This document shows, piece by piece, positions 1-64,000 of a DNA stretch of 64,000 nucleotides. Source of the DNA: Vulcanimicrobiota bacterium (GTDB taxonomy: Bacteria > Vulcanimicrobiota > Vulcanimicrobiia > Vulcanimicrobiales > Vulcanimicrobiaceae). The notes beneath the pieces were generated by a model. It made no database searches. It was not told where the DNA came from and saw nothing but the letters and a program-made list of their open reading frames with translations. The position numbers were made by a program, and so were the translations under genes. The DNA is taken from positions 1 to 64,000 of the forward strand of contig DAHUXH010000002.1 in assembly GCA_027307235.1 (NCBI GenBank), given 5' to 3'. Numbering within the stretch: position 1 is the stretch's first letter; the number at the start of each line of letters is the position of its first letter.

Positions 1-1
1 G

Positions 2-967
2 AGCATTCCGGCGACGCCGGGCACGACCCCGGCGGTTGACGTGTTTACGATCACGCCAAAGAGATCGACCAGCGGCATCGGCGGTGGTGCCTGCGCGCTT
101 GCGTTTGCGAATGTGGCGGGAGCGATCGCGGTGCCGATTCATGTCGCCGGGCAACTCGTTGTGATTCCGGCGGCGATCACGATTGCGCAAGGCGGCGGCG
201 ACGTGGCGTTCGCGCCGCGTGAACGCACGCTAACGGCCCTGCTCAACACGCTCGTGGGCGGCGCTATCGCCGATGCAGCGACCACCTGTCCTGCGATCGC
301 CTACGCCGGACCCGGTTTCAGCAATCCCATTCAACCCGGCACACCCGCGGGCAACGCGCTCGGCATCGTCAACGACGCGGGCTGCTACGGCGCCATCAAC
401 ATCGCCGGCAGTCCAGTCGTCGCCCAAGCAAGCGAACCGGGATTTGTGGCGACGTATTTTTATCGGCCTGACACGTGCGAGTCAATGCTTCGGCAAGACG
501 GTTGGAGCGGCAACGCCGCTGGATCGAGCGGAAGTGCGGAAGTGGGTCTCTCAGTCACGCCTTCGGCAACGGTAGGACAAACGTGCAGTTTCACGATCAG
601 CGATGGTGGGAGCAACACCGCACCGCCAGCGGTCGGCGTGAATGTCGTTGGTTCGTGCAGCTACGACGCGCTCGGATACTGCGCAATCGTCACGGAGCAG
701 ACGAGCACAGCAGGTGGTCATCCGCGTCCTGGTCCAGGTTGTCCAGCCGGAGAAACCGGCGGACCGTTGATGTACTTCGCGTTCTCGTTTACTGAAGACG
801 TGTTTCACAACGGCGTGAAGGTCGGAACGTTCACCTTCAGTCGCCCGGAATGGGATGGATGCAGCAGTTTCTCAAATCCTGCGCCTACCGGCACATGGTC
901 ACCCGAGGATCCCGCTGCGCGATTCAACGATCCTGATTTAGCGAGCGACGCAATTCCGTTGCCGTGA
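2..967 (+). CDS. Hypothetical Cys-rich exported protein, 5' end outside window
   Basis: The reading frame is open from the left edge, so the true start lies outside the window; about 321 residues are visible. It is rich in Gly, Ala, Ser and Pro and carries at least eight scattered Cys (for example CSYDALGYC), which suits a disulfide-bonded exported protein. A GTG at 41 could be taken for a start, but in-frame codons continue before it. I recognise no domain. It ends 1 base before the stop of the convergent lipoprotein gene. Confidence 0.5.
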   Translation, partial: SIPATPGTTPAVDVFTITPKRSTSGIGGGACALAFANVAGAIAVPIHVAGQLVVIPAAITIAQGGGDVAFAPRERTLTALLNTLVGGAIADAATTCPAIAYAGPGFSNPIQPGTPAGNALGIVNDAGCYGAINIAGSPVVAQASEPGFVATYFYRPDTCESMLRQDGWSGNAAGSSGSAEVGLSVTPSATVGQTCSFTISDGGSNTAPPAVGVNVVGSCSYDALGYCAIVTEQTSTAGGHPRPGPGCPAGETGGPLMYFAFSFTEDVFHNGVKVGTFTFSRPEWDGCSSFSNPAPTGTWSPEDPAARFNDPDLASDAIPLP

Positions 968-968
968 A

Positions 969-1868
969 TCAGGGCCAGATCGGAACATTCGGGTCCGGCG
1001 TGAAGCGAGGATCGATCGGATATTCCATCACGCCGCTGTTCTTGAATTGGTTCGGTACGCCGAAGTCATGGTAGGTGCCGCCGAACCAAAGTGTATGTGA
1101 ATTCCTCGCATACGGATCGATATTGAGTAGATTGGTCAAAACCTCCGCACAGGATGTTCCGCCGCCAGGTGTTGTGTTGCCGGTAGTGAGAAAGCCGCCG
1201 AAACCAACAATCATACTGTTCAATACCGGGAAGTTCGGATTCAGGGCAAAAGCATTTTCGGCACGCACATTCTCAGTGAGCCATTCATCCACAACAACCG
1301 GTTGCAAGTTCAAGGTGGTGCGTTGTGCGTTGAAGGCTTGAATGCACGGCACTTCGTCGGTTGGGCTCAAGGTGTCGAGTCGGTAATCGCCGTCGAGTTC
1401 CATCGGTGCGGGGGTGATCGTCGGGATCGGCGGCAGCACCGGGGCGTGCAGAACTTGCGTGCCGCCGGTCAGCGTGATGTTGTCGTGAATGGTCGGGCGC
1501 GTGAGATCGGTGCTGGATTCGCTGCCGATGATCAGAAGATAGTGGCCGTTGGGAGCGGTGAACGCAAACGTGCCGTCCGGGGCGGTGGTGCCTTCGGGCA
1601 TCGGCGTTGCGCCGGCCGTCCACGGTGCGAGGCCCAGCTTTACGCCGCTAAGCGCGGCGCCGCTTGGGTCGTCGACGAGCCTGCCGCTTGCCGTCGTGCT
1701 GGTTGGCGCGAGCACGCAGTTCGGCGGCGTGCCGGTCATGCCGGCGGGACACGGCGTCGCGCCGCCGCCGTTTGAGCCGCTCGTTGAAGGCGGAGCGCCG
1801 CCTCCGCCGCACGCGAGCAACATGCTCGCACAGAACAGCGATGCTAGCGCCATCTTCACTACACCCAT
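969..1868 (-). CDS. Lipoprotein with carboxypeptidase-regulatory-like and CAP-like domains
   Basis: 299 residues. Residues 1-20 form a lipoprotein signal with lipobox LLAC (Cys20), followed by a Gly/Ser/Pro linker. Residues about 60-125 read like a carboxypeptidase-regulatory beta domain (SGRLVDDPSG..., then a DGTFAFTAPNG turn). From about residue 175 the pattern CIQAFNAQRTTLNLQP...LTENVRAEN resembles the first helix of CAP/SCP-type secreted domains, but I see no clear CAP histidine pair, so that part is tentative. It is probably anchored in a membrane facing the periplasm or outside. ATG at 1868 is used; a second ATG six codons in would keep the signal peptide. Confidence 0.5.
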   Translation of the reverse strand: MGVVKMALASLFCASMLLACGGGGAPPSTSGSNGGGATPCPAGMTGTPPNCVLAPTSTTASGRLVDDPSGAALSGVKLGLAPWTAGATPMPEGTTAPDGTFAFTAPNGHYLLIIGSESSTDLTRPTIHDNITLTGGTQVLHAPVLPPIPTITPAPMELDGDYRLDTLSPTDEVPCIQAFNAQRTTLNLQPVVVDEWLTENVRAENAFALNPNFPVLNSMIVGFGGFLTTGNTTPGGGTSCAEVLTNLLNIDPYARNSHTLWFGGTYHDFGVPNQFKNSGVMEYPIDPRFTPDPNVPIWP

Positions 1869-1954
1869 CTTGCAGGCGCTACTTTTTTACGAGCGGGGAC
1901 GCGCCCTTTTCGCTTTACAAAAACTCAATACGGCCGACGGCGACATCAAAGCAG

Positions 1955-2629
1955 CTACCGCTTGCGCGTTGCAGTGTAGCCTTGCGACGGCGCGTCCAGT
2001 TCGTCGACCACGAACGTATGCGGATCGTACCAGAGCGTGAAACTCGGCTGACCCGAAATATTGAGACTCACATCGTCCGCCGGCACGCCTGCGGGATGCG
2101 CAGGGTTCGCGTTGGCATCGACGGAGATCGGCAGCGCGCGGCCCACCAACGGCACGATGCCGGTCAGCGCGGCATCATGATCGGACTGCATGAGCGCCGG
2201 CAAAAAGAGCGGGCCCGACATCAGCGCGCCATCGAGAACAAAGAGACTCTTTGTTCCCGGCGCGAGAGCGAACGAAAGACTTCCTTGCGGCGACGTCTCC
2301 GTCGCGGAGGTTCCGGACACCAGCACGCTCGCCGAAATGTCAAGCGGACCCGTGTGGTACTTCGCCAGATAGACAGTCGGAATCAAGTCATCAGCGAGCG
2401 TAAGTTTGACTTCGCTATGAAGGCTGCGGCCGTTGAGGGTCGCGTCGGCGGTCTCGGTGACGTCGATGCCCTTGTCGCCATGCTTGACCGTGACGGTCGA
2501 TTGACCGGCCGGAGTTCCCGCCACGCTCGCCGTGTAGACGTAGGTGCCGTCGGGCGGCGACGACGCTGCGGCAGCGGCCGGCGCCGGCATCGCGCTCGCA
2601 AGCGCGAACAAGAGTGAAGCCACGAGCAT
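1955..2629 (-). CDS. Exported protein of unknown function
   Basis: 224 residues with a clear Sec signal peptide (MLVASLLFALASAMPAPAAA) and then a beta-rich body of short alternating strands (YVYTASVAGTPAGQSTVTV). The pattern recalls DUF3108-like periplasmic beta proteins, but I cannot assign a family. It lies between the CAP-like lipoprotein and the class V aminotransferase on the same strand, with gaps of 86 and 29 bases, so co-transcription is possible. No catalytic motif is seen. Confidence 0.5.
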   Translation of the reverse strand: MLVASLLFALASAMPAPAAAAASSPPDGTYVYTASVAGTPAGQSTVTVKHGDKGIDVTETADATLNGRSLHSEVKLTLADDLIPTVYLAKYHTGPLDISASVLVSGTSATETSPQGSLSFALAPGTKSLFVLDGALMSGPLFLPALMQSDHDAALTGIVPLVGRALPISVDANANPAHPAGVPADDVSLNISGQPSFTLWYDPHTFVVDELDAPSQGYTATRKR

Positions 2630-2658
2630 GGCGTTGTCGTTCCTTTCAGTGGTTGAGG

Positions 2659-3810
2659 CTAGACGATGGTGCGAGCATGGTGCGTATCGCGCACCGCGGC
2701 GACGTAGGCATCGATCTCATCAACGGTGTTGTACCCGTGCGGCGCCACGCGAATGCCGGTTGGACGCCACGTCGTGACAAACCCTCTGCGCTGCAGCGCT
2801 CGGCCGAATTCGATGGGATCGACGCCGTCGAACGTGTAGGTGACGATTCCCGACGAGATGCCCTCGCCGCGCACGGTGCGCAGGGTGGCCCCGAGCGAGC
2901 GCAGGCCGTCATAGAGGCGATCGGTCAAGGCAAGCACGTGCGCGGCCACCGCACGCCGGTCGTGCGCTTCCAGAAACTCCATCGAGGTCGCGAGCGAGAG
3001 CGCTCCGATGAAGTTCGGCGTTCCGCCCTCGAATCGCGCGGCGTCGCTGGCAAGCGGCTGGTCGTGATTGTCAAAATCCCAAATGTCGGCGACGCTGCGC
3101 CAACCGGGCGCGGCCAGTTCGAGCCGATCGAGCAGATCCGGCGAGAGATAGACAAAGCCGACGCCTTGCAACGCGAGCAGCCATTTCGCACCGCTGGCGT
3201 AGAGCGCGTCGATGCCGGCCGCCCGCACATCGAGCGGAAAGGCACCCAATCCTTGGATCGCATCGACGCAGAACAGCGCGCCGGAGTCATGCGCGATCTC
3301 TGCCAGCGCGGGCAGATCGAGCATGTAACCGTCGTGATATGCCACCCACGACACCGCCACGATCCGCACGCGATCGTTCATCATCGCGCGCAGCACGTCG
3401 GGCGTCAAACGCCGCGCGGGCGAATCGACAGAGCGAATGATCACGCCGCGTTTTTGCAACGCGAGCCACGGATAGAGGTTGGCCGGAAACTCGTCGCGCG
3501 GCACGACGATCTCATCGCCGGCCTTCCAGTCGAGACCGCTAGCGATGATGTTGGCACCGTCGCCGGTGTTGCGCAACACGGCGACGGTGCCGTCGCGCGC
3601 GCCGATGAAGCCCGCGATCCGCGCGCGAAACTCCGGCATACGGTTCTCGTACGGATAGACGCCGAGCACGCCCGCCTGTGCTTGGGCGTCGATGAAGACC
3701 TTCAGCGCCTCACGGGTGCGGAGCGGCGGAACGCCGGTCGCGGCATGATTGAGATAGACGTAACGATCGGTGACGGCAAACTCAGAGCGCGGAAGCGGCG
3801 GCTGCGTCAC
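2659..3810 (-). CDS. Class V PLP aminotransferase (cysteine desulfurase / isopenicillin N epimerase-like)
   Basis: 383 residues with fold-type I PLP features: an N-terminal YLNHAATG motif, VDAIQGLG with Asp183 to pair with the pyridine nitrogen, and the Schiff-base lysine in YASGAKWLL (Lys209). The C-terminal substrate-binding domain ends in a GIRVAPHGYN motif. No Cys-containing sulfur-transfer loop is evident, so the substrate is uncertain; selenocysteine lyase- or epimerase-like members of the family are alternatives. The start codon overlaps the phoU stop (ATGA), which argues for a phoU-aminotransferase transcript. Confidence 0.8.
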   Translation of the reverse strand: MTQPPLPRSEFAVTDRYVYLNHAATGVPPLRTREALKVFIDAQAQAGVLGVYPYENRMPEFRARIAGFIGARDGTVAVLRNTGDGANIIASGLDWKAGDEIVVPRDEFPANLYPWLALQKRGVIIRSVDSPARRLTPDVLRAMMNDRVRIVAVSWVAYHDGYMLDLPALAEIAHDSGALFCVDAIQGLGAFPLDVRAAGIDALYASGAKWLLALQGVGFVYLSPDLLDRLELAAPGWRSVADIWDFDNHDQPLASDAARFEGGTPNFIGALSLATSMEFLEAHDRRAVAAHVLALTDRLYDGLRSLGATLRTVRGEGISSGIVTYTFDGVDPIEFGRALQRRGFVTTWRPTGIRVAPHGYNTVDEIDAYVAAVRDTHHARTIV

Positions 3811-4442
3811 GCCGATCCGAGCATCTGGCGCGTGTGCCAGGCGATATTGCTCGCGCGATCGCCGACTCGTTCGATGCTCGCGAGCACGAAGAGATAGCGC
3901 GTGCCCGGCCGGATCAACTCGGGATCGGACTGCATCTCCTTCTGCAGCAGTTTGATGCTGCGCTTGTAGAGCTTGTCGATCTCGTCGTCACGCTCGATGA
4001 CTTCTTGCGCCAGCTCGTCGTTGCGCTCCGTATATGCGCGCATCGCATCGATCAGCATCGCGTGAGCGAGGGTGGCGATGCGGTCGATCTCGACCGTCTG
4101 CGGACGAAGCGGCAAGTCGGCGAGCTTGATGGCGTTCTTCGCGATCTCGACGGCATGGTCGCCGATGCGTTCCAGGTCGGTCGCGATCTCCAGCATGGCC
4201 GCGATCTCGCGCAGTTCGCCGGCGACCGGCTGCTGGCGCCAGATCAGCTCGATGCAGGCCGCTTCGACCTTGCGGCGGAGGTCGTCGACCGAGTCGTCAC
4301 CGGCGACGACCTGAGCACCGGCCGAGGCATCACGATGCTCGAGCGCATCGACCGCGATGCGAATGCTCTCGCTCGCGATGGCGCCGAGCCGAATGACGTC
4401 GAGCCTGGTGGCATCCAACGCCTCGTGGTAGACGGTGCGCAC
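3807..4442 (-). CDS. phoU: PhoU phosphate signalling protein
   Basis: 211 residues made of two PhoU three-helix repeats, each with the metal-binding signature (DLERIGDHAVEIAKN in repeat 1, ERVGDRASNIAWH in repeat 2). PhoU links the Pst phosphate transporter to the PhoR/PhoB-type system and dampens phosphate starvation responses. The start is GTG with GGAGG 11 bases upstream. The gene stands alone here, more than 30 kb from pstSCA. A sigma70-like promoter sits upstream (4502-4531). Confidence 0.92.
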   Translation of the reverse strand: MRTVYHEALDATRLDVIRLGAIASESIRIAVDALEHRDASAGAQVVAGDDSVDDLRRKVEAACIELIWRQQPVAGELREIAAMLEIATDLERIGDHAVEIAKNAIKLADLPLRPQTVEIDRIATLAHAMLIDAMRAYTERNDELAQEVIERDDEIDKLYKRSIKLLQKEMQSDPELIRPGTRYLFVLASIERVGDRASNIAWHTRQMLGSA

Positions 4443-4501
4443 GGTGTTTTCAACCTCCTAGCGAGAAAAGAAAAAAAGGAGCGGCGAGGCTACCGTTGGC
4501 A

Positions 4502-4531
4502 AGTATAGTCGCAGAGGCAGGTTCCCCGCAA
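4502..4531 (-). promoter_or_regulatory. Putative phoU promoter
   Basis: Read on the minus strand, TTGCGG (4531-4526), an 18-base spacer and TATACT (4507-4502) lie about 60 bases before the phoU GTG. The -10 box is strong; the -35 box matches four of six consensus bases. Confidence 0.5.
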
Positions 4532-4588
4532 CGGAACGAGGGGACCTCCGCTCTTCATATTCCCTTAAACTACGGAAGGAACTTTCTC

Positions 4589-5443
4589 GTGGCAGAGATT
4601 CGCACGGTCGGCGTCTGCGGCGCCGGTTTGATGGGCAACGGTATCGCGCAGACCTGCGCCGCCGCCGGCCTGAACGTCGTGCTGATGGAAGTCGCCGACG
4701 CACCCCTCCAGCGCGGCATGGCGTCGATCGGCAAATCGCTCGATAAGTTTGTCGAGAAGGGCAAACTCTCGCAGAGCGATCGCGATGCGACGATGGCGCG
4801 GATCACGGCGACGACCAACGTCGCGGACATGAAGAACTGCGACCTCGTCATCGAGGCCATCGTCGAGAATGTCGAGGCCAAGATCGACCTTTTCCGCAAG
4901 CTCGACGATCTGCTCGCCGCGCACGCGATCATCTGCACCAACACCTCGAGTCTGTGTGTGATCGAACTGGCCGCCGCGACCAAACGCCCCAACCGTGTCG
5001 CCGGCCTGCACTTCTTCAACCCCGTGCCGATCATGAAACTGGTCGAGGTCGTCAAGACGATCGCGACCACGCAGGACGTCATCGATGCGCTGTACGCATT
5101 CGGTCAAAAGCTCGGGAAGGAACCGATTCTCGCACAAGACACGCCGGGCTTCGTCGTCAACCGGCTGCTCGTGCCGTATCTGCTCTATGCGATTCGCTGC
5201 CTCGAAGGGGGTCTTGCGAGCAAAGAAGACATCGACAAGGGCATGAAGCTCGGCTGCGGCTACCCGATGGGTCCTTTCGAATTGCTCGACTTCGTCGGTC
5301 TCGACACGACGTACTACATCGCTCAGATCATGTTCGACGAATTCAAAGACCCGATGATGGCGCCGCCGCCGCTACTCAAGCGCATGGTGCTGGCCGGACG
5401 CTATGGCCGCAAGACCGGAAAAGGCTTCTACGACTATGACTAG
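4589..5443 (+). CDS. hbd: 3-hydroxybutyryl-CoA (3-hydroxyacyl-CoA) dehydrogenase
   Basis: NAD(P)-dependent oxidation of 3-hydroxyacyl-CoA to 3-ketoacyl-CoA. With the GTG start at 4589 the protein has 284 residues, the usual length, and starts right before the Rossmann motif GVCGAGLMGNGIA (GxGxxG). A reading from 4496 adds an N-terminal tail with no family counterpart; GGAAGGA just upstream of 4589 supports the shorter form. The catalytic His lies in GLHFFNPV, followed by QDTPGFVVNR and the C-terminal domain motif GYPMGPFELLDFVGLD. The last eight bases overlap the crotonase start, so the two are translationally coupled and catalyse consecutive steps. Confidence 0.92.
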   Translation: MAEIRTVGVCGAGLMGNGIAQTCAAAGLNVVLMEVADAPLQRGMASIGKSLDKFVEKGKLSQSDRDATMARITATTNVADMKNCDLVIEAIVENVEAKIDLFRKLDDLLAAHAIICTNTSSLCVIELAAATKRPNRVAGLHFFNPVPIMKLVEVVKTIATTQDVIDALYAFGQKLGKEPILAQDTPGFVVNRLLVPYLLYAIRCLEGGLASKEDIDKGMKLGCGYPMGPFELLDFVGLDTTYYIAQIMFDEFKDPMMAPPPLLKRMVLAGRYGRKTGKGFYDYD

Positions 5444-6230
5444 TACGCAATTTGCGAACATCACCGTCGACGGCGACGGTGCGGTCGCCGTCATCACGCT
5501 CAATCGGCCGAGCGTGCTCAATGCCCTCAATGCGCAGCTCCTCGGCGAACTGTCGCTCGCGCTCTTCGAGTTGGAACGCCACGCCGACGTGCGCGCGATC
5601 GTGCTCACCGGCTCGGGCGAGAAGGCCTTCGCGGCAGGGGCGGACATCGGCGAACTCAACGCGCTCGCAAGCGCGGTGGAAGGCGCCGACAAGGCGCGCA
5701 CCGGCCAAGCGCTCACGCTGCAGATCGAGAAGATGCGTACGCCGGTGATCGCCGCGATCAACGGTTTTGCGCTCGGCGGCGGTTGCGAGCTTGCAATGGC
5801 GTGCGATTTTCGTATCGCGAGCGAGAACGCGAAGTTCGGACAACCCGAAGTCAATCTCGGGTTGATTCCCGGCTACGGGGGCTCGCAGCGCACGACGCGC
5901 TTGCTCGGACGGGGTGCCGCGATGTATCTCTGCTTGACCGGCGAGATCATCGATGCCAACGAAGCGCTGCGCATCGGCCTGGTGCAAAAAGTCGTGCCAC
6001 TCGCCGATCTTCTCGGGGAGGCCAAGCGACTAGCAAACGTGATCGCCGCCAAGGCGCCGCTTGCGATCGCATCCTGCAAGCGCGCCATCGCCAACGGCGA
6101 GCACCTTCCGCTCGCCGAGGCTCTCGAAATCGAAGCGCTCGAATTCGGCACCCTCACCAACACCGCCGACTTCAAAGAAGGCACCAGCGCTTTCCTAGAA
6201 AAGCGCAAACCCACCTGGAAAAACGTCTAG
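5436..6230 (+). CDS. Enoyl-CoA hydratase (crotonase)
   Basis: 264 residues starting at ATG 5436, overlapping the dehydrogenase stop. Crotonase-fold hallmarks: oxyanion-hole segment FAAGADIGEL, then NGFALGGGCELAMACD with the first catalytic Glu, and GQPEVNLGLIPGYGGSQR with the second catalytic Glu. It hydrates trans-2-enoyl-CoA to 3-hydroxyacyl-CoA, feeding the neighbouring dehydrogenase. A thiolase at 12-13 kb could complete the cycle. A strong terminator follows the stop. Confidence 0.92.
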   Translation: MTSTQFANITVDGDGAVAVITLNRPSVLNALNAQLLGELSLALFELERHADVRAIVLTGSGEKAFAAGADIGELNALASAVEGADKARTGQALTLQIEKMRTPVIAAINGFALGGGCELAMACDFRIASENAKFGQPEVNLGLIPGYGGSQRTTRLLGRGAAMYLCLTGEIIDANEALRIGLVQKVVPLADLLGEAKRLANVIAAKAPLAIASCKRAIANGEHLPLAEALEIEALEFGTLTNTADFKEGTSAFLEKRKPTWKNV

Positions 6231-6244
6231 ATTGACCGGCACGT

Positions 6245-6282
6245 CGAGGGGACGAACCCGCGAGATCGGGCTCGTCCCCTCG
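6245..6282. terminator. Bidirectional intrinsic terminator
   Basis: A hairpin with an 11-bp perfect outer stem (CGAGGGGACGA / TCGTCCCCTCG), one A/C mismatch, an inner CCCG/CGGG stem and a CGAGAT loop, then TCTTT. It lies between the convergent crotonase and TonB-receptor genes and can serve both. Confidence 0.8.
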
Positions 6283-6285
6283 TCT

Positions 6286-9027
6286 TTAGTTACCGACGCG
6301 CGCGTGAAGTTGCAGCCGGAACGTTCTCGGTGCAATCGCGTACCGGTTCGTCGACGTCGATCCGTAGGACGGAAGCGCACCCGCCGTTTGAACTCCATAG
6401 GTAACGCTGGAGAAGCCGCCGTTGAGAACGCCGCTTGCTATCTGCGTCCCGGACATCTGATTGAACAGATTTTCCGCCGATAATTGCAGGCTGTACGTCG
6501 GTGTGAGGTCGTAGTGCAATGAGGACATGAACGTGGTGAAACCCGGACCATTCGTCCAGTTGTTCGTGCCGGTCAATTGTGCGCCGAAGGAACCACCAAG
6601 GCCATGCCGCCCCTGGTACGTCACTTCACCGTAGGCCTGCGTGTAGGGGATTGATTGGTCACCGTCGAGTTGCTTTCCGTTGATGAGCGACGACGGAGCC
6701 GTGAAAAACGAACTCGGCAATTGATCGAGGTACGCACGCTGGAACGTAGCCGCCGCCCGGTATCCGAACCCGGTCGTGCGCACGTGTGAAATCGACAGCT
6801 CCATTCCGTAGTTGCGCTCGATCGGCGCATTGACGGGAAAGGTCATCTTCCCGAAGTACGTCAGTGAAATCGGATTTACACCGAGTCCGAAGAAGCTCGG
6901 ATCCCACTGTCTGACGTTCGACGCGAAGACGTCGTGAATCGTGTTGTCGAATCCGTCGATCGCGACGACGGTGCCGTTCGATAGCCGATGATCGACGCCA
7001 AGATCGTAGGCGACCGTGGTTTCCGGACGGAGGTCAGGATTCTTATTCACGACGACCCCTTGTGGTGACAGAAAATTCTGCAAAAGGACCGGCCCGGAAA
7101 CGAGGAGCGCGTACGGAAGTGTAATCGAAGAACCGCCGCTGAACCGGACGCTCGTGTTATGTCCGGCTTGCCATGTGAGTCCTAGGTGAGTGTCATCGTG
7201 CCCGTACTTCCGATTCGCGGGCGTGGTCACTTCGGAAAAGGTGTTCTTCACGTCACTGACCGAAAGCACGGTCGTTCCGAACCCTAGATTCCATCCGGTA
7301 TAGTAGTTTCCGAGGACCAATCCAAGTTTGCTCGTGAGCGGCAGCGTCGTGGTCGCCGACCAGTCGTAATACCGGGCGAGCGTCGGCGTAATCTCCGGAA
7401 GATATCCTGTCACGGCTCCCAGCGTTCCATCTTGAGCGCGGGCTGGATTGCCGCTCGACAGTTCCGTTTCATCGGAGCGATAGTCGTAGCTAAGATTGAG
7501 GGTCGCGTCGCCGTATGGATGAATCCACGTGAGCGTCGTACCGTGCAGGCGATCGAGCTCCTGTTGTGCTTCGTCTTGACCGCTGAATGGCACGATACAG
7601 GGCTGCGCGGCGCTACAACCGTTTCCGGTTGTTACCGCCATCCATGACGATCCGCTCGTCGTGTCTGGTCCAAAGTGCCTTCTCGTGCCATCGACCGAGT
7701 TGAAAATGTTCCCGCCGTACGGCCGCACGAGCAGCGTGTCGTTACCGATCGCAGTCCGCAGCTCTGCTTCGAACAGCGGTTGATTCGTTTGGACGTTCGT
7801 GTTTTGCGAAAACGTGTACGTGTCGATCGTCTTACCGATAAGATTTGCATACAACGGCGACGTGACGACCACACCGTTGCTATTCGTCGTGGAAGCAACG
7901 ATCGTCCGTTTACCGTCATAGGTTCCGAACGCCCCGGCTGCTTCGCCGTACGTTCCGTGAATACCGATATATCCGAGCGTCAGCGACGTGCTTCCCTTGA
8001 AGCGGTAGCGCAGCTTCGCCAAGTCGCTGCCGAGCACGAGCGGCGAATCCAAAGGCTCGAAGTTCGCGAGCACTGCCGTGCCGTCGGGATTGGGAACGAC
8101 GTTTGCGACGCTCATGCCGCTGCCCGGGCCGTTATAGCCGTAGATGTTATGCTCGAGGACGTAGCTCAAGCGATCGTTCGTTAGAGCATTCCCCGAAAGG
8201 GCAACGGTGGAGTATTGCCCACCGCGATCATCAGACCCGACGACCACATCCGTGCGATTCGTCCGGGTGAAATCGCGCGTACGCAAATTTACCGTTCCGA
8301 ACGCCGACTCACCCGCGTTGGCGCCGCTGATCCCGGCACCCTTGACGATTTCAAGGCTGTCGAAAAGCGGGAAGGACGCGTACGAGGTATTCCAGCGACC
8401 GGTGGCGCCCGCGCTGATGGGGTGCCCGTCGATCTGAACCCGCGTCTCGATCGTGCCGCCTCGGATGACGAAACTTGAGTCGGGAACGTCGCCGATCGGA
8501 TGCGCGAGTGTCGCGCCCGGCAACTGCGTCGCGAAATTCCGCAGGTCGACCGAAGGCTGCCGCGCGATCACGTCGTTCGAGAGCGTGCTGAGCGCCGATG
8601 CGCTTGTGTTCGGCGGTGCGGAGCCGGTCGTCGTCGCACGACCCACACTTACCGACGACAAATTTGCGTAGGTCATCGAAAGCGCTACCACCTTCACGCC
8701 TCCCCCATCGACCACGATCCCGAGCGCAGCAGCAGGGGTGTAGCCGCCCTTTCGCACGATCATGTCGTACGACCCGGGAGCAAGCGCCATGGTAAACGTC
8801 CCATCGGCGCCCGTCATGACGGTCTTCTCTTCGCTGCCGCTCACCGAGACGGTTGCGCCGCCGATCGGCGCATTGCGTGCATCGGTGATCGTTCCGCTGA
8901 TCGTGCCTTCGGCGGACGTGTCGGTGTGTGCGGGGGGCACGGTCTGCGCAACCACCGCCGTACATGGGTACAGGATACTCAACGCTGCGGCGAGCGCAAC
9001 GGCGATGCGGGGGGAACGTGTATGCAT
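6286..9027 (-). CDS. TonB-dependent outer-membrane receptor with N-terminal carboxypeptidase-like domain
   Basis: About 913 residues. A Sec signal peptide is followed by a carboxypeptidase-regulatory-like domain (residues about 40-120, GTISGTITDARNAPIGGATVSV and a DGTFTMALAPGSYD turn). Next come a plug domain (VIRGGTIETRVQIDGHPIS; LEIVKGAGISGANAGESAFGTVNLRT) and a beta barrel ending in a C-terminal strand (FRLQLHARVGN). Such receptors import bulky solutes across the outer membrane using TonB energy; the substrate is not readable. ATG 9027 is preferred over ATG 9033 because AAAGGA then sits at normal spacing. It is the last gene of an apparent chemoreceptor-TonB-receptor operon. Confidence 0.88.
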   Translation of the reverse strand: MHTRSPRIAVALAAALSILYPCTAVVAQTVPPAHTDTSAEGTISGTITDARNAPIGGATVSVSGSEEKTVMTGADGTFTMALAPGSYDMIVRKGGYTPAAALGIVVDGGGVKVVALSMTYANLSSVSVGRATTTGSAPPNTSASALSTLSNDVIARQPSVDLRNFATQLPGATLAHPIGDVPDSSFVIRGGTIETRVQIDGHPISAGATGRWNTSYASFPLFDSLEIVKGAGISGANAGESAFGTVNLRTRDFTRTNRTDVVVGSDDRGGQYSTVALSGNALTNDRLSYVLEHNIYGYNGPGSGMSVANVVPNPDGTAVLANFEPLDSPLVLGSDLAKLRYRFKGSTSLTLGYIGIHGTYGEAAGAFGTYDGKRTIVASTTNSNGVVVTSPLYANLIGKTIDTYTFSQNTNVQTNQPLFEAELRTAIGNDTLLVRPYGGNIFNSVDGTRRHFGPDTTSGSSWMAVTTGNGCSAAQPCIVPFSGQDEAQQELDRLHGTTLTWIHPYGDATLNLSYDYRSDETELSSGNPARAQDGTLGAVTGYLPEITPTLARYYDWSATTTLPLTSKLGLVLGNYYTGWNLGFGTTVLSVSDVKNTFSEVTTPANRKYGHDDTHLGLTWQAGHNTSVRFSGGSSITLPYALLVSGPVLLQNFLSPQGVVVNKNPDLRPETTVAYDLGVDHRLSNGTVVAIDGFDNTIHDVFASNVRQWDPSFFGLGVNPISLTYFGKMTFPVNAPIERNYGMELSISHVRTTGFGYRAAATFQRAYLDQLPSSFFTAPSSLINGKQLDGDQSIPYTQAYGEVTYQGRHGLGGSFGAQLTGTNNWTNGPGFTTFMSSLHYDLTPTYSLQLSAENLFNQMSGTQIASGVLNGGFSSVTYGVQTAGALPSYGSTSTNRYAIAPRTFRLQLHARVGN

Positions 9028-9052
9028 ATTCATTCCTTTGCGTGATTGGGGC

Positions 9053-9340
9053 TTATTCGGGGCGCAGATCGACGACCATCACATAGATGGACGCGGTGGG
9101 CTTACAGTCTTCGGTCGCCGGTTTGTAGGTCGAATCTCGTGCCGCTTTGAGCGCCGCCTGATCCAGCACGCCGGCGCCGGCGGACTTTTGAATCGTCACT
9201 TTGGTCACCTTACCGTTTGCGTCCAACTCAACTTTCGCGATTGCCGTGCCTTCGAGATGCGCATCGCGCGCCGCGTCGGGATAGACGACATCGGCTCGTT
9301 GGAGAATAGAAGCGGCGGTTGGGGGACACGCTGGCGTCAT
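9053..9340 (-). CDS. Small TonB C-terminal-domain protein
   Basis: 95 residues covering essentially one TonB C-terminal domain: YPDAARDAHLEGTAIAKVELD, then KVTIQKSAGAGVLDQAALKAARDSTYKP. This domain contacts the TonB box of outer-membrane receptors. There is no N-terminal membrane anchor or signal peptide, unlike classic TonB, so how it reaches the periplasm is unclear. It starts 6 bases after the chemoreceptor stop and ends 25 bases before the receptor start, which ties all three to one transcript. Confidence 0.75.
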   Translation of the reverse strand: MTPACPPTAASILQRADVVYPDAARDAHLEGTAIAKVELDANGKVTKVTIQKSAGAGVLDQAALKAARDSTYKPATEDCKPTASIYVMVVDLRPE

Positions 9341-9346
9341 GAAACG

Positions 9347-11371
9347 TTAGTCCTTCACAAGCAGGGGTGCAGAATCCAGGGAGGCAGGCAGCCGGGGTAC
9401 GTCCGCCTCAGTTCGAAAACCACCGACCAAGACGAGCAGATCGCTCGCGCTACGCTCCACGTCTCTCGTCGCGCCGTCAACTTCGCTTGCCGCCGACGCA
9501 TTGGATGAAGCGATGTCGTGGATGCGATTAATCGCGGCGATGGCAGCGCGGATGGCAGAAAGCTGCTCCGACACAGCGTCGCTGACACTTTGTTGAACGG
9601 TCCGCATCGTTGAGATGGCGTCGCGAAGATTTGCCGTTCCAGCGTCTTGCCGCCCGATCGCCTCACTCGCGTTGGAGGCGGCAACGCTCATGCGCGTCGC
9701 CGACTCCGTCATATTCTTTGTCGATGCGGTTTGCTCTATGGTCGCGCGCGAGATGTGTTCAATGAGTTCGCTCGAACGCGCAATCGCCTCAGCGGACCGC
9801 TGCATCGCCTGCGTCGCGTCATCGGCGGCCTGAAGCGTTGCCGCCGAACGTTCGGCACCGCTGCGCGCTTCCTGCACGGTCTGGGTCGTGCGTTGTTGGA
9901 CTTCGGTGATCAGCGTGCCGATCTCGCGCGTCGATCGCGCCGACCCTTCAGCCAACTTGCGAATTTCATCGGCAACGACGGCGAAGCCGCGACCGTTTTC
10001 ACCCGCGCGGGCCGCTTCAATCGCCGCATTGAGCGCGAGGAGATTCGTCTGATCCGCGATCGAATCGATCGTCTCGACGATCAATCCAATTCTCTGCCCC
10101 ATCTCTCCCAGCAGTGCGACGGATTCACTGACGGAACGCAGGATGTTCGCTGCTCCGCGCGAGGCATCGGCCAAATGGACGACGGCTTCGACGCCGATTT
10201 TGCTGTTGTCGGTCGCGACCCGGCCGCTCTCTGCCGCCTCTTGTGCCGCCGACGCAACCTCGACGATGGACCGATCGATTTCCTGAAACGCTGCAACCGT
10301 TCCATCGACGTCGCTCGAAAGTTGCGCAACGTTTCTTCCGACGATCGTCAGCGCATCGACCAGATCTCGCGTGGTCGTGGCCGCATGATCGACCGACTTC
10401 TCGAGGCCGCCTTGGTTCTCGTTGACGCGTTGGACGCTTGTCGAAATTTGTTCTGCGGCGACTCGCGCATCAGCGATCGTGCGATCTTGGTCGATAAGCC
10501 CCGAATCGAGCCGCCGGTACGATCCGACGAGACGCTCCGAGGCGGAGCCGAGCGACTGCGACGCGCCGCGCGTATCTTCCACGATGCGCTGAAGATTCGC
10601 GACGAATGCATTGAAGCCGGTCGCAAGCTCCCCCAGGCTATCGTGCGTTTCAATCGCGATGCGCACGCTCAAGTCGGCTTCTCCGGCGCCCAATTCTTGG
10701 AGACGCACGGCAACGGCGCGAATCGGTCCATTGACCGCGCGAACCGTGACCAGCGCGATGATGATGGCGGCAAGAACGCTGATGACCGTGATAACGATTG
10801 TCGTCACCGTCGCGACCTGGGCGTTTGAGAGGAGGGCGCCCGAGGCTTGCGTGATGCGCGACTCTTCTTCTTGGCTCACCGCAGCAAGCGCGGTAGCCAT
10901 CTGGTCGTAGAGTGAGTTCTCATCGGAGACGACGCTCATAACCGCATCGCGTTTTCCCGAGCGTACCGCCTGCTGCATCTCGGGGGTCTTCGCTTCCAGC
11001 AGCGCCTCATACGTGAGGACCTGCTCCCACAGCGCACGCAACTGCTTATCGGAAATCTTGAGCAGCGCGTCGGAGGCGGCACCGAAGCGGGTGATGGCAT
11101 CGTTCGTCGCCGCGAGTTCTTTCTTGTCGCCAGTGGTGCCGTACGCGATTTGGGTCGCTCGAATTTCGACCGCCGCGCGGGCAGCCTGCGTCACGTACCG
11201 ATAGGTCGGGAAGGACTGTTGCGCGATTGCCGTCGTCGCGCGCTCGGTCATTGTGAACTGAAAAATCGATATGGCCGCGGCAGCGGTCAGGAGAACGACC
11301 AGAGCCCCGAGTCCAATACGCAGGCGGTTGTCCAGAGAAAGCGCTCTGAAAAAACTAGAAAACACAAACAT
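9347..11371 (-). CDS. Methyl-accepting chemotaxis protein
   Basis: 674 residues: TM1 (about 18-38), a four-helix-bundle-like sensor outside the membrane (about 40-185), TM2 (about 187-211), a HAMP domain (about 212-265) and a long cytoplasmic coiled coil. The coiled coil has the conserved hairpin tip [18 protein letters not shown] that binds CheA/CheW. The C-terminus lacks a CheR-binding NWETF pentapeptide. It opens the operon with the TonB-like protein and receptor, suggesting the receptor's ligand may be sensed here. Upstream are a promoter-like element (TTGCTT-16-TAGGAT, 11446-11473) and a (CA)10 repeat. Confidence 0.9.
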
Positions 11372-11398
11372 TCTCTAAGGCATGAAAGACATCAGCCC

Positions 11399-11418
11399 CA
11401 CACACACACACACACACA
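11399..11418. repeat. (CA)10 dinucleotide microsatellite
   Basis: Ten perfect CA units (GT on the coding strand of the chemoreceptor) begin 28 bases upstream of the chemoreceptor ATG. They lie downstream of its predicted promoter, hence in the 5' leader of the operon. Confidence 0.95.
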
Positions 11419-11445
11419 ATGAGCGCTCGGTCGGCAGCCTTGCCC

Positions 11446-11473
11446 ATCCTACCAGCTTTGACCTAGAAAGCAA
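11446..11473 (-). promoter_or_regulatory. Putative promoter of chemoreceptor operon
   Basis: Minus strand TTGCTT (11473-11468), 16-base spacer, TAGGAT (11451-11446). The predicted start near 11439 places the (GT)10 run inside the untranslated leader. Confidence 0.4.
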
Positions 11474-11517
11474 CGTCCGGCTCGGTAAAATATAGGTAAC
11501 GTAGCGGCCCGAAAGGC

Positions 11518-12054
11518 TCAGGATCGTTTCGACAACGCCTTCTCCGCGTTGGCCATGGCCATCCCGACGGCGGGATTGAAACCTTGCCACGTCGCGCGCA
11601 CGTCGCCTTGGGGATCGACGACCACCATCGTCGGGAACCCCTCGATTTGAAAGATGCCGCTGGAAGACGCGCTCGGATCGAGCGCAACGTTCGCGAGGCG
11701 GTAGCGCTTGGCAAAGGCCTCGCTAACGACGCGCGGCTCGCCGACGTCAACCGGCACGACCTCGATCTCGGGGTGCGCGCGAGCGTAGCTCTCCACCAAG
11801 GGCAGCGACGCGCGGCACGGCGTACACCACGATGCGTAGAAATCAAGAAACACGACGCGACCGCGCGCACCGGCCAGCGCGAAGGTTCCGCCGTCGAGAC
11901 GCGGATACGACACACGTGGCGCGGGCTGCGCGTGCGCCGCTTCCAACAGACGCGGTGCGACGAAGATGCGATAGGCGACGAACACGATGACGAGGAGCGC
12001 GAGCGCGTCGAGGACGCGCCCGAAACTCACAGCGCGTTTCTTCTCCGGCGGCAC
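11518..12054 (-). CDS. TlpA-like membrane-anchored thiol-disulfide oxidoreductase
   Basis: 178 residues from GTG 12054: a short basic N-terminus, one TM helix (about 14-33), then a thioredoxin-fold domain facing the periplasm. The redox motif is WCTPC (Cys77, Cys80) in LDFYASWCTPC, and the cis-Pro segment is EGFPTMVVVDPQG. TlpA/ResA proteins reduce periplasmic disulfides, for instance during cytochrome c maturation. A TTG at 12072 that overlaps the thiolase stop is an alternative start. It follows the thiolase gene closely, so it may ride on the same transcript. Confidence 0.82.
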   Translation of the reverse strand: MPPEKKRAVSFGRVLDALALLVIVFVAYRIFVAPRLLEAAHAQPAPRVSYPRLDGGTFALAGARGRVVFLDFYASWCTPCRASLPLVESYARAHPEIEVVPVDVGEPRVVSEAFAKRYRLANVALDPSASSSGIFQIEGFPTMVVVDPQGDVRATWQGFNPAVGMAMANAEKALSKRS

Positions 12055-12068
12055 CGCATTTATCTCAC

Positions 12069-13292
12069 TCAAGCGGCGAAGACCGCCGCGATGCCCTGGC
12101 CGCCGCCGATGCAGGCCGAGGCGACGCCGTATCCGCCGCCGCGAACCTTCAGATCGTGCAAAAGTGTCACCGCGAGACGCGCGCCTGACGCTCCGAGCGG
12201 ATGTCCAAGCGAGATCGCGCCGCCGTGCGGATTGAGGCGCAGCCCCTGTCCCGAACCGTTCGCTGACGCAGTGCTGCTCATCGCACGCAGACACGCGAGC
12301 ACCTGCGGCGCGAAGGCTTCGTTGATCTCCATGACCGCGAGGTCTTTCTCGGTCAAGTTCGCGCGCTGCAGCGCCTTGGGAATCGCCACCGCCGGACCGA
12401 TGCCCATGATATCGGGATCGACGCCGACCACGCTGCTGCTGATAAGCCGGCCGATCCACGAGATTCCATCGGCCTTGGCCTGCTTCACGGTCGTCAGCAC
12501 CACGGCGGCGGCGCCGTCGGTGATGCCGCTCGCGTTGCCCGGTGTGATCACGCCGTCCTTGGTGAAGCGCGCGGGCAGTTGCGCGAGCCGCTCCATCGAG
12601 AGACCGGCGCGCGGGCCTTCATCCTTGTCGACGACAGCGGTCGTGCCTTTGGGACCGGGAACGTTGACGGGCACGATCTCCTCGCTGAAAAATCCATTCT
12701 GCTGCGCTTCGAGCGCGTGCGTTTGGCTGGCAAGCGCGAACTCGTCGCACGCCTCGCGCTTGACCTCGTACTTTTTGGCGAGGTTCTCGGCGGTAATCGC
12801 CATCGGCAGACCGTTGTACGAGTCGGTCAGCGCTTCCCAAAGCGTGTCTTCGAATTTGACGTTGGCGCCGAGCGCGAAGCCCTTGCGCGCGCCGCGCACC
12901 ACGTGCGGGGCTTGGCTCATCGACTCGGAACCGCCCGCGAGCGCGTAGGTCGTCTCTCCGAGCCGCAGCGAGTTGGCGGCGGTGAGGATCGCTTGCAATC
13001 CGCTCCCGCACAGCCGGTTGAGCGCGAGCGCCGGCACGTCGATCGGCAGACCGACGCGCAGACCCGTGTGGCGCGCGAGATAGATCGCGTCGGCGCTGGT
13101 CTGCATCACGTTGCCGAAGACGAGGTCGTCGATGCGGTCTTTCGGGACGCCGCTCTTGGCGATGGCCGCTTCTGAGGCGGCGACGGCGAGGTCGGTGGCG
13201 GTCAAGGCGCTCAGGGTGCCGCCGAAGTTGCCGAACGGCGTGCGGGCTCCGGCTACGATCACAATGTCGTTGTCTGAAATCGGATGAGTCAT
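12069..13292 (-). CDS. Acetyl-CoA acetyltransferase (thiolase)
   Basis: 407 residues. The nucleophilic Cys95 lies in ALNRLCGSGLQA; the other catalytic residues are in NPHGGAISLGHPLGASGAR (His) and CIGGGQG (Cys), with NEAFAPQ also present. It condenses two acetyl-CoA or cleaves 3-ketoacyl-CoA; the sequence does not settle the direction. It supplies the step after the hydroxyacyl-CoA dehydrogenase encoded at 4.6 kb. It is divergent from the CRP-type regulator, with a large inverted repeat between them. Confidence 0.93.
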   Translation of the reverse strand: MTHPISDNDIVIVAGARTPFGNFGGTLSALTATDLAVAASEAAIAKSGVPKDRIDDLVFGNVMQTSADAIYLARHTGLRVGLPIDVPALALNRLCGSGLQAILTAANSLRLGETTYALAGGSESMSQAPHVVRGARKGFALGANVKFEDTLWEALTDSYNGLPMAITAENLAKKYEVKREACDEFALASQTHALEAQQNGFFSEEIVPVNVPGPKGTTAVVDKDEGPRAGLSMERLAQLPARFTKDGVITPGNASGITDGAAAVVLTTVKQAKADGISWIGRLISSSVVGVDPDIMGIGPAVAIPKALQRANLTEKDLAVMEINEAFAPQVLACLRAMSSTASANGSGQGLRLNPHGGAISLGHPLGASGARLAVTLLHDLKVRGGGYGVASACIGGGQGIAAVFAA

Positions 13293-13327
13293 GGGGCCCG
13301 GTGTTTCCGCGCGTGCCGAGGGTTTTC

Positions 13328-13391
13328 CGGCAGGACCCGCATGGGCATGAGCACTAATTAGCGCCGGTCATGCCCATGAACCGTCCTGCCG
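13328..13391. repeat. Long interrupted inverted repeat covering the regulator start codon
   Basis: The arms are CGGCAGGAC (13328-13336) plus CATGGGCATGA (13340-13350) on the left, and TCATGCCCATG (13368-13378) plus GTCCTGCCG (13383-13391) on the right, with a 17-base centre. Both 9- and 11-base blocks are perfectly complementary, separated by 3 and 4 unpaired bases. The right arm contains the ATG of the CRP-type gene (13370). Confidence 0.85.
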
Positions 13392-14317
13392 CCATCACGC
13401 TCGATGCCCGGTCGCTCCCGGCTGCGACCAAGACCGACCAGATTCTCGAAGCCTTCGACAAGCTCACCGTCGGCGCGATCCTCGAAATCTCCGAGGAGAA
13501 CGAACCTCGGGCGCTGCGCAACGAGCTGATGCAGTTGCGCGCCGGAAAATTCTCGTGGGATTCGCGCAACCTCGGCACCGGCCGTTGGCTGATTCGCCTT
13601 GAGCGCATCGACGAGAACGCCGAAGGCGAAAAGTTCCTCGCGCACGTTCCGGCGTTCGCCGCCGCGAAGTCGACGACGGTCAAAGAACTCGGCGGCCAGA
13701 TGAGCGAGCGCTCCTACCGCGCCGGTGAGACGATCTACGATGAAGGCGAACTTTGGCCGTATCTCGGTGTGGTCAAGACCGGCAAGGTCATTCTCACCCT
13801 CCTCTCGCCCGACGGCAAGACCCATACCATCGGCGAACGCCTCACCCACGACACGCTCAACGAGAGCGGTGTCTTCGACAACGGCGGCGCCACCACGCGC
13901 GCCGAGGCGCTCACCGACGTCACCATCGTGACGCTGCCGAGCGAATCGGTGATGCATGCCTGCCGCAACGACGCAGAACTCGCGGTCGGCTTCCTGATCG
14001 CCTCGTCACAGGCGCGCCGCCGTTCGATCGACACGATCGCCGATTTGGCTTTCGCGCACGTGCTGCAGCGCGTCGCGAAGTTCTTGCTCGGCTACGCGCG
14101 CACATCGGTCGGTATGACCAAAGGCCTGCCGGGCGTCGAGAATCTCTCGCAAGCGCAGATCGCCGCCGCGGCCGGCACCGTGCGCGACATGGCAGCACGT
14201 GCGCTCCTGCGCTTGAAGAACGCCAACGCCGTCGAACTCGATCGCGGACGCGTGCGCGCCATCGACCGCGCGCGGCTCGAAGCCTTCGCCCACAACGTCC
14301 AAGCGCCGCCGGTTTAG
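13370..14317 (+). CDS. CRP/FNR-type regulator with N-terminal DUF2249-like domain
   Basis: 315 residues. Residues about 8-80 match the DUF2249/TusA-like pattern (LDARSLPAATKTDQILEAF; GAILEISEENEPRALRNEL; FSWDSR). Residues about 110-215 form a cyclic-nucleotide-binding-type beta roll (RAGETIYDEGELWPYLGVVKTG). The C-terminus is a winged helix (LSQAQIAAAAGTVRDMAARAL) typical of CRP/FNR DNA binding. No FNR-type Cys cluster is present, so it is not an iron-sulfur oxygen sensor. DUF2249 proteins are often linked to redox or nitrogen-oxide metabolism, which hints at the signal but does not prove it. It is divergent from the thiolase; ATG 13376 is a second possible start. Confidence 0.82.
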   Translation: MPMNRPAAITLDARSLPAATKTDQILEAFDKLTVGAILEISEENEPRALRNELMQLRAGKFSWDSRNLGTGRWLIRLERIDENAEGEKFLAHVPAFAAAKSTTVKELGGQMSERSYRAGETIYDEGELWPYLGVVKTGKVILTLLSPDGKTHTIGERLTHDTLNESGVFDNGGATTRAEALTDVTIVTLPSESVMHACRNDAELAVGFLIASSQARRRSIDTIADLAFAHVLQRVAKFLLGYARTSVGMTKGLPGVENLSQAQIAAAAGTVRDMAARALLRLKNANAVELDRGRVRAIDRARLEAFAHNVQAPPV

Positions 14318-15033
14318 AAGCCGTCCTCGAACAGCGCCGGTGAAGTGTCGGGCGCTTGCGGTTCGAGCAGTGACGGGTCGTCGTTCTTGACGGAGTTGAC
14401 GCGCGTGGATACGCGTGTCAACTCCAGTGCATCCACGTCGAAGGCGTTCAACAGTCGGCCGATGCGTGGCGACGGGATGTCGCCGGGTGTCAGCCAAATG
14501 TCCACGGCTTCGTCGTCGACGATCGCCGGCATGCGATCGTGAACGCGCGCGAGCGACGCGCGCGCCGGAACGGTGATGATCGTGCAGGTCCGCAGCGGCT
14601 CGCCGCCTTCCTGCGGATACCACACGTCCCACAGGCCCGCGAATGCAAACGGCGCGCGGTCATGTGCGTGAATGTGATACGGCAGACGTCCGCGGCCGTG
14701 CGACGGGCCGCTCCATTCATAAAATCCATCGGCGAAGATCACACAACGCCGGTTGGTTTCGACCGCATCGCGAAACGCCGGCCGCTCACCGATGCTTTCC
14801 ACACGTGCGTTGATCAGTCGCGCGCCGGCGCGCGCATCGCCCGGTCCGCGTGACCACGCCGGAACGAGGCCCCAGCGCAGATGCACGGCGCGCGGAATCG
14901 AGGAGGTCGTGACCGCCAGCACGTCCTGCGTCGGCGCGATGTTGTAGTGCGCGCCCTCATGCTCGGGAAAAATAAAACGCGCGTAGCGCGATGCCAGCCG
15001 CCGCGTATCCGAAAGCGAAAAACGCCCGCACAT
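14314..15033 (-). CDS. SRAP family DNA-protein crosslink/abasic-site protein (YedK/HMCES)
   Basis: 239 residues. The initiator Met is followed by catalytic Cys2 (MCGRFSLS), which bonds covalently to abasic sites in single-stranded DNA. Other SRAP landmarks: YNIAPTQD, WGLVPAW, NARVESIGERPAFRD, the active-site Glu in FADGFYEW, and the His in VHDRMPAIV. The family shields abasic sites during replication. Its start overlaps the stop of the DUF2079 gene (TGATG), and its end overlaps the convergent regulator by 3 bases. Confidence 0.9.
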   Translation of the reverse strand: MCGRFSLSDTRRLASRYARFIFPEHEGAHYNIAPTQDVLAVTTSSIPRAVHLRWGLVPAWSRGPGDARAGARLINARVESIGERPAFRDAVETNRRCVIFADGFYEWSGPSHGRGRLPYHIHAHDRAPFAFAGLWDVWYPQEGGEPLRTCTIITVPARASLARVHDRMPAIVDDEAVDIWLTPGDIPSPRIGRLLNAFDVDALELTRVSTRVNSVKNDDPSLLEPQAPDTSPALFEDGF

Positions 15034-16409
15034 CAGCGCTCTCGGCTGTACGCCGCGACCGCGCCGAAACGACAGATTTCTTTGAATTGTCCGCGCGCGA
15101 GCGCTTGGGCGAGCTGCGGCCGGATGGTCTGCTGATACTCCACGTTCGGATAGTCGTCGGCAAAGACGGCGTACTGCACGCCGTCGAGCGTATTGGTCGT
15201 CGCTCTCGGCCAGCGGATTGAATTAGCCGCGTACCATTCACCCTGCATCGAGACGCTCGCCGAGGCGGGAACGCACGCAAGCGCGCGGCGCGCCGATGCG
15301 AGATCGTGGTATGACGGCGGCAAGTAATGTCCCAGATGCATGGGATCGGCGAACAACAAGAAACCGATCGAGAGCGCGATCGCGCTCGTCACCCACCGCT
15401 GCGCGGACCGCTGACCGCGCGTGCGCTGCACCGCGATCGCCGCAGCGGTGACGGCGACAAAGATCGACGGCAGCCACAGCGCCGTGTAATGCATCCCCAT
15501 GCGCCAGACGTTGGCCGAATTCGCAAGCAGCACGATGGCAAGACCCGGCAGCGCGAGCAGCCACCACCGCGTGCGCAGCGGCAGAAACGCGAGCGGCACA
15601 AAAATTTCCAGAAGATATGTTAATCGTCCCGGGGTTGCGATGGCTCGCGTCACCTCGACGGGGTGCAGCACGCACGCGACGGCGAGCGCGAGCGGTCCGC
15701 CGGCAAACGCATACTGATAAAAGTGCGACGGCGCCCACCCGCCGAGCGCAGGTGCAATCAACAGAAAATACGCCGCGAGCACGGCAGCCGATCCGGCGAA
15801 CGTACACAGTGCCGCAATCGTTCGTTCGCGGTTCGTGCGCGCGTAGAGCACCACGGCAACCACCGCAAAGAGCGCGAGTTCGAGCGCCACGTCCTCGCGC
15901 AACCCGAGAGCAAACAGCGTGAACACCGCATACCATCCCCAGCGGCGGCGATCAGCCGCGAGCAGCACCAGCATCGCGGCGAGCGGAAAGAGCGTCAACT
16001 CGCGAAACTCGCCGAACGCGAGTGCCGGAACCGACGGGAACGCCAGCATGAGCAAGCTCAGGCGCGTCGCGAGCGGCCGTCCCGCGTGCGGTTCGACCAG
16101 CAGAAAGAAAACGGCCACGCTGCCCAACACCGCGACGATTTCGACGATTTGCAGCGACAGCGCGCTATGCGTCAACGCTACGATCGGATAGAGCAATCCG
16201 AGCGACGGCGAGAAATGAAACCGCAGGTGCGACCCGCGTTCCAATTCGTCGTGCCAGCCGCCCGGCGTGTTGAAGATCAGTTGCGCGAAGGTGCCGGTGT
16301 CGGCACCGTACGTCCATCCGTGCGCGCGGATCAGCGCCAGGGCCACGAGGAACGCTGCGGCTGCGGAGATCGCGACGGCGAGGGGAACGGGCAGGCGCGT
16401 CGCCGCCAC
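15033..16409 (-). CDS. DUF2079 polytopic membrane protein
   Basis: 458 residues with about ten or more hydrophobic segments. The N-terminal part has the DUF2079 pattern: YGADTGTFAQLIFNT, LRFHFSPSLGLLYPIVAL, SLQIVEIVAVLGS, FGEFRELTLFPLAAMLVLLA. DUF2079 proteins resemble GT-C glycosyltransferases, so a lipid-linked sugar transferase role is possible but unproven. It ends in a soluble C-terminal stretch. It lies between the coiled-coil gene (10 bases) and SRAP (1-base overlap), forming a long minus-strand run from rsmD to SRAP. Confidence 0.8.
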   Translation of the reverse strand: MAATRLPVPLAVAISAAAAFLVALALIRAHGWTYGADTGTFAQLIFNTPGGWHDELERGSHLRFHFSPSLGLLYPIVALTHSALSLQIVEIVAVLGSVAVFFLLVEPHAGRPLATRLSLLMLAFPSVPALAFGEFRELTLFPLAAMLVLLAADRRRWGWYAVFTLFALGLREDVALELALFAVVAVVLYARTNRERTIAALCTFAGSAAVLAAYFLLIAPALGGWAPSHFYQYAFAGGPLALAVACVLHPVEVTRAIATPGRLTYLLEIFVPLAFLPLRTRWWLLALPGLAIVLLANSANVWRMGMHYTALWLPSIFVAVTAAAIAVQRTRGQRSAQRWVTSAIALSIGFLLFADPMHLGHYLPPSYHDLASARRALACVPASASVSMQGEWYAANSIRWPRATTNTLDGVQYAVFADDYPNVEYQQTIRPQLAQALARGQFKEICRFGAVAAYSRER

Positions 16410-16419
16410 CGGCGCTACG

Positions 16420-16977
16420 CTACACCTCTACCGATTCCAGCGCTGCTGTATCGCTGGAGGCATGATCGAAGGCGGCGCGCTTGCTCTTGGCGGCGGCATC
16501 GGCAAGCGGCGATCCCTGCGCGGCCGTGGGCGTCCCGGGCTTGGAGACCAACGCTTCGCGGCCCTTGCGCACGGATGCGACCGCCGCGCCGAGCCGAGCT
16601 TCCATCTCACCAAGCACCTGTGCCGCGTAGGTGTCGGCCCCTTCGCGAATCTTGCGCGCGCGCTCTTCGGCTTCACGCAGCACGACCTCGGCGGTCGTGC
16701 GCGCGCGCTGCACGATCTCGTGTTCGTCCACCAATATCTCGTGTTTGGTTGAAGCTTCATCGACGATCGCTTGCGCTTTCTCTTGCGCCGCGCGGATGAC
16801 GCGTTCTTGGCCCTGAGCGATGATCTTCGCTCGCCCCACCTCTTCGGGGAGCGTCGAGCGCACTTTTTCGATCATCTCGACCATGCGCTCTTCCGAGAGA
16901 ATACGGTACCCAGCGGGCAACCACGTGCCTTCACGAACGTAGGCTTCGAGTTTGTCCAGAACGCGATACACCGACAT
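16420..16977 (-). CDS. Coiled-coil protein of the rsmD-coaD operon (F0 subunit b / DivIVA-like)
   Basis: 185 residues, predicted soluble and mostly helical. After MSVYRVLDKLEAYVREG comes a long charged heptad-rich region (about 35-145: EKVRSTLPEEVGRAKIIAQG, REAEERARKIREGADTYAAQ), then a flexible Ala/Ser/Lys tail. Proteins of this type are often annotated as ATP synthase subunit b-like, but there is no membrane helix and no ATP synthase gene nearby. The start is 11 bases after coaD ends. The function is unknown; a cell-division or scaffold role is only a guess. Confidence 0.6.
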   Translation of the reverse strand: MSVYRVLDKLEAYVREGTWLPAGYRILSEERMVEMIEKVRSTLPEEVGRAKIIAQGQERVIRAAQEKAQAIVDEASTKHEILVDEHEIVQRARTTAEVVLREAEERARKIREGADTYAAQVLGEMEARLGAAVASVRKGREALVSKPGTPTAAQGSPLADAAAKSKRAAFDHASSDTAALESVEV

Positions 16978-16988
16978 GGCAACCTCCG

Positions 16989-17507
16989 TTATGAGAGTGC
17001 GCGAATCGTCGCGCGCTTGGTGGTCATGACGCGCAACACCGGTTCGGGAACCAGCGTCGCGACGTCGCCTCCGAGAAAAAACACTTCTTTGACGATACTC
17101 GAACTGACGAACGAGTACCGCTGATCGGACATCAGGAACATCGTGTCCACGTCGGACAGCGACCGGTTCATGAGCGCGGTCGACATCTCGCTTTCAAAAT
17201 CCGAGACCACGCGCAGCCCCTTGACGATGACGTCGGCCTTCTGCTCTTTCACGAAGTCGGCCAGCAGACCGCGAAAATGCAGAACGCGCACGTTGTGGAT
17301 GTGCGCGACGCAGGCGCGCAGCATCTCTTCGCGCTCTTCGAGCGAGAACATGGGATTGCGTTTTTGCGGGTTGACGACGACCGCGACGATCAACTCGCCG
17401 AAGCAGCGCGCCGCGCGCTCGATGACGTCGAGGTGGCCGTAGGTCGGCGGATCGAACGATCCAGGATAGACCGCCCGAGTGCTACGCAAAAGGACGCCGT
17501 CAGTCAC
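16989..17507 (-). CDS. coaD: Phosphopantetheine adenylyltransferase
   Basis: 172 residues. The nucleotidyltransferase motif AVYPGSFDPPTYGHLDVIERA carries the substrate-binding T/H-x-G-H element; the NPQKRNPMFSLEER and SSSIVKEVFFLGGDV segments match the CoaD family. It transfers AMP from ATP to 4'-phosphopantetheine, the penultimate step of CoA synthesis in the cytoplasm. Its start overlaps the rsmD stop by 4 bases. panE and panB elsewhere in this window serve the upstream pantothenate branch. Confidence 0.95.
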   Translation of the reverse strand: MTDGVLLRSTRAVYPGSFDPPTYGHLDVIERAARCFGELIVAVVVNPQKRNPMFSLEEREEMLRACVAHIHNVRVLHFRGLLADFVKEQKADVIVKGLRVVSDFESEMSTALMNRSLSDVDTMFLMSDQRYSFVSSSIVKEVFFLGGDVATLVPEPVLRVMTTKRATIRALS

Positions 17508-18049
17508 GTCTGCGGCGAAAAGAAAGCGAGCGCGACATCGCCGTACACTTCTTCGCGAACGGGGCGATACCCCGGTACGTCCGGGAGAATGCGCTTGGCC
17601 GCGTGTTCATAAATCACCACCGCGTCGGGTGCCAGCAGCGCGCGCTCGCGCAGCAGGCGGAACGCCTGCAGCGGCACGTCGTCGGCATACGGCGGGTCCA
17701 TATAGACGATGTCGAAGGGGCCTTCGACGCGGTAGAGCGCCCGATCGACCGGCGCGGCAACGACGCTCAGCGCGCCGCTCACGCCGAGGTCTCGCGCCGC
17801 TTCTTCGATCGCGGCGGCGGTGTCGCGGTGCCCCTCGACGCACACCACGCGGGCGGCGCCGCGCGAGACCGCCTCGAAGCCGATCGCGCCGGTTCCCGCG
17901 AACAGATCGAGCACGCTCGCGCCCTCGATCCTCGGCAAGAGGATCGAGAACAGCGATTCCTTGACGCGCCCGGGCGTGGGGCGCACGTTCATGCCTTTCG
18001 GTGACTTCAACTTCCGCCTGTTCAACTCTCCGCCGGTGATGCGCGGCAC
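17504..18049 (-). CDS. rsmD: 16S rRNA (guanine966-N2)-methyltransferase
   Basis: 181 residues. SAM-binding motif I VLDLFAGTGAIGFEAVSRGA, and catalytic motif IV YMDPPY (Asp118-Tyr121). The N-terminal RITGGELNRRKL and RPTPGRVKESLFSIL segments are typical of RsmD. It methylates G966 of 16S rRNA in the small subunit. It overlaps coaD by 4 bases, the common bacterial rsmD-coaD pair. Confidence 0.94.
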   Translation of the reverse strand: MPRITGGELNRRKLKSPKGMNVRPTPGRVKESLFSILLPRIEGASVLDLFAGTGAIGFEAVSRGAARVVCVEGHRDTAAAIEEAARDLGVSGALSVVAAPVDRALYRVEGPFDIVYMDPPYADDVPLQAFRLLRERALLAPDAVVIYEHAAKRILPDVPGYRPVREEVYGDVALAFFSPQT

Positions 18050-18051
18050 GA

Positions 18052-18759
18052 TTACCCCTTCGCCGGAGCGGCAGCCGCGTTCTGCGTCACCAAGGCAACA
18101 ATCTCCGCTAACCGGTGGATCGTATGCGTCGGCCGGACGACGCCGGCGGGGTATTCCAGGTGCTCGGGATCGAGCCAGACCCCGCGCAGTCCCGCGCCGA
18201 TTGCCCCCGCGATGTCGGTCCGCGGATCGTCCCCCACGTACCAGGCGCGATCGGCCGGCACGCCGAGTACCCCGAGCAGCGCGGAAAACGCCGCCGGATC
18301 GGGTTTCTGAGCGCCGATCTCGCTGCTCACGACGATCGGCCCATCGAACCCCGCCCGCAACGCCTTACGCGTCTGCAGCGGCTCCCAGCCGTTGGTGAGG
18401 ATGGCAACCGTCACGCCGGCCGAGCGCAACGCGGCGAGCGTCGCGCCCGTGTCCGGCATCGGAATCACGAGTTGATCGACGAGCGAGAGCGAGATGTCGA
18501 TGAATCGCTCGACCAGCGACTCGGTGTCGGCGACGCCGCGCTCGCGCACGAATCGCCGGACCGCATCCTCGATCGAACACGCACCGCTGCGCTGCAGGGT
18601 CAGCAGCGCATCGATGCGTTCGGTTTCGTCTACGAGCGAGCCGAGCGCATGCCCTCCACGCGCCGCGATCGGCTCCAGGAGGCGCAAGAAGGCGATGCGC
18701 TCGAGTTTGTTGCCGATGCCGAGCGTATGGTCGAAATCGAACCCGACACCGACGCGCAT
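18052..18759 (-). CDS. HAD-superfamily hydrolase (phosphoglycolate phosphatase-like)
   Basis: 235 residues from ATG 18759. HAD motifs in order: motif I DFDHTLG, motif II AILTNGW, motif III Lys in EIGAQKPDP, motif IV GDDPRTDIAGAIGAGL. A helical cap lies between motifs I and II, as in subfamily I. The substrate is unknown. Its ATG overlaps the last base of the M16 protease stop (TAATG), so it is coupled to that gene; rsmD follows 2 bases later. Confidence 0.85.
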   Translation of the reverse strand: MRVGVGFDFDHTLGIGNKLERIAFLRLLEPIAARGGHALGSLVDETERIDALLTLQRSGACSIEDAVRRFVRERGVADTESLVERFIDISLSLVDQLVIPMPDTGATLAALRSAGVTVAILTNGWEPLQTRKALRAGFDGPIVVSSEIGAQKPDPAAFSALLGVLGVPADRAWYVGDDPRTDIAGAIGAGLRGVWLDPEHLEYPAGVVRPTHTIHRLAEIVALVTQNAAAAPAKG

Positions 18760-21425
18760 TACTTCGGCGCCGGACCCTCGATCACGCGCACGAAATCGCC
18801 GGGGCGAATCCACTTGTTCACCGCGGCTTTGATCTGCTCGTTGGTCACCGAGATCTCGTTGCGTGCGTCGGCCGTCGCCTGATCCAGCGGCAAGCCCAGT
18901 TCCGAATACCCGATCAGTTGACCGGCAACGCCGTCGAAGCTGTCGGCGCGCATCGGAATGCGCGACACCAGCTCCGCCTTGCCGCGCGCGAGATCGTCAG
19001 CGCTCAGCCCGTTGGCGGCGAGATTCTTCAAGTCCGCGTCGATCAGCGACTGCGCCGCGTTGATCTTGTCGGGATCGCACGCGAAGCTGATGGCGAAGAC
19101 CGTGCGGTGTTTGCCGAAGTTCGTCTGTGAACCCACGCTGTAGACGAGACCATGCACGTCGCGCACATCGTGGAAGAGAATCGAACTCGCGCTGCCGCCG
19201 AACGAGGCGTTAGCGACCGCGATGGCAGCGTAGTCCGCGTCGCTGCGCGTGAGCGAGAGCACTTGGGCATCTTCCACTTGCGACTGGATCCGCTGGGCGT
19301 CCGGAACGACGGCGCTCGATGCGGCATTGTTCGGCACGGTCGGCAGATCGACGTCGGGCGGCGATCCGCTCGCGCTCCACGAGCCGAAGTCTTTCTCAAA
19401 CACGTCTTTTGCATGCTTGGGATCGACGTTGCCGACGACGACGATGGTCGTCATGTCCGGACGGTAGACCGAGGCGTAGTACGCTTTGACGTCGTCGAGC
19501 GTGACCGCCGTCACGGTTGCCGGCGTCGCGAAGCGCTGTTCGGGATCGGTAGCGGGGAGCAGCGCTTTCCTGACCGCAACCTGCACCAGATGATCCGGTG
19601 ATGTCACCACGCCTTGAACCGAGCCGAATTCCTCTTGCTTGACGGCGACGAAACCGCTCTGCGGGAATGAGGGGTGCAGCTCTTCATCGGCGAGCAGCGC
19701 GACGCCGCGATCGAAGTTCTGCGACGGCGTTGTGAGCGAGAACCCGGTGCCGGCTTGCACGTCCGCGGCGATCTTGTCGAGCTCGCGCCGCAGGCCGAGA
19801 CGATCGTAGGTCGTTGTGCCGAACGGCAGCAGGCCCGCCGTCATGTCGGCGACGCCGTCCTTACCCGCCGGCGCCTGCACCGATTCGTTGGAATGAATCG
19901 ATCCGGTCACGACCACCGTTTTCGACACGCTCTCCGGCACGACGATCAAACGGATGCCGTTGGTGAGGGTCATGTCGACCGGGGCGATGCTCGAATGCGG
20001 AACCTCGACATGCGCGAACGCGGCAAGCGCCCAGCCCGGCAGCGGATCGTGGTGCAGCAGCGTCGGCTTGTTCTCGTTGCCGACCGGCGCGGGCGGCGCG
20101 CCGGCTGCGCTGCTGCCCGGCTTGGGTGCCGCGATCGCGATGAGCTCGTGCTTGGGATCGACATACTCGCGCAACACGCGATTGACGTCGTCAACCGTGA
20201 CCCGCTTGATCGCCGCGAGAATCTCGTCGGGCGAGGAGCGATGCTCGACGGCAACGGCTTGGCTCCACTGAAACGCCAGGTCTTCGATGGAGTTGGCTTT
20301 GAACTCGGCTTGTGCGATCGCGCGGTTCTTCTCGGCTTCCACGATGTCGGCCGGCACGCCGTGCGTGCGGTAGTTGTCGAGCACGCTGCGCAGCGCCGCG
20401 ATCGCGTCCGCCGGTTTCTCGGCAACCGGCACCACGATGTACGCTGCCGCCGATCCACCTTTGGGATGCGTGTCGAACGGAATGAATCCGGCTTGAAGTG
20501 CCTTTCCGGCCGCAACCAAGCCGAAGAAATCGGCGCGTTGGCTCGAAAGCACGTTTTCGAGAATCAGCCCGGCGGCGTAGTCTTTGTCGCCGTAACCGGG
20601 AAAGCGATAGGCGAGCGCGGCGAGCGTGTACGGCTGATCGCTGTCGACCCGCAGTGTTTGCGACTTCAACGGCGTCAAGGCGACTGCCGGACGGGCGGGC
20701 AGCTTGACCGAGGGCAGCGCGCCGAAGTATTTCTTGACTTCTTTCACGGTCGCCGGTCCGTCGACGTCGCCGACGATCACGTAGACCGCGTTGTTCGGGT
20801 GGTACCATGCATTGTAGTAGTTGCGAATCTGCGGAGCGTCGATCTGCTTGTCGAACGATTCCAGCGTGCCCAACCCGTCTTTTCCGTACGGCGTGCCGGC
20901 GAACATGGCCAGTTGCAGATTGCGAAACAGATGTTGAACCGGGCTGCTGAAATCTTGCGTGACCTCGTTCTTGATCGCGCCGCGCTCGATGTTCCAGTCT
21001 TTCTGATCGAGGGCCTCATTGTGCGCGCGCGACGCTTCCATACGCAGCACGAGATCGAGGTACTGCGCGGGCGCGGTGAAGTAGTATTGCGTGACTTCGG
21101 CTTGCGTGTCGGCGTCCCAGTTTCCGCCGAGCAGTTCCGAGACGTCGGCGAGCTGCGATTGCGTGAGGCTGCGGCTGCCACGGAACATCATGTGTTCGAG
21201 CGCATGCGCTTGTCCGGCGAACTGCTGCTCGTTCGATCCTGCTTCGTAGTTGAGCATGGCGGTCACGACCGGTGCGAGCGGATCGCGCACCACGATGACG
21301 CGTAATCCGTTGGGAAGCGTCGCACGCGTGACCGAAAGGTCCGCGGCGCCGGCGCTTGCGCGCACACACAATGCAAGAACGAGACACGTGAAGGCGGCCA
21401 AAGCGCCGCGTAGCGTCGAAGTCAT
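18759..21425 (-). CDS. M16 (insulinase/pitrilysin) family zinc peptidase, exported
   Basis: 888 residues from ATG 21425, preceded by the strong ribosome site GGAGAAGGAGAGGG; a longer upstream reading is an arginine-rich artefact. A Sec signal peptide (to about residue 28) precedes two M16 repeats. The first has the inverted zinc motif HALEH (His74, Glu77, His78) and a downstream Glu region (HNEALDQKDWNIERGAIKNEV). The second repeat (from about residue 490) lacks HxxEH, as is usual for the structural half. Such periplasmic peptidases degrade peptides. It forms an operon with the HAD hydrolase. Confidence 0.9.
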   Translation of the reverse strand: MTSTLRGALAAFTCLVLALCVRASAGAADLSVTRATLPNGLRVIVVRDPLAPVVTAMLNYEAGSNEQQFAGQAHALEHMMFRGSRSLTQSQLADVSELLGGNWDADTQAEVTQYYFTAPAQYLDLVLRMEASRAHNEALDQKDWNIERGAIKNEVTQDFSSPVQHLFRNLQLAMFAGTPYGKDGLGTLESFDKQIDAPQIRNYYNAWYHPNNAVYVIVGDVDGPATVKEVKKYFGALPSVKLPARPAVALTPLKSQTLRVDSDQPYTLAALAYRFPGYGDKDYAAGLILENVLSSQRADFFGLVAAGKALQAGFIPFDTHPKGGSAAAYIVVPVAEKPADAIAALRSVLDNYRTHGVPADIVEAEKNRAIAQAEFKANSIEDLAFQWSQAVAVEHRSSPDEILAAIKRVTVDDVNRVLREYVDPKHELIAIAAPKPGSSAAGAPPAPVGNENKPTLLHHDPLPGWALAAFAHVEVPHSSIAPVDMTLTNGIRLIVVPESVSKTVVVTGSIHSNESVQAPAGKDGVADMTAGLLPFGTTTYDRLGLRRELDKIAADVQAGTGFSLTTPSQNFDRGVALLADEELHPSFPQSGFVAVKQEEFGSVQGVVTSPDHLVQVAVRKALLPATDPEQRFATPATVTAVTLDDVKAYYASVYRPDMTTIVVVGNVDPKHAKDVFEKDFGSWSASGSPPDVDLPTVPNNAASSAVVPDAQRIQSQVEDAQVLSLTRSDADYAAIAVANASFGGSASSILFHDVRDVHGLVYSVGSQTNFGKHRTVFAISFACDPDKINAAQSLIDADLKNLAANGLSADDLARGKAELVSRIPMRADSFDGVAGQLIGYSELGLPLDQATADARNEISVTNEQIKAAVNKWIRPGDFVRVIEGPAPK

Positions 21426-21480
21426 ACCCTCTCCTTCTCCTTCTGAGAAACCACGCGCTTCGCCGGTCCGCGGCTTTCCC

Positions 21481-23526
21481 CTATGACGAGAGCACCAGCG
21501 CGCGCGTCGACGGCCGGGACGCAAGTTGCTCGCGCAACGCGGCATGTTCGGCGCGCGTCAACTCGGGGTCGGTCGCCACTATTGCCGAAGCAGCCTGTGC
21601 GGCACGCCGGTAGATGTCGAAGTCACGTACCAAATCGGCGAATCGCAGTTCGGCTCCGCCCGATTGCGCCGTCCCCGCGAATTCGCCGGGGCCACGTAAG
21701 CGCAAGTCTTCGTCGGCGATACGAAAGCCGTCGGTCGATTCGGTCAGGATGCGCAGACGCTCGGCCTCGTCACCGGCCGGTGCTACGAGAATGCAGTACG
21801 ACTGGGCGGCGCCGCGACCGACGCGGCCGCGCAGCTGATGCAGTTGCGCAAGCCCGTAGCGGTGCGCGTCGAGCACGATCATCACACTTGCGTTGGGGAC
21901 GTCTACGCCGACTTCGATCACCGTCGTCGCAACCAAAACGTCGAGTTCGCCGCGAACGAACTTCTGCATGACGGCTTCCTTTTCGCGCGCGTTCAATCGC
22001 CCGTGCAGCAGCCCCACGCGCACATCGGGGAAGACTTCGTTCTTGAGCGTCTCGGCGACGCGCACGACGCTCGTGATCTCCGACTCCGATTCCTCGATGG
22101 CCGGCGCGACGACGTAGACCTGATGACCGAGCCGAATATTGAGCCGCGCGAATTCATACACGTCGTCGATCGCGCCCTCACGCAGCGCGAACGTCACGAT
22201 CGGCGTGCGTCCCGGCGGCAATTCGTCGATGACCGAGACGTCGAGATCGGCGTAAAGCGATTGCGCAAGCGTGCGCGGGATCGGCGTCGCGGTCATGTGC
22301 AGCGTATGCGGAGCGATGCCCTTGGCGCGCAGCCGGGCGCGCTGCTCGACGCCGAAGCGATGCTGTTCGTCGATGACCACAAGACCAAGGCGCGCGAACT
22401 CAACGTTCTCGGTGATGAGCGCGTGCGTTCCGACCGCCAGCAGCGCCTGCCCGTTGGCCAGACGATCGAGCGCAGCGTTGCGCGCGCGTTCGCTCTGACT
22501 GCCCACCAGGACTTCGACGCCGATGCCGAACGGCAAGAGCAACGGAGCCAGCTTGCCCGCATGCTGCGTTGCCAGGATTTCGGTCGGAGCCATCAACGCC
22601 GACTGCGCTCCGTTGCGTGCGGCGAGGAGAACCGACGCGGCCGCCACCAGCGTCTTGCCGCTGCCGACGTCACCTTGCAGCAAACGATTCATCGGGATGT
22701 CGCTTGCCATGTCGCGCCAAATCTCACCGATGGCGCGGCGCTGCGCGCCCGTCAACGCGAACGGAAGCGCCGTCTCGAAATCATCGAGCAACGCGGGCGG
22801 AATGGCGAGCACTTGCGCCCCGCGCTCGGTCTCACGAGAGCGGCGCCGCAACTGCGCGGCAATCGCGATCGTGAGAAATTCGCCGAAGATCAAGCGCTCG
22901 CGCGCGTGTTGCGCTTCTTCGGGCGTTCGCGGCGCGTGCAGCGACCGATAGGCATCGACCAGCGATGCGAAGTGCTCCGCCTGTGCGACGGCGGGCGGCA
23001 CCGGATCGCCGTTCACGAGCGCGAGCAACCGGGTGAGATTTTTCTTGACCACCTGCGCGATCTTGCGCGTCGTCAATTCTTTGCTGCCGCGATAGACGGG
23101 AACGAGTTCACCGCGATACGCCTCGTCTTGCGCGAGCACCGCATGTTGCGCGACGTTCATGACGGGGTCGCCGAGCGGTGTCCGTTCGACACGGCCGCGT
23201 ACAAAGAGGCGCATGCCTTCGTGCAGGCGACCGACGATGTAGCGGCGCCGGCCGATCCATTTGGCGATGAACTCCCCGGCGTCATCGCGCACGCGTGCCT
23301 CGACGATCTCCAGATCGCGCACGCGCCGTTCGCGCAGCCACACCACCCGGCCGACGGCGTTCTCTTCTCCGCCGGCGGCGCCGAGTTGCACTGACGGCGT
23401 CGGCGACCGCAGATCGTCGAAGCGGAACGGCACATAGTCGAGCAGCGCTTCGGCCGTGTCGATGCCCAGGTCGTGAAAGAGTTTCGCCGTCTTCGGCCCG
23501 ACGTCGTTGAGCTGTTCGATCTGCAA
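21481..23526 (-). CDS. recG: ATP-dependent DNA helicase RecG
   Basis: 681 residues. The wedge/OB domain comes first (NDVGPKTAKLFHDLGI; VGRVVWLRERRVRDLE), then superfamily 2 helicase motifs: Walker A GDVGSGKT, DEQH box (VVIDEQHRFGVEQR), motif III MTATPIPRTL, and the C-terminal motifs VATTVIEVGVDVPNA and QLRGRVGRG. RecG reverses stalled forks and branch-migrates junctions. Its start lies 1 base beyond the hisIE stop, so it may be read from the hisIE promoter. Confidence 0.96.
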   Translation of the reverse strand: MQIEQLNDVGPKTAKLFHDLGIDTAEALLDYVPFRFDDLRSPTPSVQLGAAGGEENAVGRVVWLRERRVRDLEIVEARVRDDAGEFIAKWIGRRRYIVGRLHEGMRLFVRGRVERTPLGDPVMNVAQHAVLAQDEAYRGELVPVYRGSKELTTRKIAQVVKKNLTRLLALVNGDPVPPAVAQAEHFASLVDAYRSLHAPRTPEEAQHARERLIFGEFLTIAIAAQLRRRSRETERGAQVLAIPPALLDDFETALPFALTGAQRRAIGEIWRDMASDIPMNRLLQGDVGSGKTLVAAASVLLAARNGAQSALMAPTEILATQHAGKLAPLLLPFGIGVEVLVGSQSERARNAALDRLANGQALLAVGTHALITENVEFARLGLVVIDEQHRFGVEQRARLRAKGIAPHTLHMTATPIPRTLAQSLYADLDVSVIDELPPGRTPIVTFALREGAIDDVYEFARLNIRLGHQVYVVAPAIEESESEITSVVRVAETLKNEVFPDVRVGLLHGRLNAREKEAVMQKFVRGELDVLVATTVIEVGVDVPNASVMIVLDAHRYGLAQLHQLRGRVGRGAAQSYCILVAPAGDEAERLRILTESTDGFRIADEDLRLRGPGEFAGTAQSGGAELRFADLVRDFDIYRRAAQAASAIVATDPELTRAEHAALREQLASRPSTRALVLSS

Positions 23527-23527
23527 G

Positions 23528-24175
23528 CTACTCTTGAGCTTTCGGAACCTTGCGCGTTAGCAATTCGTCGCCGATGGCCGAGAGCGGGATGTTGCGATAC
23601 GCCAAGAGCGCGAGGATATGAAAAATCAGGTCTGCCGACTCCCACACGAGCTCGGCGTCATCTTCGTTTTTGGCCGCGATGACGACCTCGACCGCTTCTT
23701 CACCGAGTTTCTTGCCGATGCGATCCACGCCGCGCTCGTAGAGCTTGGCGAGATAAGAGTCGGGCAACGGAACGCGCCGCCGCTCTTCGAGGATTTGACT
23801 GAGGTGCGCGATCGCGGAGATGAACGGCTCTATGTCTTCGCGTTCGGCCTTCTTCGGCGGCATCACCGTTTCGTGAAAGCAGGATGGCTCGCCGGCGGCG
23901 CAGGCGGGCCCGTTGGGAGCGACGCGGTAGAGAAGCGCACCGCCCTCGCAGTCGGCACGGACCTCGACGACACGCTGTGTGTTCCCGTCCTTCTCGCCGT
24001 GACGTTCGATCTTGCTTCGCTCGGCGTTCCACAGATACGTTTCGCGCGTCTCGATGGTCTTCTCGATCGCTTTGCGATTCGACCATGACAACGACAAAAC
24101 GTCGCCGGTGCGCACGTCGGTGATGACGACCGGAATGAGGCCGTCGCCGTTCCACTGGAGCGCGTCCATGTCCAT
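23528..24175 (-). CDS. hisI: HisIE: phosphoribosyl-AMP cyclohydrolase / phosphoribosyl-ATP pyrophosphatase
   Basis: 215 residues from ATG 24175 (ATG 24169 is also possible). The N-terminal half is HisI-like (GLIPVVITDVRTGDVL...TRETYLW), the C-terminal half HisE-like (LSQILEERRRVPLPDSYLAKL; GEEAVEVVIAAKNED; WESADLIFH). Steps 2 and 3 of histidine synthesis are expected. HisI active-site motifs deviate: NAER replaces SRSR, DCEGG replaces DCDxD, and CAAG replaces CHTG, although the three zinc-type Cys remain. HisE looks intact. A TATACT box ends 7 bases before the ATG, predicting a leaderless mRNA. Confidence 0.85.
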   Translation of the reverse strand: MDMDALQWNGDGLIPVVITDVRTGDVLSLSWSNRKAIEKTIETRETYLWNAERSKIERHGEKDGNTQRVVEVRADCEGGALLYRVAPNGPACAAGEPSCFHETVMPPKKAEREDIEPFISAIAHLSQILEERRRVPLPDSYLAKLYERGVDRIGKKLGEEAVEVVIAAKNEDDAELVWESADLIFHILALLAYRNIPLSAIGDELLTRKVPKAQE

Positions 24176-24182
24176 GTTTGTG

Positions 24183-24211
24183 AGTATAGCGCCGGCACCG
24201 GTTCGCGTCAC
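24183..24211 (-). promoter_or_regulatory. hisIE promoter, predicted leaderless
   Basis: Minus strand GTGACG (24211-24206), 17-base spacer, TATACT (24188-24183), then CACAAAC and ATG. The predicted transcription start falls within 1-2 bases of the start codon, and the -35 box overlaps the end of panE. Confidence 0.6.
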
Positions 24212-25161
24212 GAACGGTAGCTGCGCTCGAGCGCTTTGGTCAAAGCGTAGATCGTCCCCAGGGTTGGGACGCCGAGACTGTGACGTTGCGCCAGTTCGAT
24301 GACGGCGCCGACGATCGGATCGAGTTCGAGCGGGCGGCGGGCCTCGACGTCCTGCAGCATCGACGTCTTGACGTCGGCGACCGTTCTTCGTGCATGCTCC
24401 ACGCGCTCGGCCGGGGTCATGCCGACGTCACATCCGCCCGCCGCCGCGACGCTGAACACCTCGGCCACCAACGTTTCGACGACGCGACTGACCCGTTCGT
24501 CCGCGAAGATCGAGCCGATGGTCGCGCGGGTGAGCGCGCTGATCGGATTGGTCGAGGCATTCCCGGCCACTTTGATCCATACATTGCGCCGGATATCCGG
24601 TGAAGCGACGGGCCCCATGCCCGCCGCTGCGCATGCGTCGATCAGCGCCTGCAGGCGCTGCGTCATCGAGCCGTCGAGCTCGCCGAAGAAATAGGTCGGC
24701 ACGCCGGGCGCGCGCACGACGCCGGGAGCTTCCACATGCCCGGACGCATGGACGACGCTTCCGATCAGATGGTCGTAGCGCACGCTGTGCAGGACCGCTC
24801 CCCCGGGATCGACGCTTTCCAGCGGCCGATCACGGTCGTACCAAAACGGTATGCCGTTCTGCATCGGCACGAGCACCGCGTCCATCAGTGCGATCGCCGC
24901 CAACTGGTCGCGCAGCGCGAGCAACTGATGAGCCTTCGTCGCGACGAACACGATGTCGAAAGCGCCGAACTCACGGATGTCCTGCGCCGCGTCAACTCGT
25001 ACCGTGACGTCGTCATGGTCGGTGATGAGACGCAAGCCGGAATTGCGAATGGCCGCGAGGTGCGCGCCGCGCGCGACGACCGCGACATCCTGGCCCGCAC
25101 GACGCAGGGACGCAGCCACAAAGCCGCCGATGCCGCCGACGCCGATAACGGCTATGCGCAT
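24208..25161 (-). CDS. panE: 2-dehydropantoate 2-reductase
   Basis: 317 residues. An N-terminal Rossmann motif RIAVIGVGGIGGFVAASL binds NADPH, followed by VFVATKAHQL, the PMQNGIPF segment, and the ketopantoate-reductase helix NVWIKVAGNASTNPISALT with the catalytic Lys. A Glu-containing C-terminal domain (VEHARRTVADVKTSMLQD) follows. It reduces ketopantoate to pantoate for CoA synthesis. It overlaps the hisIE promoter region at its 3' end. panB, the preceding step, is at 54 kb. Confidence 0.9.
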   Translation of the reverse strand: MRIAVIGVGGIGGFVAASLRRAGQDVAVVARGAHLAAIRNSGLRLITDHDDVTVRVDAAQDIREFGAFDIVFVATKAHQLLALRDQLAAIALMDAVLVPMQNGIPFWYDRDRPLESVDPGGAVLHSVRYDHLIGSVVHASGHVEAPGVVRAPGVPTYFFGELDGSMTQRLQALIDACAAAGMGPVASPDIRRNVWIKVAGNASTNPISALTRATIGSIFADERVSRVVETLVAEVFSVAAAGGCDVGMTPAERVEHARRTVADVKTSMLQDVEARRPLELDPIVGAVIELAQRHSLGVPTLGTIYALTKALERSYRS

Positions 25162-25198
25162 ACGTACCGCGCACCGCCGGGACGGATGAGGAAGAGAT

Positions 25199-25273
25199 TG
25201 GAGGCGACGGGCAGATTTGAACTGCCGGATGGGGCTTTTGCAGAGCCCTGCCTTACCACTTGGCTACGTCGCC
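25199..25273 (-). tRNA. tRNA-Cys (GCA)
   Basis: Minus strand cloverleaf: acceptor GGCGACG/CGTCGCC, anticodon loop CTGCAAA (GCA), T-arm GGCAGTTCAAATCTGCC, discriminator U typical of tRNA-Cys, then an encoded CCA. Confidence 0.95.
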
Positions 25274-25301
25274 GTATCGTATGTTCCTCGAATGTTCTCC
25301 G

Positions 25302-25372
25302 AGCGGGTAGTGGGAATCGAACCCACGCATCAACCTTGGGAAGGTCGCAGGCTACCATTACATCATACCCGC
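25302..25372 (-). tRNA. tRNA-Gly (CCC)
   Basis: Minus strand: acceptor GCGGGTA/TACCCGC, anticodon stem CGACC/GGTTG with loop TTCCCAA (CCC), T-arm GTGGGTTCGATTCCCAC, discriminator U. CCA is not encoded. It lies 28 bases upstream of tRNA-Cys on the same strand. Confidence 0.92.
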
Positions 25373-25509
25373 GCTTTTTGTCCCTTTCGAGGCGACGCCA
25401 TCGGTTCGTGCCACCCATCGCTTCGTCCTACAACACGCCGGCCGCCCGGACGTTTGCATCGGCCGCACGAACCCAGAACCACCAGAAGCGGCCCGCGGTT
25501 CCATCCGCC

Positions 25510-26262
25510 TCAACTGATGATGTTGATCGAGCGGGAGACGATCACCGCGATCGACACAAACGACACTCCGGACTCGATCAGCATCAGCGTCTTGGCCATG
25601 CGCGTGAGCGGCATCGTGTCGGTCGGGCTGAATGCCAGCGCATTGGTGAACGACAGGTAGAGGTAGTCGATGAACAACGGTTTCCAATGCGGATCGAGAA
25701 ACTTCGGCGCCGCGGCTGTGACCGTCATCTGCGGGAAGAGAAAGTCAGCATGATGCACCTCGGCTGCCGAGCGCGCATGGGCACGCACGTCGCACCCTCC
25801 GCCGTCGATCTCCCAGTACCACATCGCGAACACCAGAACGTTCGTCAACCAAATCTGCGCGCCGGAGACAAGCAACCGCGAACCGCTCAGCGCCGGCTGC
25901 TCGCGCCCGATGATGTGCCACACCAGCAGCACCACCGAAACGACGTTGAAAAAATTGGTTACGGCGATCAAAGCGATCGACGCGATGCGCTGAGTTCTGC
26001 TCTCCTGATGACGTGTCGGCGAGAAGATCAACAGCGGCACGAGAAGGACGAGCACGATAGCCGGGAAGAACCACGTCGGTCCGAACGTGAGTTTCGGCGG
26101 CAGTGTGATGTAGAGCGCGAGCGCCGCGATCACCGCGAGCGACGCATGCCAACGTGGTTCGTCAAAACGGCGTTCGCCGTGCGCTTCTGCAACCGGATCC
26201 ACATCCGCGTTGTTCGCAGTGCCGAGACCAATTGCTTGCACGATAGGAGCCGTATTCGTCAA
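25510..26262 (-). CDS. DUF1345-like membrane protein
   Basis: 250 residues with about five hydrophobic segments (LAVIAALALYITL, FFPAIVLVLLVPLLIF, NFFNVVSVVLLVWHI, IWLTNVLVFAMWYWEIDGGG, and the C-terminal SGVSFVSIAVIVS). The DYLYLSFTNALAFSPTDTMPLTRMAK block matches the DUF1345 signature. Its function is unknown. The start is uncertain: TTG 26262 gives the full frame, while GTG 26241 is an alternative; neither has a clear ribosome site. It is divergent from the dienelactone hydrolase, with start codons practically touching. Confidence 0.7.
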   Translation of the reverse strand: MTNTAPIVQAIGLGTANNADVDPVAEAHGERRFDEPRWHASLAVIAALALYITLPPKLTFGPTWFFPAIVLVLLVPLLIFSPTRHQESRTQRIASIALIAVTNFFNVVSVVLLVWHIIGREQPALSGSRLLVSGAQIWLTNVLVFAMWYWEIDGGGCDVRAHARSAAEVHHADFLFPQMTVTAAAPKFLDPHWKPLFIDYLYLSFTNALAFSPTDTMPLTRMAKTLMLIESGVSFVSIAVIVSRSINIIS

Positions 26263-26948
26263 TGGGACAGATGATCGAGTTCGCGCGCCCCGACGGTCAG
26301 CGCGCGCCGGGATACTACGCCGCGCCCGGCACCGGAGAGCACGCCCCCGGCGTGGTCATGATCGAGGAGTGGTGGGGAGTGACTCCTGAAGTCACCGCCA
26401 CGGCCGACCGCCTGGCGGGCGAGGGCTTCCGCGTACTCGTGCCCGACCTCTTCCGCGGCCGCTCGGCGGCCACGCCCGACGAAGCGACGCACTTGCGCCA
26501 AGGGCTCGACTTCGCCGACGCGGGTCTCCAAGACGTGCGCGGCGCCGCGCAGCATCTTCGCGCGGGCAGCGCAGGCGTTGGCGTGATGGGCTTCTGCATG
26601 GGCGGCGCGCTGGCGCTCTTCGCAGCCATGCATGTCGCTGAAGTCTCGGCGGCGGCGCCGTGGTACGGCGTTCCCGACGAAGCCGCCGGCGATCCGGCGA
26701 AGATCGCGATTCCCGTGCTCGGTATTTGGGCCAACCAAGACGGCTTCGTCACGCCCGACGTCGTGAACCGGCTCGAAGAGCGTTTCAAAGCCGGCCACGT
26801 GTCCTACGAATTTCACCGCTACGATGCGAGGCACGGATTCTACAACAAGAACCCGATGGGCAGCGCCGGCCTCGGCAACTACCATCGAGAAGCCGCCGAA
26901 TCAGCGTGGAAGCACACCGTCGATTTCTTCAAGCGAACGCTGCGGTAG
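26262..26948 (+). CDS. Dienelactone hydrolase family protein
   Basis: 228 residues, alpha/beta hydrolase. EEWWG carries the family Glu; the nucleophile is Cys in GFCMGGAL; Asp lies in WANQDGFVTPD; His in YDARHGFYN. This Cys-Asp-His triad is typical of carboxymethylenebutenolidase and relatives that open lactone rings; the real substrate is unknown. ATG 26262 has AGGAG 12 bases upstream; ATG 26271 is an alternative. A perfect palindrome follows the stop. Confidence 0.88.
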   Translation: MGQMIEFARPDGQRAPGYYAAPGTGEHAPGVVMIEEWWGVTPEVTATADRLAGEGFRVLVPDLFRGRSAATPDEATHLRQGLDFADAGLQDVRGAAQHLRAGSAGVGVMGFCMGGALALFAAMHVAEVSAAAPWYGVPDEAAGDPAKIAIPVLGIWANQDGFVTPDVVNRLEERFKAGHVSYEFHRYDARHGFYNKNPMGSAGLGNYHREAAESAWKHTVDFFKRTLR

Positions 26949-26958
26949 CGCGTGCGCT

Positions 26959-26984
26959 CGGAGGGCTATTCGAATAGCCCTCCG
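26959..26984. terminator. 26-bp perfect palindrome between convergent genes
   Basis: CGGAGGGCTATTC followed directly by its reverse complement. It lies between the hydrolase and the first binding-protein gene and includes the latter's last codons (Gly-Gly-Leu-Phe-Glu-stop). It could act as a transcription stop for both, but no T-run follows on either strand. Confidence 0.6.
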
Positions 26985-27805
26985 ACGTTGATCGGGGCCG
27001 AGCGCATCGCGCCTTGTTCGAGACCCCACTTCTGGATGAGCGCATCGTACGTGCCGTCCGCAATCACCGCTGCGAGCGCATGCTGCACGTCGTCGCGCAA
27101 GGCGGGATTGCGTTTGGAGACGACGATGCCGAACGGTTGAACGAAGAATTGCCGAGCCGCAACTTGATACGAGCGGCCGTTACCGAGGGTTCGCGCCAGG
27201 TAGGCCACCGTCGGGTAATCACGGATGAACGTCACCGCCTGGCCGCTCGTGAGTTTTGCGATCGCCTGATTCATGGTTACGGACGGAAGTGTGTCGATTG
27301 CTCCCAGGTGAAGACGAGTGCATTGCTGCGATGCTCCCCGGACGTACGACTCTTGAATCGTCCTGATTTCGTAAGGAACGGCTTTTCCGCACAGCGATGA
27401 CAGGCTGAAGAGCCGTTGCGGGTTTCCCGATTTCACGAGCATTCCGGTTCCGGCAATGAGATAGTCGACGAAGTCGACGCTCCGTTCGCGAACGGTCGTG
27501 TCGGTGATCGACGACATCCCCAGGTCGAACGCTCCGCTTGCGACCGCTGGTAAGAGCGTCTTGAACGGATGGGGAACGATGGTTACTCGACGATGCATCT
27601 TCGCGCCGATCGCCGCGATGAGATCGACGTCGAATCCCATCAGGCGCCGCGGGTGTCCGGCGTAGAACTCACCCGGCGGAATCCCAACGTCCGAACCGAC
27701 GAGCAGTGTGTCGGCAGCTTCGACCGGCCGCGCCGTCGCCATAAAGCAGACAAGAACGGCAACTCCGAGCATGCTGAGAATTCGTTTTGACACCAGGTCC
27801 CTCAT
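26966..27805 (-). CDS. Periplasmic solute-binding protein (family 3), tandem copy 1
   Basis: 279 residues: a signal peptide, then an SBP_bac_3 type fold with GFDVDLIAAIGAKMHR, GMSSITDTTVRERSVDFVDYL, a conserved Cys pair (SSLCGKAV and SQQCTRL) and VSKRNPALRDDVQHALAAVI. Relatives bind amino acids for ABC import or sensing. The C-terminal INVGGLFE matches the other copies. Start ATG 27805; GTG 27793 has a better ribosome site. No permease or ATPase gene is adjacent. Confidence 0.85.
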   Translation of the reverse strand: MRDLVSKRILSMLGVAVLVCFMATARPVEAADTLLVGSDVGIPPGEFYAGHPRRLMGFDVDLIAAIGAKMHRRVTIVPHPFKTLLPAVASGAFDLGMSSITDTTVRERSVDFVDYLIAGTGMLVKSGNPQRLFSLSSLCGKAVPYEIRTIQESYVRGASQQCTRLHLGAIDTLPSVTMNQAIAKLTSGQAVTFIRDYPTVAYLARTLGNGRSYQVAARQFFVQPFGIVVSKRNPALRDDVQHALAAVIADGTYDALIQKWGLEQGAMRSAPINVGGLFE

Positions 27806-27833
27806 TGTCGTGCGGTAGCATTTGGTTCGGAGA

Positions 27834-28664
27834 TTATTCGTAGAGTGCTCCGACGTTGATGCGAGCCGAGCGCATAGCCGTCTGTTCGAGCCCCCATTTC
27901 TTCAATAGTGCGTCGTAGGTGCCGTCGGCGATCACGGCGACCAGCGCCCGCTGTATGTCGTCCCGAAGGGATCGACGGTTCTTAGGGAGCGCAATGCCGT
28001 ATGGCCGCACCGCGAACTGCCGCCCGGCGACTTGATACGCATGTCCGCCGCCGATGGTCCGTGCAAGGTAGGCGACGATCGAATAGTCGTTGATGTACGC
28101 GGTGGCCCTGCCGTTCGCAAGATCTGCGATCCCTTGTTCCACTGAATTTTCCACAAGCGCATCGATCTTTCCCAGATGCACCCGCATGCATTCGCCCGAT
28201 GCCTCGGTCACGTCGGTCTGTTGGACGGTGTTGATCTCAAAGGGCACGGTCATGCCGCAGAGCGACGAGAGCGTGAACAGCCGCAACGGATTCCCCTCTT
28301 TGACGAGCATGCCGGTGCCGACCAGTAAGTAGTCGACAAAGTCCACCGTCTTCTCTCTCGCGGTGCTGTCGATCACCGAAGACGCCACCACGTCAAAGGC
28401 TCCTGCCGAAAGCGATGTCAAAAGTTTCTTGAAGGGGCGATCGATGAAGGTGACCGGTCGTTGCAGTTTCCTGCCGATGGCGCGCATGAGATCGATATCG
28501 AAACCGACCATGTTCTTCGAGCGCCCCTGATCGTATTCAAATGGCGGCGCGCCCACGGCAAGGCCGACGCGCAGCGTACCGGCGGCCAAAGCGGGCAAGG
28601 CGGTGGCCATAGCCAACGCGCTGACAAACGCGGCCAATCCGAGGGTGCCGAGAGTCCGATTCAC
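27834..28664 (-). CDS. Periplasmic solute-binding protein (family 3), tandem copy 2
   Basis: 276 residues from GTG 28664, with GAGGAGG 5 bases upstream. It has a signal peptide, then GFDIDLMRAIGRKLQRPVTF, VIDSTAREKTVDFVDYLLVG, Cys in SLCGMTVP and GECMRVH, and the shared ending INVGALYE. It differs from its neighbours at the ligand end: APPFEYDQGRSKNMVG replaces the IPPGEFYAG block of copies 1 and 3, so ligand preference may differ. It is 28 bases from copy 1. Confidence 0.85.
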   Translation of the reverse strand: MNRTLGTLGLAAFVSALAMATALPALAAGTLRVGLAVGAPPFEYDQGRSKNMVGFDIDLMRAIGRKLQRPVTFIDRPFKKLLTSLSAGAFDVVASSVIDSTAREKTVDFVDYLLVGTGMLVKEGNPLRLFTLSSLCGMTVPFEINTVQQTDVTEASGECMRVHLGKIDALVENSVEQGIADLANGRATAYINDYSIVAYLARTIGGGHAYQVAGRQFAVRPYGIALPKNRRSLRDDIQRALVAVIADGTYDALLKKWGLEQTAMRSARINVGALYE

Positions 28665-28706
28665 GAGACCTCCTCATTGGTGTACCCGAACCAATCGGGG
28701 TGCAAA

Positions 28707-29552
28707 TCATTCATAGAGGGCTCCGACGTTGACCGGAGCGGAATGCAGCGCAGCTTGTGCAAGACCCCACTTCTTGATGAGGGAATCGTACGTTCCATCG
28801 GCGATCACAGCTGCGAGCGCACGCTGCACATCGTTGCGCAGCGCCGGATTGCTCTTTGAAATGACGATGCCGTATGGTTGCACCGCGAACTGCCGAGAGG
28901 CGACTTGAAATGCGGCTCCGCGGCCCAGTGTCTTCGCCAGGTATTCGACGATCGGGTAGTCACCGATGAATGTCTCCGCCTCGCCGTGCTCGAAGGCAAC
29001 CTCTCCCGCGTCGTATGTTTCCGTTGGCACGATCCGAATGCGAGCGAGGCCAAGGCGGCGGCATTGATTTGAGGTCTCCACGATAGCACGCTGTTGCGGA
29101 TACTGGCCGAGGGCGTGAAGCGCATAGGAGACCACCGGCACTCTCATTCCGCATAGCGATGGTAGGTTGAAGATACGCAGCGGATTCCCGGATTTTACCA
29201 GCATGGCGCTACCGACAACAAGATAATCGACGAAGTCAACTTTTTTCTCTCGCGCGCTCGTGTCGGTCATCAGCGAGATGCCCATGTCGAGCTTCCCTTG
29301 TGCTACCGCCGAAATGATCGTATCGAACGGGTGGGCAACGAACGTCACATTGCGCTGCAACTTCGCTGCGATCGCCGCCATGAGATCGATGTCAAAACCC
29401 ACGGCGCGCCTCGGCGTTCCGGCATAAAATTCACCCGGCGGTATGCCGATGTCTGACCCCACCTGCAATGTGTCGGCGGCGGCCACCGGCTGGGCGCCGA
29501 GCGTACAGAGCGCAAAAGCAAGAAGCAGCATTGCGGCAAGCATACGACTCAT
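28707..29552 (-). CDS. Periplasmic solute-binding protein (family 3), tandem copy 3
   Basis: 281 residues from ATG 29552, a start that gives a compact signal peptide and a length like the other copies. The frame extends to 29612, overlapping copy 4. Motifs: GSDIGIPPGEFYAGTPRRAVGFDIDL (split by the family turn), SLMTDTSAREKKVDFVDYLVVG, SLCGMRVPVVSYALHAL, VNVGALYE. It carries an extra stretch (LGQYPQQRAIVETSNQ) between the two Cys regions compared with its siblings. Confidence 0.85.
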   Translation of the reverse strand: MSRMLAAMLLLAFALCTLGAQPVAAADTLQVGSDIGIPPGEFYAGTPRRAVGFDIDLMAAIAAKLQRNVTFVAHPFDTIISAVAQGKLDMGISLMTDTSAREKKVDFVDYLVVGSAMLVKSGNPLRIFNLPSLCGMRVPVVSYALHALGQYPQQRAIVETSNQCRRLGLARIRIVPTETYDAGEVAFEHGEAETFIGDYPIVEYLAKTLGRGAAFQVASRQFAVQPYGIVISKSNPALRNDVQRALAAVIADGTYDSLIKKWGLAQAALHSAPVNVGALYE

Positions 29553-29604
29553 AGCGGCAAACCTACGGAAAATCAGCATTACCATGATGTTCGGCCGTGA
29601 AGAG

Positions 29605-30432
29605 CTATTCATACAGGCCGGCGACGTTGACCGGTGCCGAGTGCATCGCCGCTTGTTCTAGTTCCCATTTTCTGATGAGCGCATCGTAGGTGCCGTCCGC
29701 GATCACCGCAGCGAGTGCGCGTTGCACGTCGTCGCGCAGCGCCGGATTGCGCTTTGAGACGATGATGCCGTACGGCTGCACCGCGAATTGGCGCGAGGCA
29801 ACCTGATACGCACGTCCGCCGCCCTGCGTTCTCGCGATGTACGCGACGATGGGATAGTCGCCGATAAACGTCACCGCTCTGCCCTCGATGAATTTCCCTG
29901 CCGCCTCCTCAAGCGTATTGGAAGCCAGTCCGTTGATCGGATTCAAGTGAAGGCGCATGCAGCGCTGCGATGCCTCCTTCACATAGGTTTGCTGCACGAA
30001 GTTGATCTGGTATGGGACGTTCATCCCGCACAGCCCTGACATGCTGAACAGCCGGAGCGGATTCCCGGCCTTCACGAGCATGCCGGTCCCGACCACCAGA
30101 TAATCAACGAAATCAACGGTTTTCTCGCGCGCCGTGGTGTCCGTGATCGAAGACAAGCCGATGTCAAAGTCCCCGTTGGAAACCGCCGAAATGATGGTCT
30201 TGAACGGCCGGCTGACAAACGTTACGGTGCGATGCATCTTTGCGCCGATCGCCGACATGAGATCGATGTCGAACCCGGTCAGGCGCTTGGGGTTCCCCGT
30301 GAAGAATTCGCCGGGCGGGTTACCGGTATCGGAAGCAACGCGCAATGCAGTCGCGGCAACTGCCGGACGTGCGGCGCCGCTGCACATGAAGACGGCCATT
30401 CCGACTGCGGCGGCGAGACGATGAAACACCAT
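29605..30432 (-). CDS. Periplasmic solute-binding protein (family 3), tandem copy 4
   Basis: 275 residues, ATG 30432 with GGAGG 5 bases upstream. It has a signal peptide, then SDTGNPPGEFFTGNPKRLTG, IDLMSAIGAKMHRTVTF, SSITDTTAREKTVDFVDYLVVG, SGLCGMNVP, and the shared VNVAGLYE end. It is the most upstream intact copy and closest in sequence to copy 1. The four genes read in one direction with short gaps. Confidence 0.85.
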   Translation of the reverse strand: MVFHRLAAAVGMAVFMCSGAARPAVAATALRVASDTGNPPGEFFTGNPKRLTGFDIDLMSAIGAKMHRTVTFVSRPFKTIISAVSNGDFDIGLSSITDTTAREKTVDFVDYLVVGTGMLVKAGNPLRLFSMSGLCGMNVPYQINFVQQTYVKEASQRCMRLHLNPINGLASNTLEEAAGKFIEGRAVTFIGDYPIVAYIARTQGGGRAYQVASRQFAVQPYGIIVSKRNPALRDDVQRALAAVIADGTYDALIRKWELEQAAMHSAPVNVAGLYE

Positions 30433-30473
30433 TGAACCTCCGTGTCAAAAGAGAAACAATTTAACGCAAAACG

Positions 30474-30731
30474 TTATTCGAACAGCGCTCCGGCATCGAC
30501 CGGAGCCGAGCGCATTACGGCTTGTTCTAGGCCCCATTTCTTGATCAGCGCATCGCAGGTTCCGTCGGCGATGACCGCCTTCAAAGCATGTTGTACGGTG
30601 ACGAAAGTCACCGTACGCTGCATCTGCTGGGGGTGCCCGTCGAAAACGAGTCCCGGCCGCGAGCCGATCGAGGGCGCTACCCGAAGCGTGAAAGCGGCAA
30701 TGCCGATGGCGGCGAGAAAACGATTGTGCAT
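30474..30731 (-). pseudogene. Internally deleted remnant of a fifth binding-protein gene
   Basis: An 85-codon frame with an intact ribosome site (GGAGG), ATG 30731 and signal peptide-like start (MHNRFLAAIGIAAFTL). It jumps from QRTVTFV, which in intact copies is near residue 60, straight to VQHALKAVIADGTCDALIKK near the C-terminus, and keeps the ending VDAGALFE. About 165 central codons and a short N-terminal block are missing. The frame is still open, but the ligand-binding core is gone. A perfect hairpin sits at the junction. Confidence 0.8.
30593..30616. repeat. Perfect 10-bp hairpin with GAAA loop at deletion junction
   Basis: GTACGGTGAC - GAAA - GTCACCGTAC. It lies exactly where the remnant binding-protein gene has lost its centre; intact copies do not show the palindrome at either corresponding site. 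Confidence 0.85.
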
Positions 30732-30801
30732 CGGACCTCCACAGATCGAATCGCCTTCTGCCTTCGAGCGGCTCGCTTGCTGCCCTGCGTCGTTCACGTC
30801 A

Positions 30802-30837
30802 AAAGCCCCCGCCAAAGTCGTCTTTGACGGGGGCTTT
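30802..30837 (-). terminator. Terminator of the tRNA Val-Asp-Phe operon
   Basis: Stem AAAGCCCCCG/CGGGGGCTTT, one mismatch, inner CAAAG/CTTTG with a 4-base loop, followed on the minus strand by TTTTG. It lies 7 bases past the CCA end of tRNA-Phe. Confidence 0.85.
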
Positions 30838-30843
30838 ACCGAA

Positions 30844-30919
30844 TGGTGCCAAGGGCCGGAATCGAACCGGCGACACCGCACTTTTCAGGCGCGTGCTCTA
30901 CCGACTGAGCTACCTTGGC
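30844..30919 (-). tRNA. tRNA-Phe (GAA)
   Basis: Minus strand: acceptor GCCAAGG/CCTTGGC, D-arm GCTCAGTCGGTAGAGC, anticodon loop CTGAAAA (GAA), T-arm GCCGGTTCGATTCCGGC, discriminator A, encoded CCA. Confidence 0.95.
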
Positions 30920-30959
30920 GAATCTGACGGGCGCACCGCGATGCGATGCGCCCGCGAAC

Positions 30960-31036
30960 TGGCGACGCTGATGGGGCTCGAACCCACGACCTCCGCCGTG
31001 ACAGGGCGGCGCTCTAACCAACTGAGCTACAGCGCC
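30960..31036 (-). tRNA. tRNA-Asp (GTC)
   Basis: Minus strand: acceptor GGCGCTG/CAGCGTC with one G-U pair, anticodon loop CTGTCAC (GTC), discriminator G as expected for Asp, encoded CCA. Confidence 0.95.
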
Positions 31037-31120
31037 AAAGCGCGGCGACCGTTTATTGAAGGTCACCGAGCCCGGCACCTGCGCATCGCCCCTCGCAATG
31101 CCGGCACCGGCGCAAGAATA

Positions 31121-31192
31121 TGGGCACGGTTGGGATTGAACCAACGACCCCCCGCGTGTGAAGCGGATGCTCTCCCACTGAGCTACGCGCCC
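31121..31192 (-). tRNA. tRNA-Val (CAC)
   Basis: Minus strand: acceptor GGGCGCG/CGTGCCC, anticodon loop TTCACAC (CAC), T-arm GTTGGTTCAATCCCAAC, discriminator A. CCA is not encoded. First tRNA of the operon. Confidence 0.93.
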
Positions 31193-31203
31193 GACAAAGC
31201 GGT

Positions 31204-31233
31204 ATCTTACCGCACCGCTGGCGGGGCTGTAAA
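31204..31233 (-). promoter_or_regulatory. Promoter of tRNA operon
   Basis: Minus strand TTTACA (31233-31228), 18-base spacer, TAAGAT (31209-31204). The predicted start is a few bases before tRNA-Val. Confidence 0.6.
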
Positions 31234-31258
31234 GCGGCCCGCGTAGAACGAGCGCATT

Positions 31259-31690
31259 ATGCTTGAAAATTTTCCGCTAGTGACACGGTTCACGGTTCCG
31301 TTTTCCGACGTCGATATGATGCGCCACGTGAACAACGTGGCGTACGTTCGTTGGGCCGAAACACTGCGTTCCGAATACTACGCCCGCGTGATGAAGGAAG
31401 CCATCAACGGCGAGCACGGCATGATTCAAGCAACGATCGCCTTTGTATACGAGCGCGAGCTGGTCTATCGCGAGCGCGTCGCGACCGGGTGCCGCATCTC
31501 GCGCATCGGCACCAAGTCGTGGGACTTCGAATATGAGATTTGGAGTGAGTCGTCGGGACATCGCGCCGCGCACGGCATCACGACGATGGTCGCCTTCGAC
31601 TTTCTTGCCAAAGAAAGCATTGTGATTCCCACGCCCTGGCGCGCCGCGATCGATGCCTTCGAAAAAGGACCACAGCAAGAATTTTCCTGA
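31259..31690 (+). CDS. Acyl-CoA thioesterase (4-hydroxybenzoyl-CoA thioesterase family)
   Basis: 143 residues, single hotdog domain. The family signature VPFSDVDMMRHVNNVAYVRWAE carries the catalytic Asp and the HVNN helix; later strands (FVYERELVYRERVATGCRI, WDFEYEIW) fit the fold. It hydrolyses acyl-CoA or aryl-CoA thioesters in the cytoplasm; the natural substrate is unknown. It is divergent from the tRNA operon, and the GGDEF gene converges on its end 6 bases later. Confidence 0.85.
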   Translation: MLENFPLVTRFTVPFSDVDMMRHVNNVAYVRWAETLRSEYYARVMKEAINGEHGMIQATIAFVYERELVYRERVATGCRISRIGTKSWDFEYEIWSESSGHRAAHGITTMVAFDFLAKESIVIPTPWRAAIDAFEKGPQQEFS

Positions 31691-31696
31691 CGACGA

Positions 31697-32635
31697 TCAG
31701 GGTACGCGGCGTGATTTCGCCTGATACATGGCCTCATCGGCGACACGCAGCAGGTCTTCGTCGTCGAGCGCATCCTCCGGAAAGAGCGCGCTGCCGACGC
31801 TCGCGCTGACCGGCAGGACGCTCTCCTTGTAGACAACCGGACGAATCAGAGCATGCGTGATCTTCTCGATGATCGCGTGCAACTCGCTGCGCTCGCCGAT
31901 GCGTTCGACGACGCACGCGAACTCATCGCCACCCAGGCGTGCGACCGTATCGGTGGCTCGCAGCACCGATTGCAACCGACGGGCAACCTCGCGCAGGACC
32001 GCGTCGCCGGCTTCGTGACCGTACCGGTCGTTGATCGGCTTGAACCGGTCGAGATCGATGTAGAGAACGCCCACGTTCGAAAAGTCGCGCTGAGAACGCA
32101 CGATGGCTTGCGCCAGCCGGTCGCGGTAGAGCGCGCGATTGGCTAGCCCCGTGAGCGGGTCATGTTCAGCGCGGAAACGTTCGCGTTCGAGCCGGTCGAG
32201 CACCATCCGGTTGCGGACCGCCACCGCGACGTAGGGCGCGAGTGATTCGAGCGCTGCCGCTTGAAGCTCGTCATAGGCGCTCAAGCCCTCACTGCGCACG
32301 ACCATCCCGCCGACGACCTCGTCGCCGACCAGCAGCGGTCCGCGCAGTCCGGCCGGATCGCGCTCCTCTAGGAAATCGGGCTCGCGCATCGCCGCCACGA
32401 CCGGCTCGTCAGACCGCAGCGCCGCATCGTCGATGCGGTACGATCGGCCTGCGGCATGACGCAGGTGCAGATACGCGCCGTCCGCGCGGCGTAGCGCCAA
32501 CTCGACGGTGGTCGCGTCGGCGAACGAGCCGAAGAGATCGCACAACCCGGCAAAGACAGCATCCAGCGACAACTCCGCCACAAGCAGCATGGCGAGTCGC
32601 CGCGCCGGCTGCCCAATTTGTGCGCGAAGCTCCAC
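31697..32635 (-). CDS. GAF-GGDEF diguanylate cyclase
   Basis: 312 residues from GTG 32635. Residues about 20-145 look like a GAF sensor; residues about 155-312 are a GGDEF domain with FRAEHDPLTGLANRALY, LYIDLDRFKPINDRYGHEAGD and an intact GGDEF active site. The motif preceding it (ARLGGDEF) is not an RxxD inhibitory site at the usual spacing. It should make cyclic di-GMP from two GTP. The frame stays open upstream to a stop at 32735-32737 inside tRNA-Val and encodes a PAS-like start (AISKWNRAF); an ATT at 32689 could be the true start, or the gene has lost its N-terminus. Confidence 0.85.
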   Translation of the reverse strand: MELRAQIGQPARRLAMLLVAELSLDAVFAGLCDLFGSFADATTVELALRRADGAYLHLRHAAGRSYRIDDAALRSDEPVVAAMREPDFLEERDPAGLRGPLLVGDEVVGGMVVRSEGLSAYDELQAAALESLAPYVAVAVRNRMVLDRLERERFRAEHDPLTGLANRALYRDRLAQAIVRSQRDFSNVGVLYIDLDRFKPINDRYGHEAGDAVLREVARRLQSVLRATDTVARLGGDEFACVVERIGERSELHAIIEKITHALIRPVVYKESVLPVSASVGSALFPEDALDDEDLLRVADEAMYQAKSRRVP

Positions 32636-32705
32636 GAACGCGCGATTCCACTTCGAAATGGCACCGCCTCCGACCGCTACGACAGGAATGCCTTGACGCT
32701 TTCGG

Positions 32706-32711
32706 TATAAT
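32706..32711 (+). promoter_or_regulatory. -10 box of tRNA-Val(GAC)
   Basis: A perfect TATAAT lies 12 bases before the mature tRNA 5' end; no convincing -35 is present at 16-18 bases. Confidence 0.6.
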
Positions 32712-32723
32712 GCGACGAGGCCC

Positions 32724-32798
32724 GGGCGGTTAGCTCAGTGGGAGAGCGCTTCCTTGACACGGAAGAGGTCAGAAGTTCAATCCTTCTACCGCCCACCA
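32724..32798 (+). tRNA. tRNA-Val (GAC)
   Basis: Acceptor GGGCGGT/ACCGCCC, D-arm GCTCAGTGGGAGAGC, anticodon stem CTTCC/GGAAG with loop TTGACAC (GAC), discriminator A, encoded CCA. A second Val isoacceptor next to the CAC one at 31.1 kb. Confidence 0.95.
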
Positions 32799-32900
32799 TG
32801 TGGCGAGGAGTTCGAGAAATCGGACTCTTTTCGTTTGTTCCAATGCGGCCGGGCGACGCCTGACAGGTGGCGGGGACTCCGGCGGTGTAGCTTGCGTTCC

Positions 32901-33794
32901 GTGCTTAAGAAAATCAATTGGCCGGTGGCCGTCGGTTTGACGGTCATCCACGTTGGCGCGCTTGCAGCGTTCTGGCCGGGCTTTTTCAGTTGGTCGGGCC
33001 TCGTCGTCGCGATGCTGCTCAGTTGCGCGACCGGCGGGGTCGGCATCACGGTCTGCTATCATCGCTCGCTCACCCACCGTGGGCTGAAGCTCGTGAAACC
33101 GCTGGAGTATGCGACCGCGCTGCTGGGAACGCTCGCATTTCAGGGTGGACCGATCAGCTGGGTCGCGACGCATCGCGCTCACCATGCGGCAGCCGACCGC
33201 GAAGGCGACCCGCACGGCATGGATCGCGGCTTCCTCTGGGCCCACATGCTGTGGATGTTCGCGCGCAACAGCGCGGTGCCGAATGCCGAAGAACGGCGGC
33301 GGCTCGCCCCCGATCTCGTCTCCGATGGGTTTTATCGCTTCCTCGACCGCTTCAGCATCGAATTGCAGATTTTGCTCGCCGTAGCGTTGTTCGCGGCCGG
33401 CGGCTGGTCGTGGTTCATCTGGGGCATCTTCGTGCGTCTGGTGGTCAACTACCACGGAACGTGGCTCGTCAACAGCGCGGCGCATGCGTTCGGCTATCGC
33501 AGCTACAAGACCAACGACCGCTCGACCAACTGCTGGTGGGTGGCGTTGATCACGTGGGGCGAAGGCTGGCACAACAACCACCACGCCTTCCCGTTCTCCG
33601 CACGCCACGGTTTGCGGCGCATCGAGATCGACTGGTCGTGGTTTCTCATCAAGTTTCTCGCCTTCGTTCGCCTTGCGAGCGACATCAAAGTTCCCACCGC
33701 CGAGATGCGCGAGCGCTTGCGCTTGGCATCGGTTCGCGCGACGTCGAGTATGGGAGCGGGACGTTCGCCGAACATGCGGGGCACGGAATCGTAA
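32901..33794 (+). CDS. Fatty acid (acyl-CoA) desaturase, delta-9 type
   Basis: 297 residues from GTG 32901; longer readings run back through the tRNA and cannot be right. Three histidine boxes of the membrane desaturase family: HRSLTH, HRAHH, and HNNHH in GEGWHNNHHAFPFSARHG. Four hydrophobic segments hold it in the membrane. It introduces a double bond into a saturated acyl chain using O2 and an electron donor, so it supports an aerobic lifestyle. Confidence 0.92.
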   Translation: MLKKINWPVAVGLTVIHVGALAAFWPGFFSWSGLVVAMLLSCATGGVGITVCYHRSLTHRGLKLVKPLEYATALLGTLAFQGGPISWVATHRAHHAAADREGDPHGMDRGFLWAHMLWMFARNSAVPNAEERRRLAPDLVSDGFYRFLDRFSIELQILLAVALFAAGGWSWFIWGIFVRLVVNYHGTWLVNSAAHAFGYRSYKTNDRSTNCWWVALITWGEGWHNNHHAFPFSARHGLRRIEIDWSWFLIKFLAFVRLASDIKVPTAEMRERLRLASVRATSSMGAGRSPNMRGTES

Positions 33795-33823
33795 CCTGAT
33801 TCTTCACTCGCTTCTGCGGCGAG

Positions 33824-33838
33824 ATTAAGAATCATTAA
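33824..33838 (+). promoter_or_regulatory. Candidate PHO box of the secreted phosphoesterase
   Basis: ATTAAGAATCATTAA, two ATTAA half-sites 10 bases apart, 86-100 bases upstream of the phosphoesterase ATG. Thirteen of fifteen bases are shared with the element upstream of pstS. Confidence 0.5.
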
Positions 33839-33923
33839 CGAAACGCTCACGTACAGGCGCGCGCATAGCGCACCGTCGAATCACGCGGCACAATCGCCGC
33901 GCATTTGATTTGATGGAGAATGT

Positions 33924-35642
33924 ATGTCGTTCCGTGATTCATGCACAGCCCGTCTCGCGAGCGCGGTGCTCGCGGTGTCCTTTGCATCAGGTTCGCTGTT
34001 GCCGCTTGGAGCCTCGGCAGCAACGCAAAGCACACCATCAACTGATGCGGTGATCGCGGCGCTGCGCGCGCACGTCAAGCACGTCTTCGTGGTGTATCAG
34101 GAGAATCGTTCGTTCGATTCGTATTTCGGCACGTTTCCGGGCGCGGACAATCTCGCCTCGCCGGATGCGCAAAGCAACGGGTATCGGCAATACGACCCGC
34201 TCGGTCAGCAATGGGTGACACCGTTTCGCATCACCGACGCCGACCTCTCCGACGCCGACCATTCGCGCAACGCCTTGATCACGAAGTCCGACAACGGCGC
34301 GATGGATCTGTTCGTCAGCACCGAGGAGTTCGGTCTTCTGGGGCGAGGGTACAGCCGTGAAGACGCGCAGCGCGTCGGCCTGCTGACGATGGCGCATGAA
34401 GATTGCGACACGATTCCCTTCCTGTGGAAATACGCGAAGACTTTCTCGCTCTACGATCACTTCTTCCAGGGCATGTTCGGCCCGTCGACACCCGGCAACA
34501 TCGAGTTGATCGCCGCCCAAACCGGTCAGACGCAGCTCGCTCGTCATGCGACCGAACAGATTGCGGCTTCAAACTCCGGTCCGGGTCTCCCCGTCGTCAA
34601 TGACGCGCCGCCGGCGTTCGGTCCGTATCCCAACGGTCCGCCGGATCCGCTCCAGATGCAAGACGATCTCACCTTTGCGACGACGATGCTCACCCTCTCC
34701 GGCAAGGAAGCAGTTCAAGCAAAAACCGACGCTGACGACATTTCCGACGACGTCGCACAGATCGCGAAGCTCGGCAAATCGCCGATCCCGTTCGGCTGGT
34801 ATCAGGAAGGCTTCGGAAAGAACGGCCAAGCGAACTTCTCGTATGTCACGCATCACAACGCGATGCAATACTTCGGCTACCTGCGCGAAAACAAGTACTT
34901 CTGGAGCGGCGTTCACGATCTCACGGAAGTGTTTCCCGCGATCGAAGACGGCAAGCTCGGCGACCGCAGCGTGGTCTACGTCAAAGGCGGCTACTTCAAT
35001 CCGTTCAAGTGGAAGCCCGGCAACCACGATCCGCAGGTTCAATCCAACTTCAACGGCGACGACGACCACCCCGGATATTCAGATTCTCAGCTATCCGAAT
35101 CGCTGGTCGCGAAGGTCGTCAACGCTGTCGCGCACAGCAAATACTGGAAAGACTCGGCGATCTTCGTGATCTGGGACGACTCGGAAGGCTACTACGATCA
35201 CGCATCGCCCCCGAAGTTCGAGCGCTGCCCGGACGGGCGGCCGTGCGGCGACGGACCGCGCGTTCCCGCGCTCCTGATCTCGCCCTACGCGAAATCAAAC
35301 GGCATCATCGCAGACATGGCCGATCACGCGTCGTTCACCAAATTTCTCGATGTGCTCTACGGCCTTCCGCCCTTGGCCTCGCTGCCCGACGAAGCGCCAT
35401 ATCTGCCGCTCGGTCCACGCGACATGTTGAGCAGCATCTCCAATCTCGTCGACGGCTTCGATCCTAACCGTCTGCTCGGGAAAACGGCGCCGATCGACAG
35501 CAGCGCCGCCATCATCGACGATAGCATCGTCAACTCGTTCCCTGCGAAGATGTCCTGCGCAACACTCGGTATCACACCGGCAAAATTGCCCGGCGAAAAC
35601 ACCGTACCCAAAGGCTTCGCCCCCCGCACCAGCGAGCACTAG
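33924..35642 (+). CDS. Secreted phosphoesterase (phospholipase C / acid phosphatase family)
   Basis: 572 residues, ATG with GGAG 7 bases upstream. A Sec signal peptide (to about residue 33) precedes the phosphoesterase-family core: HVFVVYQENRSFDSYFGTFPG, YDHFFQGMFGPSTPGN, KYWKDSAIFVIWDDSEGYYDH and GPRVPALLISPYAKSNG. Such enzymes release phosphate from phospholipids or phosphomonoesters outside the cell. Its place beside pstSCA and the shared upstream motif suggest phosphate-starvation control. It converges on pstA with 16 bases between. Confidence 0.88.
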   Translation: MSFRDSCTARLASAVLAVSFASGSLLPLGASAATQSTPSTDAVIAALRAHVKHVFVVYQENRSFDSYFGTFPGADNLASPDAQSNGYRQYDPLGQQWVTPFRITDADLSDADHSRNALITKSDNGAMDLFVSTEEFGLLGRGYSREDAQRVGLLTMAHEDCDTIPFLWKYAKTFSLYDHFFQGMFGPSTPGNIELIAAQTGQTQLARHATEQIAASNSGPGLPVVNDAPPAFGPYPNGPPDPLQMQDDLTFATTMLTLSGKEAVQAKTDADDISDDVAQIAKLGKSPIPFGWYQEGFGKNGQANFSYVTHHNAMQYFGYLRENKYFWSGVHDLTEVFPAIEDGKLGDRSVVYVKGGYFNPFKWKPGNHDPQVQSNFNGDDDHPGYSDSQLSESLVAKVVNAVAHSKYWKDSAIFVIWDDSEGYYDHASPPKFERCPDGRPCGDGPRVPALLISPYAKSNGIIADMADHASFTKFLDVLYGLPPLASLPDEAPYLPLGPRDMLSSISNLVDGFDPNRLLGKTAPIDSSAAIIDDSIVNSFPAKMSCATLGITPAKLPGENTVPKGFAPRTSEH

Positions 35643-35658
35643 GCTCCGGGCCGAGGGC

Positions 35659-36513
35659 TCAAGACCGTTTCAAGGTGCGGGCGGCCCATGATTCCACCAA
35701 TCCGCGGGCGACGAGGTTGGTGGCGAAGATCAGGACCATGAGCAGCGCGGCGGCGGCGTAGGCGAGCGCGTGCGCCGCGTCGGATGGTTGCGAGATGAAC
35801 GTCCATACGACGTACGTGAGATAGCCGACCGGCGAGTGCGTCGGCGCGAGGGACGGCATGAAACTCGACCAGCCCGCGGTGTAGATCAAGGGCGCGGTCT
35901 CGCCGAGCGCGATGCCGGTGGCGACCAGCAATCCGGTCGTTATCCCCGGCAGCGCCCACGGAAACGCAATCGAAAAAAGGACGACGGTCGGGCGCGCACC
36001 GAGCGCGATTGCGCCTTCGCGCAGTTCCGTCGGTACGGTTGAGAGCGCGAGGTCTGCGGCGCGGACAACGTACGGCAACATGATGATCGCGAGCGCCACC
36101 GAGCCCGCGATCAGCGAAAAGCCCCAGCCCAAGCCTTCGACGAGCGCAACGTACAAGAAATATCCGACGACGATCGACGGCACGCCGGCGAGCACGTCGA
36201 CCGTGAACCGCAAGAGTTGGCGACCGCGCGGCGACGCAACCTCGACGATCCACACGCCGGCTCCGATTCCGAAGAAGATCACGAGCGCAAGACCGATCAC
36301 GGTCAACAGCACGGTACCCGCGATGGCATTGGCAAGCCCGCCCGCGAGTCCACTGGTCACCGTGAAGAATAGCGAGAACTTCAGCGCCGGAAAGCCGCGC
36401 ACCGCGACAAACCAGAAGATCGCCAACAGCACTGCGACGAGAATCGCAAGCGCGGCGAAGCTGATGACCCACCAGACGCGGGAAATAATCGAATTACGTT
36501 GTTGGACGGTCAT
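35659..36513 (-). CDS. pstA: Phosphate ABC transporter permease PstA
   Basis: 284 residues, six predicted membrane helices. Characteristic segments: IFFGIGAGVWIVEVASPRG, VDVLAGVPSIVVGYFLY, and the coupling EAA-type loop ELREGAIALGARPTVVLF. It is the inner-membrane partner of PstC for phosphate import. ATG overlaps the pstC stop (ATGA). No pstB ATPase follows; the next gene converges from the other strand. Confidence 0.93.
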   Translation of the reverse strand: MTVQQRNSIISRVWWVISFAALAILVAVLLAIFWFVAVRGFPALKFSLFFTVTSGLAGGLANAIAGTVLLTVIGLALVIFFGIGAGVWIVEVASPRGRQLLRFTVDVLAGVPSIVVGYFLYVALVEGLGWGFSLIAGSVALAIIMLPYVVRAADLALSTVPTELREGAIALGARPTVVLFSIAFPWALPGITTGLLVATGIALGETAPLIYTAGWSSFMPSLAPTHSPVGYLTYVVWTFISQPSDAAHALAYAAAALLMVLIFATNLVARGLVESWAARTLKRS

Positions 36514-37547
36514 GCGTTCGACTTGCCTAAGCGATCGGTTCCGCGCATGATCAGCCGCGCGATAATGTTGATCGTCAGGGTGATGACGAAGAGGATCAGC
36601 GCCAGTTCCGCGAGGGAGCGCTGCGCTATCCCGCTTGCATCGGTCGACGCCGACTCGAGCTGTGAGACGATAATTGCGGCGATCGTGTTGACGGTCTGGA
36701 AAATGTTGGATGGAAACTCGTTGGCAGCCGCGCCGCAGACCATCAGCACCGCCATCGTTTCACCGAGCGCGCGGCCGAACGCGAGCAGCACGGAGGCGAA
36801 TACGCCGTTGCGCACGCTGGGGACGACCACGCGCGTCACCGCTTGCCAACTCGTGCTTCCCAAGGCGACACTCGCTTCGTAGAGCGCTTTGGACTGCGCG
36901 AGCATGACGTCGCGCATCGTCGCCACCATGATCGGCGTGACCATCAGCGCGAGGATGACCGCTGAGGCAAACAAGCCGTTTCCGCTTCCGGCGGCGCCGC
37001 CCACGAAGGGCACGCCGCTCAAGTGCGAGGTAACGAACGGTGCCAGTTGTTGGCCGATGAACGGCACCAGAACGACCACACCCCAGAGGCCGTAGACCAC
37101 CGAAGGGACGCCGGCCATCAACTCGACGAGCGCATTGACGCCCGGACGGATCCGCGCCGGAATGCGATAGACGAGCGCAAAGGCGACGAGCAGAGAGAGC
37201 GGCACGGCGCCGAGCATTGCGAGGATCGACGTCATCAGCGTGCCGTAGATGAAGACGAGCGAACCGAAGTTCGCTCCCGGCTGGGCGGCGACGCCGTTGT
37301 GAACCGTCGTGCCGGTTGCGTACTGGTCGCCGATGTTCCAATAGATGCTGGTCAGCATCGTCCAACCGTTGTATTTGATCGCCGGCCACGCGAAGGCAAA
37401 CAAGAACAGCAGCATCAGCAACACGAGCGCACCGCAGATGATCGCGGTGCCGGTGGTCCAGATGCGTACAAGCGCCGTCTGCGCGGCCATCGACTTGGGC
37501 TTCGGAATCGTCGTCGCAGCAACGACGTCTACTGCTCGCGTCGCCAT
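36510..37547 (-). CDS. pstC: Phosphate ABC transporter permease PstC
   Basis: 345 residues. After a basic N-terminus come TM1 (about 32-54) and a periplasmic loop, then the permease core with VELMAGVPSVVYGLWGVVVLVP and the ATPase-contact loop SKALYEASVALGSTSWQAV. It is coupled to pstA by a 4-base overlap and separated from pstS by 94 bases that hold a stable hairpin. Confidence 0.93.
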   Translation of the reverse strand: MATRAVDVVAATTIPKPKSMAAQTALVRIWTTGTAIICGALVLLMLLFLFAFAWPAIKYNGWTMLTSIYWNIGDQYATGTTVHNGVAAQPGANFGSLVFIYGTLMTSILAMLGAVPLSLLVAFALVYRIPARIRPGVNALVELMAGVPSVVYGLWGVVVLVPFIGQQLAPFVTSHLSGVPFVGGAAGSGNGLFASAVILALMVTPIMVATMRDVMLAQSKALYEASVALGSTSWQAVTRVVVPSVRNGVFASVLLAFGRALGETMAVLMVCGAAANEFPSNIFQTVNTIAAIIVSQLESASTDASGIAQRSLAELALILFVITLTINIIARLIMRGTDRLGKSNA

Positions 37548-37584
37548 TCTCTCTCTTCTGGGAAACCGAGGGAACCGTAGAGTT

Positions 37585-37614
37585 GGGCGAAGGGTCTCGT
37601 CAGACCCTTCGCCC
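37585..37614 (-). promoter_or_regulatory. Intercistronic hairpin between pstS and pstC
   Basis: GGGCGAAGGGTCT - 4-base loop - AGACCCTTCGCCC, a perfect 13-bp stem without a following T-run. It suits partial termination or protection of the pstS 3' end, giving more binding protein than permease. Confidence 0.7.
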
Positions 37615-37641
37615 TCTCCATTCGGGGAGGAAACCCGAAAG

Positions 37642-38694
37642 CTAGGTTCCGATCTGGTCGATCATCGCCGTGGCGATTTTCGCCACGCCGCTCGGGAGCG
37701 GGAGGAAGCGGACGCTGCTCAAGTAGCGGACGTTGTTGCCGCCGCTCGGCGCAATCGCCCACTTGAGGAAGGCAACGAGCGCATCGCGGGTCTCTTTGTC
37801 CTTCTGTTTCGGATTGATGATCCCGTACTCGAAGTTGATGATCGGATAGGATTTCGCGCCGGGCGAGAGGATCAGCGACGCGCGGCCGTCCGACGGGACG
37901 TTGTGAATACCCGCGGCAGCGGCGGCACCGACGGTGGCCGCATCCGGGAGGACGAATTTTCCGCTCGCGTTGCCGAGAGCGGCATAGCCGAGACCGGCTT
38001 TATTGGCCTGATCCAGGAAGCTGATGCCGACGTAGGCGATCGAGTAGCGCGTGTTTTGGCAGGTCTGCAGCATCCCGGGGTTACCGTTCGCGCCGACTTC
38101 ATTCGAAACGGCCGGCCATTGAACGCTCGTTCCCATGCCTGCGGACCAGTCGGCCTTCGCACCCATGGTGAGGTACGAAGTGAACAGGAAGGTATCGCCG
38201 GAGCCGTCCGAACGGCGGATCGGCACGATGGCTTCATGCGGAAGCTTCGATGCCAGTGACGGATTGATGGCCTTGATGGCCGCATCGTCCCAGAAGCCGA
38301 TGGTACCGCTGTAGATCTTCGCAAGAACCGGCGCCGAGAGATTGAGATGCTTGTCGTTCAGGCCGGGAATGTTGTAGTTAATCTGCTGAGCCGAAATCGC
38401 GAGCGGGATGTTGAACATCGGCGACTGCTTCATCTGAGCCTCGGCCAGGTAGGCGTCCGACGCACCGATCTGGGCGACGCCAGCGATCGATTGCGAGATG
38501 CCGGTGCCGCTTCCGGTGCTCTGCGTCGTGATCTCGACGTCGGGATGAGCCTGCTGGTAGCTGGCCACCCAGAGGTTCATGAGCGGGTAGAGCAGCGAGG
38601 AGCCCGTCTCGAGCAGGCGAGTTGCCGCCAGCGCCGGGCCGCTCGTCAAGACGAGAGCGCCCAGAGCGATGGCCGCCAGGGAAATCTTGCGCAT
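37642..38694 (-). CDS. pstS: Phosphate-binding protein PstS
   Basis: 350 residues from ATG 38694, chosen because GGAGA lies 6 bases upstream; ATG 38706 would add four residues. A Sec signal peptide ends near LAA (about residue 23). PstS signatures: LLETGSSLLYPLMNLWV for phosphate binding, STGSGTGISQSIAGVAQIGASD, and RRSDGSGDTFLFTSYL. It binds phosphate in the periplasm and hands it to PstCA. First gene of pstS-pstC-pstA. Confidence 0.93.
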   Translation of the reverse strand: MRKISLAAIALGALVLTSGPALAATRLLETGSSLLYPLMNLWVASYQQAHPDVEITTQSTGSGTGISQSIAGVAQIGASDAYLAEAQMKQSPMFNIPLAISAQQINYNIPGLNDKHLNLSAPVLAKIYSGTIGFWDDAAIKAINPSLASKLPHEAIVPIRRSDGSGDTFLFTSYLTMGAKADWSAGMGTSVQWPAVSNEVGANGNPGMLQTCQNTRYSIAYVGISFLDQANKAGLGYAALGNASGKFVLPDAATVGAAAAAGIHNVPSDGRASLILSPGAKSYPIINFEYGIINPKQKDKETRDALVAFLKWAIAPSGGNNVRYLSSVRFLPLPSGVAKIATAMIDQIGT

Positions 38695-38797
38695 CAACTT
38701 CTCCATGTGCATGAGGAAGGGAAAAAACCGAATAAGCGGCGGACGCCGCCCCGCCATTGAGCGTACCTGAGGATTCCTAAGGCGTGCGAAAGGCCGC

Positions 38798-38812
38798 ATT
38801 AAGAAAGATTAA
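38798..38812. promoter_or_regulatory. Candidate PHO box upstream of pstS
   Basis: ATTAAGAAAGATTAA in the divergent pstS/thrS region, 104-118 bases before the pstS ATG. On the pstS strand it reads as TTAATC-TTTC-TTAATG, two TTAA-type hexamers with 4-base spacing, like PhoP boxes of Bacillus. Confidence 0.5.
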
Positions 38813-38869
38813 TCCGACCTCCTTCAGCGGAAAGGCCGCGCGCGGTCACGGCGCCAAAAGGCTCCAGCT

Positions 38870-40618
38870 ATGTCCGAAGCCCTCGCTGATCATCAGACCT
38901 CGCTCGCCGAACTGCGCCACACCGCCGCGCACGTGCTGGCGTATGCCGTCCAAGATATCTTTCCCGACGCCAAGCCGACCATCGGCCCGGCGGTCGAGAA
39001 CGGGTTTTATTACGATTTCGATCGGGACGCGGCGTTCACGCCCGACGATCTGGCCCGCCTCGATGCGCGCATGAAGGAGATCGTCGCCGCGAACTACGCG
39101 ATGACCGGACGTGAAGTGACGCGCGAGGAAGCGATCGCACACTTCGCCGGCAATCCATATAAGGTCGAGATCGCGCGCGAGATTCCCGAAGGCGAGAAGA
39201 TCACGCTCTACACGATCGGCGCCTTCACCGATCTGTGCCGCGGCGGACACGCGCACACGACCGGCGAGATCGGCGGCGTGAAGCTCATGAGCGTCGCCGG
39301 TGCGTACTGGCGCGGGGACGAGCGCAAGCCGATGCTGCAGCGCATCTACGGCACCGCCTGGCCATCGCAAGCCGAGCTGGACGCGTATCTGACGCAACTC
39401 GAAGAGGCGCACAAGCGCGACCATCGCAAACTCGGCGTCGAACTCGATCTTTTCTCCGTCGAGGAGGACGCCGGCGGCGGGTTGATCTTCTGGCATCCCA
39501 AAGGTGCGGTCGTGCGCGGCATCGTCGAGCAATTCATTCGCGAGGGACTGCGGGAGCGCGGCTATCAGCCGGTCGTCACCCCGCACGTCGTCAGCGAGCG
39601 GCTCTACGAGATCTCCGGGCATTTGGAGAACTATGCGGATTCGATGTTCGGCCCACTCGACGTCGAGGAACAACGATTCCGGCTGAAACCCATGAATTGC
39701 CCGGGACACATCCTCATCTACAAGAACCGCCTGCACAGCTACCGCGAACTGCCGCTGCGGTTCTCCGAATTCGGCACGGTGTACCGTTACGAGCGCAGCG
39801 GCGTGCTGCACGGCTTGACGCGGGTGCGCGGCTTCACGCAGGACGACGCGCATCTGTTCTGCATGCCCGAGCAGTTGCAATTCGAGTTTGAACAGACGGT
39901 CGACGAAGCGATTCGTTTGATGAACGCGTTCGGCTTCACCGACATCGAGTATTTTCTTTCGACGCGCGAAGCCAAGCTGCGCGGCGACACCGATCCGCTC
40001 GCCGAAGATGCGATTCGCAAGGCGCTGGAACGGTATGGGATCGCGTACGACGTGGACGAGGGCGGAGGCGCGTTCTACGGGCCAAAACTCGACATCAACG
40101 TCCGCGACGCCATCGGACGCAAGTGGCAGCTCGGCACGGTGCAAGTCGATTTCGTGCTGCCCAAGCGGTTCGATCTGAAGTATCGCGGCAGCGACGGCGT
40201 CGACCACACGCCGGTGATGATTCATCGTGCGCTCGCCGGATCGATGGAACGCTTCTTCGGCATTCTCATCGAGCATTTTGGCGGTGCATTCCCGGCCTGG
40301 CTCGCTCCGGTACAAGCGGTCGTCGTGCCGATCTCCGAACATCAGATCGAATATGCGCGCACGGTGGCAGCCGAGCTTCGTGGGCACGGTTTTCGCATCG
40401 ACCTCGATGAATCCAATGAAAAGCTCGGCTACAAGATTCGGCATTGGAAGATGCAAAAAGTTCCATACGTGCTCGTCGTCGGAAAGCAAGAAGCCGCCGA
40501 TGGCACCGTCAACGTGAACGAACGCGCTGCTTCTCCTGAGAGCCAGGGCGAGAAGCGAACCGTTTCGCTAGCAACATTCATGGAAGAACTCACACAGAAA
40601 GTCGAGGCTCGCAGTTGA
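38870..40618 (+). CDS. thrS: Threonyl-tRNA synthetase
   Basis: 582 residues. It starts directly with the editing domain (LRHTAAHVLAYAVQDIFP with the HxxxH site; later CRGGHAHTT), then the class II catalytic core (FRLKPMNCPGHILIYK with zinc Cys; RYERSGVLHGLTRVRGFTQDDAH; HRALAGSMERFFGIL) and an anticodon-binding domain (QAVVVPISEHQIEYA). The N-terminal TGS domain of the E. coli enzyme is absent. It charges tRNA-Thr. It heads a four-gene run of close or overlapping genes ending with tsaD, also a threonine/tRNA function. Confidence 0.95.
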   Translation: MSEALADHQTSLAELRHTAAHVLAYAVQDIFPDAKPTIGPAVENGFYYDFDRDAAFTPDDLARLDARMKEIVAANYAMTGREVTREEAIAHFAGNPYKVEIAREIPEGEKITLYTIGAFTDLCRGGHAHTTGEIGGVKLMSVAGAYWRGDERKPMLQRIYGTAWPSQAELDAYLTQLEEAHKRDHRKLGVELDLFSVEEDAGGGLIFWHPKGAVVRGIVEQFIREGLRERGYQPVVTPHVVSERLYEISGHLENYADSMFGPLDVEEQRFRLKPMNCPGHILIYKNRLHSYRELPLRFSEFGTVYRYERSGVLHGLTRVRGFTQDDAHLFCMPEQLQFEFEQTVDEAIRLMNAFGFTDIEYFLSTREAKLRGDTDPLAEDAIRKALERYGIAYDVDEGGGAFYGPKLDINVRDAIGRKWQLGTVQVDFVLPKRFDLKYRGSDGVDHTPVMIHRALAGSMERFFGILIEHFGGAFPAWLAPVQAVVVPISEHQIEYARTVAAELRGHGFRIDLDESNEKLGYKIRHWKMQKVPYVLVVGKQEAADGTVNVNERAASPESQGEKRTVSLATFMEELTQKVEARS

Positions 40619-41508
40619 TGCGGCGTTGGTGTGCGATGGTGTTCGGCGTCGGCGCGTTGGCGCTGTCGTCATGTTCGGGAAATTTCGGCGGCGGCACGTC
40701 GGCGCCGGGCGCATTGCCGCCGGTGTCGACGCCGGGAGCGGGTCCGCTCGGCGGACAACTGCCCGCGACGCCGACGCCGCGTCCCTCGATGACGCCACCG
40801 CCCGGCGACACGGCGAGCTATGCGCTCGCCGATGCGCAGCACGGCTGGCAGTGTCCGCAGCAAGCCGGCTTCACGTGCATGATTGCTCTCAATCAGCCGT
40901 CGCCGTCGCCGACCCCGAGCGTCGCGCCGGACGGCAAGACCGGCGCGTCACCGTCACCATCACCGTCACCGTCATTGACGCCGTCACCGGTGCCGTCGGC
41001 ATCAGCAAGCGCCACGACGCTGCCGGGCGGTTCGTCACCTGCGCCGGTGCCGACGCCCTCGCCTACACCGCGCGGACCGACGGTCACGCTCAAGATCGAA
41101 GCAATGCCCAAAGACGCGCCCACGATGGTCAATCAAAAGCCTGGCGCGCTGCCGACCACCGCACTTTTCCTCGCGCGCATGGTGATGAGCGACGATTTCA
41201 ATTTGAACGGATGGGCCACCGCAACATTCACCTTGCCGAAGGAACAGATCGGCGGACGCGGCTTCGCACTGCAGCTCTTTCGCGAAACAGGCAACCATCA
41301 TAAGACGGTCGACACGCCGATCGCAAACTTCAATCAATCGACGATCAAAGGCGACACGCTGACCTTCCAATTCGCTGAACCGGCGACGACCGTGAAGAAA
41401 CACGAAACGTGGGTCATCGTCCTGTACGGCGATGACATCCCGGCCTCACCGGTCCCGAGCGGTTCACCGAGCGCTTCGCCGAGTCCGCGTTCAACGGCTG
41501 CTCCGTGA
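40618..41508 (+). CDS. Pro/Ser-rich lipoprotein of unknown function
   Basis: 296 residues; the ATG shares its A with the thrS TGA. Lipoprotein signal with lipobox LSSC (about Cys19). A long low-complexity Pro/Ser/Thr region (about 25-155, including PSPSPSPSLTPSP, encoded by imperfect TCACCG hexamer repeats at 40948-40971) leads to a compact C-terminal beta domain (about 160-275: TVTLKIEAMPKDAPTMVNQ, FNLNGWATATFTLPKEQIG). A second Pro/Ser tail closes the protein. The linker suggests a surface or periplasm-spanning protein; no family is recognised. Confidence 0.6.
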   Translation: MRRWCAMVFGVGALALSSCSGNFGGGTSAPGALPPVSTPGAGPLGGQLPATPTPRPSMTPPPGDTASYALADAQHGWQCPQQAGFTCMIALNQPSPSPTPSVAPDGKTGASPSPSPSPSLTPSPVPSASASATTLPGGSSPAPVPTPSPTPRGPTVTLKIEAMPKDAPTMVNQKPGALPTTALFLARMVMSDDFNLNGWATATFTLPKEQIGGRGFALQLFRETGNHHKTVDTPIANFNQSTIKGDTLTFQFAEPATTVKKHETWVIVLYGDDIPASPVPSGSPSASPSPRSTAAP

Positions 41509-42755
41509 CGACGCGCACCGCTTGGCTGTCGCTGACGGCCGCGCAGCGACGGACGTTTGTCGCGAGCTTTCTCGGGTGGACGCTCGACGCATTCGATTTT
41601 TTTCTCGTCATCGTCGTCGTGCCGCGCCTGGCGAGCGATTTCGGAAAAACCATCACCGAGATCGGTTTAGCCGTCACGCTCACGCTGGCGATGCGCCCGG
41701 TGGGCGCACTGCTCTTCGGCCGGCTCGCCGACCGGTACGGGCGCCGCATTCCGCTGATGATCGACATCGCGCTCTTCTCGGCGCTCGAACTGCTCACCGC
41801 ATTCTCGCCGAACTTCACCATCTTCATCGTGCTGCGCGTGCTCTTCGGCATCGCCATGGGCGGCGAGTGGGGCTTAGGGGCGGCGCTCGCAATGGAGTCG
41901 CTGCCTGCTCGCAGCCGCGGCCTCTTTTCCGGCATCCTCCAGGAAGGCTACGCGGTCGGCTATCTGCTCGCATTTCTCGCGCTCGGCACGCTGTACACGA
42001 CGATCGGCTGGCGCGGTATGTTCATCGTCGGCGCGCTGCCGGCGCTGTTGATCTTCTACATCCGAACGCAGGTTCCGGAATCTCCCGTCTGGCTGCAACG
42101 CCAAGCGGCCCCGGCCGTCGAATCGTGGTCGATCGTGCGCCAGCTTCCGCTGATCGTCTATGCGATGGCGTTCATGGCGGCGTTCAACTTCATGTCGCAC
42201 GGCACGCAAGATCTCTATCCCACGTTCCTCGGCAAGCAGCACGGATTCGATGCGCGTCTCACCAGCATGGTCGGCGTCATCTCGCAGATCGGCGCGATCG
42301 CGGGCGGCATCTTCTTCGGCTGGCTCTCGCAGCGCACCGGACGCCGCGCCTCGATTCTGCTGTGCGGCGCGCTCGGGCTGCTCGCGATCCCGCTCTGGGC
42401 GTTGAGCACGACGCTCGCGACGATCATCGCAGGCGGTTTCGTCATGCAGGTCGCGGTGCAGGGCGCGTGGGGTATCATTCCCGCGCACCTCAACGAAATA
42501 TCGCCCGGCAGCGCGCGCGGCACGTTCCCCGGATTCGTCTATCAAATTGGAAACTTGATCTCGGCCGGTGCGTTGCAAATTGAAGCCGCGTACGCGACCA
42601 AGAGTTTTCCGTTGCCTGGCGGCGGCGTCGACTACGGCGCCGCGATGGCGCGGATCGGCGCCGGCGTATTCGTCGCGGTGATTGTGCTCACGGCCATCGG
42701 CTATCTCGTCGTTCCCGAGCGACGAAGCGAAGCGTTCGCCGAAACCCCCGCGTAG
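41505..42755 (+). CDS. MFS transporter (sialate/metabolite:H+ symporter type)
   Basis: 416 residues, GTG start overlapping the previous stop. Twelve predicted helices with MFS motifs: TLDAFDFFLVIVVVPRLASD in helix 1, GRLADRYGRR in the 2-3 loop, RVLFGIAMGGEWGLGAALAMES in helix 4, and VPESPVWLQRQ after helix 6. The pattern fits the SHS/MHS sugar-acid or carboxylate symporters. The substrate is unknown. It sits 4 bases before tsaD. Confidence 0.85.
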   Translation: MTTRTAWLSLTAAQRRTFVASFLGWTLDAFDFFLVIVVVPRLASDFGKTITEIGLAVTLTLAMRPVGALLFGRLADRYGRRIPLMIDIALFSALELLTAFSPNFTIFIVLRVLFGIAMGGEWGLGAALAMESLPARSRGLFSGILQEGYAVGYLLAFLALGTLYTTIGWRGMFIVGALPALLIFYIRTQVPESPVWLQRQAAPAVESWSIVRQLPLIVYAMAFMAAFNFMSHGTQDLYPTFLGKQHGFDARLTSMVGVISQIGAIAGGIFFGWLSQRTGRRASILLCGALGLLAIPLWALSTTLATIIAGGFVMQVAVQGAWGIIPAHLNEISPGSARGTFPGFVYQIGNLISAGALQIEAAYATKSFPLPGGGVDYGAAMARIGAGVFVAVIVLTAIGYLVVPERRSEAFAETPA

Positions 42756-42759
42756 CATC

Positions 42760-43791
42760 ATGCTGCTGCTCGGCATCGAGACCTCGTGCGACGACACCGC
42801 GACGGCCGTCGTCCGTGACGGCCGCGACGTGCTCGCCAACGTATCCACCAATCAGGACGAGTTTCACGCAAAATACGGAGGCATCGTTCCGGAGATCGCG
42901 AGCCGCCAGCATGTCGCCTTGCTCTCGGCGGCGATCGACGATGCGCTCTCGCGAGCGAACGTGTCGCTGCGCGAGATCGACGGCATCGCCGTCACGCGCG
43001 GTCCCGGCTTGATCGGCAGCCTGCTCGTCGGCGTCGCGACCGCGAAGGCGCTCGCCTACGCTGTGCGGACGCCGCTCTACGGCATCAATCATCTGCACGG
43101 GCACATCTTCTCCGCGTTTCTCGACCGGCCGGAAACGCCGCCGTATCCGTTTCTCGCGCTGCTCGTCTCGGGCGGACATTCGCAACTCGTCAGCGTAGCG
43201 TCGGCGACCTCGATGCGCATCCTCGGACGCACGCACGACGACGCCGCGGGCGAGGCGTACGACAAGACCGCGCGCTTGTTGGGCCTCGGATATCCCGGCG
43301 GACCCGCGCTCGACGCTCTCGCGCGCACGGGCAATCCGAAAGCCTACGCATTTCCGCGCCATCGCCCGCCTGCCGGAAGCCTCGACCTCTCGTTTTCCGG
43401 CTTGAAGACGTCGGTGCGCTACTTTCTCGAATCCGATGAAGGCGGCGCAGCACCGGTTGAAGATGTTGCAGCATCGTTTCAGGCGGCCGTCGTCGATGTG
43501 CTGATCGCCCGTGTCAACGCGGCCTTCGATCTCGCACACTACAACGCAGTCGTGCTCTCCGGTGGTGTCGCTGCGAATTCCGGCTTGCAGACAGCGCTGC
43601 GCGCATGGTGCGAACGGCGCGGCGTGTGTTCATTCATCCCGCCGCCCAAGTACTGCACCGATAACGCGGCGATGACCGCCGCTGCCGCCTTCTACCAAGG
43701 TGCGTCGGCACGCATCGATCCGTTCAGCGCGAGTGCCGACCCGGATCTCTCGTTCGAACGATCATTCAACGACGTGCCGGCCGGCTCTTGA
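42760..43791 (+). CDS. tsaD: tRNA N6-adenosine threonylcarbamoyltransferase
   Basis: 343 residues from ATG 42760. ASKHA-fold motifs: LLGIETSCDDTATAVV, the metal-binding GINHLHGHIFSAF (HxxxH), ALLVSGGHSQLV, GYPGGPALDALA and SGGVAANSGLQTAL. It transfers threonylcarbamoyl to A37 of ANN-decoding tRNAs with TsaB/TsaE. It is the last gene of the thrS operon; the predicted promoter of the methionine leader overlaps its stop. Confidence 0.95.
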   Translation: MLLLGIETSCDDTATAVVRDGRDVLANVSTNQDEFHAKYGGIVPEIASRQHVALLSAAIDDALSRANVSLREIDGIAVTRGPGLIGSLLVGVATAKALAYAVRTPLYGINHLHGHIFSAFLDRPETPPYPFLALLVSGGHSQLVSVASATSMRILGRTHDDAAGEAYDKTARLLGLGYPGGPALDALARTGNPKAYAFPRHRPPAGSLDLSFSGLKTSVRYFLESDEGGAAPVEDVAASFQAAVVDVLIARVNAAFDLAHYNAVVLSGGVAANSGLQTALRAWCERRGVCSFIPPPKYCTDNAAMTAAAAFYQGASARIDPFSASADPDLSFERSFNDVPAGS

Positions 43792-43817
43792 CGCCGCCCG
43801 CGTTTGCGTGCTAGGCT
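43788..43817 (+). promoter_or_regulatory. Putative promoter of the methionine operon leader
   Basis: TTGACG (43788-43793), 18-base spacer, TAGGCT (43812-43817). The predicted start near 43824 is only about 3 bases before the leader peptide ATG, the same layout as hisIE and the radical SAM gene. Confidence 0.45.
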
Positions 43818-43826
43818 TCGCGAACG

Positions 43827-43916
43827 ATGTTCGTTGACCGTGCGCCGATGATGTGTTCCATGTGCCGCTGTATGCAGATGCCTACGGCGCGGATCGTCGT
43901 GCGAAGCCGAAACTAG
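43827..43916 (+). CDS. Met/Cys-rich leader peptide (29 residues)
   Basis: ATG 43827 to TAG 43914-43916. The peptide begins MFVDRAPMMCSMCRCMQM, so five Met and three Cys fall within eleven consecutive residues, and then continues with an ordinary Arg/Val-rich tail. It precedes a strong terminator hairpin by 27 bases and then hom-metY-metX. This is the layout of amino-acid attenuators in which ribosome stalling at scarce cognate codons prevents termination. The codon block lies between GCGCCG (43842-43847) and CGGCGC (43885-43890), which can pair. Translation is not proven. Confidence 0.7.
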   Translation: MFVDRAPMMCSMCRCMQMPTARIVVRSRN

Positions 43917-43943
43917 CGAACGTTTCACAACCGGAATAGCTTC

Positions 43944-43982
43944 ACACACGAGCCCCCGCCGAGATAGCGGGGGCTCGTGTGT
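43944..43982 (+). terminator. Leader terminator / attenuator before hom
   Basis: A 16-bp perfect stem ACACACGAGCCCCCGC / GCGGGGGCTCGTGTGT with a 7-base loop, followed by TTCCTCGCTTT. It lies between the leader peptide and hom, and no coding gene ends just before it, so its job is most likely to control read-through into hom-metY-metX. Confidence 0.85.
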
Positions 43983-44019
43983 TTCCTCGCTTTCCCATCG
44001 CAACAGGAGGCCTGGAAGA

Positions 44020-45165
44020 ATGAATGTGACCGTCGGTATCGGTCTACTCGGTTGCGGCACGGTTGGTGCCGCGGTGGCGCAACGTCTGCTCCATGATCGC
44101 GACGCGATCGAACGCGGCAGCGGCGTGCGCTACACCGTGCGCGCCATCGCCGTCGAGCACACCGGCAAACCCCGCCCATGCGACATCGACGCATCGCTGT
44201 TCACCGGCGACGCGCGCGCGGTGATCGACGATCCAAGCGTCGATCTGATCGTCGAATGTATCGGCGCGACGGTGGAAACCGCTGAGTTGATCGAACGCGC
44301 GCTCGAACGCGGGCGCCACGTCGTCACCGCCAACAAGGACTTGATCGCCAACCAAGGGCCGCGCTTGTTCGCGCTTGCGCGGGTGCGAGGCGTCACGCTT
44401 GCGTGCGAAGCGGCCGCGTGCGGCGCGGTTCCCGTCGTGCGTACGATCTGCGACGCGCTCGCCGGTGACGAGATCCATGCCATCGCGGGGGTCCTCAACG
44501 GCACGTGCACGTCGATCCTCTCCTCGATGGAACAGGGAAACAGCTACGCGCATGCCCTGGCTGACGCGCAACTCCGCGGATTTGCGGAATCCAATCCGGC
44601 AAGCGACGTCGAAGGCGCCGATGCGGCGCACAAGCTCGCGCTGCTCGTGCAACTCGGATTCGGACTCGCCGTCGTGTCGCCGCGCATCCGCCGTTCCGGG
44701 ATTACGCGCATCACGCAGTCCGATATCGCGCGAGCAACAATACTCGGCTACCGGTTACGTTTGGTCGCGGCCGCGTCGCGGTCGCCCCACGGAGCGTTCG
44801 CAGAGGTGGCTCCGGTCTTGGTGGCACGCGATCATCCCTTCGCGCGCACGACCGGCGCGGAGAACGCCGTGCTCGTGCGTGCGCGTGACGCCGGCTGCAT
44901 ACTCCTGGGCGGGCTCGGCGCCGGCGGCGCAGCGAGCGCATCTGCCGTGATCGGCGACGTCATCTCGGCGTTGCGCGCGATCGCGTCGCGCAGTGCTGTC
45001 AACGCCGCTCGGGTGCGCTTAGAACCGGCGATCGACGTTTCACCGTTCTTCCACACGTTCACGCGCCATGCGGACTTCCCACGCTACCCGCAGTGGGACG
45101 ACACTTGCCTCGAAGCTCCGGCCTCGCAAGCATCGCTTGCGTTCGCATGGCCGGGAAAGGACTAG
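44020..45165 (+). CDS. hom: Homoserine dehydrogenase
   Basis: 381 residues, ATG with AGGAGG upstream. NAD(P)-binding motif GIGLLGCGTVGAAVAQRL, VVTANKDLIA with the catalytic Lys region, VLNGTCTSIL and the long signature GFAESNPASDVEGADAAHKLALL. No C-terminal ACT domain, so allosteric threonine control of the usual kind is not expected. It reduces aspartate semialdehyde to homoserine, feeding the two downstream methionine genes. It is preceded by the Met/Cys leader and terminator. Confidence 0.94.
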   Translation: MNVTVGIGLLGCGTVGAAVAQRLLHDRDAIERGSGVRYTVRAIAVEHTGKPRPCDIDASLFTGDARAVIDDPSVDLIVECIGATVETAELIERALERGRHVVTANKDLIANQGPRLFALARVRGVTLACEAAACGAVPVVRTICDALAGDEIHAIAGVLNGTCTSILSSMEQGNSYAHALADAQLRGFAESNPASDVEGADAAHKLALLVQLGFGLAVVSPRIRRSGITRITQSDIARATILGYRLRLVAAASRSPHGAFAEVAPVLVARDHPFARTTGAENAVLVRARDAGCILLGGLGAGGAASASAVIGDVISALRAIASRSAVNAARVRLEPAIDVSPFFHTFTRHADFPRYPQWDDTCLEAPASQASLAFAWPGKD

Positions 45166-45171
45166 ATCATC

Positions 45172-46467
45172 GTGAGCAGCACCGTCGACCATACTCCCGC
45201 GCAACACTTCGATACGATCGCGATTCACGGCGGGCATTCGGGTGACCCGGCCACCAATGCCCGCGCCGTCCCGATCTATCAGACGACGTCGTATCTTTTC
45301 AACGATACCGGTCACGCCGCTCGCCTGTTCGCACTCGAAGAGTTCGGAAACATCTACACACGTATCAACAATCCGACGACCGACGTCTTCGAACAGCGCA
45401 TCGCCGCGCTGGAAGGGGGAGCCGGTGCGCTTGCGGTGGCGAGTGGTCAAGCCGCAGTCGTGTACTCGCTGCTCACGCTCGCGCGCAGCGGCGATCACAT
45501 CGTCAGTTCGGCGTCGCTGTACGGCGGAACGTACAATGCGTTGCAGCACACGCTGCCGCGTTTAGGCATCACCGCGTCGCTCGTCGACATCGGCGATTTC
45601 AATGCGGTCGAAGCGGCGATCCAGCCGAACACCAAGGCGATTTTCGCCGAGACCATCGGGAATCCGAAGATCGACGTGCTCGACGTGCGCGGACTCGCCG
45701 ACCTGGCTCATCGCCACGGCCTTCCGCTCATCGTCGACAACACGCTCGCGACGCCGTACTTGTTGCGGCCGATCGAATGGGGCGCCGACGTCGTGGTTCA
45801 CTCGGCCACGAAGTTCATCGGCGGACACGGCACCGCGATCGGCGGTGCGATCGTCGACGGCGGAACCTTCGATTGGGCGGCAAGCCCGCGCTTCGCCGAA
45901 TTCACCGAGCCCGATCCCTCGTACCACGGCCTGAACTATGCAGCGACCTTCGGAAACATCGCCTACATCATCAAAGCACGTGTTCAGTTGCTGCGCGACG
46001 TCGGCGCCGCACTCTCGCCGTTCAATGCCTGGCTTCTGTTGCAAGGGTTGGAGACGCTCGGATTGCGGGTCGAACGGCATTCCTCGAACGCGCAGCGCAT
46101 CGCCGAATTTCTCGCCGGCCATCCGCGCGTCGAGTCGGTCGCATATCCGGGTCTGCCCGGCGACCCGGCACACGCGCGTGCCCAGCGCTATCTTCCCAAA
46201 GGCTCGGGAGCGATTCTCACCTTCCGCGTGCCGGGCGGTGAGGTCGCGGCCAGAAGCATCGTCGATCGTCTGAAGCTCTTCTCTCTGCTTGCAAACGTCG
46301 GCGATGCCAAGTCGCTGGTGATTCATCCCGCAACGACGACGCACCAACAACTCACCGACGAGGAACGGTTGCGCAGCGGCATCGACGCATCGACGATCCG
46401 TCTGTCCGTCGGCATCGAGGACGTGCAGGACTTGCTCGCGGATCTCGCACAAGCCCTGGAGGCATGA
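45172..46467 (+). CDS. metY: O-acetylhomoserine sulfhydrylase
   Basis: 431 residues from GTG 45172, 6 bases after hom. Cys/Met-metabolism PLP family: TIAIHGGHSGDP, YTRINNPTTDVFEQRIAALEGG, VDNTLATPYLLRP, and the PLP-binding Lys in SATKFIGGHGTAIGG. The length of about 430 and the GNIYTRINNPT form fit MetY, which makes homocysteine from O-acetylhomoserine and sulfide. It overlaps metX by 4 bases. Confidence 0.92.
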   Translation: MSSTVDHTPAQHFDTIAIHGGHSGDPATNARAVPIYQTTSYLFNDTGHAARLFALEEFGNIYTRINNPTTDVFEQRIAALEGGAGALAVASGQAAVVYSLLTLARSGDHIVSSASLYGGTYNALQHTLPRLGITASLVDIGDFNAVEAAIQPNTKAIFAETIGNPKIDVLDVRGLADLAHRHGLPLIVDNTLATPYLLRPIEWGADVVVHSATKFIGGHGTAIGGAIVDGGTFDWAASPRFAEFTEPDPSYHGLNYAATFGNIAYIIKARVQLLRDVGAALSPFNAWLLLQGLETLGLRVERHSSNAQRIAEFLAGHPRVESVAYPGLPGDPAHARAQRYLPKGSGAILTFRVPGGEVAARSIVDRLKLFSLLANVGDAKSLVIHPATTTHQQLTDEERLRSGIDASTIRLSVGIEDVQDLLADLAQALEA

Positions 46468-47462
46468 TCGAACGCATCATCGAGATCGGTCCACTTTCGC
46501 TTGAGTGCGGCGCGCATCTCGAGCACGTCAGCCAGTGCGTGACGATCTACGGCGACCTCGACGCACGCCGCGACGACGTCGTGTTCGTCGCGCACGGGCT
46601 GACCGGATCGTCGCGCCCGGGTGAATGGTGGAGCGGCATCGTCGGCCCCGCCAAAGCCATCGACACGTCGGCGCGGTGCGTCATCGGCATCAACGTGCTC
46701 GGCAGTTGTTACGGTTCGACCGGTCCGACCTCGCTCGGACCGGACGGCCTCCCCTACGGGCAGCGATTTCCGCGCATCAGCGTGCGCGACATCGCTGCGG
46801 CGCTCGCCGCCGCCTTGCGCGCGATCGGCGTCGAGCGCGTTCATCTCGCCATCGGCGGCTCGCTCGGGGGTATGCAGGTGCTGCAGTTGGCGCTCGACCA
46901 TCCGGGGCTCGTCGAACATGCGGTGATGGTCGGTGCGCACGATCATCATTCAGCGTTTGGAATTGCACTCAACGCGCTCCAGCGCGATGCGCTCGCGCTC
47001 GATCCGAAAGATGGCTTGCGGTTAGCGCGCAAGATCGCCATGCTCAGTTACAAGAGCGACGGTCTCTTTCGCGTTCGGCACGATCGCAAGGCCGATCGCG
47101 GCGGCCGGCCGATCTTCGACGTTGAGGGCTATCTCGATCACCAAGCCGACCTGTTCGAGCAGCGCATGGATGCGGCCACCTACGCGACGCTCACGCACGC
47201 GATGGATTCCTTCGATGTTCGCGATCACGCCGCCCAACCGGATTCGACCCGGTTCACGTTCGTCGGCATCACCTCGGATTGGCTATTCTTGCCACAAGAC
47301 GTTGAAGCCGCGGCGCTGCGTTTCCAGCGCCGCGGCTTCAATGCCGCATACCGAGCGTTCGCGAGCGATCACGGCCACGACGCGTTCTTGGCCGAGTCGA
47401 ACGCACTCGCAGCCGCGATCGCCGACGCGATCGCTACAGCGGAACCGACGCTGCCGGTATGA
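46464..47462 (+). CDS. metX: Homoserine O-acetyltransferase
   Basis: 332 residues, alpha/beta hydrolase. FVAHGLTGSSRPGEWW, NVLGSCYGSTGP, nucleophile Ser133 in AIGGSLGGMQVLQ, Asp in SDWLFLP and His in HGHDAFL. It activates homoserine for MetY; acetyl rather than succinyl transfer is inferred from the pairing with MetY. It is somewhat shorter than the usual 350-380 residues. Its last 29 bases overlap the convergent metalloprotease gene. Confidence 0.9.
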   Translation: MIERIIEIGPLSLECGAHLEHVSQCVTIYGDLDARRDDVVFVAHGLTGSSRPGEWWSGIVGPAKAIDTSARCVIGINVLGSCYGSTGPTSLGPDGLPYGQRFPRISVRDIAAALAAALRAIGVERVHLAIGGSLGGMQVLQLALDHPGLVEHAVMVGAHDHHSAFGIALNALQRDALALDPKDGLRLARKIAMLSYKSDGLFRVRHDRKADRGGRPIFDVEGYLDHQADLFEQRMDAATYATLTHAMDSFDVRDHAAQPDSTRFTFVGITSDWLFLPQDVEAAALRFQRRGFNAAYRAFASDHGHDAFLAESNALAAAIADAIATAEPTLPV

Positions 47463-50085
47463 CGTAGCGGGCGTCGAGCGACCGCGAGACGTCCGTGTCG
47501 AGCTGTTCGAGATGCGCACGTGTCTGAAGATCGAGTCCGCCATGCGCGAGCACGCGGGCCATCGACTGCCGCAACGTCACCAGTTCGTGCCGTGCCAACG
47601 CCTGCGCATCCGGCGGCGCAGGCAGCGTTTGATTGGCGATCTTCGAGAGCAAGGCAGCGTAAATGCGCTGCAGATTCCGGCTCTCCAGCGGGATCGAGCG
47701 GCCCGGAACCATGTCGCCGAAGACCGCATACTGCATCCACGTATACAGGTCGCTCAAATCCATGGTCGTGCCCGGCTGATATTTCAAGTCGATGTCGTCG
47801 AGCCGCTGGAGGGTGATCGGGTTGAAGAACCGGTAGATCACGTTGAGTTGATAAATCAGCGCGATGTTCTCCGGTGCTTCATCGTGACGCAGCGAGAGAT
47901 TGCTCAACCAGTCGTCATAGCGATACTGGGTCACCAGCTCGCGCAACAGCTGCGGTGAGAGGTTCCACGCCGTGGGTGAGAAGATGTCTTGCTCGAGGAT
48001 CGAGAACGCGCGCTTCTGCGTCGCCAGCGGTATCGGCGAGAGCGGCAGCGCCGCATTCTTGTCACCGCGCAGCGACCGTGAGACATACTCACCGCCGATG
48101 TAGCGTGAGATGTCGACGCCGCACCGTCCGTAGAGCCCGACGATGTACCCGGTGGCCGTTCGCAGGTCGTCGTACGGCCGTTCCGAGCGCGGAAAACGTC
48201 GATCGACGGTCTTGAGCAAGTCATGCGCCATCGACATTTGCGTCTGACACCAGCCGATGTTGTCGTTAGTCAGGACGAACTGCTGATTGCGCGGATCGAT
48301 CGCGGCACCGTTCCCCCACGCGATGTCTTCGTCGGAGAGGTACATGTGCTGGGGGTTACTCCAGTCCGACGCCCATGCGTTCAATGTCGCCACTTCGTCG
48401 TCGGGCGTCTTGGCGCCGGCGATCGGTGCGTAGCCCCAATGGATCGCGTAGTAGTCGTAGGGGCCCAGCACCGTTTGAAAATAGTCGCCGTGCGGCGTAC
48501 CCTTCGGCCAGATATTCGTCGGCGAATACGCCATGACACTCGAAGCGACACCGTACTTCGACGTGAAGGCCTTGCTTTGCAACTCCTTGGCCGTGTATGC
48601 CTGGGCTGCGATGAAGTTGTGGCGCAAGCCGAAATCGTGCCCGGATTCGTGGAGCACCACCGATTGGAGATAGTCGTCGGCGAACTGCTCGGGAATCGGA
48701 TACGGCGGATTCATGAGCGAGAGCGCGACGCGTGCGTAACCGAAATTCAGCGCGGAGTTTTCGAGAAAATCGCGGCCGCCCAGCATCGCGCGCGCGCGCT
48801 GCGAGCGCGCCGTGAGCGCCGTCTGCGCGGTCGGGCTGACCAACGGCGGGTACTCCCATTTGACGCCGCGCATCAGATCGGAATCGATCACGACGCTGCT
48901 CTTGATCATCTCGCCCGTGTACGGGTTGTAGAGGAACTCCGCCTCGGCGAATCCGCCTTGGAGTTCGGTGAGCCAGCGAATGACGTTATAGCGAATGTCG
49001 TCGGGATCGAAGCTCGGATCGTCGGGTTGATCCTTGACCTCGACCGCGCCGGAGATGCCGATCTTCTCGAAGGCGCTGTTCCAGGTGAGCAGCGCGTCGC
49101 GAATCGCCTTACGATACTGCATCGGAATCGTGTTGCTGAGATAATAGACGACCGGATGTTTCGCCGGGGAGATCGGTTTGGACGGATCGGAAGCTTGCAC
49201 GTTCCAGCGAATGATGTACTCGCGCGTCTTGTTGTACATGTTGTCGCTGCTGAAGTCTTCATGCGCATTGGAAAAATAGCCGACGCGATCGTCGAGCAGA
49301 CGCGGCATGTAGCCGTCGTCGTGCGGGAGTTCCGCCAGGTTGTATTTTACGCGCAGTTGCACCGAGCGGCCATCGGGTGATGCCAAGAACGCGGGGTCCT
49401 CGGCTTTGGCCGTCGCGAACGTCTGATCGACGGCGAGGATGACGTTTTCCGGAAAGGCCTTGGTTTGACCGAAGTACGTCTTCGTCGGATCGAGGTGATA
49501 GCCGCCGCCGGGATTGAACAAGCCGCCGTTGAGGTCGGTGAGGGTCTCGCTGAAATTCGTCACGTCGCCGAGGAAGGCCGATGCGTCGATGACGACCGTT
49601 CCGGCCTCCTTGTTCTCGGTGATGATCCGCGCGACGCCTGCGACGGTCGGCGCGGTTGCCTCACTGACGGCTTTCGCGATCGGCGTATCCGGATTGGCGA
49701 GAAACCGCGTGCTGGGAAAGACGATGGTAACGCGATCGTCGCTGCGCTCGAAGCGCATGATCTGTGCCGTCTGAAAATCCGTTGAGCCCGCGAACACGCC
49801 GTCACCGATACCGTTCTCCGGAACGGCGTCTTCGATGAAATCTGTGTTGAGCTGATCGGCGCGCAACTCGAGCGCGACCTGACCGCCTTCTGAACGCCAC
49901 ACGGTGAAAAGCCCCGGCTGCGGTTTCCACGTATGGCTGAAGACCGCGTACGGTATCTCGCCGTTGGGCGGAGGCGTCGGCGGGCGCGACGGCTGCGGCG
50001 ACGGTGACGCGGGCGCTGCCGCGTGAGCGGCGGCTGTGGCCGCCAATACGAAGACGAGAGTGGACAGAACGGCTTTGAACTTCAA
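47434..50085 (-). CDS. Exported zinc-dependent metalloprotease (DUF5117/DUF4953 type)
   Basis: 883 residues. TTG start with GAGGAG 8 bases upstream, a Sec signal peptide (LSTLVFVLAATAAAHA) and a Pro-rich linker. Residues about 60-250 form a beta-rich N-terminal region. The metzincin-type zinc site HESGHDFGLRHN lies near residue 478, followed by SVMAYSPTNIW with a Met-turn. The domain order matches large periplasmic proteases first seen in Bacteroidetes and related phyla. The substrate is unknown. It is convergent with metX. Confidence 0.85.
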   Translation of the reverse strand: MKFKAVLSTLVFVLAATAAAHAAAPASPSPQPSRPPTPPPNGEIPYAVFSHTWKPQPGLFTVWRSEGGQVALELRADQLNTDFIEDAVPENGIGDGVFAGSTDFQTAQIMRFERSDDRVTIVFPSTRFLANPDTPIAKAVSEATAPTVAGVARIITENKEAGTVVIDASAFLGDVTNFSETLTDLNGGLFNPGGGYHLDPTKTYFGQTKAFPENVILAVDQTFATAKAEDPAFLASPDGRSVQLRVKYNLAELPHDDGYMPRLLDDRVGYFSNAHEDFSSDNMYNKTREYIIRWNVQASDPSKPISPAKHPVVYYLSNTIPMQYRKAIRDALLTWNSAFEKIGISGAVEVKDQPDDPSFDPDDIRYNVIRWLTELQGGFAEAEFLYNPYTGEMIKSSVVIDSDLMRGVKWEYPPLVSPTAQTALTARSQRARAMLGGRDFLENSALNFGYARVALSLMNPPYPIPEQFADDYLQSVVLHESGHDFGLRHNFIAAQAYTAKELQSKAFTSKYGVASSVMAYSPTNIWPKGTPHGDYFQTVLGPYDYYAIHWGYAPIAGAKTPDDEVATLNAWASDWSNPQHMYLSDEDIAWGNGAAIDPRNQQFVLTNDNIGWCQTQMSMAHDLLKTVDRRFPRSERPYDDLRTATGYIVGLYGRCGVDISRYIGGEYVSRSLRGDKNAALPLSPIPLATQKRAFSILEQDIFSPTAWNLSPQLLRELVTQYRYDDWLSNLSLRHDEAPENIALIYQLNVIYRFFNPITLQRLDDIDLKYQPGTTMDLSDLYTWMQYAVFGDMVPGRSIPLESRNLQRIYAALLSKIANQTLPAPPDAQALARHELVTLRQSMARVLAHGGLDLQTRAHLEQLDTDVSRSLDARYVIPAASVPL

Positions 50086-50202
50086 CGCACAGCTCCTCGG
50101 TATCCAAACGTCAGTGGCCCCGCTCTACGGCGGCTCATGCAAACGAATATGCCAGGTCCGCCCGCGTTTGCCTTCAGGGTCGCCGAAAAACCGCCGCTTT
50201 TC

Positions 50203-51351
50203 CTACTCGGCGAAGACGGCGTGCTCGAAGATGAAACGCCGGATCGCCGCTGCGACGACCTCGTGCTCGATCGGATGCAGGCGCGCGAGCACCGCCTCGA
50301 CGCTCTCGCTCGGCGCAATGCGCAGCGGCCGGCGCGCGAGGACGGCGCCGCGATCGGCCTCGAGCGTCAGGCCGTGCGCGGTCGCGCCGGTCCATGCAAC
50401 TCCGGCGGCAACGGCGTCTCGCACCGCCTGCGCGCCGCGAAAGGCCGGGATCACCGTTCCGTCGGGCATCCCGACCACCTCGCGCGCTTGATCGTGCGGC
50501 AAGAAGGCCGGATGAATGTTGATCGCGTCGGGAAATCGCGCGATGAACGCAGCATCCAGAACGTGCATCCAGCCGAGCAGCAGCACGAGTTCGGGGTCGT
50601 AGCCGCTCACGGCGTTCAGCAATTCAGCGTCATACTGCGCACGAGAGCGCTGCGCGCGGTCCCACACACAGAGCACTGGCGGCACGTTCGCCGCGCGCGC
50701 GCGCTCCAGCGCGAAGGCAGAAGCGCGGTTGGTCACAAGGCCGACGATATCGAGCGGGAGTTCCTGGACGGCAACGCGATCGAGCACCGCTTGAAAATTC
50801 GATCCGTTTCCCGACGCCATCACGACCGTTCGTACGCGTCGTGCGAACCAGTGGTCGCGCGCGAAGGTCTCGACGACACGCGCACCGGCAAGCCGCCGGT
50901 AATACGCGATCAGTCCATCGCCGCCAACGGCGGGAATGAGCGCTCGTGTGAAACCGGCTTCGCGCAGCGACGCGAATGCGAGTGTCGCGAGATTGCGGCC
51001 GAGATTGCCGCCGCGTTCGCTTTCGGCCACACCAAACGGACCGAAGATGCCGACGCCCGGTTCTCGCGCGACACCGCGCAGCCAGGCGAAGCGCATATCG
51101 CGCGCGCCATACGTGCAGAAGCCGGCGATCTCGCCGTCGCGATGCGCGACAACGGAGGAACCCGCGTAGGCTTCAGAACTCCATGTCCCGCCGAAACGCT
51201 GGTCGATCCATGCAAGCAGCGTGTCATCCGAGCCGTCAGCGACGTGCAGCGCGTAACCGGCGGCATCGAGCGCGGCGCGAGCGCTCGCGGCCGCATCCGC
51301 GCCGCAGCGCTCGTCGCCCAGATCGACGAGTAGATTGACGAGATCACGCAC
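50203..51351 (-). CDS. purN: GNAT acetyltransferase fused to phosphoribosylglycinamide formyltransferase
   Basis: 382 residues from GTG 51351, overlapping the purM stop by 8 bases. Residues 1-170 have a GNAT-like pattern (SSVVAHRDGEIAGFCTYG; VGIFGPFGVAESERGGNLG, an acyl-CoA-binding P-loop). Residues about 180-382 are PurN: VVMASGNGSNFQAVLDR, LLLGWMHVLDAAFIARFP, INIHPAFLP with catalytic Asn and His, and TGATAHGLTLEADRGAVLA with the catalytic Asp. PurN formylates GAR with 10-formyl-THF. The acetyltransferase partner's substrate is unknown. It is coupled to purM. Confidence 0.88.
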   Translation of the reverse strand: MRDLVNLLVDLGDERCGADAAASARAALDAAGYALHVADGSDDTLLAWIDQRFGGTWSSEAYAGSSVVAHRDGEIAGFCTYGARDMRFAWLRGVAREPGVGIFGPFGVAESERGGNLGRNLATLAFASLREAGFTRALIPAVGGDGLIAYYRRLAGARVVETFARDHWFARRVRTVVMASGNGSNFQAVLDRVAVQELPLDIVGLVTNRASAFALERARAANVPPVLCVWDRAQRSRAQYDAELLNAVSGYDPELVLLLGWMHVLDAAFIARFPDAINIHPAFLPHDQAREVVGMPDGTVIPAFRGAQAVRDAVAAGVAWTGATAHGLTLEADRGAVLARRPLRIAPSESVEAVLARLHPIEHEVVAAAIRRFIFEHAVFAE

Positions 51352-52369
51352 GCGCCGGATGCACGACCACGCGCGGTTCGTTGTCCGCTCGCGCCTCGAT
51401 CCAGCCGACGACGCGCGCACCCGCGACCGCATCCACCGCTTGCTGCGCCTGCGCGAACGGCACCACCAGCGTATACCCGATCCCCATGTTCAGCGTGCGA
51501 TATCGCTCCTCGTACGAGAGGTTGCCGCGGCGCACGAGTTCTTGCATGATCGGCGGCACGCTCCAGCGTGACTGCTCGAAGATCGCTTTGACCGCCGGCG
51601 GCAGCGTGCGCGGGACGTTTTCGAGCAACCCGCCGCCGGTGATGTGCGCCATCGTCTTCACGCGCGCCGCTTGCTGCATCGCGCGCACGGCATGGTAATA
51701 CGAGGGATGTTCGGCGAGCAGCGCATCGGCATACGTCGCTGCCTCGAAGGGTTGCAGCCACTCTTCGCGCGCGATCAGCGTGCGCGCCAGCGAGTAGCCG
51801 TTGGTGTGCAATCCGACCGCCGGCAAACCGACGATCGCATCACCGGGTTCAACGCTGGCCGGATCGGGAACGTCGCTGGTGTTGACGACGCCGACGATCG
51901 TTCCGGCGAGATCGAAGTGCTCGGGCGCGTACACACCCGGCATCTCCGCGGTCTCGCCGCCGAGCAACGCGCAGTTGTGCGCGCGGCACGCTTCATAACA
52001 TCCGGCCACGATCGCGCCGGCGACGTCGGGATCGAGTTTTCCGACGGCAAGATAATCAAGAAAGAACAACGGCGTGGCGTTGACGACCAGAATGTCATTG
52101 ACGCAATGGTTGACGAGGTCGCGCCCGACGCCGTCGTACCGCTTCAATTCAGCGGCGATGACGATCTTCGTGCCGACGCCGTCGGTCGATGCGGCGAGCG
52201 CCCGCCGCGCGTCGCCCGGCATGCGCATCAGACCGCCGAATCCGCCGATGGCGTCGAGTTGATCGGGGTGCCGCCATCCCGAGAGCACGTGCTTGTAGCG
52301 CTCGACCGCGGCATTGCCGGCCGCGATGTCCACGCCTGCGCGTGCGTATGCGTCGCCCGTGCCGCTCAT
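51344..52369 (-). CDS. purM: Phosphoribosylformylglycinamidine cyclo-ligase (AIR synthetase)
   Basis: 341 residues from ATG 52369; longer readings add an arginine-rich artefact. Signatures: YARAGVDIAAGNAAVERYK, AASTDGVGTKIVIA, DLVNHCVNDILVVNATPLFFLDY, LLGGETAEMPGVY, and HITGGGLLENVPR. It closes the imidazole ring of AIR using ATP. It forms an operon with the GNAT-purN gene; pepA is divergent. Confidence 0.94.
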   Translation of the reverse strand: MSGTGDAYARAGVDIAAGNAAVERYKHVLSGWRHPDQLDAIGGFGGLMRMPGDARRALAASTDGVGTKIVIAAELKRYDGVGRDLVNHCVNDILVVNATPLFFLDYLAVGKLDPDVAGAIVAGCYEACRAHNCALLGGETAEMPGVYAPEHFDLAGTIVGVVNTSDVPDPASVEPGDAIVGLPAVGLHTNGYSLARTLIAREEWLQPFEAATYADALLAEHPSYYHAVRAMQQAARVKTMAHITGGGLLENVPRTLPPAVKAIFEQSRWSVPPIMQELVRRGNLSYEERYRTLNMGIGYTLVVPFAQAQQAVDAVAGARVVGWIEARADNEPRVVVHPARA

Positions 52370-52470
52370 CGAGCCGCCTGCAACTGAACAAGGCTGTCCC
52401 GGCGACGCTTGCGAATATTGACTTTTTCTGACGCCATCGCGTCGTAGTTCATCGTAGCGAAAGGTTTGCC

Positions 52471-54000
52471 ATGCAAGTTCGTGTCGCCCACGACGCACCG
52501 CTTGATGCACGCACAGGAGCCCTCGTCGTTCCCGTCTTTGCCGATGCGCAACTCGATGGTGCGACAAAAGCCGCCGACGAGGCGCTGGGCGGCGCAATCG
52601 CCGACATCGTGCAGTCCGGCGAGATCGCGGGCAAGCCGTACGAGATGGCGCTGGTTCACGCCAAAGACAAGCCCTTCCGCCGCGTGCTGGTCGTCGGACT
52701 TGGCGAGCGCGAGAAATTCGAATCCTTCATGCTGGCGCGCTATGCCGGTGCGGCGGTGCGCTACCTGGGTCGCCGCAACGTGACCGACGTCACTATCGCG
52801 GCGCCGCGCGAGATGTCGGCGAACACGACCGCCGGAGCGTCGTTTCTCGCCGAAGGCGCGATCGCCGCATCGCTCGACACGACCTTGTATCAGGAGAAGC
52901 CCGAGAAGCGCACCGCCGTCGAACGCGTGACGATTCTCTCATCCGGCCTCGATGACGGCGCGGTCGTCCGCGGCGCCGAGCGCGGCATCGTCGTCGGCGA
53001 ATCGGTGAATTTCGCGCGCCGTCTCGCGCTGACGCCGGCGAACGATATGACGCCGGCGCACCTGGCGAACGAAGCCGCGAACGCCGCCCGAGACGCCGGT
53101 TTGTCGATCGACGTGCTCGACGAAGAGCGCGCCCGCGCCGAAGGGATGGGATCGTTTCTCTCAGTCGCGCAAGGCAGCGCGCAACCGCCGAAATTCATCG
53201 TGTTGACCTACACGGGCGACCCGTCGAGCAAAGAACTGCTCGCGCTCGTCGGCAAGGGCATCACGTTCGACACCGGCGGCATCTCGCTCAAACCGCCCGA
53301 GCGCATGGAAGAGATGAAATACGATATGTCGGGCGCGGCCGGCGTCATCGCGGCGATGCGTGCCATCGGCACGCTCAAACCAAAGATCAACGTGGTCGGC
53401 ATCGCCCCGGCGACCGAGAACATGCCGGGCGGGAAAGCGACCAAGCCGGGCGACATCGTCAAAGCAATGAACGGCACGACGATCGAGGTGATCAACACCG
53501 ACGCCGAAGGCCGTCTGATCCTCGCCGACGCGCTCTGCTATGCGCGCAAGCTCGGTGCAACGAAGATCGTCGATACCGCCACGCTGACGGGCGCGTGCGT
53601 CATCGCACTCGGCCACGCCGCTGCCGCCGCCGTTTCAAACGACGACGACTTCGTCCAACGTTTCCTCGGTGCCGCCAAACCGAGCGGTGAACGTTACTGG
53701 CAGATGCCGCTCTACGACGACTACGCCTCGCAGATGAAGAGCGACATCGCCGACCTCAAGAACACCGGCGGACGGCCGGCCGGCGCGCTCACCGCCGCCG
53801 CGTTCCTTAAAAGCTTCGTCGCCGACACGCCGTGGATTCATCTCGACATCGCCGGCACCGCCTACGTGGACAACGAGTCCGCGTGGATCGCGAAGGGGCC
53901 GACCGGAACACCGGTGCGCGCGCTCATCGCCTTTGTCGAATCGCTCGCCGGATCGCCGGTCATCCACACCAACGGTGCAGCGAGGGCCGCTCGGGCCTAA
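52471..54000 (+). CDS. pepA: Leucyl aminopeptidase (M17)
   Basis: 509 residues. An N-terminal macro-like domain precedes the catalytic domain. GKGITFDTGGISLKP carries the metal Lys/Asp, DMSGAAGVIAAM and ENMPGGKATKPGD follow, and the family signature NTDAEGRLILADAL holds metal Asp and Glu. The C-terminal part contains LKNTGGRPAGALTAAAFLK and WIHLDIAGTAY. It removes N-terminal residues from peptides in the cytoplasm, usually as a hexamer with two metals. AAAGG lies before the ATG. panB follows 66 bases later. Confidence 0.94.
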   Translation: MQVRVAHDAPLDARTGALVVPVFADAQLDGATKAADEALGGAIADIVQSGEIAGKPYEMALVHAKDKPFRRVLVVGLGEREKFESFMLARYAGAAVRYLGRRNVTDVTIAAPREMSANTTAGASFLAEGAIAASLDTTLYQEKPEKRTAVERVTILSSGLDDGAVVRGAERGIVVGESVNFARRLALTPANDMTPAHLANEAANAARDAGLSIDVLDEERARAEGMGSFLSVAQGSAQPPKFIVLTYTGDPSSKELLALVGKGITFDTGGISLKPPERMEEMKYDMSGAAGVIAAMRAIGTLKPKINVVGIAPATENMPGGKATKPGDIVKAMNGTTIEVINTDAEGRLILADALCYARKLGATKIVDTATLTGACVIALGHAAAAAVSNDDDFVQRFLGAAKPSGERYWQMPLYDDYASQMKSDIADLKNTGGRPAGALTAAAFLKSFVADTPWIHLDIAGTAYVDNESAWIAKGPTGTPVRALIAFVESLAGSPVIHTNGAARAARA

Positions 54001-54066
54001 GCGTCCTTGCATCGCTCCTCGCGTCTCCCCGTGGGCTTCCCGGGGGGCGCGTGACGCGGCGCCGAA

Positions 54067-54915
54067 GTGCGCAGCGTCGTGGTTATTTCGAACGAACGCC
54101 CGGCCGACGGCGCCGAGGCCCGCCCCTACGAACCGATCAAGGCCGCGACGGTGCGGCGCATCACCGCGAGCGCGATCGCGCGGCGCAAGGGCAAACAGCG
54201 CTTCCCGGTCTGCACGGCCTACGACGCGCCCTTCGGACGCTTCGTCGAAGAGGCCGGCATCGACGTGATCCTGGTGGGCGACAGCGTCGGCAACGTCGTC
54301 CTCGGCTACGACGAGACAACGCCGGTCACCGTCGACGAGATGATCCATCACGCCAAAGCGGTCTCGCGCGGTACCTCGCGCGCGCACGTGATCGTGGATA
54401 TGCCGTTCGGTTCGTATCACGTCAGCGACGAAGATGCCCTGCGCAACGCCATCCGCATGGTTAAAGAAGCCGGCGCGTGCAGCGTGAAGCTCGAGGGCGG
54501 CGTCCATGAGGCCGAGCGCATCAGCGCCTTGACAGCGGCCGGCATTCCGGTCGTCGGGCACATCGGCGTGACGCCGCAGACCGCAGGACTCGGCCCCGGC
54601 TACAAGATGCGCACCAATCGCGAACGCTTGCTCGCCGACGCACGAGCCGTTGAAGCGGCCGGCGCGTTCGCCATCGTGTTGGAGGTCGTCGATCCGCAGA
54701 TCGCAGGCGAGATCACGCAGATGCTGCACATCCCGACCATCGGGATCGGTGCCGGAGCCGCATGCGACGCGCAGGTGCTCGTCATCCACGACCTGCTCGG
54801 CATGTACCCGCATTCACCATCGTTCGCCAAGCGATATGCCGACATCGGGTCGGTCGCGGTAACAGCGCTGCGCGCGTTCGGCGACGACGTGCGCAACGGC
54901 GGATTTCCGTCATAA
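54067..54915 (+). CDS. panB: 3-methyl-2-oxobutanoate hydroxymethyltransferase
   Basis: 282 residues from GTG 54067 (GTG 54079 is also possible). TIM-barrel motifs: VCTAYDAPFGRFVEEAGID, ILVGDSVGNVVLGYDETTPV with metal Asp, VIVDMPFGSYHVS, SVKLEGG, HIGVTPQTAG and the catalytic Glu in FAIVLEVV. It makes ketopantoate from ketoisovalerate and methylene-THF. PanE (24 kb) performs the next step. bluB starts 2 bases after its stop. Confidence 0.94.
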   Translation: MRSVVVISNERPADGAEARPYEPIKAATVRRITASAIARRKGKQRFPVCTAYDAPFGRFVEEAGIDVILVGDSVGNVVLGYDETTPVTVDEMIHHAKAVSRGTSRAHVIVDMPFGSYHVSDEDALRNAIRMVKEAGACSVKLEGGVHEAERISALTAAGIPVVGHIGVTPQTAGLGPGYKMRTNRERLLADARAVEAAGAFAIVLEVVDPQIAGEITQMLHIPTIGIGAGAACDAQVLVIHDLLGMYPHSPSFAKRYADIGSVAVTALRAFGDDVRNGGFPS

Positions 54916-54917
54916 CC

Positions 54918-55556
54918 TTGGCACCCCCGGACTTCGACGAAGCGTTTCGCGAGCGATTGCACGAGTTGTTCGTGTGGCGCCGCGACGTGCATCACTTCCG
55001 CTCGGAGACGGTGCCGGACGAGGTCATCGAGCGTTTAGTGCGGATCGCGTCGCTTGCGCCATCGGTCGGCTTCTCGCAACCCTGGCGCTTCGTGCGTGTC
55101 GACGATCCGGCGCGGCGGAAAAGCGTGATCGATTCATTCGAGCGCGCGAACGCCGACGCGCTCAGCGCCTATGACGGCACCGACGCGCAGAAGTACGCGG
55201 GCCTGAAGCTCGCCGGTCTGCGCGAAGCCCCGGTCCATCTTGCTGTCTACTGCGACCAAGAGACACCGTCGGGGAAGGGTCTTGGCCGGCGAACCATGCC
55301 GGAGACACTCGCCTACTCCGCCGCCAACGCCGTGCTCGCGTTCTGGCTTGCCGCGCGCGCCGAGAACATCGGCGTCGGGTTGGTCTCGATCCTCGAACCC
55401 GCGCTCGTGACGCAGGCGCTCGACGTACCGCCCGCATGGCAACTGATCACCTACCTCTGCGTCGGTTATCCGCAAGAGGTCAACGACCAGCCTGACCTCC
55501 TTCGAGCAGGCTGGGAATCGCGCGACCCCCGCGCCACCACCATCATCCGCCGCTAA
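54918..55556 (+). CDS. bluB: 5,6-dimethylbenzimidazole synthase BluB
   Basis: 212 residues from TTG 54918, right after panB; longer readings run through panB. Nitroreductase-fold family with BluB marks: FVWRRDVHHFRSETVPDE, IASLAPSVGFSQPWRFVRVDD and NIGVGLVSILEP. BluB cleaves reduced FMN with O2 to make the lower ligand of vitamin B12, so the cell likely makes or remodels cobalamin under air. A plain nitroreductase is the main alternative, but the RRDVHHF and SVGFSQPWRF motifs favour BluB. Confidence 0.85.
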   Translation: MAPPDFDEAFRERLHELFVWRRDVHHFRSETVPDEVIERLVRIASLAPSVGFSQPWRFVRVDDPARRKSVIDSFERANADALSAYDGTDAQKYAGLKLAGLREAPVHLAVYCDQETPSGKGLGRRTMPETLAYSAANAVLAFWLAARAENIGVGLVSILEPALVTQALDVPPAWQLITYLCVGYPQEVNDQPDLLRAGWESRDPRATTIIRR

Positions 55557-55565
55557 GCGGACGTT

Positions 55566-56936
55566 TCAGCCGGCGGTTGCGCGGGTTTCGAAATTGGCGG
55601 GTGCGGTGGGGTAGACGCCGGTCAGACAGCCCAGGCACATCTCCTTGCGATCGCGGCCGGTGGCGGCGATCAAGCCGTCAAGACTGAGATAACCGAGCGA
55701 ATCAGCGCCGATGATCGAGCGAATCTCTTCGATCGAATGATTCGCGGCGATCAATTCGGCGTGCGTCGCCATGGCGACGCCGAGCGGACACGGATGCTTG
55801 ATCGGCGGCGAGGTGATGCGCATGTGGACTTCAGTGGCGCCGGCTTCACGAAGCAGTTGCACGATGCGCGGCGTCGTTGTGCCGCGCACGATCGAGTCGT
55901 CGACGACGATGACGCGCTGTCCGCGCAGATTCTCGATCACCGGATTGAATTTCAAATGGACGCCGCGGTCACGCATCGCTTGATCCGGGCTGATGAAGGT
56001 GCGCCCGATGTACCGATTCTTGATCAAGCCCTCGACGAACGGCAACCCGCTGTGCGCCGCATAGCCGATGCCGCCGGGAATCGCCGAATCCGGAACCGCC
56101 ATCACGACGTCCGCGTCGACGGGATGCTCGTGCGCGAGACGCCGCCCCATCGCGTAGCGCGCCATGTAAATCGAGCGTTCGTTGAGCATTGAATCGGGCC
56201 GCGCGAAGTAGACGTACTCAAACATGCACAGCGCCGGATGCGCGTCTGCGACCGGAACGACGACCGACTCGATGCCGTCGCTCGTGATGCGCAAGACTTC
56301 ACCGGGTTCGATCTCCCGCACGTATTTGGCACCGATCGGCGAGAGCGCGCACGACTCCGAGGCGACCGCCCAACCGCCGCCTTCGAGCGCACCCAAACAG
56401 AGCGGCCGCACACCCCACGGATCGCGAAACGCGAACAATGCGTCGCGTGTATTCAAGACGATCGAGTACGCGCCGCGCGCGACCTTCATCGCGCGTACGA
56501 TGCGCTCCAACATCGGCCCGGTGCCTTGCGCGATATATTTCGCCAGAACGTCGGTGTCCGAGGTGGCGTCCAGGCGTGTGCCTGGTTTCAGGAGTCCTTC
56601 GAGTTCCTCGGTGTTGGTGAGATTACCGTTGTGCGCGAGCGCGAACGGGCCGGCGTCGCTCGATTCGAGCAACGGCTGCGCATTGACGACGACTGATGAC
56701 CCGGAGGTCGAATAGCGCGCGTGTCCGATCGCAACATGGCCGTGCAGCGATTCGAGAATCTCTTCATCGAAGATGCCGCTGAGCAGCCCCATCTCTTTGT
56801 GAACGGAAACATGACTGCCGTCGGCGGCGGCGATGCCGCCCGACTCTTGCCCGCGATGCTGCAGCGCGTAGAGCGCAAAATACGTCAGACGAGCCGCGTC
56901 GCGCTCCGGCGAGAAGATTCCGGCGATTCCGCACAT
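55566..56936 (-). CDS. purF: Amidophosphoribosyltransferase
   Basis: 456 residues. The nucleophile Cys2 follows Met directly (MCGIAGIFSPE), so no propeptide. Glutaminase domain: ALQHRGQESGGIAA, GHARYSTSGSS, HNGNLTN. Phosphoribosyltransferase domain: PRPP loop VIVVDDSIVRGTTTPRIV. CLGCLTGVYP near the C-terminus matches the 4Fe-4S ligand region of Bacillus-type PurF. First committed step of purine synthesis. A TAGAAT box (56946-56951) ends 9 bases before the ATG, predicting an almost leaderless mRNA. Confidence 0.95.
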   Translation of the reverse strand: MCGIAGIFSPERDAARLTYFALYALQHRGQESGGIAAADGSHVSVHKEMGLLSGIFDEEILESLHGHVAIGHARYSTSGSSVVVNAQPLLESSDAGPFALAHNGNLTNTEELEGLLKPGTRLDATSDTDVLAKYIAQGTGPMLERIVRAMKVARGAYSIVLNTRDALFAFRDPWGVRPLCLGALEGGGWAVASESCALSPIGAKYVREIEPGEVLRITSDGIESVVVPVADAHPALCMFEYVYFARPDSMLNERSIYMARYAMGRRLAHEHPVDADVVMAVPDSAIPGGIGYAAHSGLPFVEGLIKNRYIGRTFISPDQAMRDRGVHLKFNPVIENLRGQRVIVVDDSIVRGTTTPRIVQLLREAGATEVHMRITSPPIKHPCPLGVAMATHAELIAANHSIEEIRSIIGADSLGYLSLDGLIAATGRDRKEMCLGCLTGVYPTAPANFETRATAG

Positions 56937-56980
56937 CGTAGGTTGATTCTACCAGGCGCACGGGGCAGAGGCCACCACGT

Positions 56981-57649
56981 TTAGTCTCTGCGCCGCTGGT
57001 TGCCCAAGATCTGCAAGATCGCGAGGAAGATGTTGATCGCGTCGAGGTAGATCTGCGTTGCCATCTGCACCGGCGTCAGCCCGTCGCCGCCCGCCCGGAT
57101 GCGCGCAAAATCGATGAGGGTAAGCACCGAGAAGATCGCGAGTGTCGCCCACGAGTAGATCGTCGGCGAGATGAAGTGCAGCCAGATCGAGAGGACGCCG
57201 GCGACGATGAGCCCGAGCAGCGCCAGCATCATGATGCCCTGGAAGCGCCGCAGGTCGAGGCCGGTGGCATAGACCACCGCGCCGAGAACGAACATGCCCA
57301 TGGCGGTGGTCGCCGCCGCGTTCACCACGATCGACGGACCAAAGCCTTGCACGTAGCGGCCGATGATCGGTGAGATGCCGATGCCTTCCAAGAACGCGAA
57401 GGCATAGAACAACGACAGCGACAGCGGCTCGTTGGCGCGCGTCGCGTTGATCGCGATCAGCAATCCGAAGCCGCCGAGCAGCGCGATCAACGCAATCGGC
57501 GAGCCGATGGGGATCGTGGCCTCAAACAGATAGGCGGAGAGCGCTGTGAGCGCCATGCCGAGCGCCGTGATGCCGAGCACTTGCCCGAGCAGCGTTTGAA
57601 CGGGAACCGCCGGAACGAGCGGCCGCGGTGCGGAAAAACGATAAGCCAT
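56981..57649 (-). CDS. Bax inhibitor-1/YccA family membrane protein
   Basis: 222 residues from ATG 57649 with seven hydrophobic segments (for example LGQVLGITALGMALTALSAYLF, MGMFVLGAVVYATGL) and the family segments LSLFYAFAFLEGIGISPI and IYLDAINIFLAILQILG with charged residues in the last helix. Members act as pH-gated ion leak channels or as stress-linked membrane proteins. A hairpin (57661-57687) in the leader overlaps a GGAGG ribosome-site-like sequence. Confidence 0.88.
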   Translation of the reverse strand: MAYRFSAPRPLVPAVPVQTLLGQVLGITALGMALTALSAYLFEATIPIGSPIALIALLGGFGLLIAINATRANEPLSLSLFYAFAFLEGIGISPIIGRYVQGFGPSIVVNAAATTAMGMFVLGAVVYATGLDLRRFQGIMMLALLGLIVAGVLSIWLHFISPTIYSWATLAIFSVLTLIDFARIRAGGDGLTPVQMATQIYLDAINIFLAILQILGNQRRRD

Positions 57650-57660
57650 AGCGTTCTCTA

Positions 57661-57687
57661 GTAACCTCCCTGCGCGAGCGAGGTTAC
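57661..57687. repeat. 8-bp inverted repeat in the BI-1/radical SAM divergent region
   Basis: GTAACCTC (57661-57668) and GAGGTTAC (57680-57687), 11 bases apart. Read as BI-1 leader RNA, the second arm contains GGAGG and the first CCTC, so it could hide the ribosome site; it could also be an operator. Confidence 0.5.
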
Positions 57688-57706
57688 ACGCCGGATGGCA
57701 CGCCCC

Positions 57707-57735
57707 TTGAAATCGAACACACGTTCGCTTATACT
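57707..57735 (+). promoter_or_regulatory. Radical SAM gene promoter, predicted leaderless
   Basis: TTGAAA (57707-57712), 17-base spacer, TATACT (57730-57735), then CACCGGT and ATG at 57743. The predicted start is 0-1 base before the ATG. Confidence 0.7.
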
Positions 57736-57742
57736 CACCGGT

Positions 57743-58717
57743 ATGGCGACCACGGCGGCGATATCGCTGCTCGATCCCGACGCTCTCGGCGCGACGCGGC
57801 GCCTCCCACCCGCCGGACGGCTGCGCCGCGTCGGCCGCATCGACGTGATCGAGGTCGAAGCCAAAAGCATCCTCAATCGCGTCGCCGGCATGCCGTTCGC
57901 CTGGTCGGTAAATCCGTATCGCGGGTGTATTCATGGCTGCGTCTTTTGCTATGCGCGCCGCTCCCATGGCTATCTTGAAGACGACGGTGTCGGGCGCTGG
58001 AGCAGCCGCTTGTATGCCAAAGTCAACGCGGCCGCCGTGTTGCGCGCGGAGCTTGCCAAGCGCACGTGGCGGCGCGAAACGGTCAGCATCGGAACCGTCA
58101 CCGATCCCTATCAGCCCATCGAATCGCGTTACCGCCTCACGCGCGCAATCCTCGAGACGCTGCGCGACGCGGAAACGCCGGTGAGGATCGTCACGCGCTC
58201 GCCGCTGATCGTGCGCGACCTGGACATCCTGCGCGATCTCGCGCAGCGCGCCGGCGCGCACGTTTCGGTGAGCATCGCGACGATGGACGCGGCGCTTGCT
58301 CGTGAGATCGAGCCGACGGTGGCGCCTCCGCTGCGGCGTCTGCAAGCGGTGCGAGCTCTAGCCGGCGCGGGTATCGATGTCAGCGTCGCGCTCGCCCCGA
58401 TCCTTCCCCAGATCACCGATGCGCCCGAGCAGATCGAATCCGTCATCGCGGCCGCGCACGAGGCCGGCGCTCGGCACGTCTGGCATGGCGCGCTGCATCT
58501 GCACGACGTGACGCGCGATGCCTTTTTCCAATTCTTACGAAAGACGCGCCCGCACCTGATCGCGCGCTATGCTCAGCTCTACCGGGGAAAGTACGCCCCT
58601 CGAGCGGTGCGCGACGAAATCGATGCGCGCGTGACCCGGGCACGCGCCGCCCTGCCGAAGCAGCGCGTTGCGCAGATCGCCCCGCGCGGCGACGCGCAAC
58701 TCAGTCTTCTTCTGTAG
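57743..58717 (+). CDS. Radical SAM protein (SPL-like, Rv2578c family)
   Basis: 324 residues from ATG 57743, set by the promoter that ends 7 bases earlier; an earlier ATG at 57695 would precede the promoter. The iron-sulfur motif CIHGCVFC (CxxxCxxC) follows NPYRGC, as in spore photoproduct lyase relatives. VSIGTVTDPYQPIE and VSVSIATMDAALAREIEP continue the barrel, and the C-terminus holds QLYRGKYAP. The family's role is unsettled; DNA repair is suggested by analogy only. It converges on the VOC protein gene, which it overlaps by 17 bases. Confidence 0.85.
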   Translation: MATTAAISLLDPDALGATRRLPPAGRLRRVGRIDVIEVEAKSILNRVAGMPFAWSVNPYRGCIHGCVFCYARRSHGYLEDDGVGRWSSRLYAKVNAAAVLRAELAKRTWRRETVSIGTVTDPYQPIESRYRLTRAILETLRDAETPVRIVTRSPLIVRDLDILRDLAQRAGAHVSVSIATMDAALAREIEPTVAPPLRRLQAVRALAGAGIDVSVALAPILPQITDAPEQIESVIAAAHEAGARHVWHGALHLHDVTRDAFFQFLRKTRPHLIARYAQLYRGKYAPRAVRDEIDARVTRARAALPKQRVAQIAPRGDAQLSLLL

Positions 58718-59075
58718 GTTGAACCAGCAAGAATCCGTTGCCGTCGATATCGTCGAAGGTCGCGAAGTCGCCCCACGGCGCATGCTCGATGTCGCCGATG
58801 GCGACGCCGCGTTCGCGCAGCACGGTATGCGCACGAGGCAGATCGCCCGTGTTCAAGACGACGCCGCGCAACGATCCCGGCTTCATGTGCTCGAACCAGG
58901 TCACCAGCGCGAACGAGGTCGTCGCGCCTGCGTTCGGCGCGATTTGCAGCCAGCGCGCATCGGGTCCCATCGGCTCGTCACGCAGGACCACCCAGTCGAG
59001 CTTCTCAACGAAGAACCGCTTCGCACGCTCTTGATCGGAGACCGGAAGCGAAACGATGGAAATGCTTTCTATCAT
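58701..59075 (-). CDS. VOC/glyoxalase family protein
   Basis: 124 residues from ATG 59075, coupled to purD by a 4-base overlap. Two beta-alpha-beta-beta-beta modules: SISIVSLPVSDQERAKRFFVEK and RGVVLNTGDLPRAHTVLRERGV, ending in FATFDDIDGNGFLLVQP. The final Glu-type metal ligand region matches the family loosely, so it may be a binding protein rather than an enzyme. The substrate is unknown. Confidence 0.8.
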   Translation of the reverse strand: MIESISIVSLPVSDQERAKRFFVEKLDWVVLRDEPMGPDARWLQIAPNAGATTSFALVTWFEHMKPGSLRGVVLNTGDLPRAHTVLRERGVAIGDIEHAPWGDFATFDDIDGNGFLLVQPTEED

Positions 59076-60346
59076 GACAGCCCCCTCGCTATGTCGGTGC
59101 GGTAGGTGAGCGACGTCGCCCCGAAGCGACGGGCAAGGGTGGAAACGGCCTCGTAGACACGAGCGCGCGCGGCGGCGACGTCCTCGCCGAGCGCCGTGAC
59201 CGTCAACACGCGCCCGCCGCTCGCGTTGACGACCGCACCCTCTCTCTGCGTTGTACCCCAAAACGCCGCAATTCCATCGCCGAGCGAGAGATCCACCGGC
59301 AATCCGCGCAGGGGCGTGCTGGTCCGCGGATACTCCGCGGTCGCGAGAACGACGCCCACGCAGGCCTGGGGCGAGAACGAAGCGGCGCTCACGTCGAGCG
59401 CACCGTCGGCGCAACTCTTGAGCAGGGCGGCAAAATCGCCGGTGACGCGCGGCATCAGCACTTGCGTTTCGGGATCGCCGAAACGCGCATTGAACTCGAT
59501 CACGTATGGTCCGGCCTCGGTCCACATCAATCCGCAGTACAACACGCCGACATACGTCTCGCCCTCGGCGAGCAACCCGCGCAACACGGGAGCGAGAATC
59601 GTTTCCCGCACGCGATCGTACAAATTGTCAGGAAAGCCGACGGGCGGTGAGTACGCCCCCATGCCGCCGGTGTTCGGACCGGTGTCGCCGTCGCCGGCGC
59701 GCTTGTAATCGCACGCGGCGGCAATGGGAATCATCGCGCGTCCGTCGCAGAGCGCAAAGACGCTCACTTCACGTCCGTGCAGCCGCTCCTCGAGCAAAAC
59801 GTCCGTACCGCCTCCGGGGATCGCTTTCTGTTCGAACCACTCGCGCAGCACGGCGCGAGCCGCATCGACGTCGTCACAGACGACCACGCCCTTGCCGGCC
59901 GCCAGACCGTCGGCTTTGATCACCACGCCCGGCGACGTCCACTCGTCGAGCACTTTCTCGCCGGCTTCGAGCGAATGGATGATCTGAAACGGCGCGGTCG
60001 GCACGCCGTGGCGCGCCATGAAGCGTTTGGCGAAAATCTTGCTCGACTCCAATCGCCCGCCCGAGCGGTTCGGACCGAACACCGCGATGCCCGCATCGCG
60101 CAGCCGGTCACCGACGCCGGCCGCGATCGCCGTCTCCGGACCGAGCACGACGAGATCGATGGCATGGGCAATACACTGCTGAAGAATCGCCTTGCCGTCG
60201 ATCTGCGGAATATTCCAATTGACGCCGCGCGAGGCCGTTCCCGCGTTGCCGGGCGCTGCGAAGACCGCTTCGCACGAGGGCGATTGCGCGAGTTTCCACG
60301 ACAGCGCGTCTTCACGCGCGCCGTTACCGACGATCAAGATTCTCAT
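59072..60346 (-). CDS. purD: Phosphoribosylamine-glycine ligase
   Basis: 424 residues, ATP-grasp enzyme. RILIVGNGAREDALSWKL opens the N domain; SSKIFAKRFMARHGVPTAPF, VVIKADGLAAGKGVVVC, the signature FNARFGDPETQVLMPR and a C-terminal domain follow. It joins phosphoribosylamine and glycine, the step after PurF. It overlaps the VOC gene and follows guaA by 12 bases, so guaA-purD-VOC may be one transcript. Confidence 0.95.
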   Translation of the reverse strand: MRILIVGNGAREDALSWKLAQSPSCEAVFAAPGNAGTASRGVNWNIPQIDGKAILQQCIAHAIDLVVLGPETAIAAGVGDRLRDAGIAVFGPNRSGGRLESSKIFAKRFMARHGVPTAPFQIIHSLEAGEKVLDEWTSPGVVIKADGLAAGKGVVVCDDVDAARAVLREWFEQKAIPGGGTDVLLEERLHGREVSVFALCDGRAMIPIAAACDYKRAGDGDTGPNTGGMGAYSPPVGFPDNLYDRVRETILAPVLRGLLAEGETYVGVLYCGLMWTEAGPYVIEFNARFGDPETQVLMPRVTGDFAALLKSCADGALDVSAASFSPQACVGVVLATAEYPRTSTPLRGLPVDLSLGDGIAAFWGTTQREGAVVNASGGRVLTVTALGEDVAAARARVYEAVSTLARRFGATSLTYRTDIARGLS

Positions 60347-60358
60347 GGCGCGGCTACG

Positions 60359-61900
60359 TTACTCCCACTCGACGGTGGCGGGCGGTTTCGACGTGATGTC
60401 ATACGCGACGCGATTGACGCCCTGAATCTCGTTGACGATGCGTGTACTGATCCGTTCGAGCAATTCGTGCGGCAAGCGCGCCCAGTCGGCGGTCATGCCG
60501 TCTTCGCTTGTGATCGCGCGAACCGCAACCAGATTGGCGTAGGTCCGACCATCGCCCATCACGCCGACACTCTTCACCGGGGTGAGGACCGCGAAGTACT
60601 GCCACGGTTTGGGATCGAGTATGGCGGCGTCGATCTCTGCGCGCACGATCGCGTCAGCGTCGCGCACCAGCGCCAGGCGCTCTTCGGTGATGTCACCGAT
60701 GATTCGCACGGCCAGACCCGGCCCCGGGAACGGTTGGCGCTCGACGATCGCTTCGGGAAGTCCGAGCACGCGGCCGACTTCGCGCACTTCGTCCTTGAAC
60801 AGCGCACGCAGCGGCTCGATCAGCGCCAGCTTCATCTTCTCCGGCAATCCGCCGACGTTGTGATGCGACTTGATCTTGTGCCCGGCTTTGGAATCCGGCG
60901 TCTTCGATTCGATGACGTCGGGATAGAGCGTGCCCTGCACCAGGAATTGCACGTTCGGAATCTTCGCCGCCTCTTCGTCGAAGACGGCGATAAATTCGTG
61001 CCCGATGATGATGCGTTTGCGCTCGGGGTCTTCGATGCCCGCGAGTTTGTCGAGAAACCGTTTGCGCGCGTCGACCGCGATCACATTGAGGTGCAGGACG
61101 TCGCGAAACGCCTTCACCACCTGCTCCGCCTCGTTCTTACGCAACAGGCCGTGATCGACGAAGATGCACGTCAATTGCCGGCCGATCGCCCGCGACACGA
61201 GCGTCGCCGCGACGGCTGAATCGACGCCGCCGGAGAGCGCGCAGATCACATTTGCCTCGCCGACCTTTTCGCGAATCTCGGCGATGCTGCGTTCGACGAA
61301 CGATTCCATCTTCCAGTCGGAGACGATGCCCGCGATGCCGTGCAAGAAGTTGTCGAGCACCGCGCGTCCGATCTGGGTATGCGCGACCTCGGGATGAAAC
61401 TGCGTTCCGTAGATTTTGCGGCCGGCATCGCCCATCGCGGCCACACGACAGCGCTCGGTCGACGCAAGCGTGACGAAGCCTTCCGGCAACTTCACGACCG
61501 AATCGCCGTGCGACATCCAGACGCGCGATTCGAGCGGAGCGCCAGCGAAGAGCGGATCGCCGGCGCCGTCGACGTGCAGCATCGCAGGCCCGTACTCCGC
61601 CTTGGCCAGCGGCACGAGTTCTGCGTGCAATTTGCGCGCAATCAATTGCATCCCGTAGCAGATACCGAATATCGGTACGCCGCTGTTCAAGATCGCCTCG
61701 TCACAATCGGGCGCGCCCTCCACGAGCGTGCTTTCGGGGCCGCCGCTCAGGATGAAGGCGACGGGTTGGCGCGCTTTGAGCGACTCCCACGTCGCGTCAT
61801 ACGGAACGATCTCGCAGTAGATGCCGATTTCGCGCACGCGGCGCGCGATCAGTTGGCTATACTGCGCCCCGAAGTCAAGGACGAAGACGGTGGCCGGCAT
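60359..61900 (-). CDS. guaA: GMP synthase (glutamine-hydrolysing)
   Basis: 513 residues. Glutaminase domain with nucleophile Cys in FGICYGMQL and the FHPEVAHT His-x-Glu; ATP pyrophosphatase loop [13 protein letters not shown]; dimerisation domain with [18 protein letters not shown] and the C-terminal [18 protein letters not shown]. It converts XMP to GMP. It lies 8 bases after tpx. Confidence 0.96.
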
Positions 61901-61908
61901 GGAATCGA

Positions 61909-62445
61909 CTATTTCGCAGCCGCGAGCGCTGCTTCGATCACCTTGTCGTAGTTCGGCTCGTTCGTGATCTCCGGCACGATGTCGACGAAGCGAATTGTCT
62001 TGTCTTTTCCGATGATGAAGATCGACCGTGCCAGCAGCGCCAGCTCTTTGACGAGAACGCCGTAGGCCAGGCCGAAACTGTGATCGCGGTAATCGGAGAG
62101 CATCGTCAGGGTGATGTCGCCTTCGTCGCCGCGCCAGCGCGATTGCGCGAACGGAAGGTCAACGCTGACGACGTAGGCCTGCACGCTCTCCGGCAGTTCG
62201 GCGACCCGCTCGTTGAAGGTGCGCGATTCGAGCGCACAGACGCTGGTGTCGAGCGACGGAACCGCGATGAGCAGCGCCGCACGCTTGCCGCCGTCGGTCA
62301 CCGTGTCGAGCGTGACGGGCGAGAGATCGCTTCCCCTCAAGGAAAAATCAGGCGCTTGCGCGCCGGCCTGCAACGCATTGCCGAGCAGGGTCATGGGATT
62401 GCCTTTGAACGTCACCGCTCCGGCGCGTTCGATTGTGGTCTGCAT
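61909..62445 (-). CDS. tpx: Thiol peroxidase Tpx, apparently 1-Cys
   Basis: 178 residues of the atypical 2-Cys peroxiredoxin family. The peroxidatic Cys lies in [18 protein letters not shown]. The segment [15 protein letters not shown] corresponds to the E. coli region that carries the resolving Cys (RFCGAEG), but Arg stands in its place, and the visible protein has only one Cys. It reduces lipid and other hydroperoxides; turnover would need an external thiol. Confidence 0.92.
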
Positions 62446-62484
62446 GTCGATGGGAACCTCCGTTGCGCTCGTTTCGCAGCGATA

Positions 62485-63618
62485 CTAGGTAAGCACCTCT
62501 GCAAGACGCCGCGCATCGCGTGCCGACACGACTTCCATCGCAATGCGCTCCCCGACCGAGACGTCGCGTCCCCAGCGATACGCCGAGTAGGGGGTGTAGC
62601 GGGTTCCCGGCGACCCCGGGATACGCAGCGACACATCATAGCAGACGAACTCTTTGGGCGGGCCGGCGATGATGGCGCATTGCAGCGCGAATGGTCCGAT
62701 GACGCCGGGCGGGTTCGCTTCACGCGCGGCCGCGACAAAACGTTCGCCCATCTCGAAGGCCTTCTCGAGCGTGGATTCGGTCAGCGTGGCCGCGATGTGT
62801 CCGGCTTCTTCCATGCGCATCGGCACGTTGCGCAGCGCGGCGAGCGACGACGGCGGCACGTTGCGAAAGCCTTCGAGATTCGTCTGGCGCCTGGTGTCGG
62901 TGCCCATCAACTCCAGCTCGCCCAGCATCGGTGAGAAAAAGAAGTTGAGGTTGATCGTCGGGCCGAGCAAGTACTCCTCGATCACCGCATCCTGCAAGCC
63001 TACCTGCGTCACCATTCCGGCATCGAGCAGTTGCTGCGCGGCCTCGTCGTACTCCGCCGGCGACGAGCAGAGAAAGAACGCGCGTTCAAACGTCACCTTC
63101 GCATGCGGCGCCTTCACCATGACGAGCCGATCGATCGCGCTGCGAGAAGCGAACTGCCGTGGATGGCGGATGCCGGCCTTCGCCAGCAATGCATATTGAT
63201 TGTCGGCCTCGTCGCGCTCCTCGGCGCGCAAGAGAGCGCGATTGCCGAAGAATGGAACGCGCATGCCGCGTTCGATCTCATCGTACGTGTAGCGTTGGCG
63301 CAGGTAAACTTCGAACGAACGGTTCGGCACGAAGATAGCGTTGGCGGCGAGCAAACGCTCCTGCACGTCATCGCGAAGTATGTCGGCGAAGGTGTCGATT
63401 TCGACGGTCGCATCGACGCAACCGCGCGCGGGATCGCCACGGCGGATGAAGTGCCGCGCGTAGGTTTGCTCGCGTCCTTTGGCGGTCACGACGAGATTGC
63501 GCAAGCCGGCGGCGCGCGCGCCGAACGCCACGTCGAGCGCGGAATGACTGCCGACCGAGCAGATGGTTAACCGGTCGAGATCGTAGCGAGCGAGGGCGGC
63601 GTCGACGATAGCGTTCAT
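62485..63618 (-). CDS. purP: PurP-like formate-dependent FAICAR synthetase
   Basis: 377 residues, ATP-grasp, matching archaeal PurP along its length: TICSVGSHSALDVAFGA, VVTAKGREQTYARHF, VPFFGNRALLRAEE, IEEYLLGPTINLNFFFSPM, LELMGTDTRRQTNLEGF, PPGVIGPFALQC and YSAYRWGRDVSVGERIAMEV. PurP formylates AICAR with formate and ATP in archaea; bacteria usually use PurH. The nucleotide-binding loop differs (VKAPHAKVTFERAF where archaea have a Gly-rich GARGGRG). ATG overlaps the stop of the upstream gene. Confidence 0.8.
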   Translation of the reverse strand: MNAIVDAALARYDLDRLTICSVGSHSALDVAFGARAAGLRNLVVTAKGREQTYARHFIRRGDPARGCVDATVEIDTFADILRDDVQERLLAANAIFVPNRSFEVYLRQRYTYDEIERGMRVPFFGNRALLRAEERDEADNQYALLAKAGIRHPRQFASRSAIDRLVMVKAPHAKVTFERAFFLCSSPAEYDEAAQQLLDAGMVTQVGLQDAVIEEYLLGPTINLNFFFSPMLGELELMGTDTRRQTNLEGFRNVPPSSLAALRNVPMRMEEAGHIAATLTESTLEKAFEMGERFVAAAREANPPGVIGPFALQCAIIAGPPKEFVCYDVSLRIPGSPGTRYTPYSAYRWGRDVSVGERIAMEVVSARDARRLAEVLT

Positions 63619-64000
63619 GCGTGAATCCGAATCGGAAGGTCCTCTTCAGTCGCAACGCCCGCTGCATTGCGCGCGATGATGCGCAACGGATAGGCGCGAT
63701 AGAAGATACCGGGAGCATCGAGCACGTGCAGCCGGAAGGCGAAGCGGCCGTACGACATGCGCGGAATGTTGAACGAAAAGAGATTCGTGCGCAGCTCAAC
63801 GGACGCGACGTTTGTCGAGGTGACGATCTCGCCGGAGCACCATGAACCCACGCGAAGATCGGTGTCGGAGAAGTGAATGAACACAATGACCGGCGCTGCG
63901 TCCGGTGCGCTGACGCGCGGCGACGGCGCGGCCATCGGCATTCGGCCGACGCGCGCATTCTCCGGCAGCGCCGGCGCCGTGCTCGCACACGCCGTCGTGA
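63615..64000 (-). CDS. Hypothetical protein upstream of purP, 5' end outside window
   Basis: The frame is open to the right edge; about 128 residues are visible, the last codon overlapping the purP start (ATGA). Visible text begins TTACASTAPALPEN, which would suit the end of a signal or lipobox, then VIVFIHFSDTDLRVGSW and beta strands (FRLHVLDAPGIFYRAYPLRIIARN) resembling an immunoglobulin-like domain. No family is assigned. ATG 63941 is an internal alternative. Confidence 0.45.
   Translation of the reverse strand, partial: TTACASTAPALPENARVGRMPMAAPSPRVSAPDAAPVIVFIHFSDTDLRVGSWCSGEIVTSTNVASVELRTNLFSFNIPRMSYGRFAFRLHVLDAPGIFYRAYPLRIIARNAAGVATEEDLPIRIHA

Follow-up and report, generated by a model that had tools for sequence, protein, structure and literature searches.

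A bacterial pair of PurP paralogs, one of them of cluster II type, as a probable PurH-independent route from AICAR to IMP

Two PurP-family proteins encoded together in bacteria, here called A and B, probably constitute a module that leads from AICAR to IMP independently of PurH. B is encoded by purP-B in the window analysed, a stretch of 64,000 nucleotides corresponding to C7:1-64000 of an Eremiobacterota genome (2.41 Mb, 96.6% complete), and judging from the sequence marks published for the archaeal proteins it very probably belongs to cluster II of the family. Archaeal PurP proteins were split into clusters Ia, Ib and II by Brown et al. (2011; PMC3261824). According to these authors, cluster I proteins carry an Asn at position 258 of the Methanocaldococcus jannaschii (MJ) protein, touching the carboxamide of AICAR, whereas cluster II proteins carry a His there, have exchanged the P-loop for a loop two residues longer, and occur as one copy per genome that carries a Ib protein; cluster II was left without an assigned function (PMC3261824). 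A 2014 survey described PurP as exclusively archaeal (PMC4177761), and our literature search, with most subscription journals and all preprints outside its scope, found nothing on bacterial PurP or on the function of cluster II. The window protein is a bacterial member of this known, uncharacterised archaeal kind; cluster II itself is known in archaea, and what appears new here is the bacterial occurrence of the A-B pair. This pair makes testable both the role of cluster II and the IMP cyclohydrolase missing from many archaea, which have been questions since 2011.

The purP-B open reading frame is genuine, its ATG at position 63618 overlapping the stop of the ORF upstream. The latter encodes a small lipoprotein-like product (window 63615-64000(-) and L034:1616-2041) and gave no match in the related loci searched. 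The purP-B product contains DUF1246 (119.5 bits, cut-off 25) and DUF1297 (182 bits, cut-off 23.8), both above the curated Pfam cut-offs, and aligns with M. jannaschii PurP (2r7k) over nearly its full length, from residue 9 to 366 (E=2e-59). Its AlphaFold model (pLDDT 93) superposed on 2r7k over 354 residues with a Z-score of 45 at 2.1 A, far above the next-best families, PurK and PurT, at a Z of about 20. Both domains and the whole-length fold thus place the protein in the PurP superfamily, and the end-to-end likeness to archaeal PurP perceived by eye in a first-pass annotation is confirmed. Its 247 bits against the NCBIfam models for FAICAR synthetase / formate-dependent AICAR ligase are far under the cut-off of 556 bits, and the marks of cluster I FAICAR synthetases, namely the P-loop (K/R)GG(K/R)G and Asn258, are absent.

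Table. Purine genes of the window and its flank, and diagnostic segments of purP-B. Positions are those of the window unless a contig is given.
Feature	Position	Strand	Basis or remark
purP-B, cluster II PurP-like protein (very probable), 377 aa	62485..63618	-	Pfam, 2r7k match, alignment, AlphaFold model
purP-A, canonical PurP, P-loop intact	C7:66700-67758	-	3 kb past window edge
tpx-like redoxin, separating B from guaA in only some members of the family	61909..62445	-	neighbourhood
guaA, GMP synthase	60359..61900	-	neighbourhood
purD	59072..60346	-	neighbourhood
purF	55566..56936	-	neighbourhood
purM	51344..52375	-	neighbourhood
purN with N-terminal GNAT-like acetyltransferase domain	50203..51432	-	neighbourhood
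purP-B residues 170-180 (APHAKVTFERA), replacing the PurP ATP P-loop	63079..63111	-	alignment
purP-B His25 = MJ His27, formyl contact (role: PMC3261824)	63544..63546	-	93/93 B
purP-B His274 = MJ Asn258, carboxamide contact, cluster II mark	62797..62799	-	His in 93/93 B
purP-B Arg332 = MJ Arg314, formyl contact (role: PMC3261824)	62623..62625	-	93/93 B
purP-B residues 334-338 (PGSPG), invariant only in B; A = VAG(T/S)N	62605..62619	-	alignment

To compare residues of the two proteins, 91 bacterial A sequences and 93 bacterial B sequences were aligned, with positions numbered as in the M. jannaschii protein MJ0136. Every A protein has Asn at position 258 and keeps the P-loop glycines Gly159, Gly162 and Gly163 (91/91), while the cluster II His stands at position 258 of every B protein. 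The loss of the Gly-rich ATP loop remarked on in the first-pass annotation is real: the nine residues FPGARGGRG of the M. jannaschii P-loop have given way in purP-B to a segment of 11, two residues longer and with basic residues as in archaeal cluster II, and the replaced loop of the 93 B sequences contains an invariant Arg. The formyl contacts His27 and Arg314 are invariant among both A and B, and B retains the formyl-contacting residues of MJ0136 and, mostly, those contacting the phosphate. The B pocket also keeps Ser266 invariant, together with His27 and Arg314, across distant phyla. Since B has invariant residues of its own (in the numbering of the window protein, PGSPG at 334-338 and a second B-specific motif, RRQT, at 243-246), it is a constrained protein and not a decaying copy. 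In a maximum-likelihood tree, whose archaeal references were MJ0136 and PF1517, neither of them cluster II, A grouped with the cluster Ib protein PF1517 of Pyrococcus furiosus (support 100/99) and B formed a single clade distinct from A, MJ0136 and PF1517 (support 100/100). B also occurs one-to-one with a cluster Ib PurP, as published for archaeal cluster II.

As the first-pass annotation had pointed out, purP-B lies in a bacterial purine neighbourhood, adjoined by bacterial tpx, guaA, purD, purF, purM and purN. The protein is not a lone transferred PurP: purP-A lies just beyond the window, directly behind purB-purC-purL-purQ and a 147-aa gene. The better half of the annotation's guess was the paralog, as the genome encodes two PurP paralogs and the window protein is the one with the cluster II type known from archaea. 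Between A and B this genome has two membrane-protein genes on the opposite strand. The 147-aa protein (L034:5723-6187(-) and relatives), encoded between purQ and purP-A at the PurS position of the Eremiobacterota operon and conserved there, had no Pfam or NCBIfam match. At the same locus PurC (L034:9208-10398(-)) bears a C-terminal fusion that is weakly PurE-like (AIRC 24 bits, under the cut-off). The genome search for purH proposed earlier found a complete PurH of 520 aa on contig C20, above the NCBIfam PRK00881 cut-off and with all the catalytic residues checked retained. The suggestion that purP-B replaces or supplements PurH therefore stands in its second half, as a supplement, and fails in its first half for this genome.

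Three families of Eremiobacterota have conserved the pair. PurP-family proteins were found in 112/149 genomes of this phylum, nearly all with exactly two copies, and two copies are nearly always present in families f1-f3; PurH was found in 121/149. The usual order, seen in most Eremiobacterota loci, is holA-purB-purC-purL-purQ-purS?-A-B-(tpx)-guaA-purD-purF(-purM-purN). Across all the genomes examined, CPR included, exceptions to the A-B pairing are mostly fragmentary genomes, plus G425, with an A-type PurP and no B found. The single PurP of G146, considered as a divergent Eremiobacterota member, was rejected as such: it belongs to cluster I, and its contig (L190, G146:C110), apparently of methanogen origin, is probably contamination of the Eremiobacterota bin. 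Degeneration of PurH where the pair exists was likewise considered and rejected, every catalytic residue checked being present. With PurH intact, it could be argued that in Eremiobacterota PurH does all the work and that A and B survive as a redundant remnant without a current role. This is very improbable, as both genes have kept invariant pocket residues and their operon order over dozens of genera.

The A-B pair was also found in Peregrinibacteria/Peribacter and Gottesmanbacteria, and 328 CPR genomes of the class to which the Gottesmanbacteria genome belongs were sampled. In this sample 58 genomes have PurP (exactly two matches in 54 of them) and 55 have PurH; 31 have both, 27 PurP only and 24 PurH only. 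PurH being intact in 31/58 of the PurP-bearing CPR genomes, as well as in Eremiobacterota, the pair cannot be read as a plain substitute for it. Replacement of PurH by the pair does fit these CPR relatives, unlike the source genome of the window. A strong purD match is present in 26/27 CPR genomes with PurP and without PurH, and among the PurH-less genomes purD and PurP are associated (26/1 vs 25/221, Fisher p about 4e-21, a value to be read knowing that the genomes are related and the events not independent). In another 25 CPR genomes purD is matched while PurH and PurP are both missing, so that purD alone is not proof of a full pathway. In six genomes (G210, G224, G234, G263, G312 and G322) purF,D,N,L,Q,M,E,C,B, A and B lie in one stretch of 16-20 kb, in which all the purine genes from PRPP to AICAR are present and purH is absent. 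Bacteria with every purine gene except PurH, but with A and B, make a strong gene-content argument. Several of the PurH-less CPR genomes are fragmentary. As they fall at several places in the B tree, the absence of PurH appears to reflect more than one event.

Other enzymes for the last steps were sought as well. PurO (PF07826) had no match in the 40 genomes checked, nor in any of the 27 CPR genomes with PurP and without PurH. For PurH2 the Pfam MGS domain proved too weak, its matches being mostly of CarB type and the true split PurH2 genes of G183 and G274 being missed, so it was replaced by a tailored 13-sequence profile that recovered 6/6 positive controls at E about 1e-69 or lower. On the 27 PurP-only CPR genomes this profile matched in G313 alone, at a contig edge; its remaining matches there were weak (E above 1e-5) and mostly in frames of CarB length. 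'Partial' PurH matches were considered as pseudogenes and rejected, PurH there consisting of two separate genes. In these loci (L180-L187, from G246, G199, G284, G332, G158, G236, G274 and G183) the two genes are adjacent, that for the AICAR formyltransferase preceding that for the IMP cyclohydrolase, the reverse of the usual domain order, and the cyclohydrolase catalytic residues are retained. Besides A and B, we found no unknown gene common to all the PurH-less CPR clusters. An M24-peptidase-like gene (about 290 aa) adjoins purD, purM or purP-A in L127, L129, L131, L135, L136 and L138, and is confined to one CPR sublineage without PurH.

Taken with the conserved pairing, these gene contents make it likely that the A-B pair acts on the way from AICAR to IMP. 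A different substrate for B, with the protein a ribotide ligase or cyclase that is linked to purines but acts outside this step (for example a formate-dependent GAR formyltransferase), would be in keeping with the residue changes near the substrate (His for Asn258, and the invariant motifs of its own) and with the occurrence of B even beside a complete PurH; it is improbable, however, as purN within the same clusters covers GAR formylation and as the PurH-less clusters miss only AICAR to IMP, with A and B as their sole extra common genes. In the preferred route through AICAR, A, with its intact P-loop, Asn258 and cluster Ib affinity, would convert AICAR, formate and ATP to FAICAR. No formate-THF ligase was found in the 40 genomes checked, which suggests that A would use formate directly, 10-formyl-THF otherwise having to come via another route. 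Direct use of formate would in turn explain PurH and the pair side by side, as PurN stands beside PurT.

The step from FAICAR to IMP is ATP-free, the carboxamide nitrogen attacking the formyl carbon. B would take FAICAR and close the ring, or else serve as an obligate partner of A. It has retained the ribotide and formyl pocket and lost the P-loop, with a His replacing Asn at the carboxamide as a possible base, and a formyl pocket without an ATP loop and with a His at the carboxamide is the profile expected of a cyclohydrolase. We therefore tentatively propose, as a possibility somewhat short of even chances, that B is an IMP cyclohydrolase. It might then represent a third kind of this enzyme, derived from ATP-grasp proteins as a formylase fold minus its P-loop, with His258 activating the carboxamide, an extension of the proposal that we hold just as tentatively. 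The fold of B is unrelated to those of PurH2 and PurO, so that their catalytic residues cannot be sought in it. If true, B would be the enzyme missing from Crenarchaeota and from the PurH-less CPR bacteria.

The rather unlikely alternative is that A alone makes FAICAR, that B is an obligate, non-cyclising and non-catalytic subunit of a mixed A/B oligomer, with a nucleotide-sensing, regulatory or structural task, and that an unrecognised enzyme makes IMP. The lost P-loop and the almost constant pairing of A and B agree with it, and an obligate complex would also fit the inactivity reported for the P. furiosus proteins PF1517 (Ib) and PF0421 (II) as AICAR formyltransferases, though they may be active under other conditions (PMC3261824). 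Yet the invariance of His27, Ser266, Arg314 and a large B-own set across distant phyla goes beyond the needs of a scaffold, and the PurH-less clusters share no third unknown gene. For the AICAR to IMP role as a whole, the archaeal precedent of Crenarchaeota, with Ib and II present and no known cyclohydrolase (PMC3261824), counts in favour, and the inactivity of PF1517 and PF0421, the intact PurH, the fragmentary genomes and G425 count against.

Among known systems, the closest to B are the archaeal cluster II proteins (PF0421 and Archaeoglobus fulgidus AF0256), which by their published description share with it His258, the longer basic loop, His27 and Arg314, and likewise occur once per genome beside a Ib PurP, often near purine genes (AF0256 near guaA1); a search of viral contigs and plasmids for archaeal cluster II sequences found none. 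B differs from them in its bacterial host, in its operon with bacterial pur genes and in the presence of PurH in the genome. With the M. jannaschii FAICAR synthetase MJ0136 (2r7k) it shares the whole fold and the formyl and phosphate contacts, but Asn258 is replaced by His, the P-loop is gone, Glu310 is Asp and Asn320 is Gly, at about 35% identity. PF1517 (2r84), the nearest solved relative of A in the tree, resembles A and not B. Finally, Escherichia coli PurT and PurN offer an analogy, and only that, to A-B beside PurH, in that a formate-dependent ATP-grasp enzyme and a folate-dependent enzyme serve one step, although the step (GAR) and the proteins are different.
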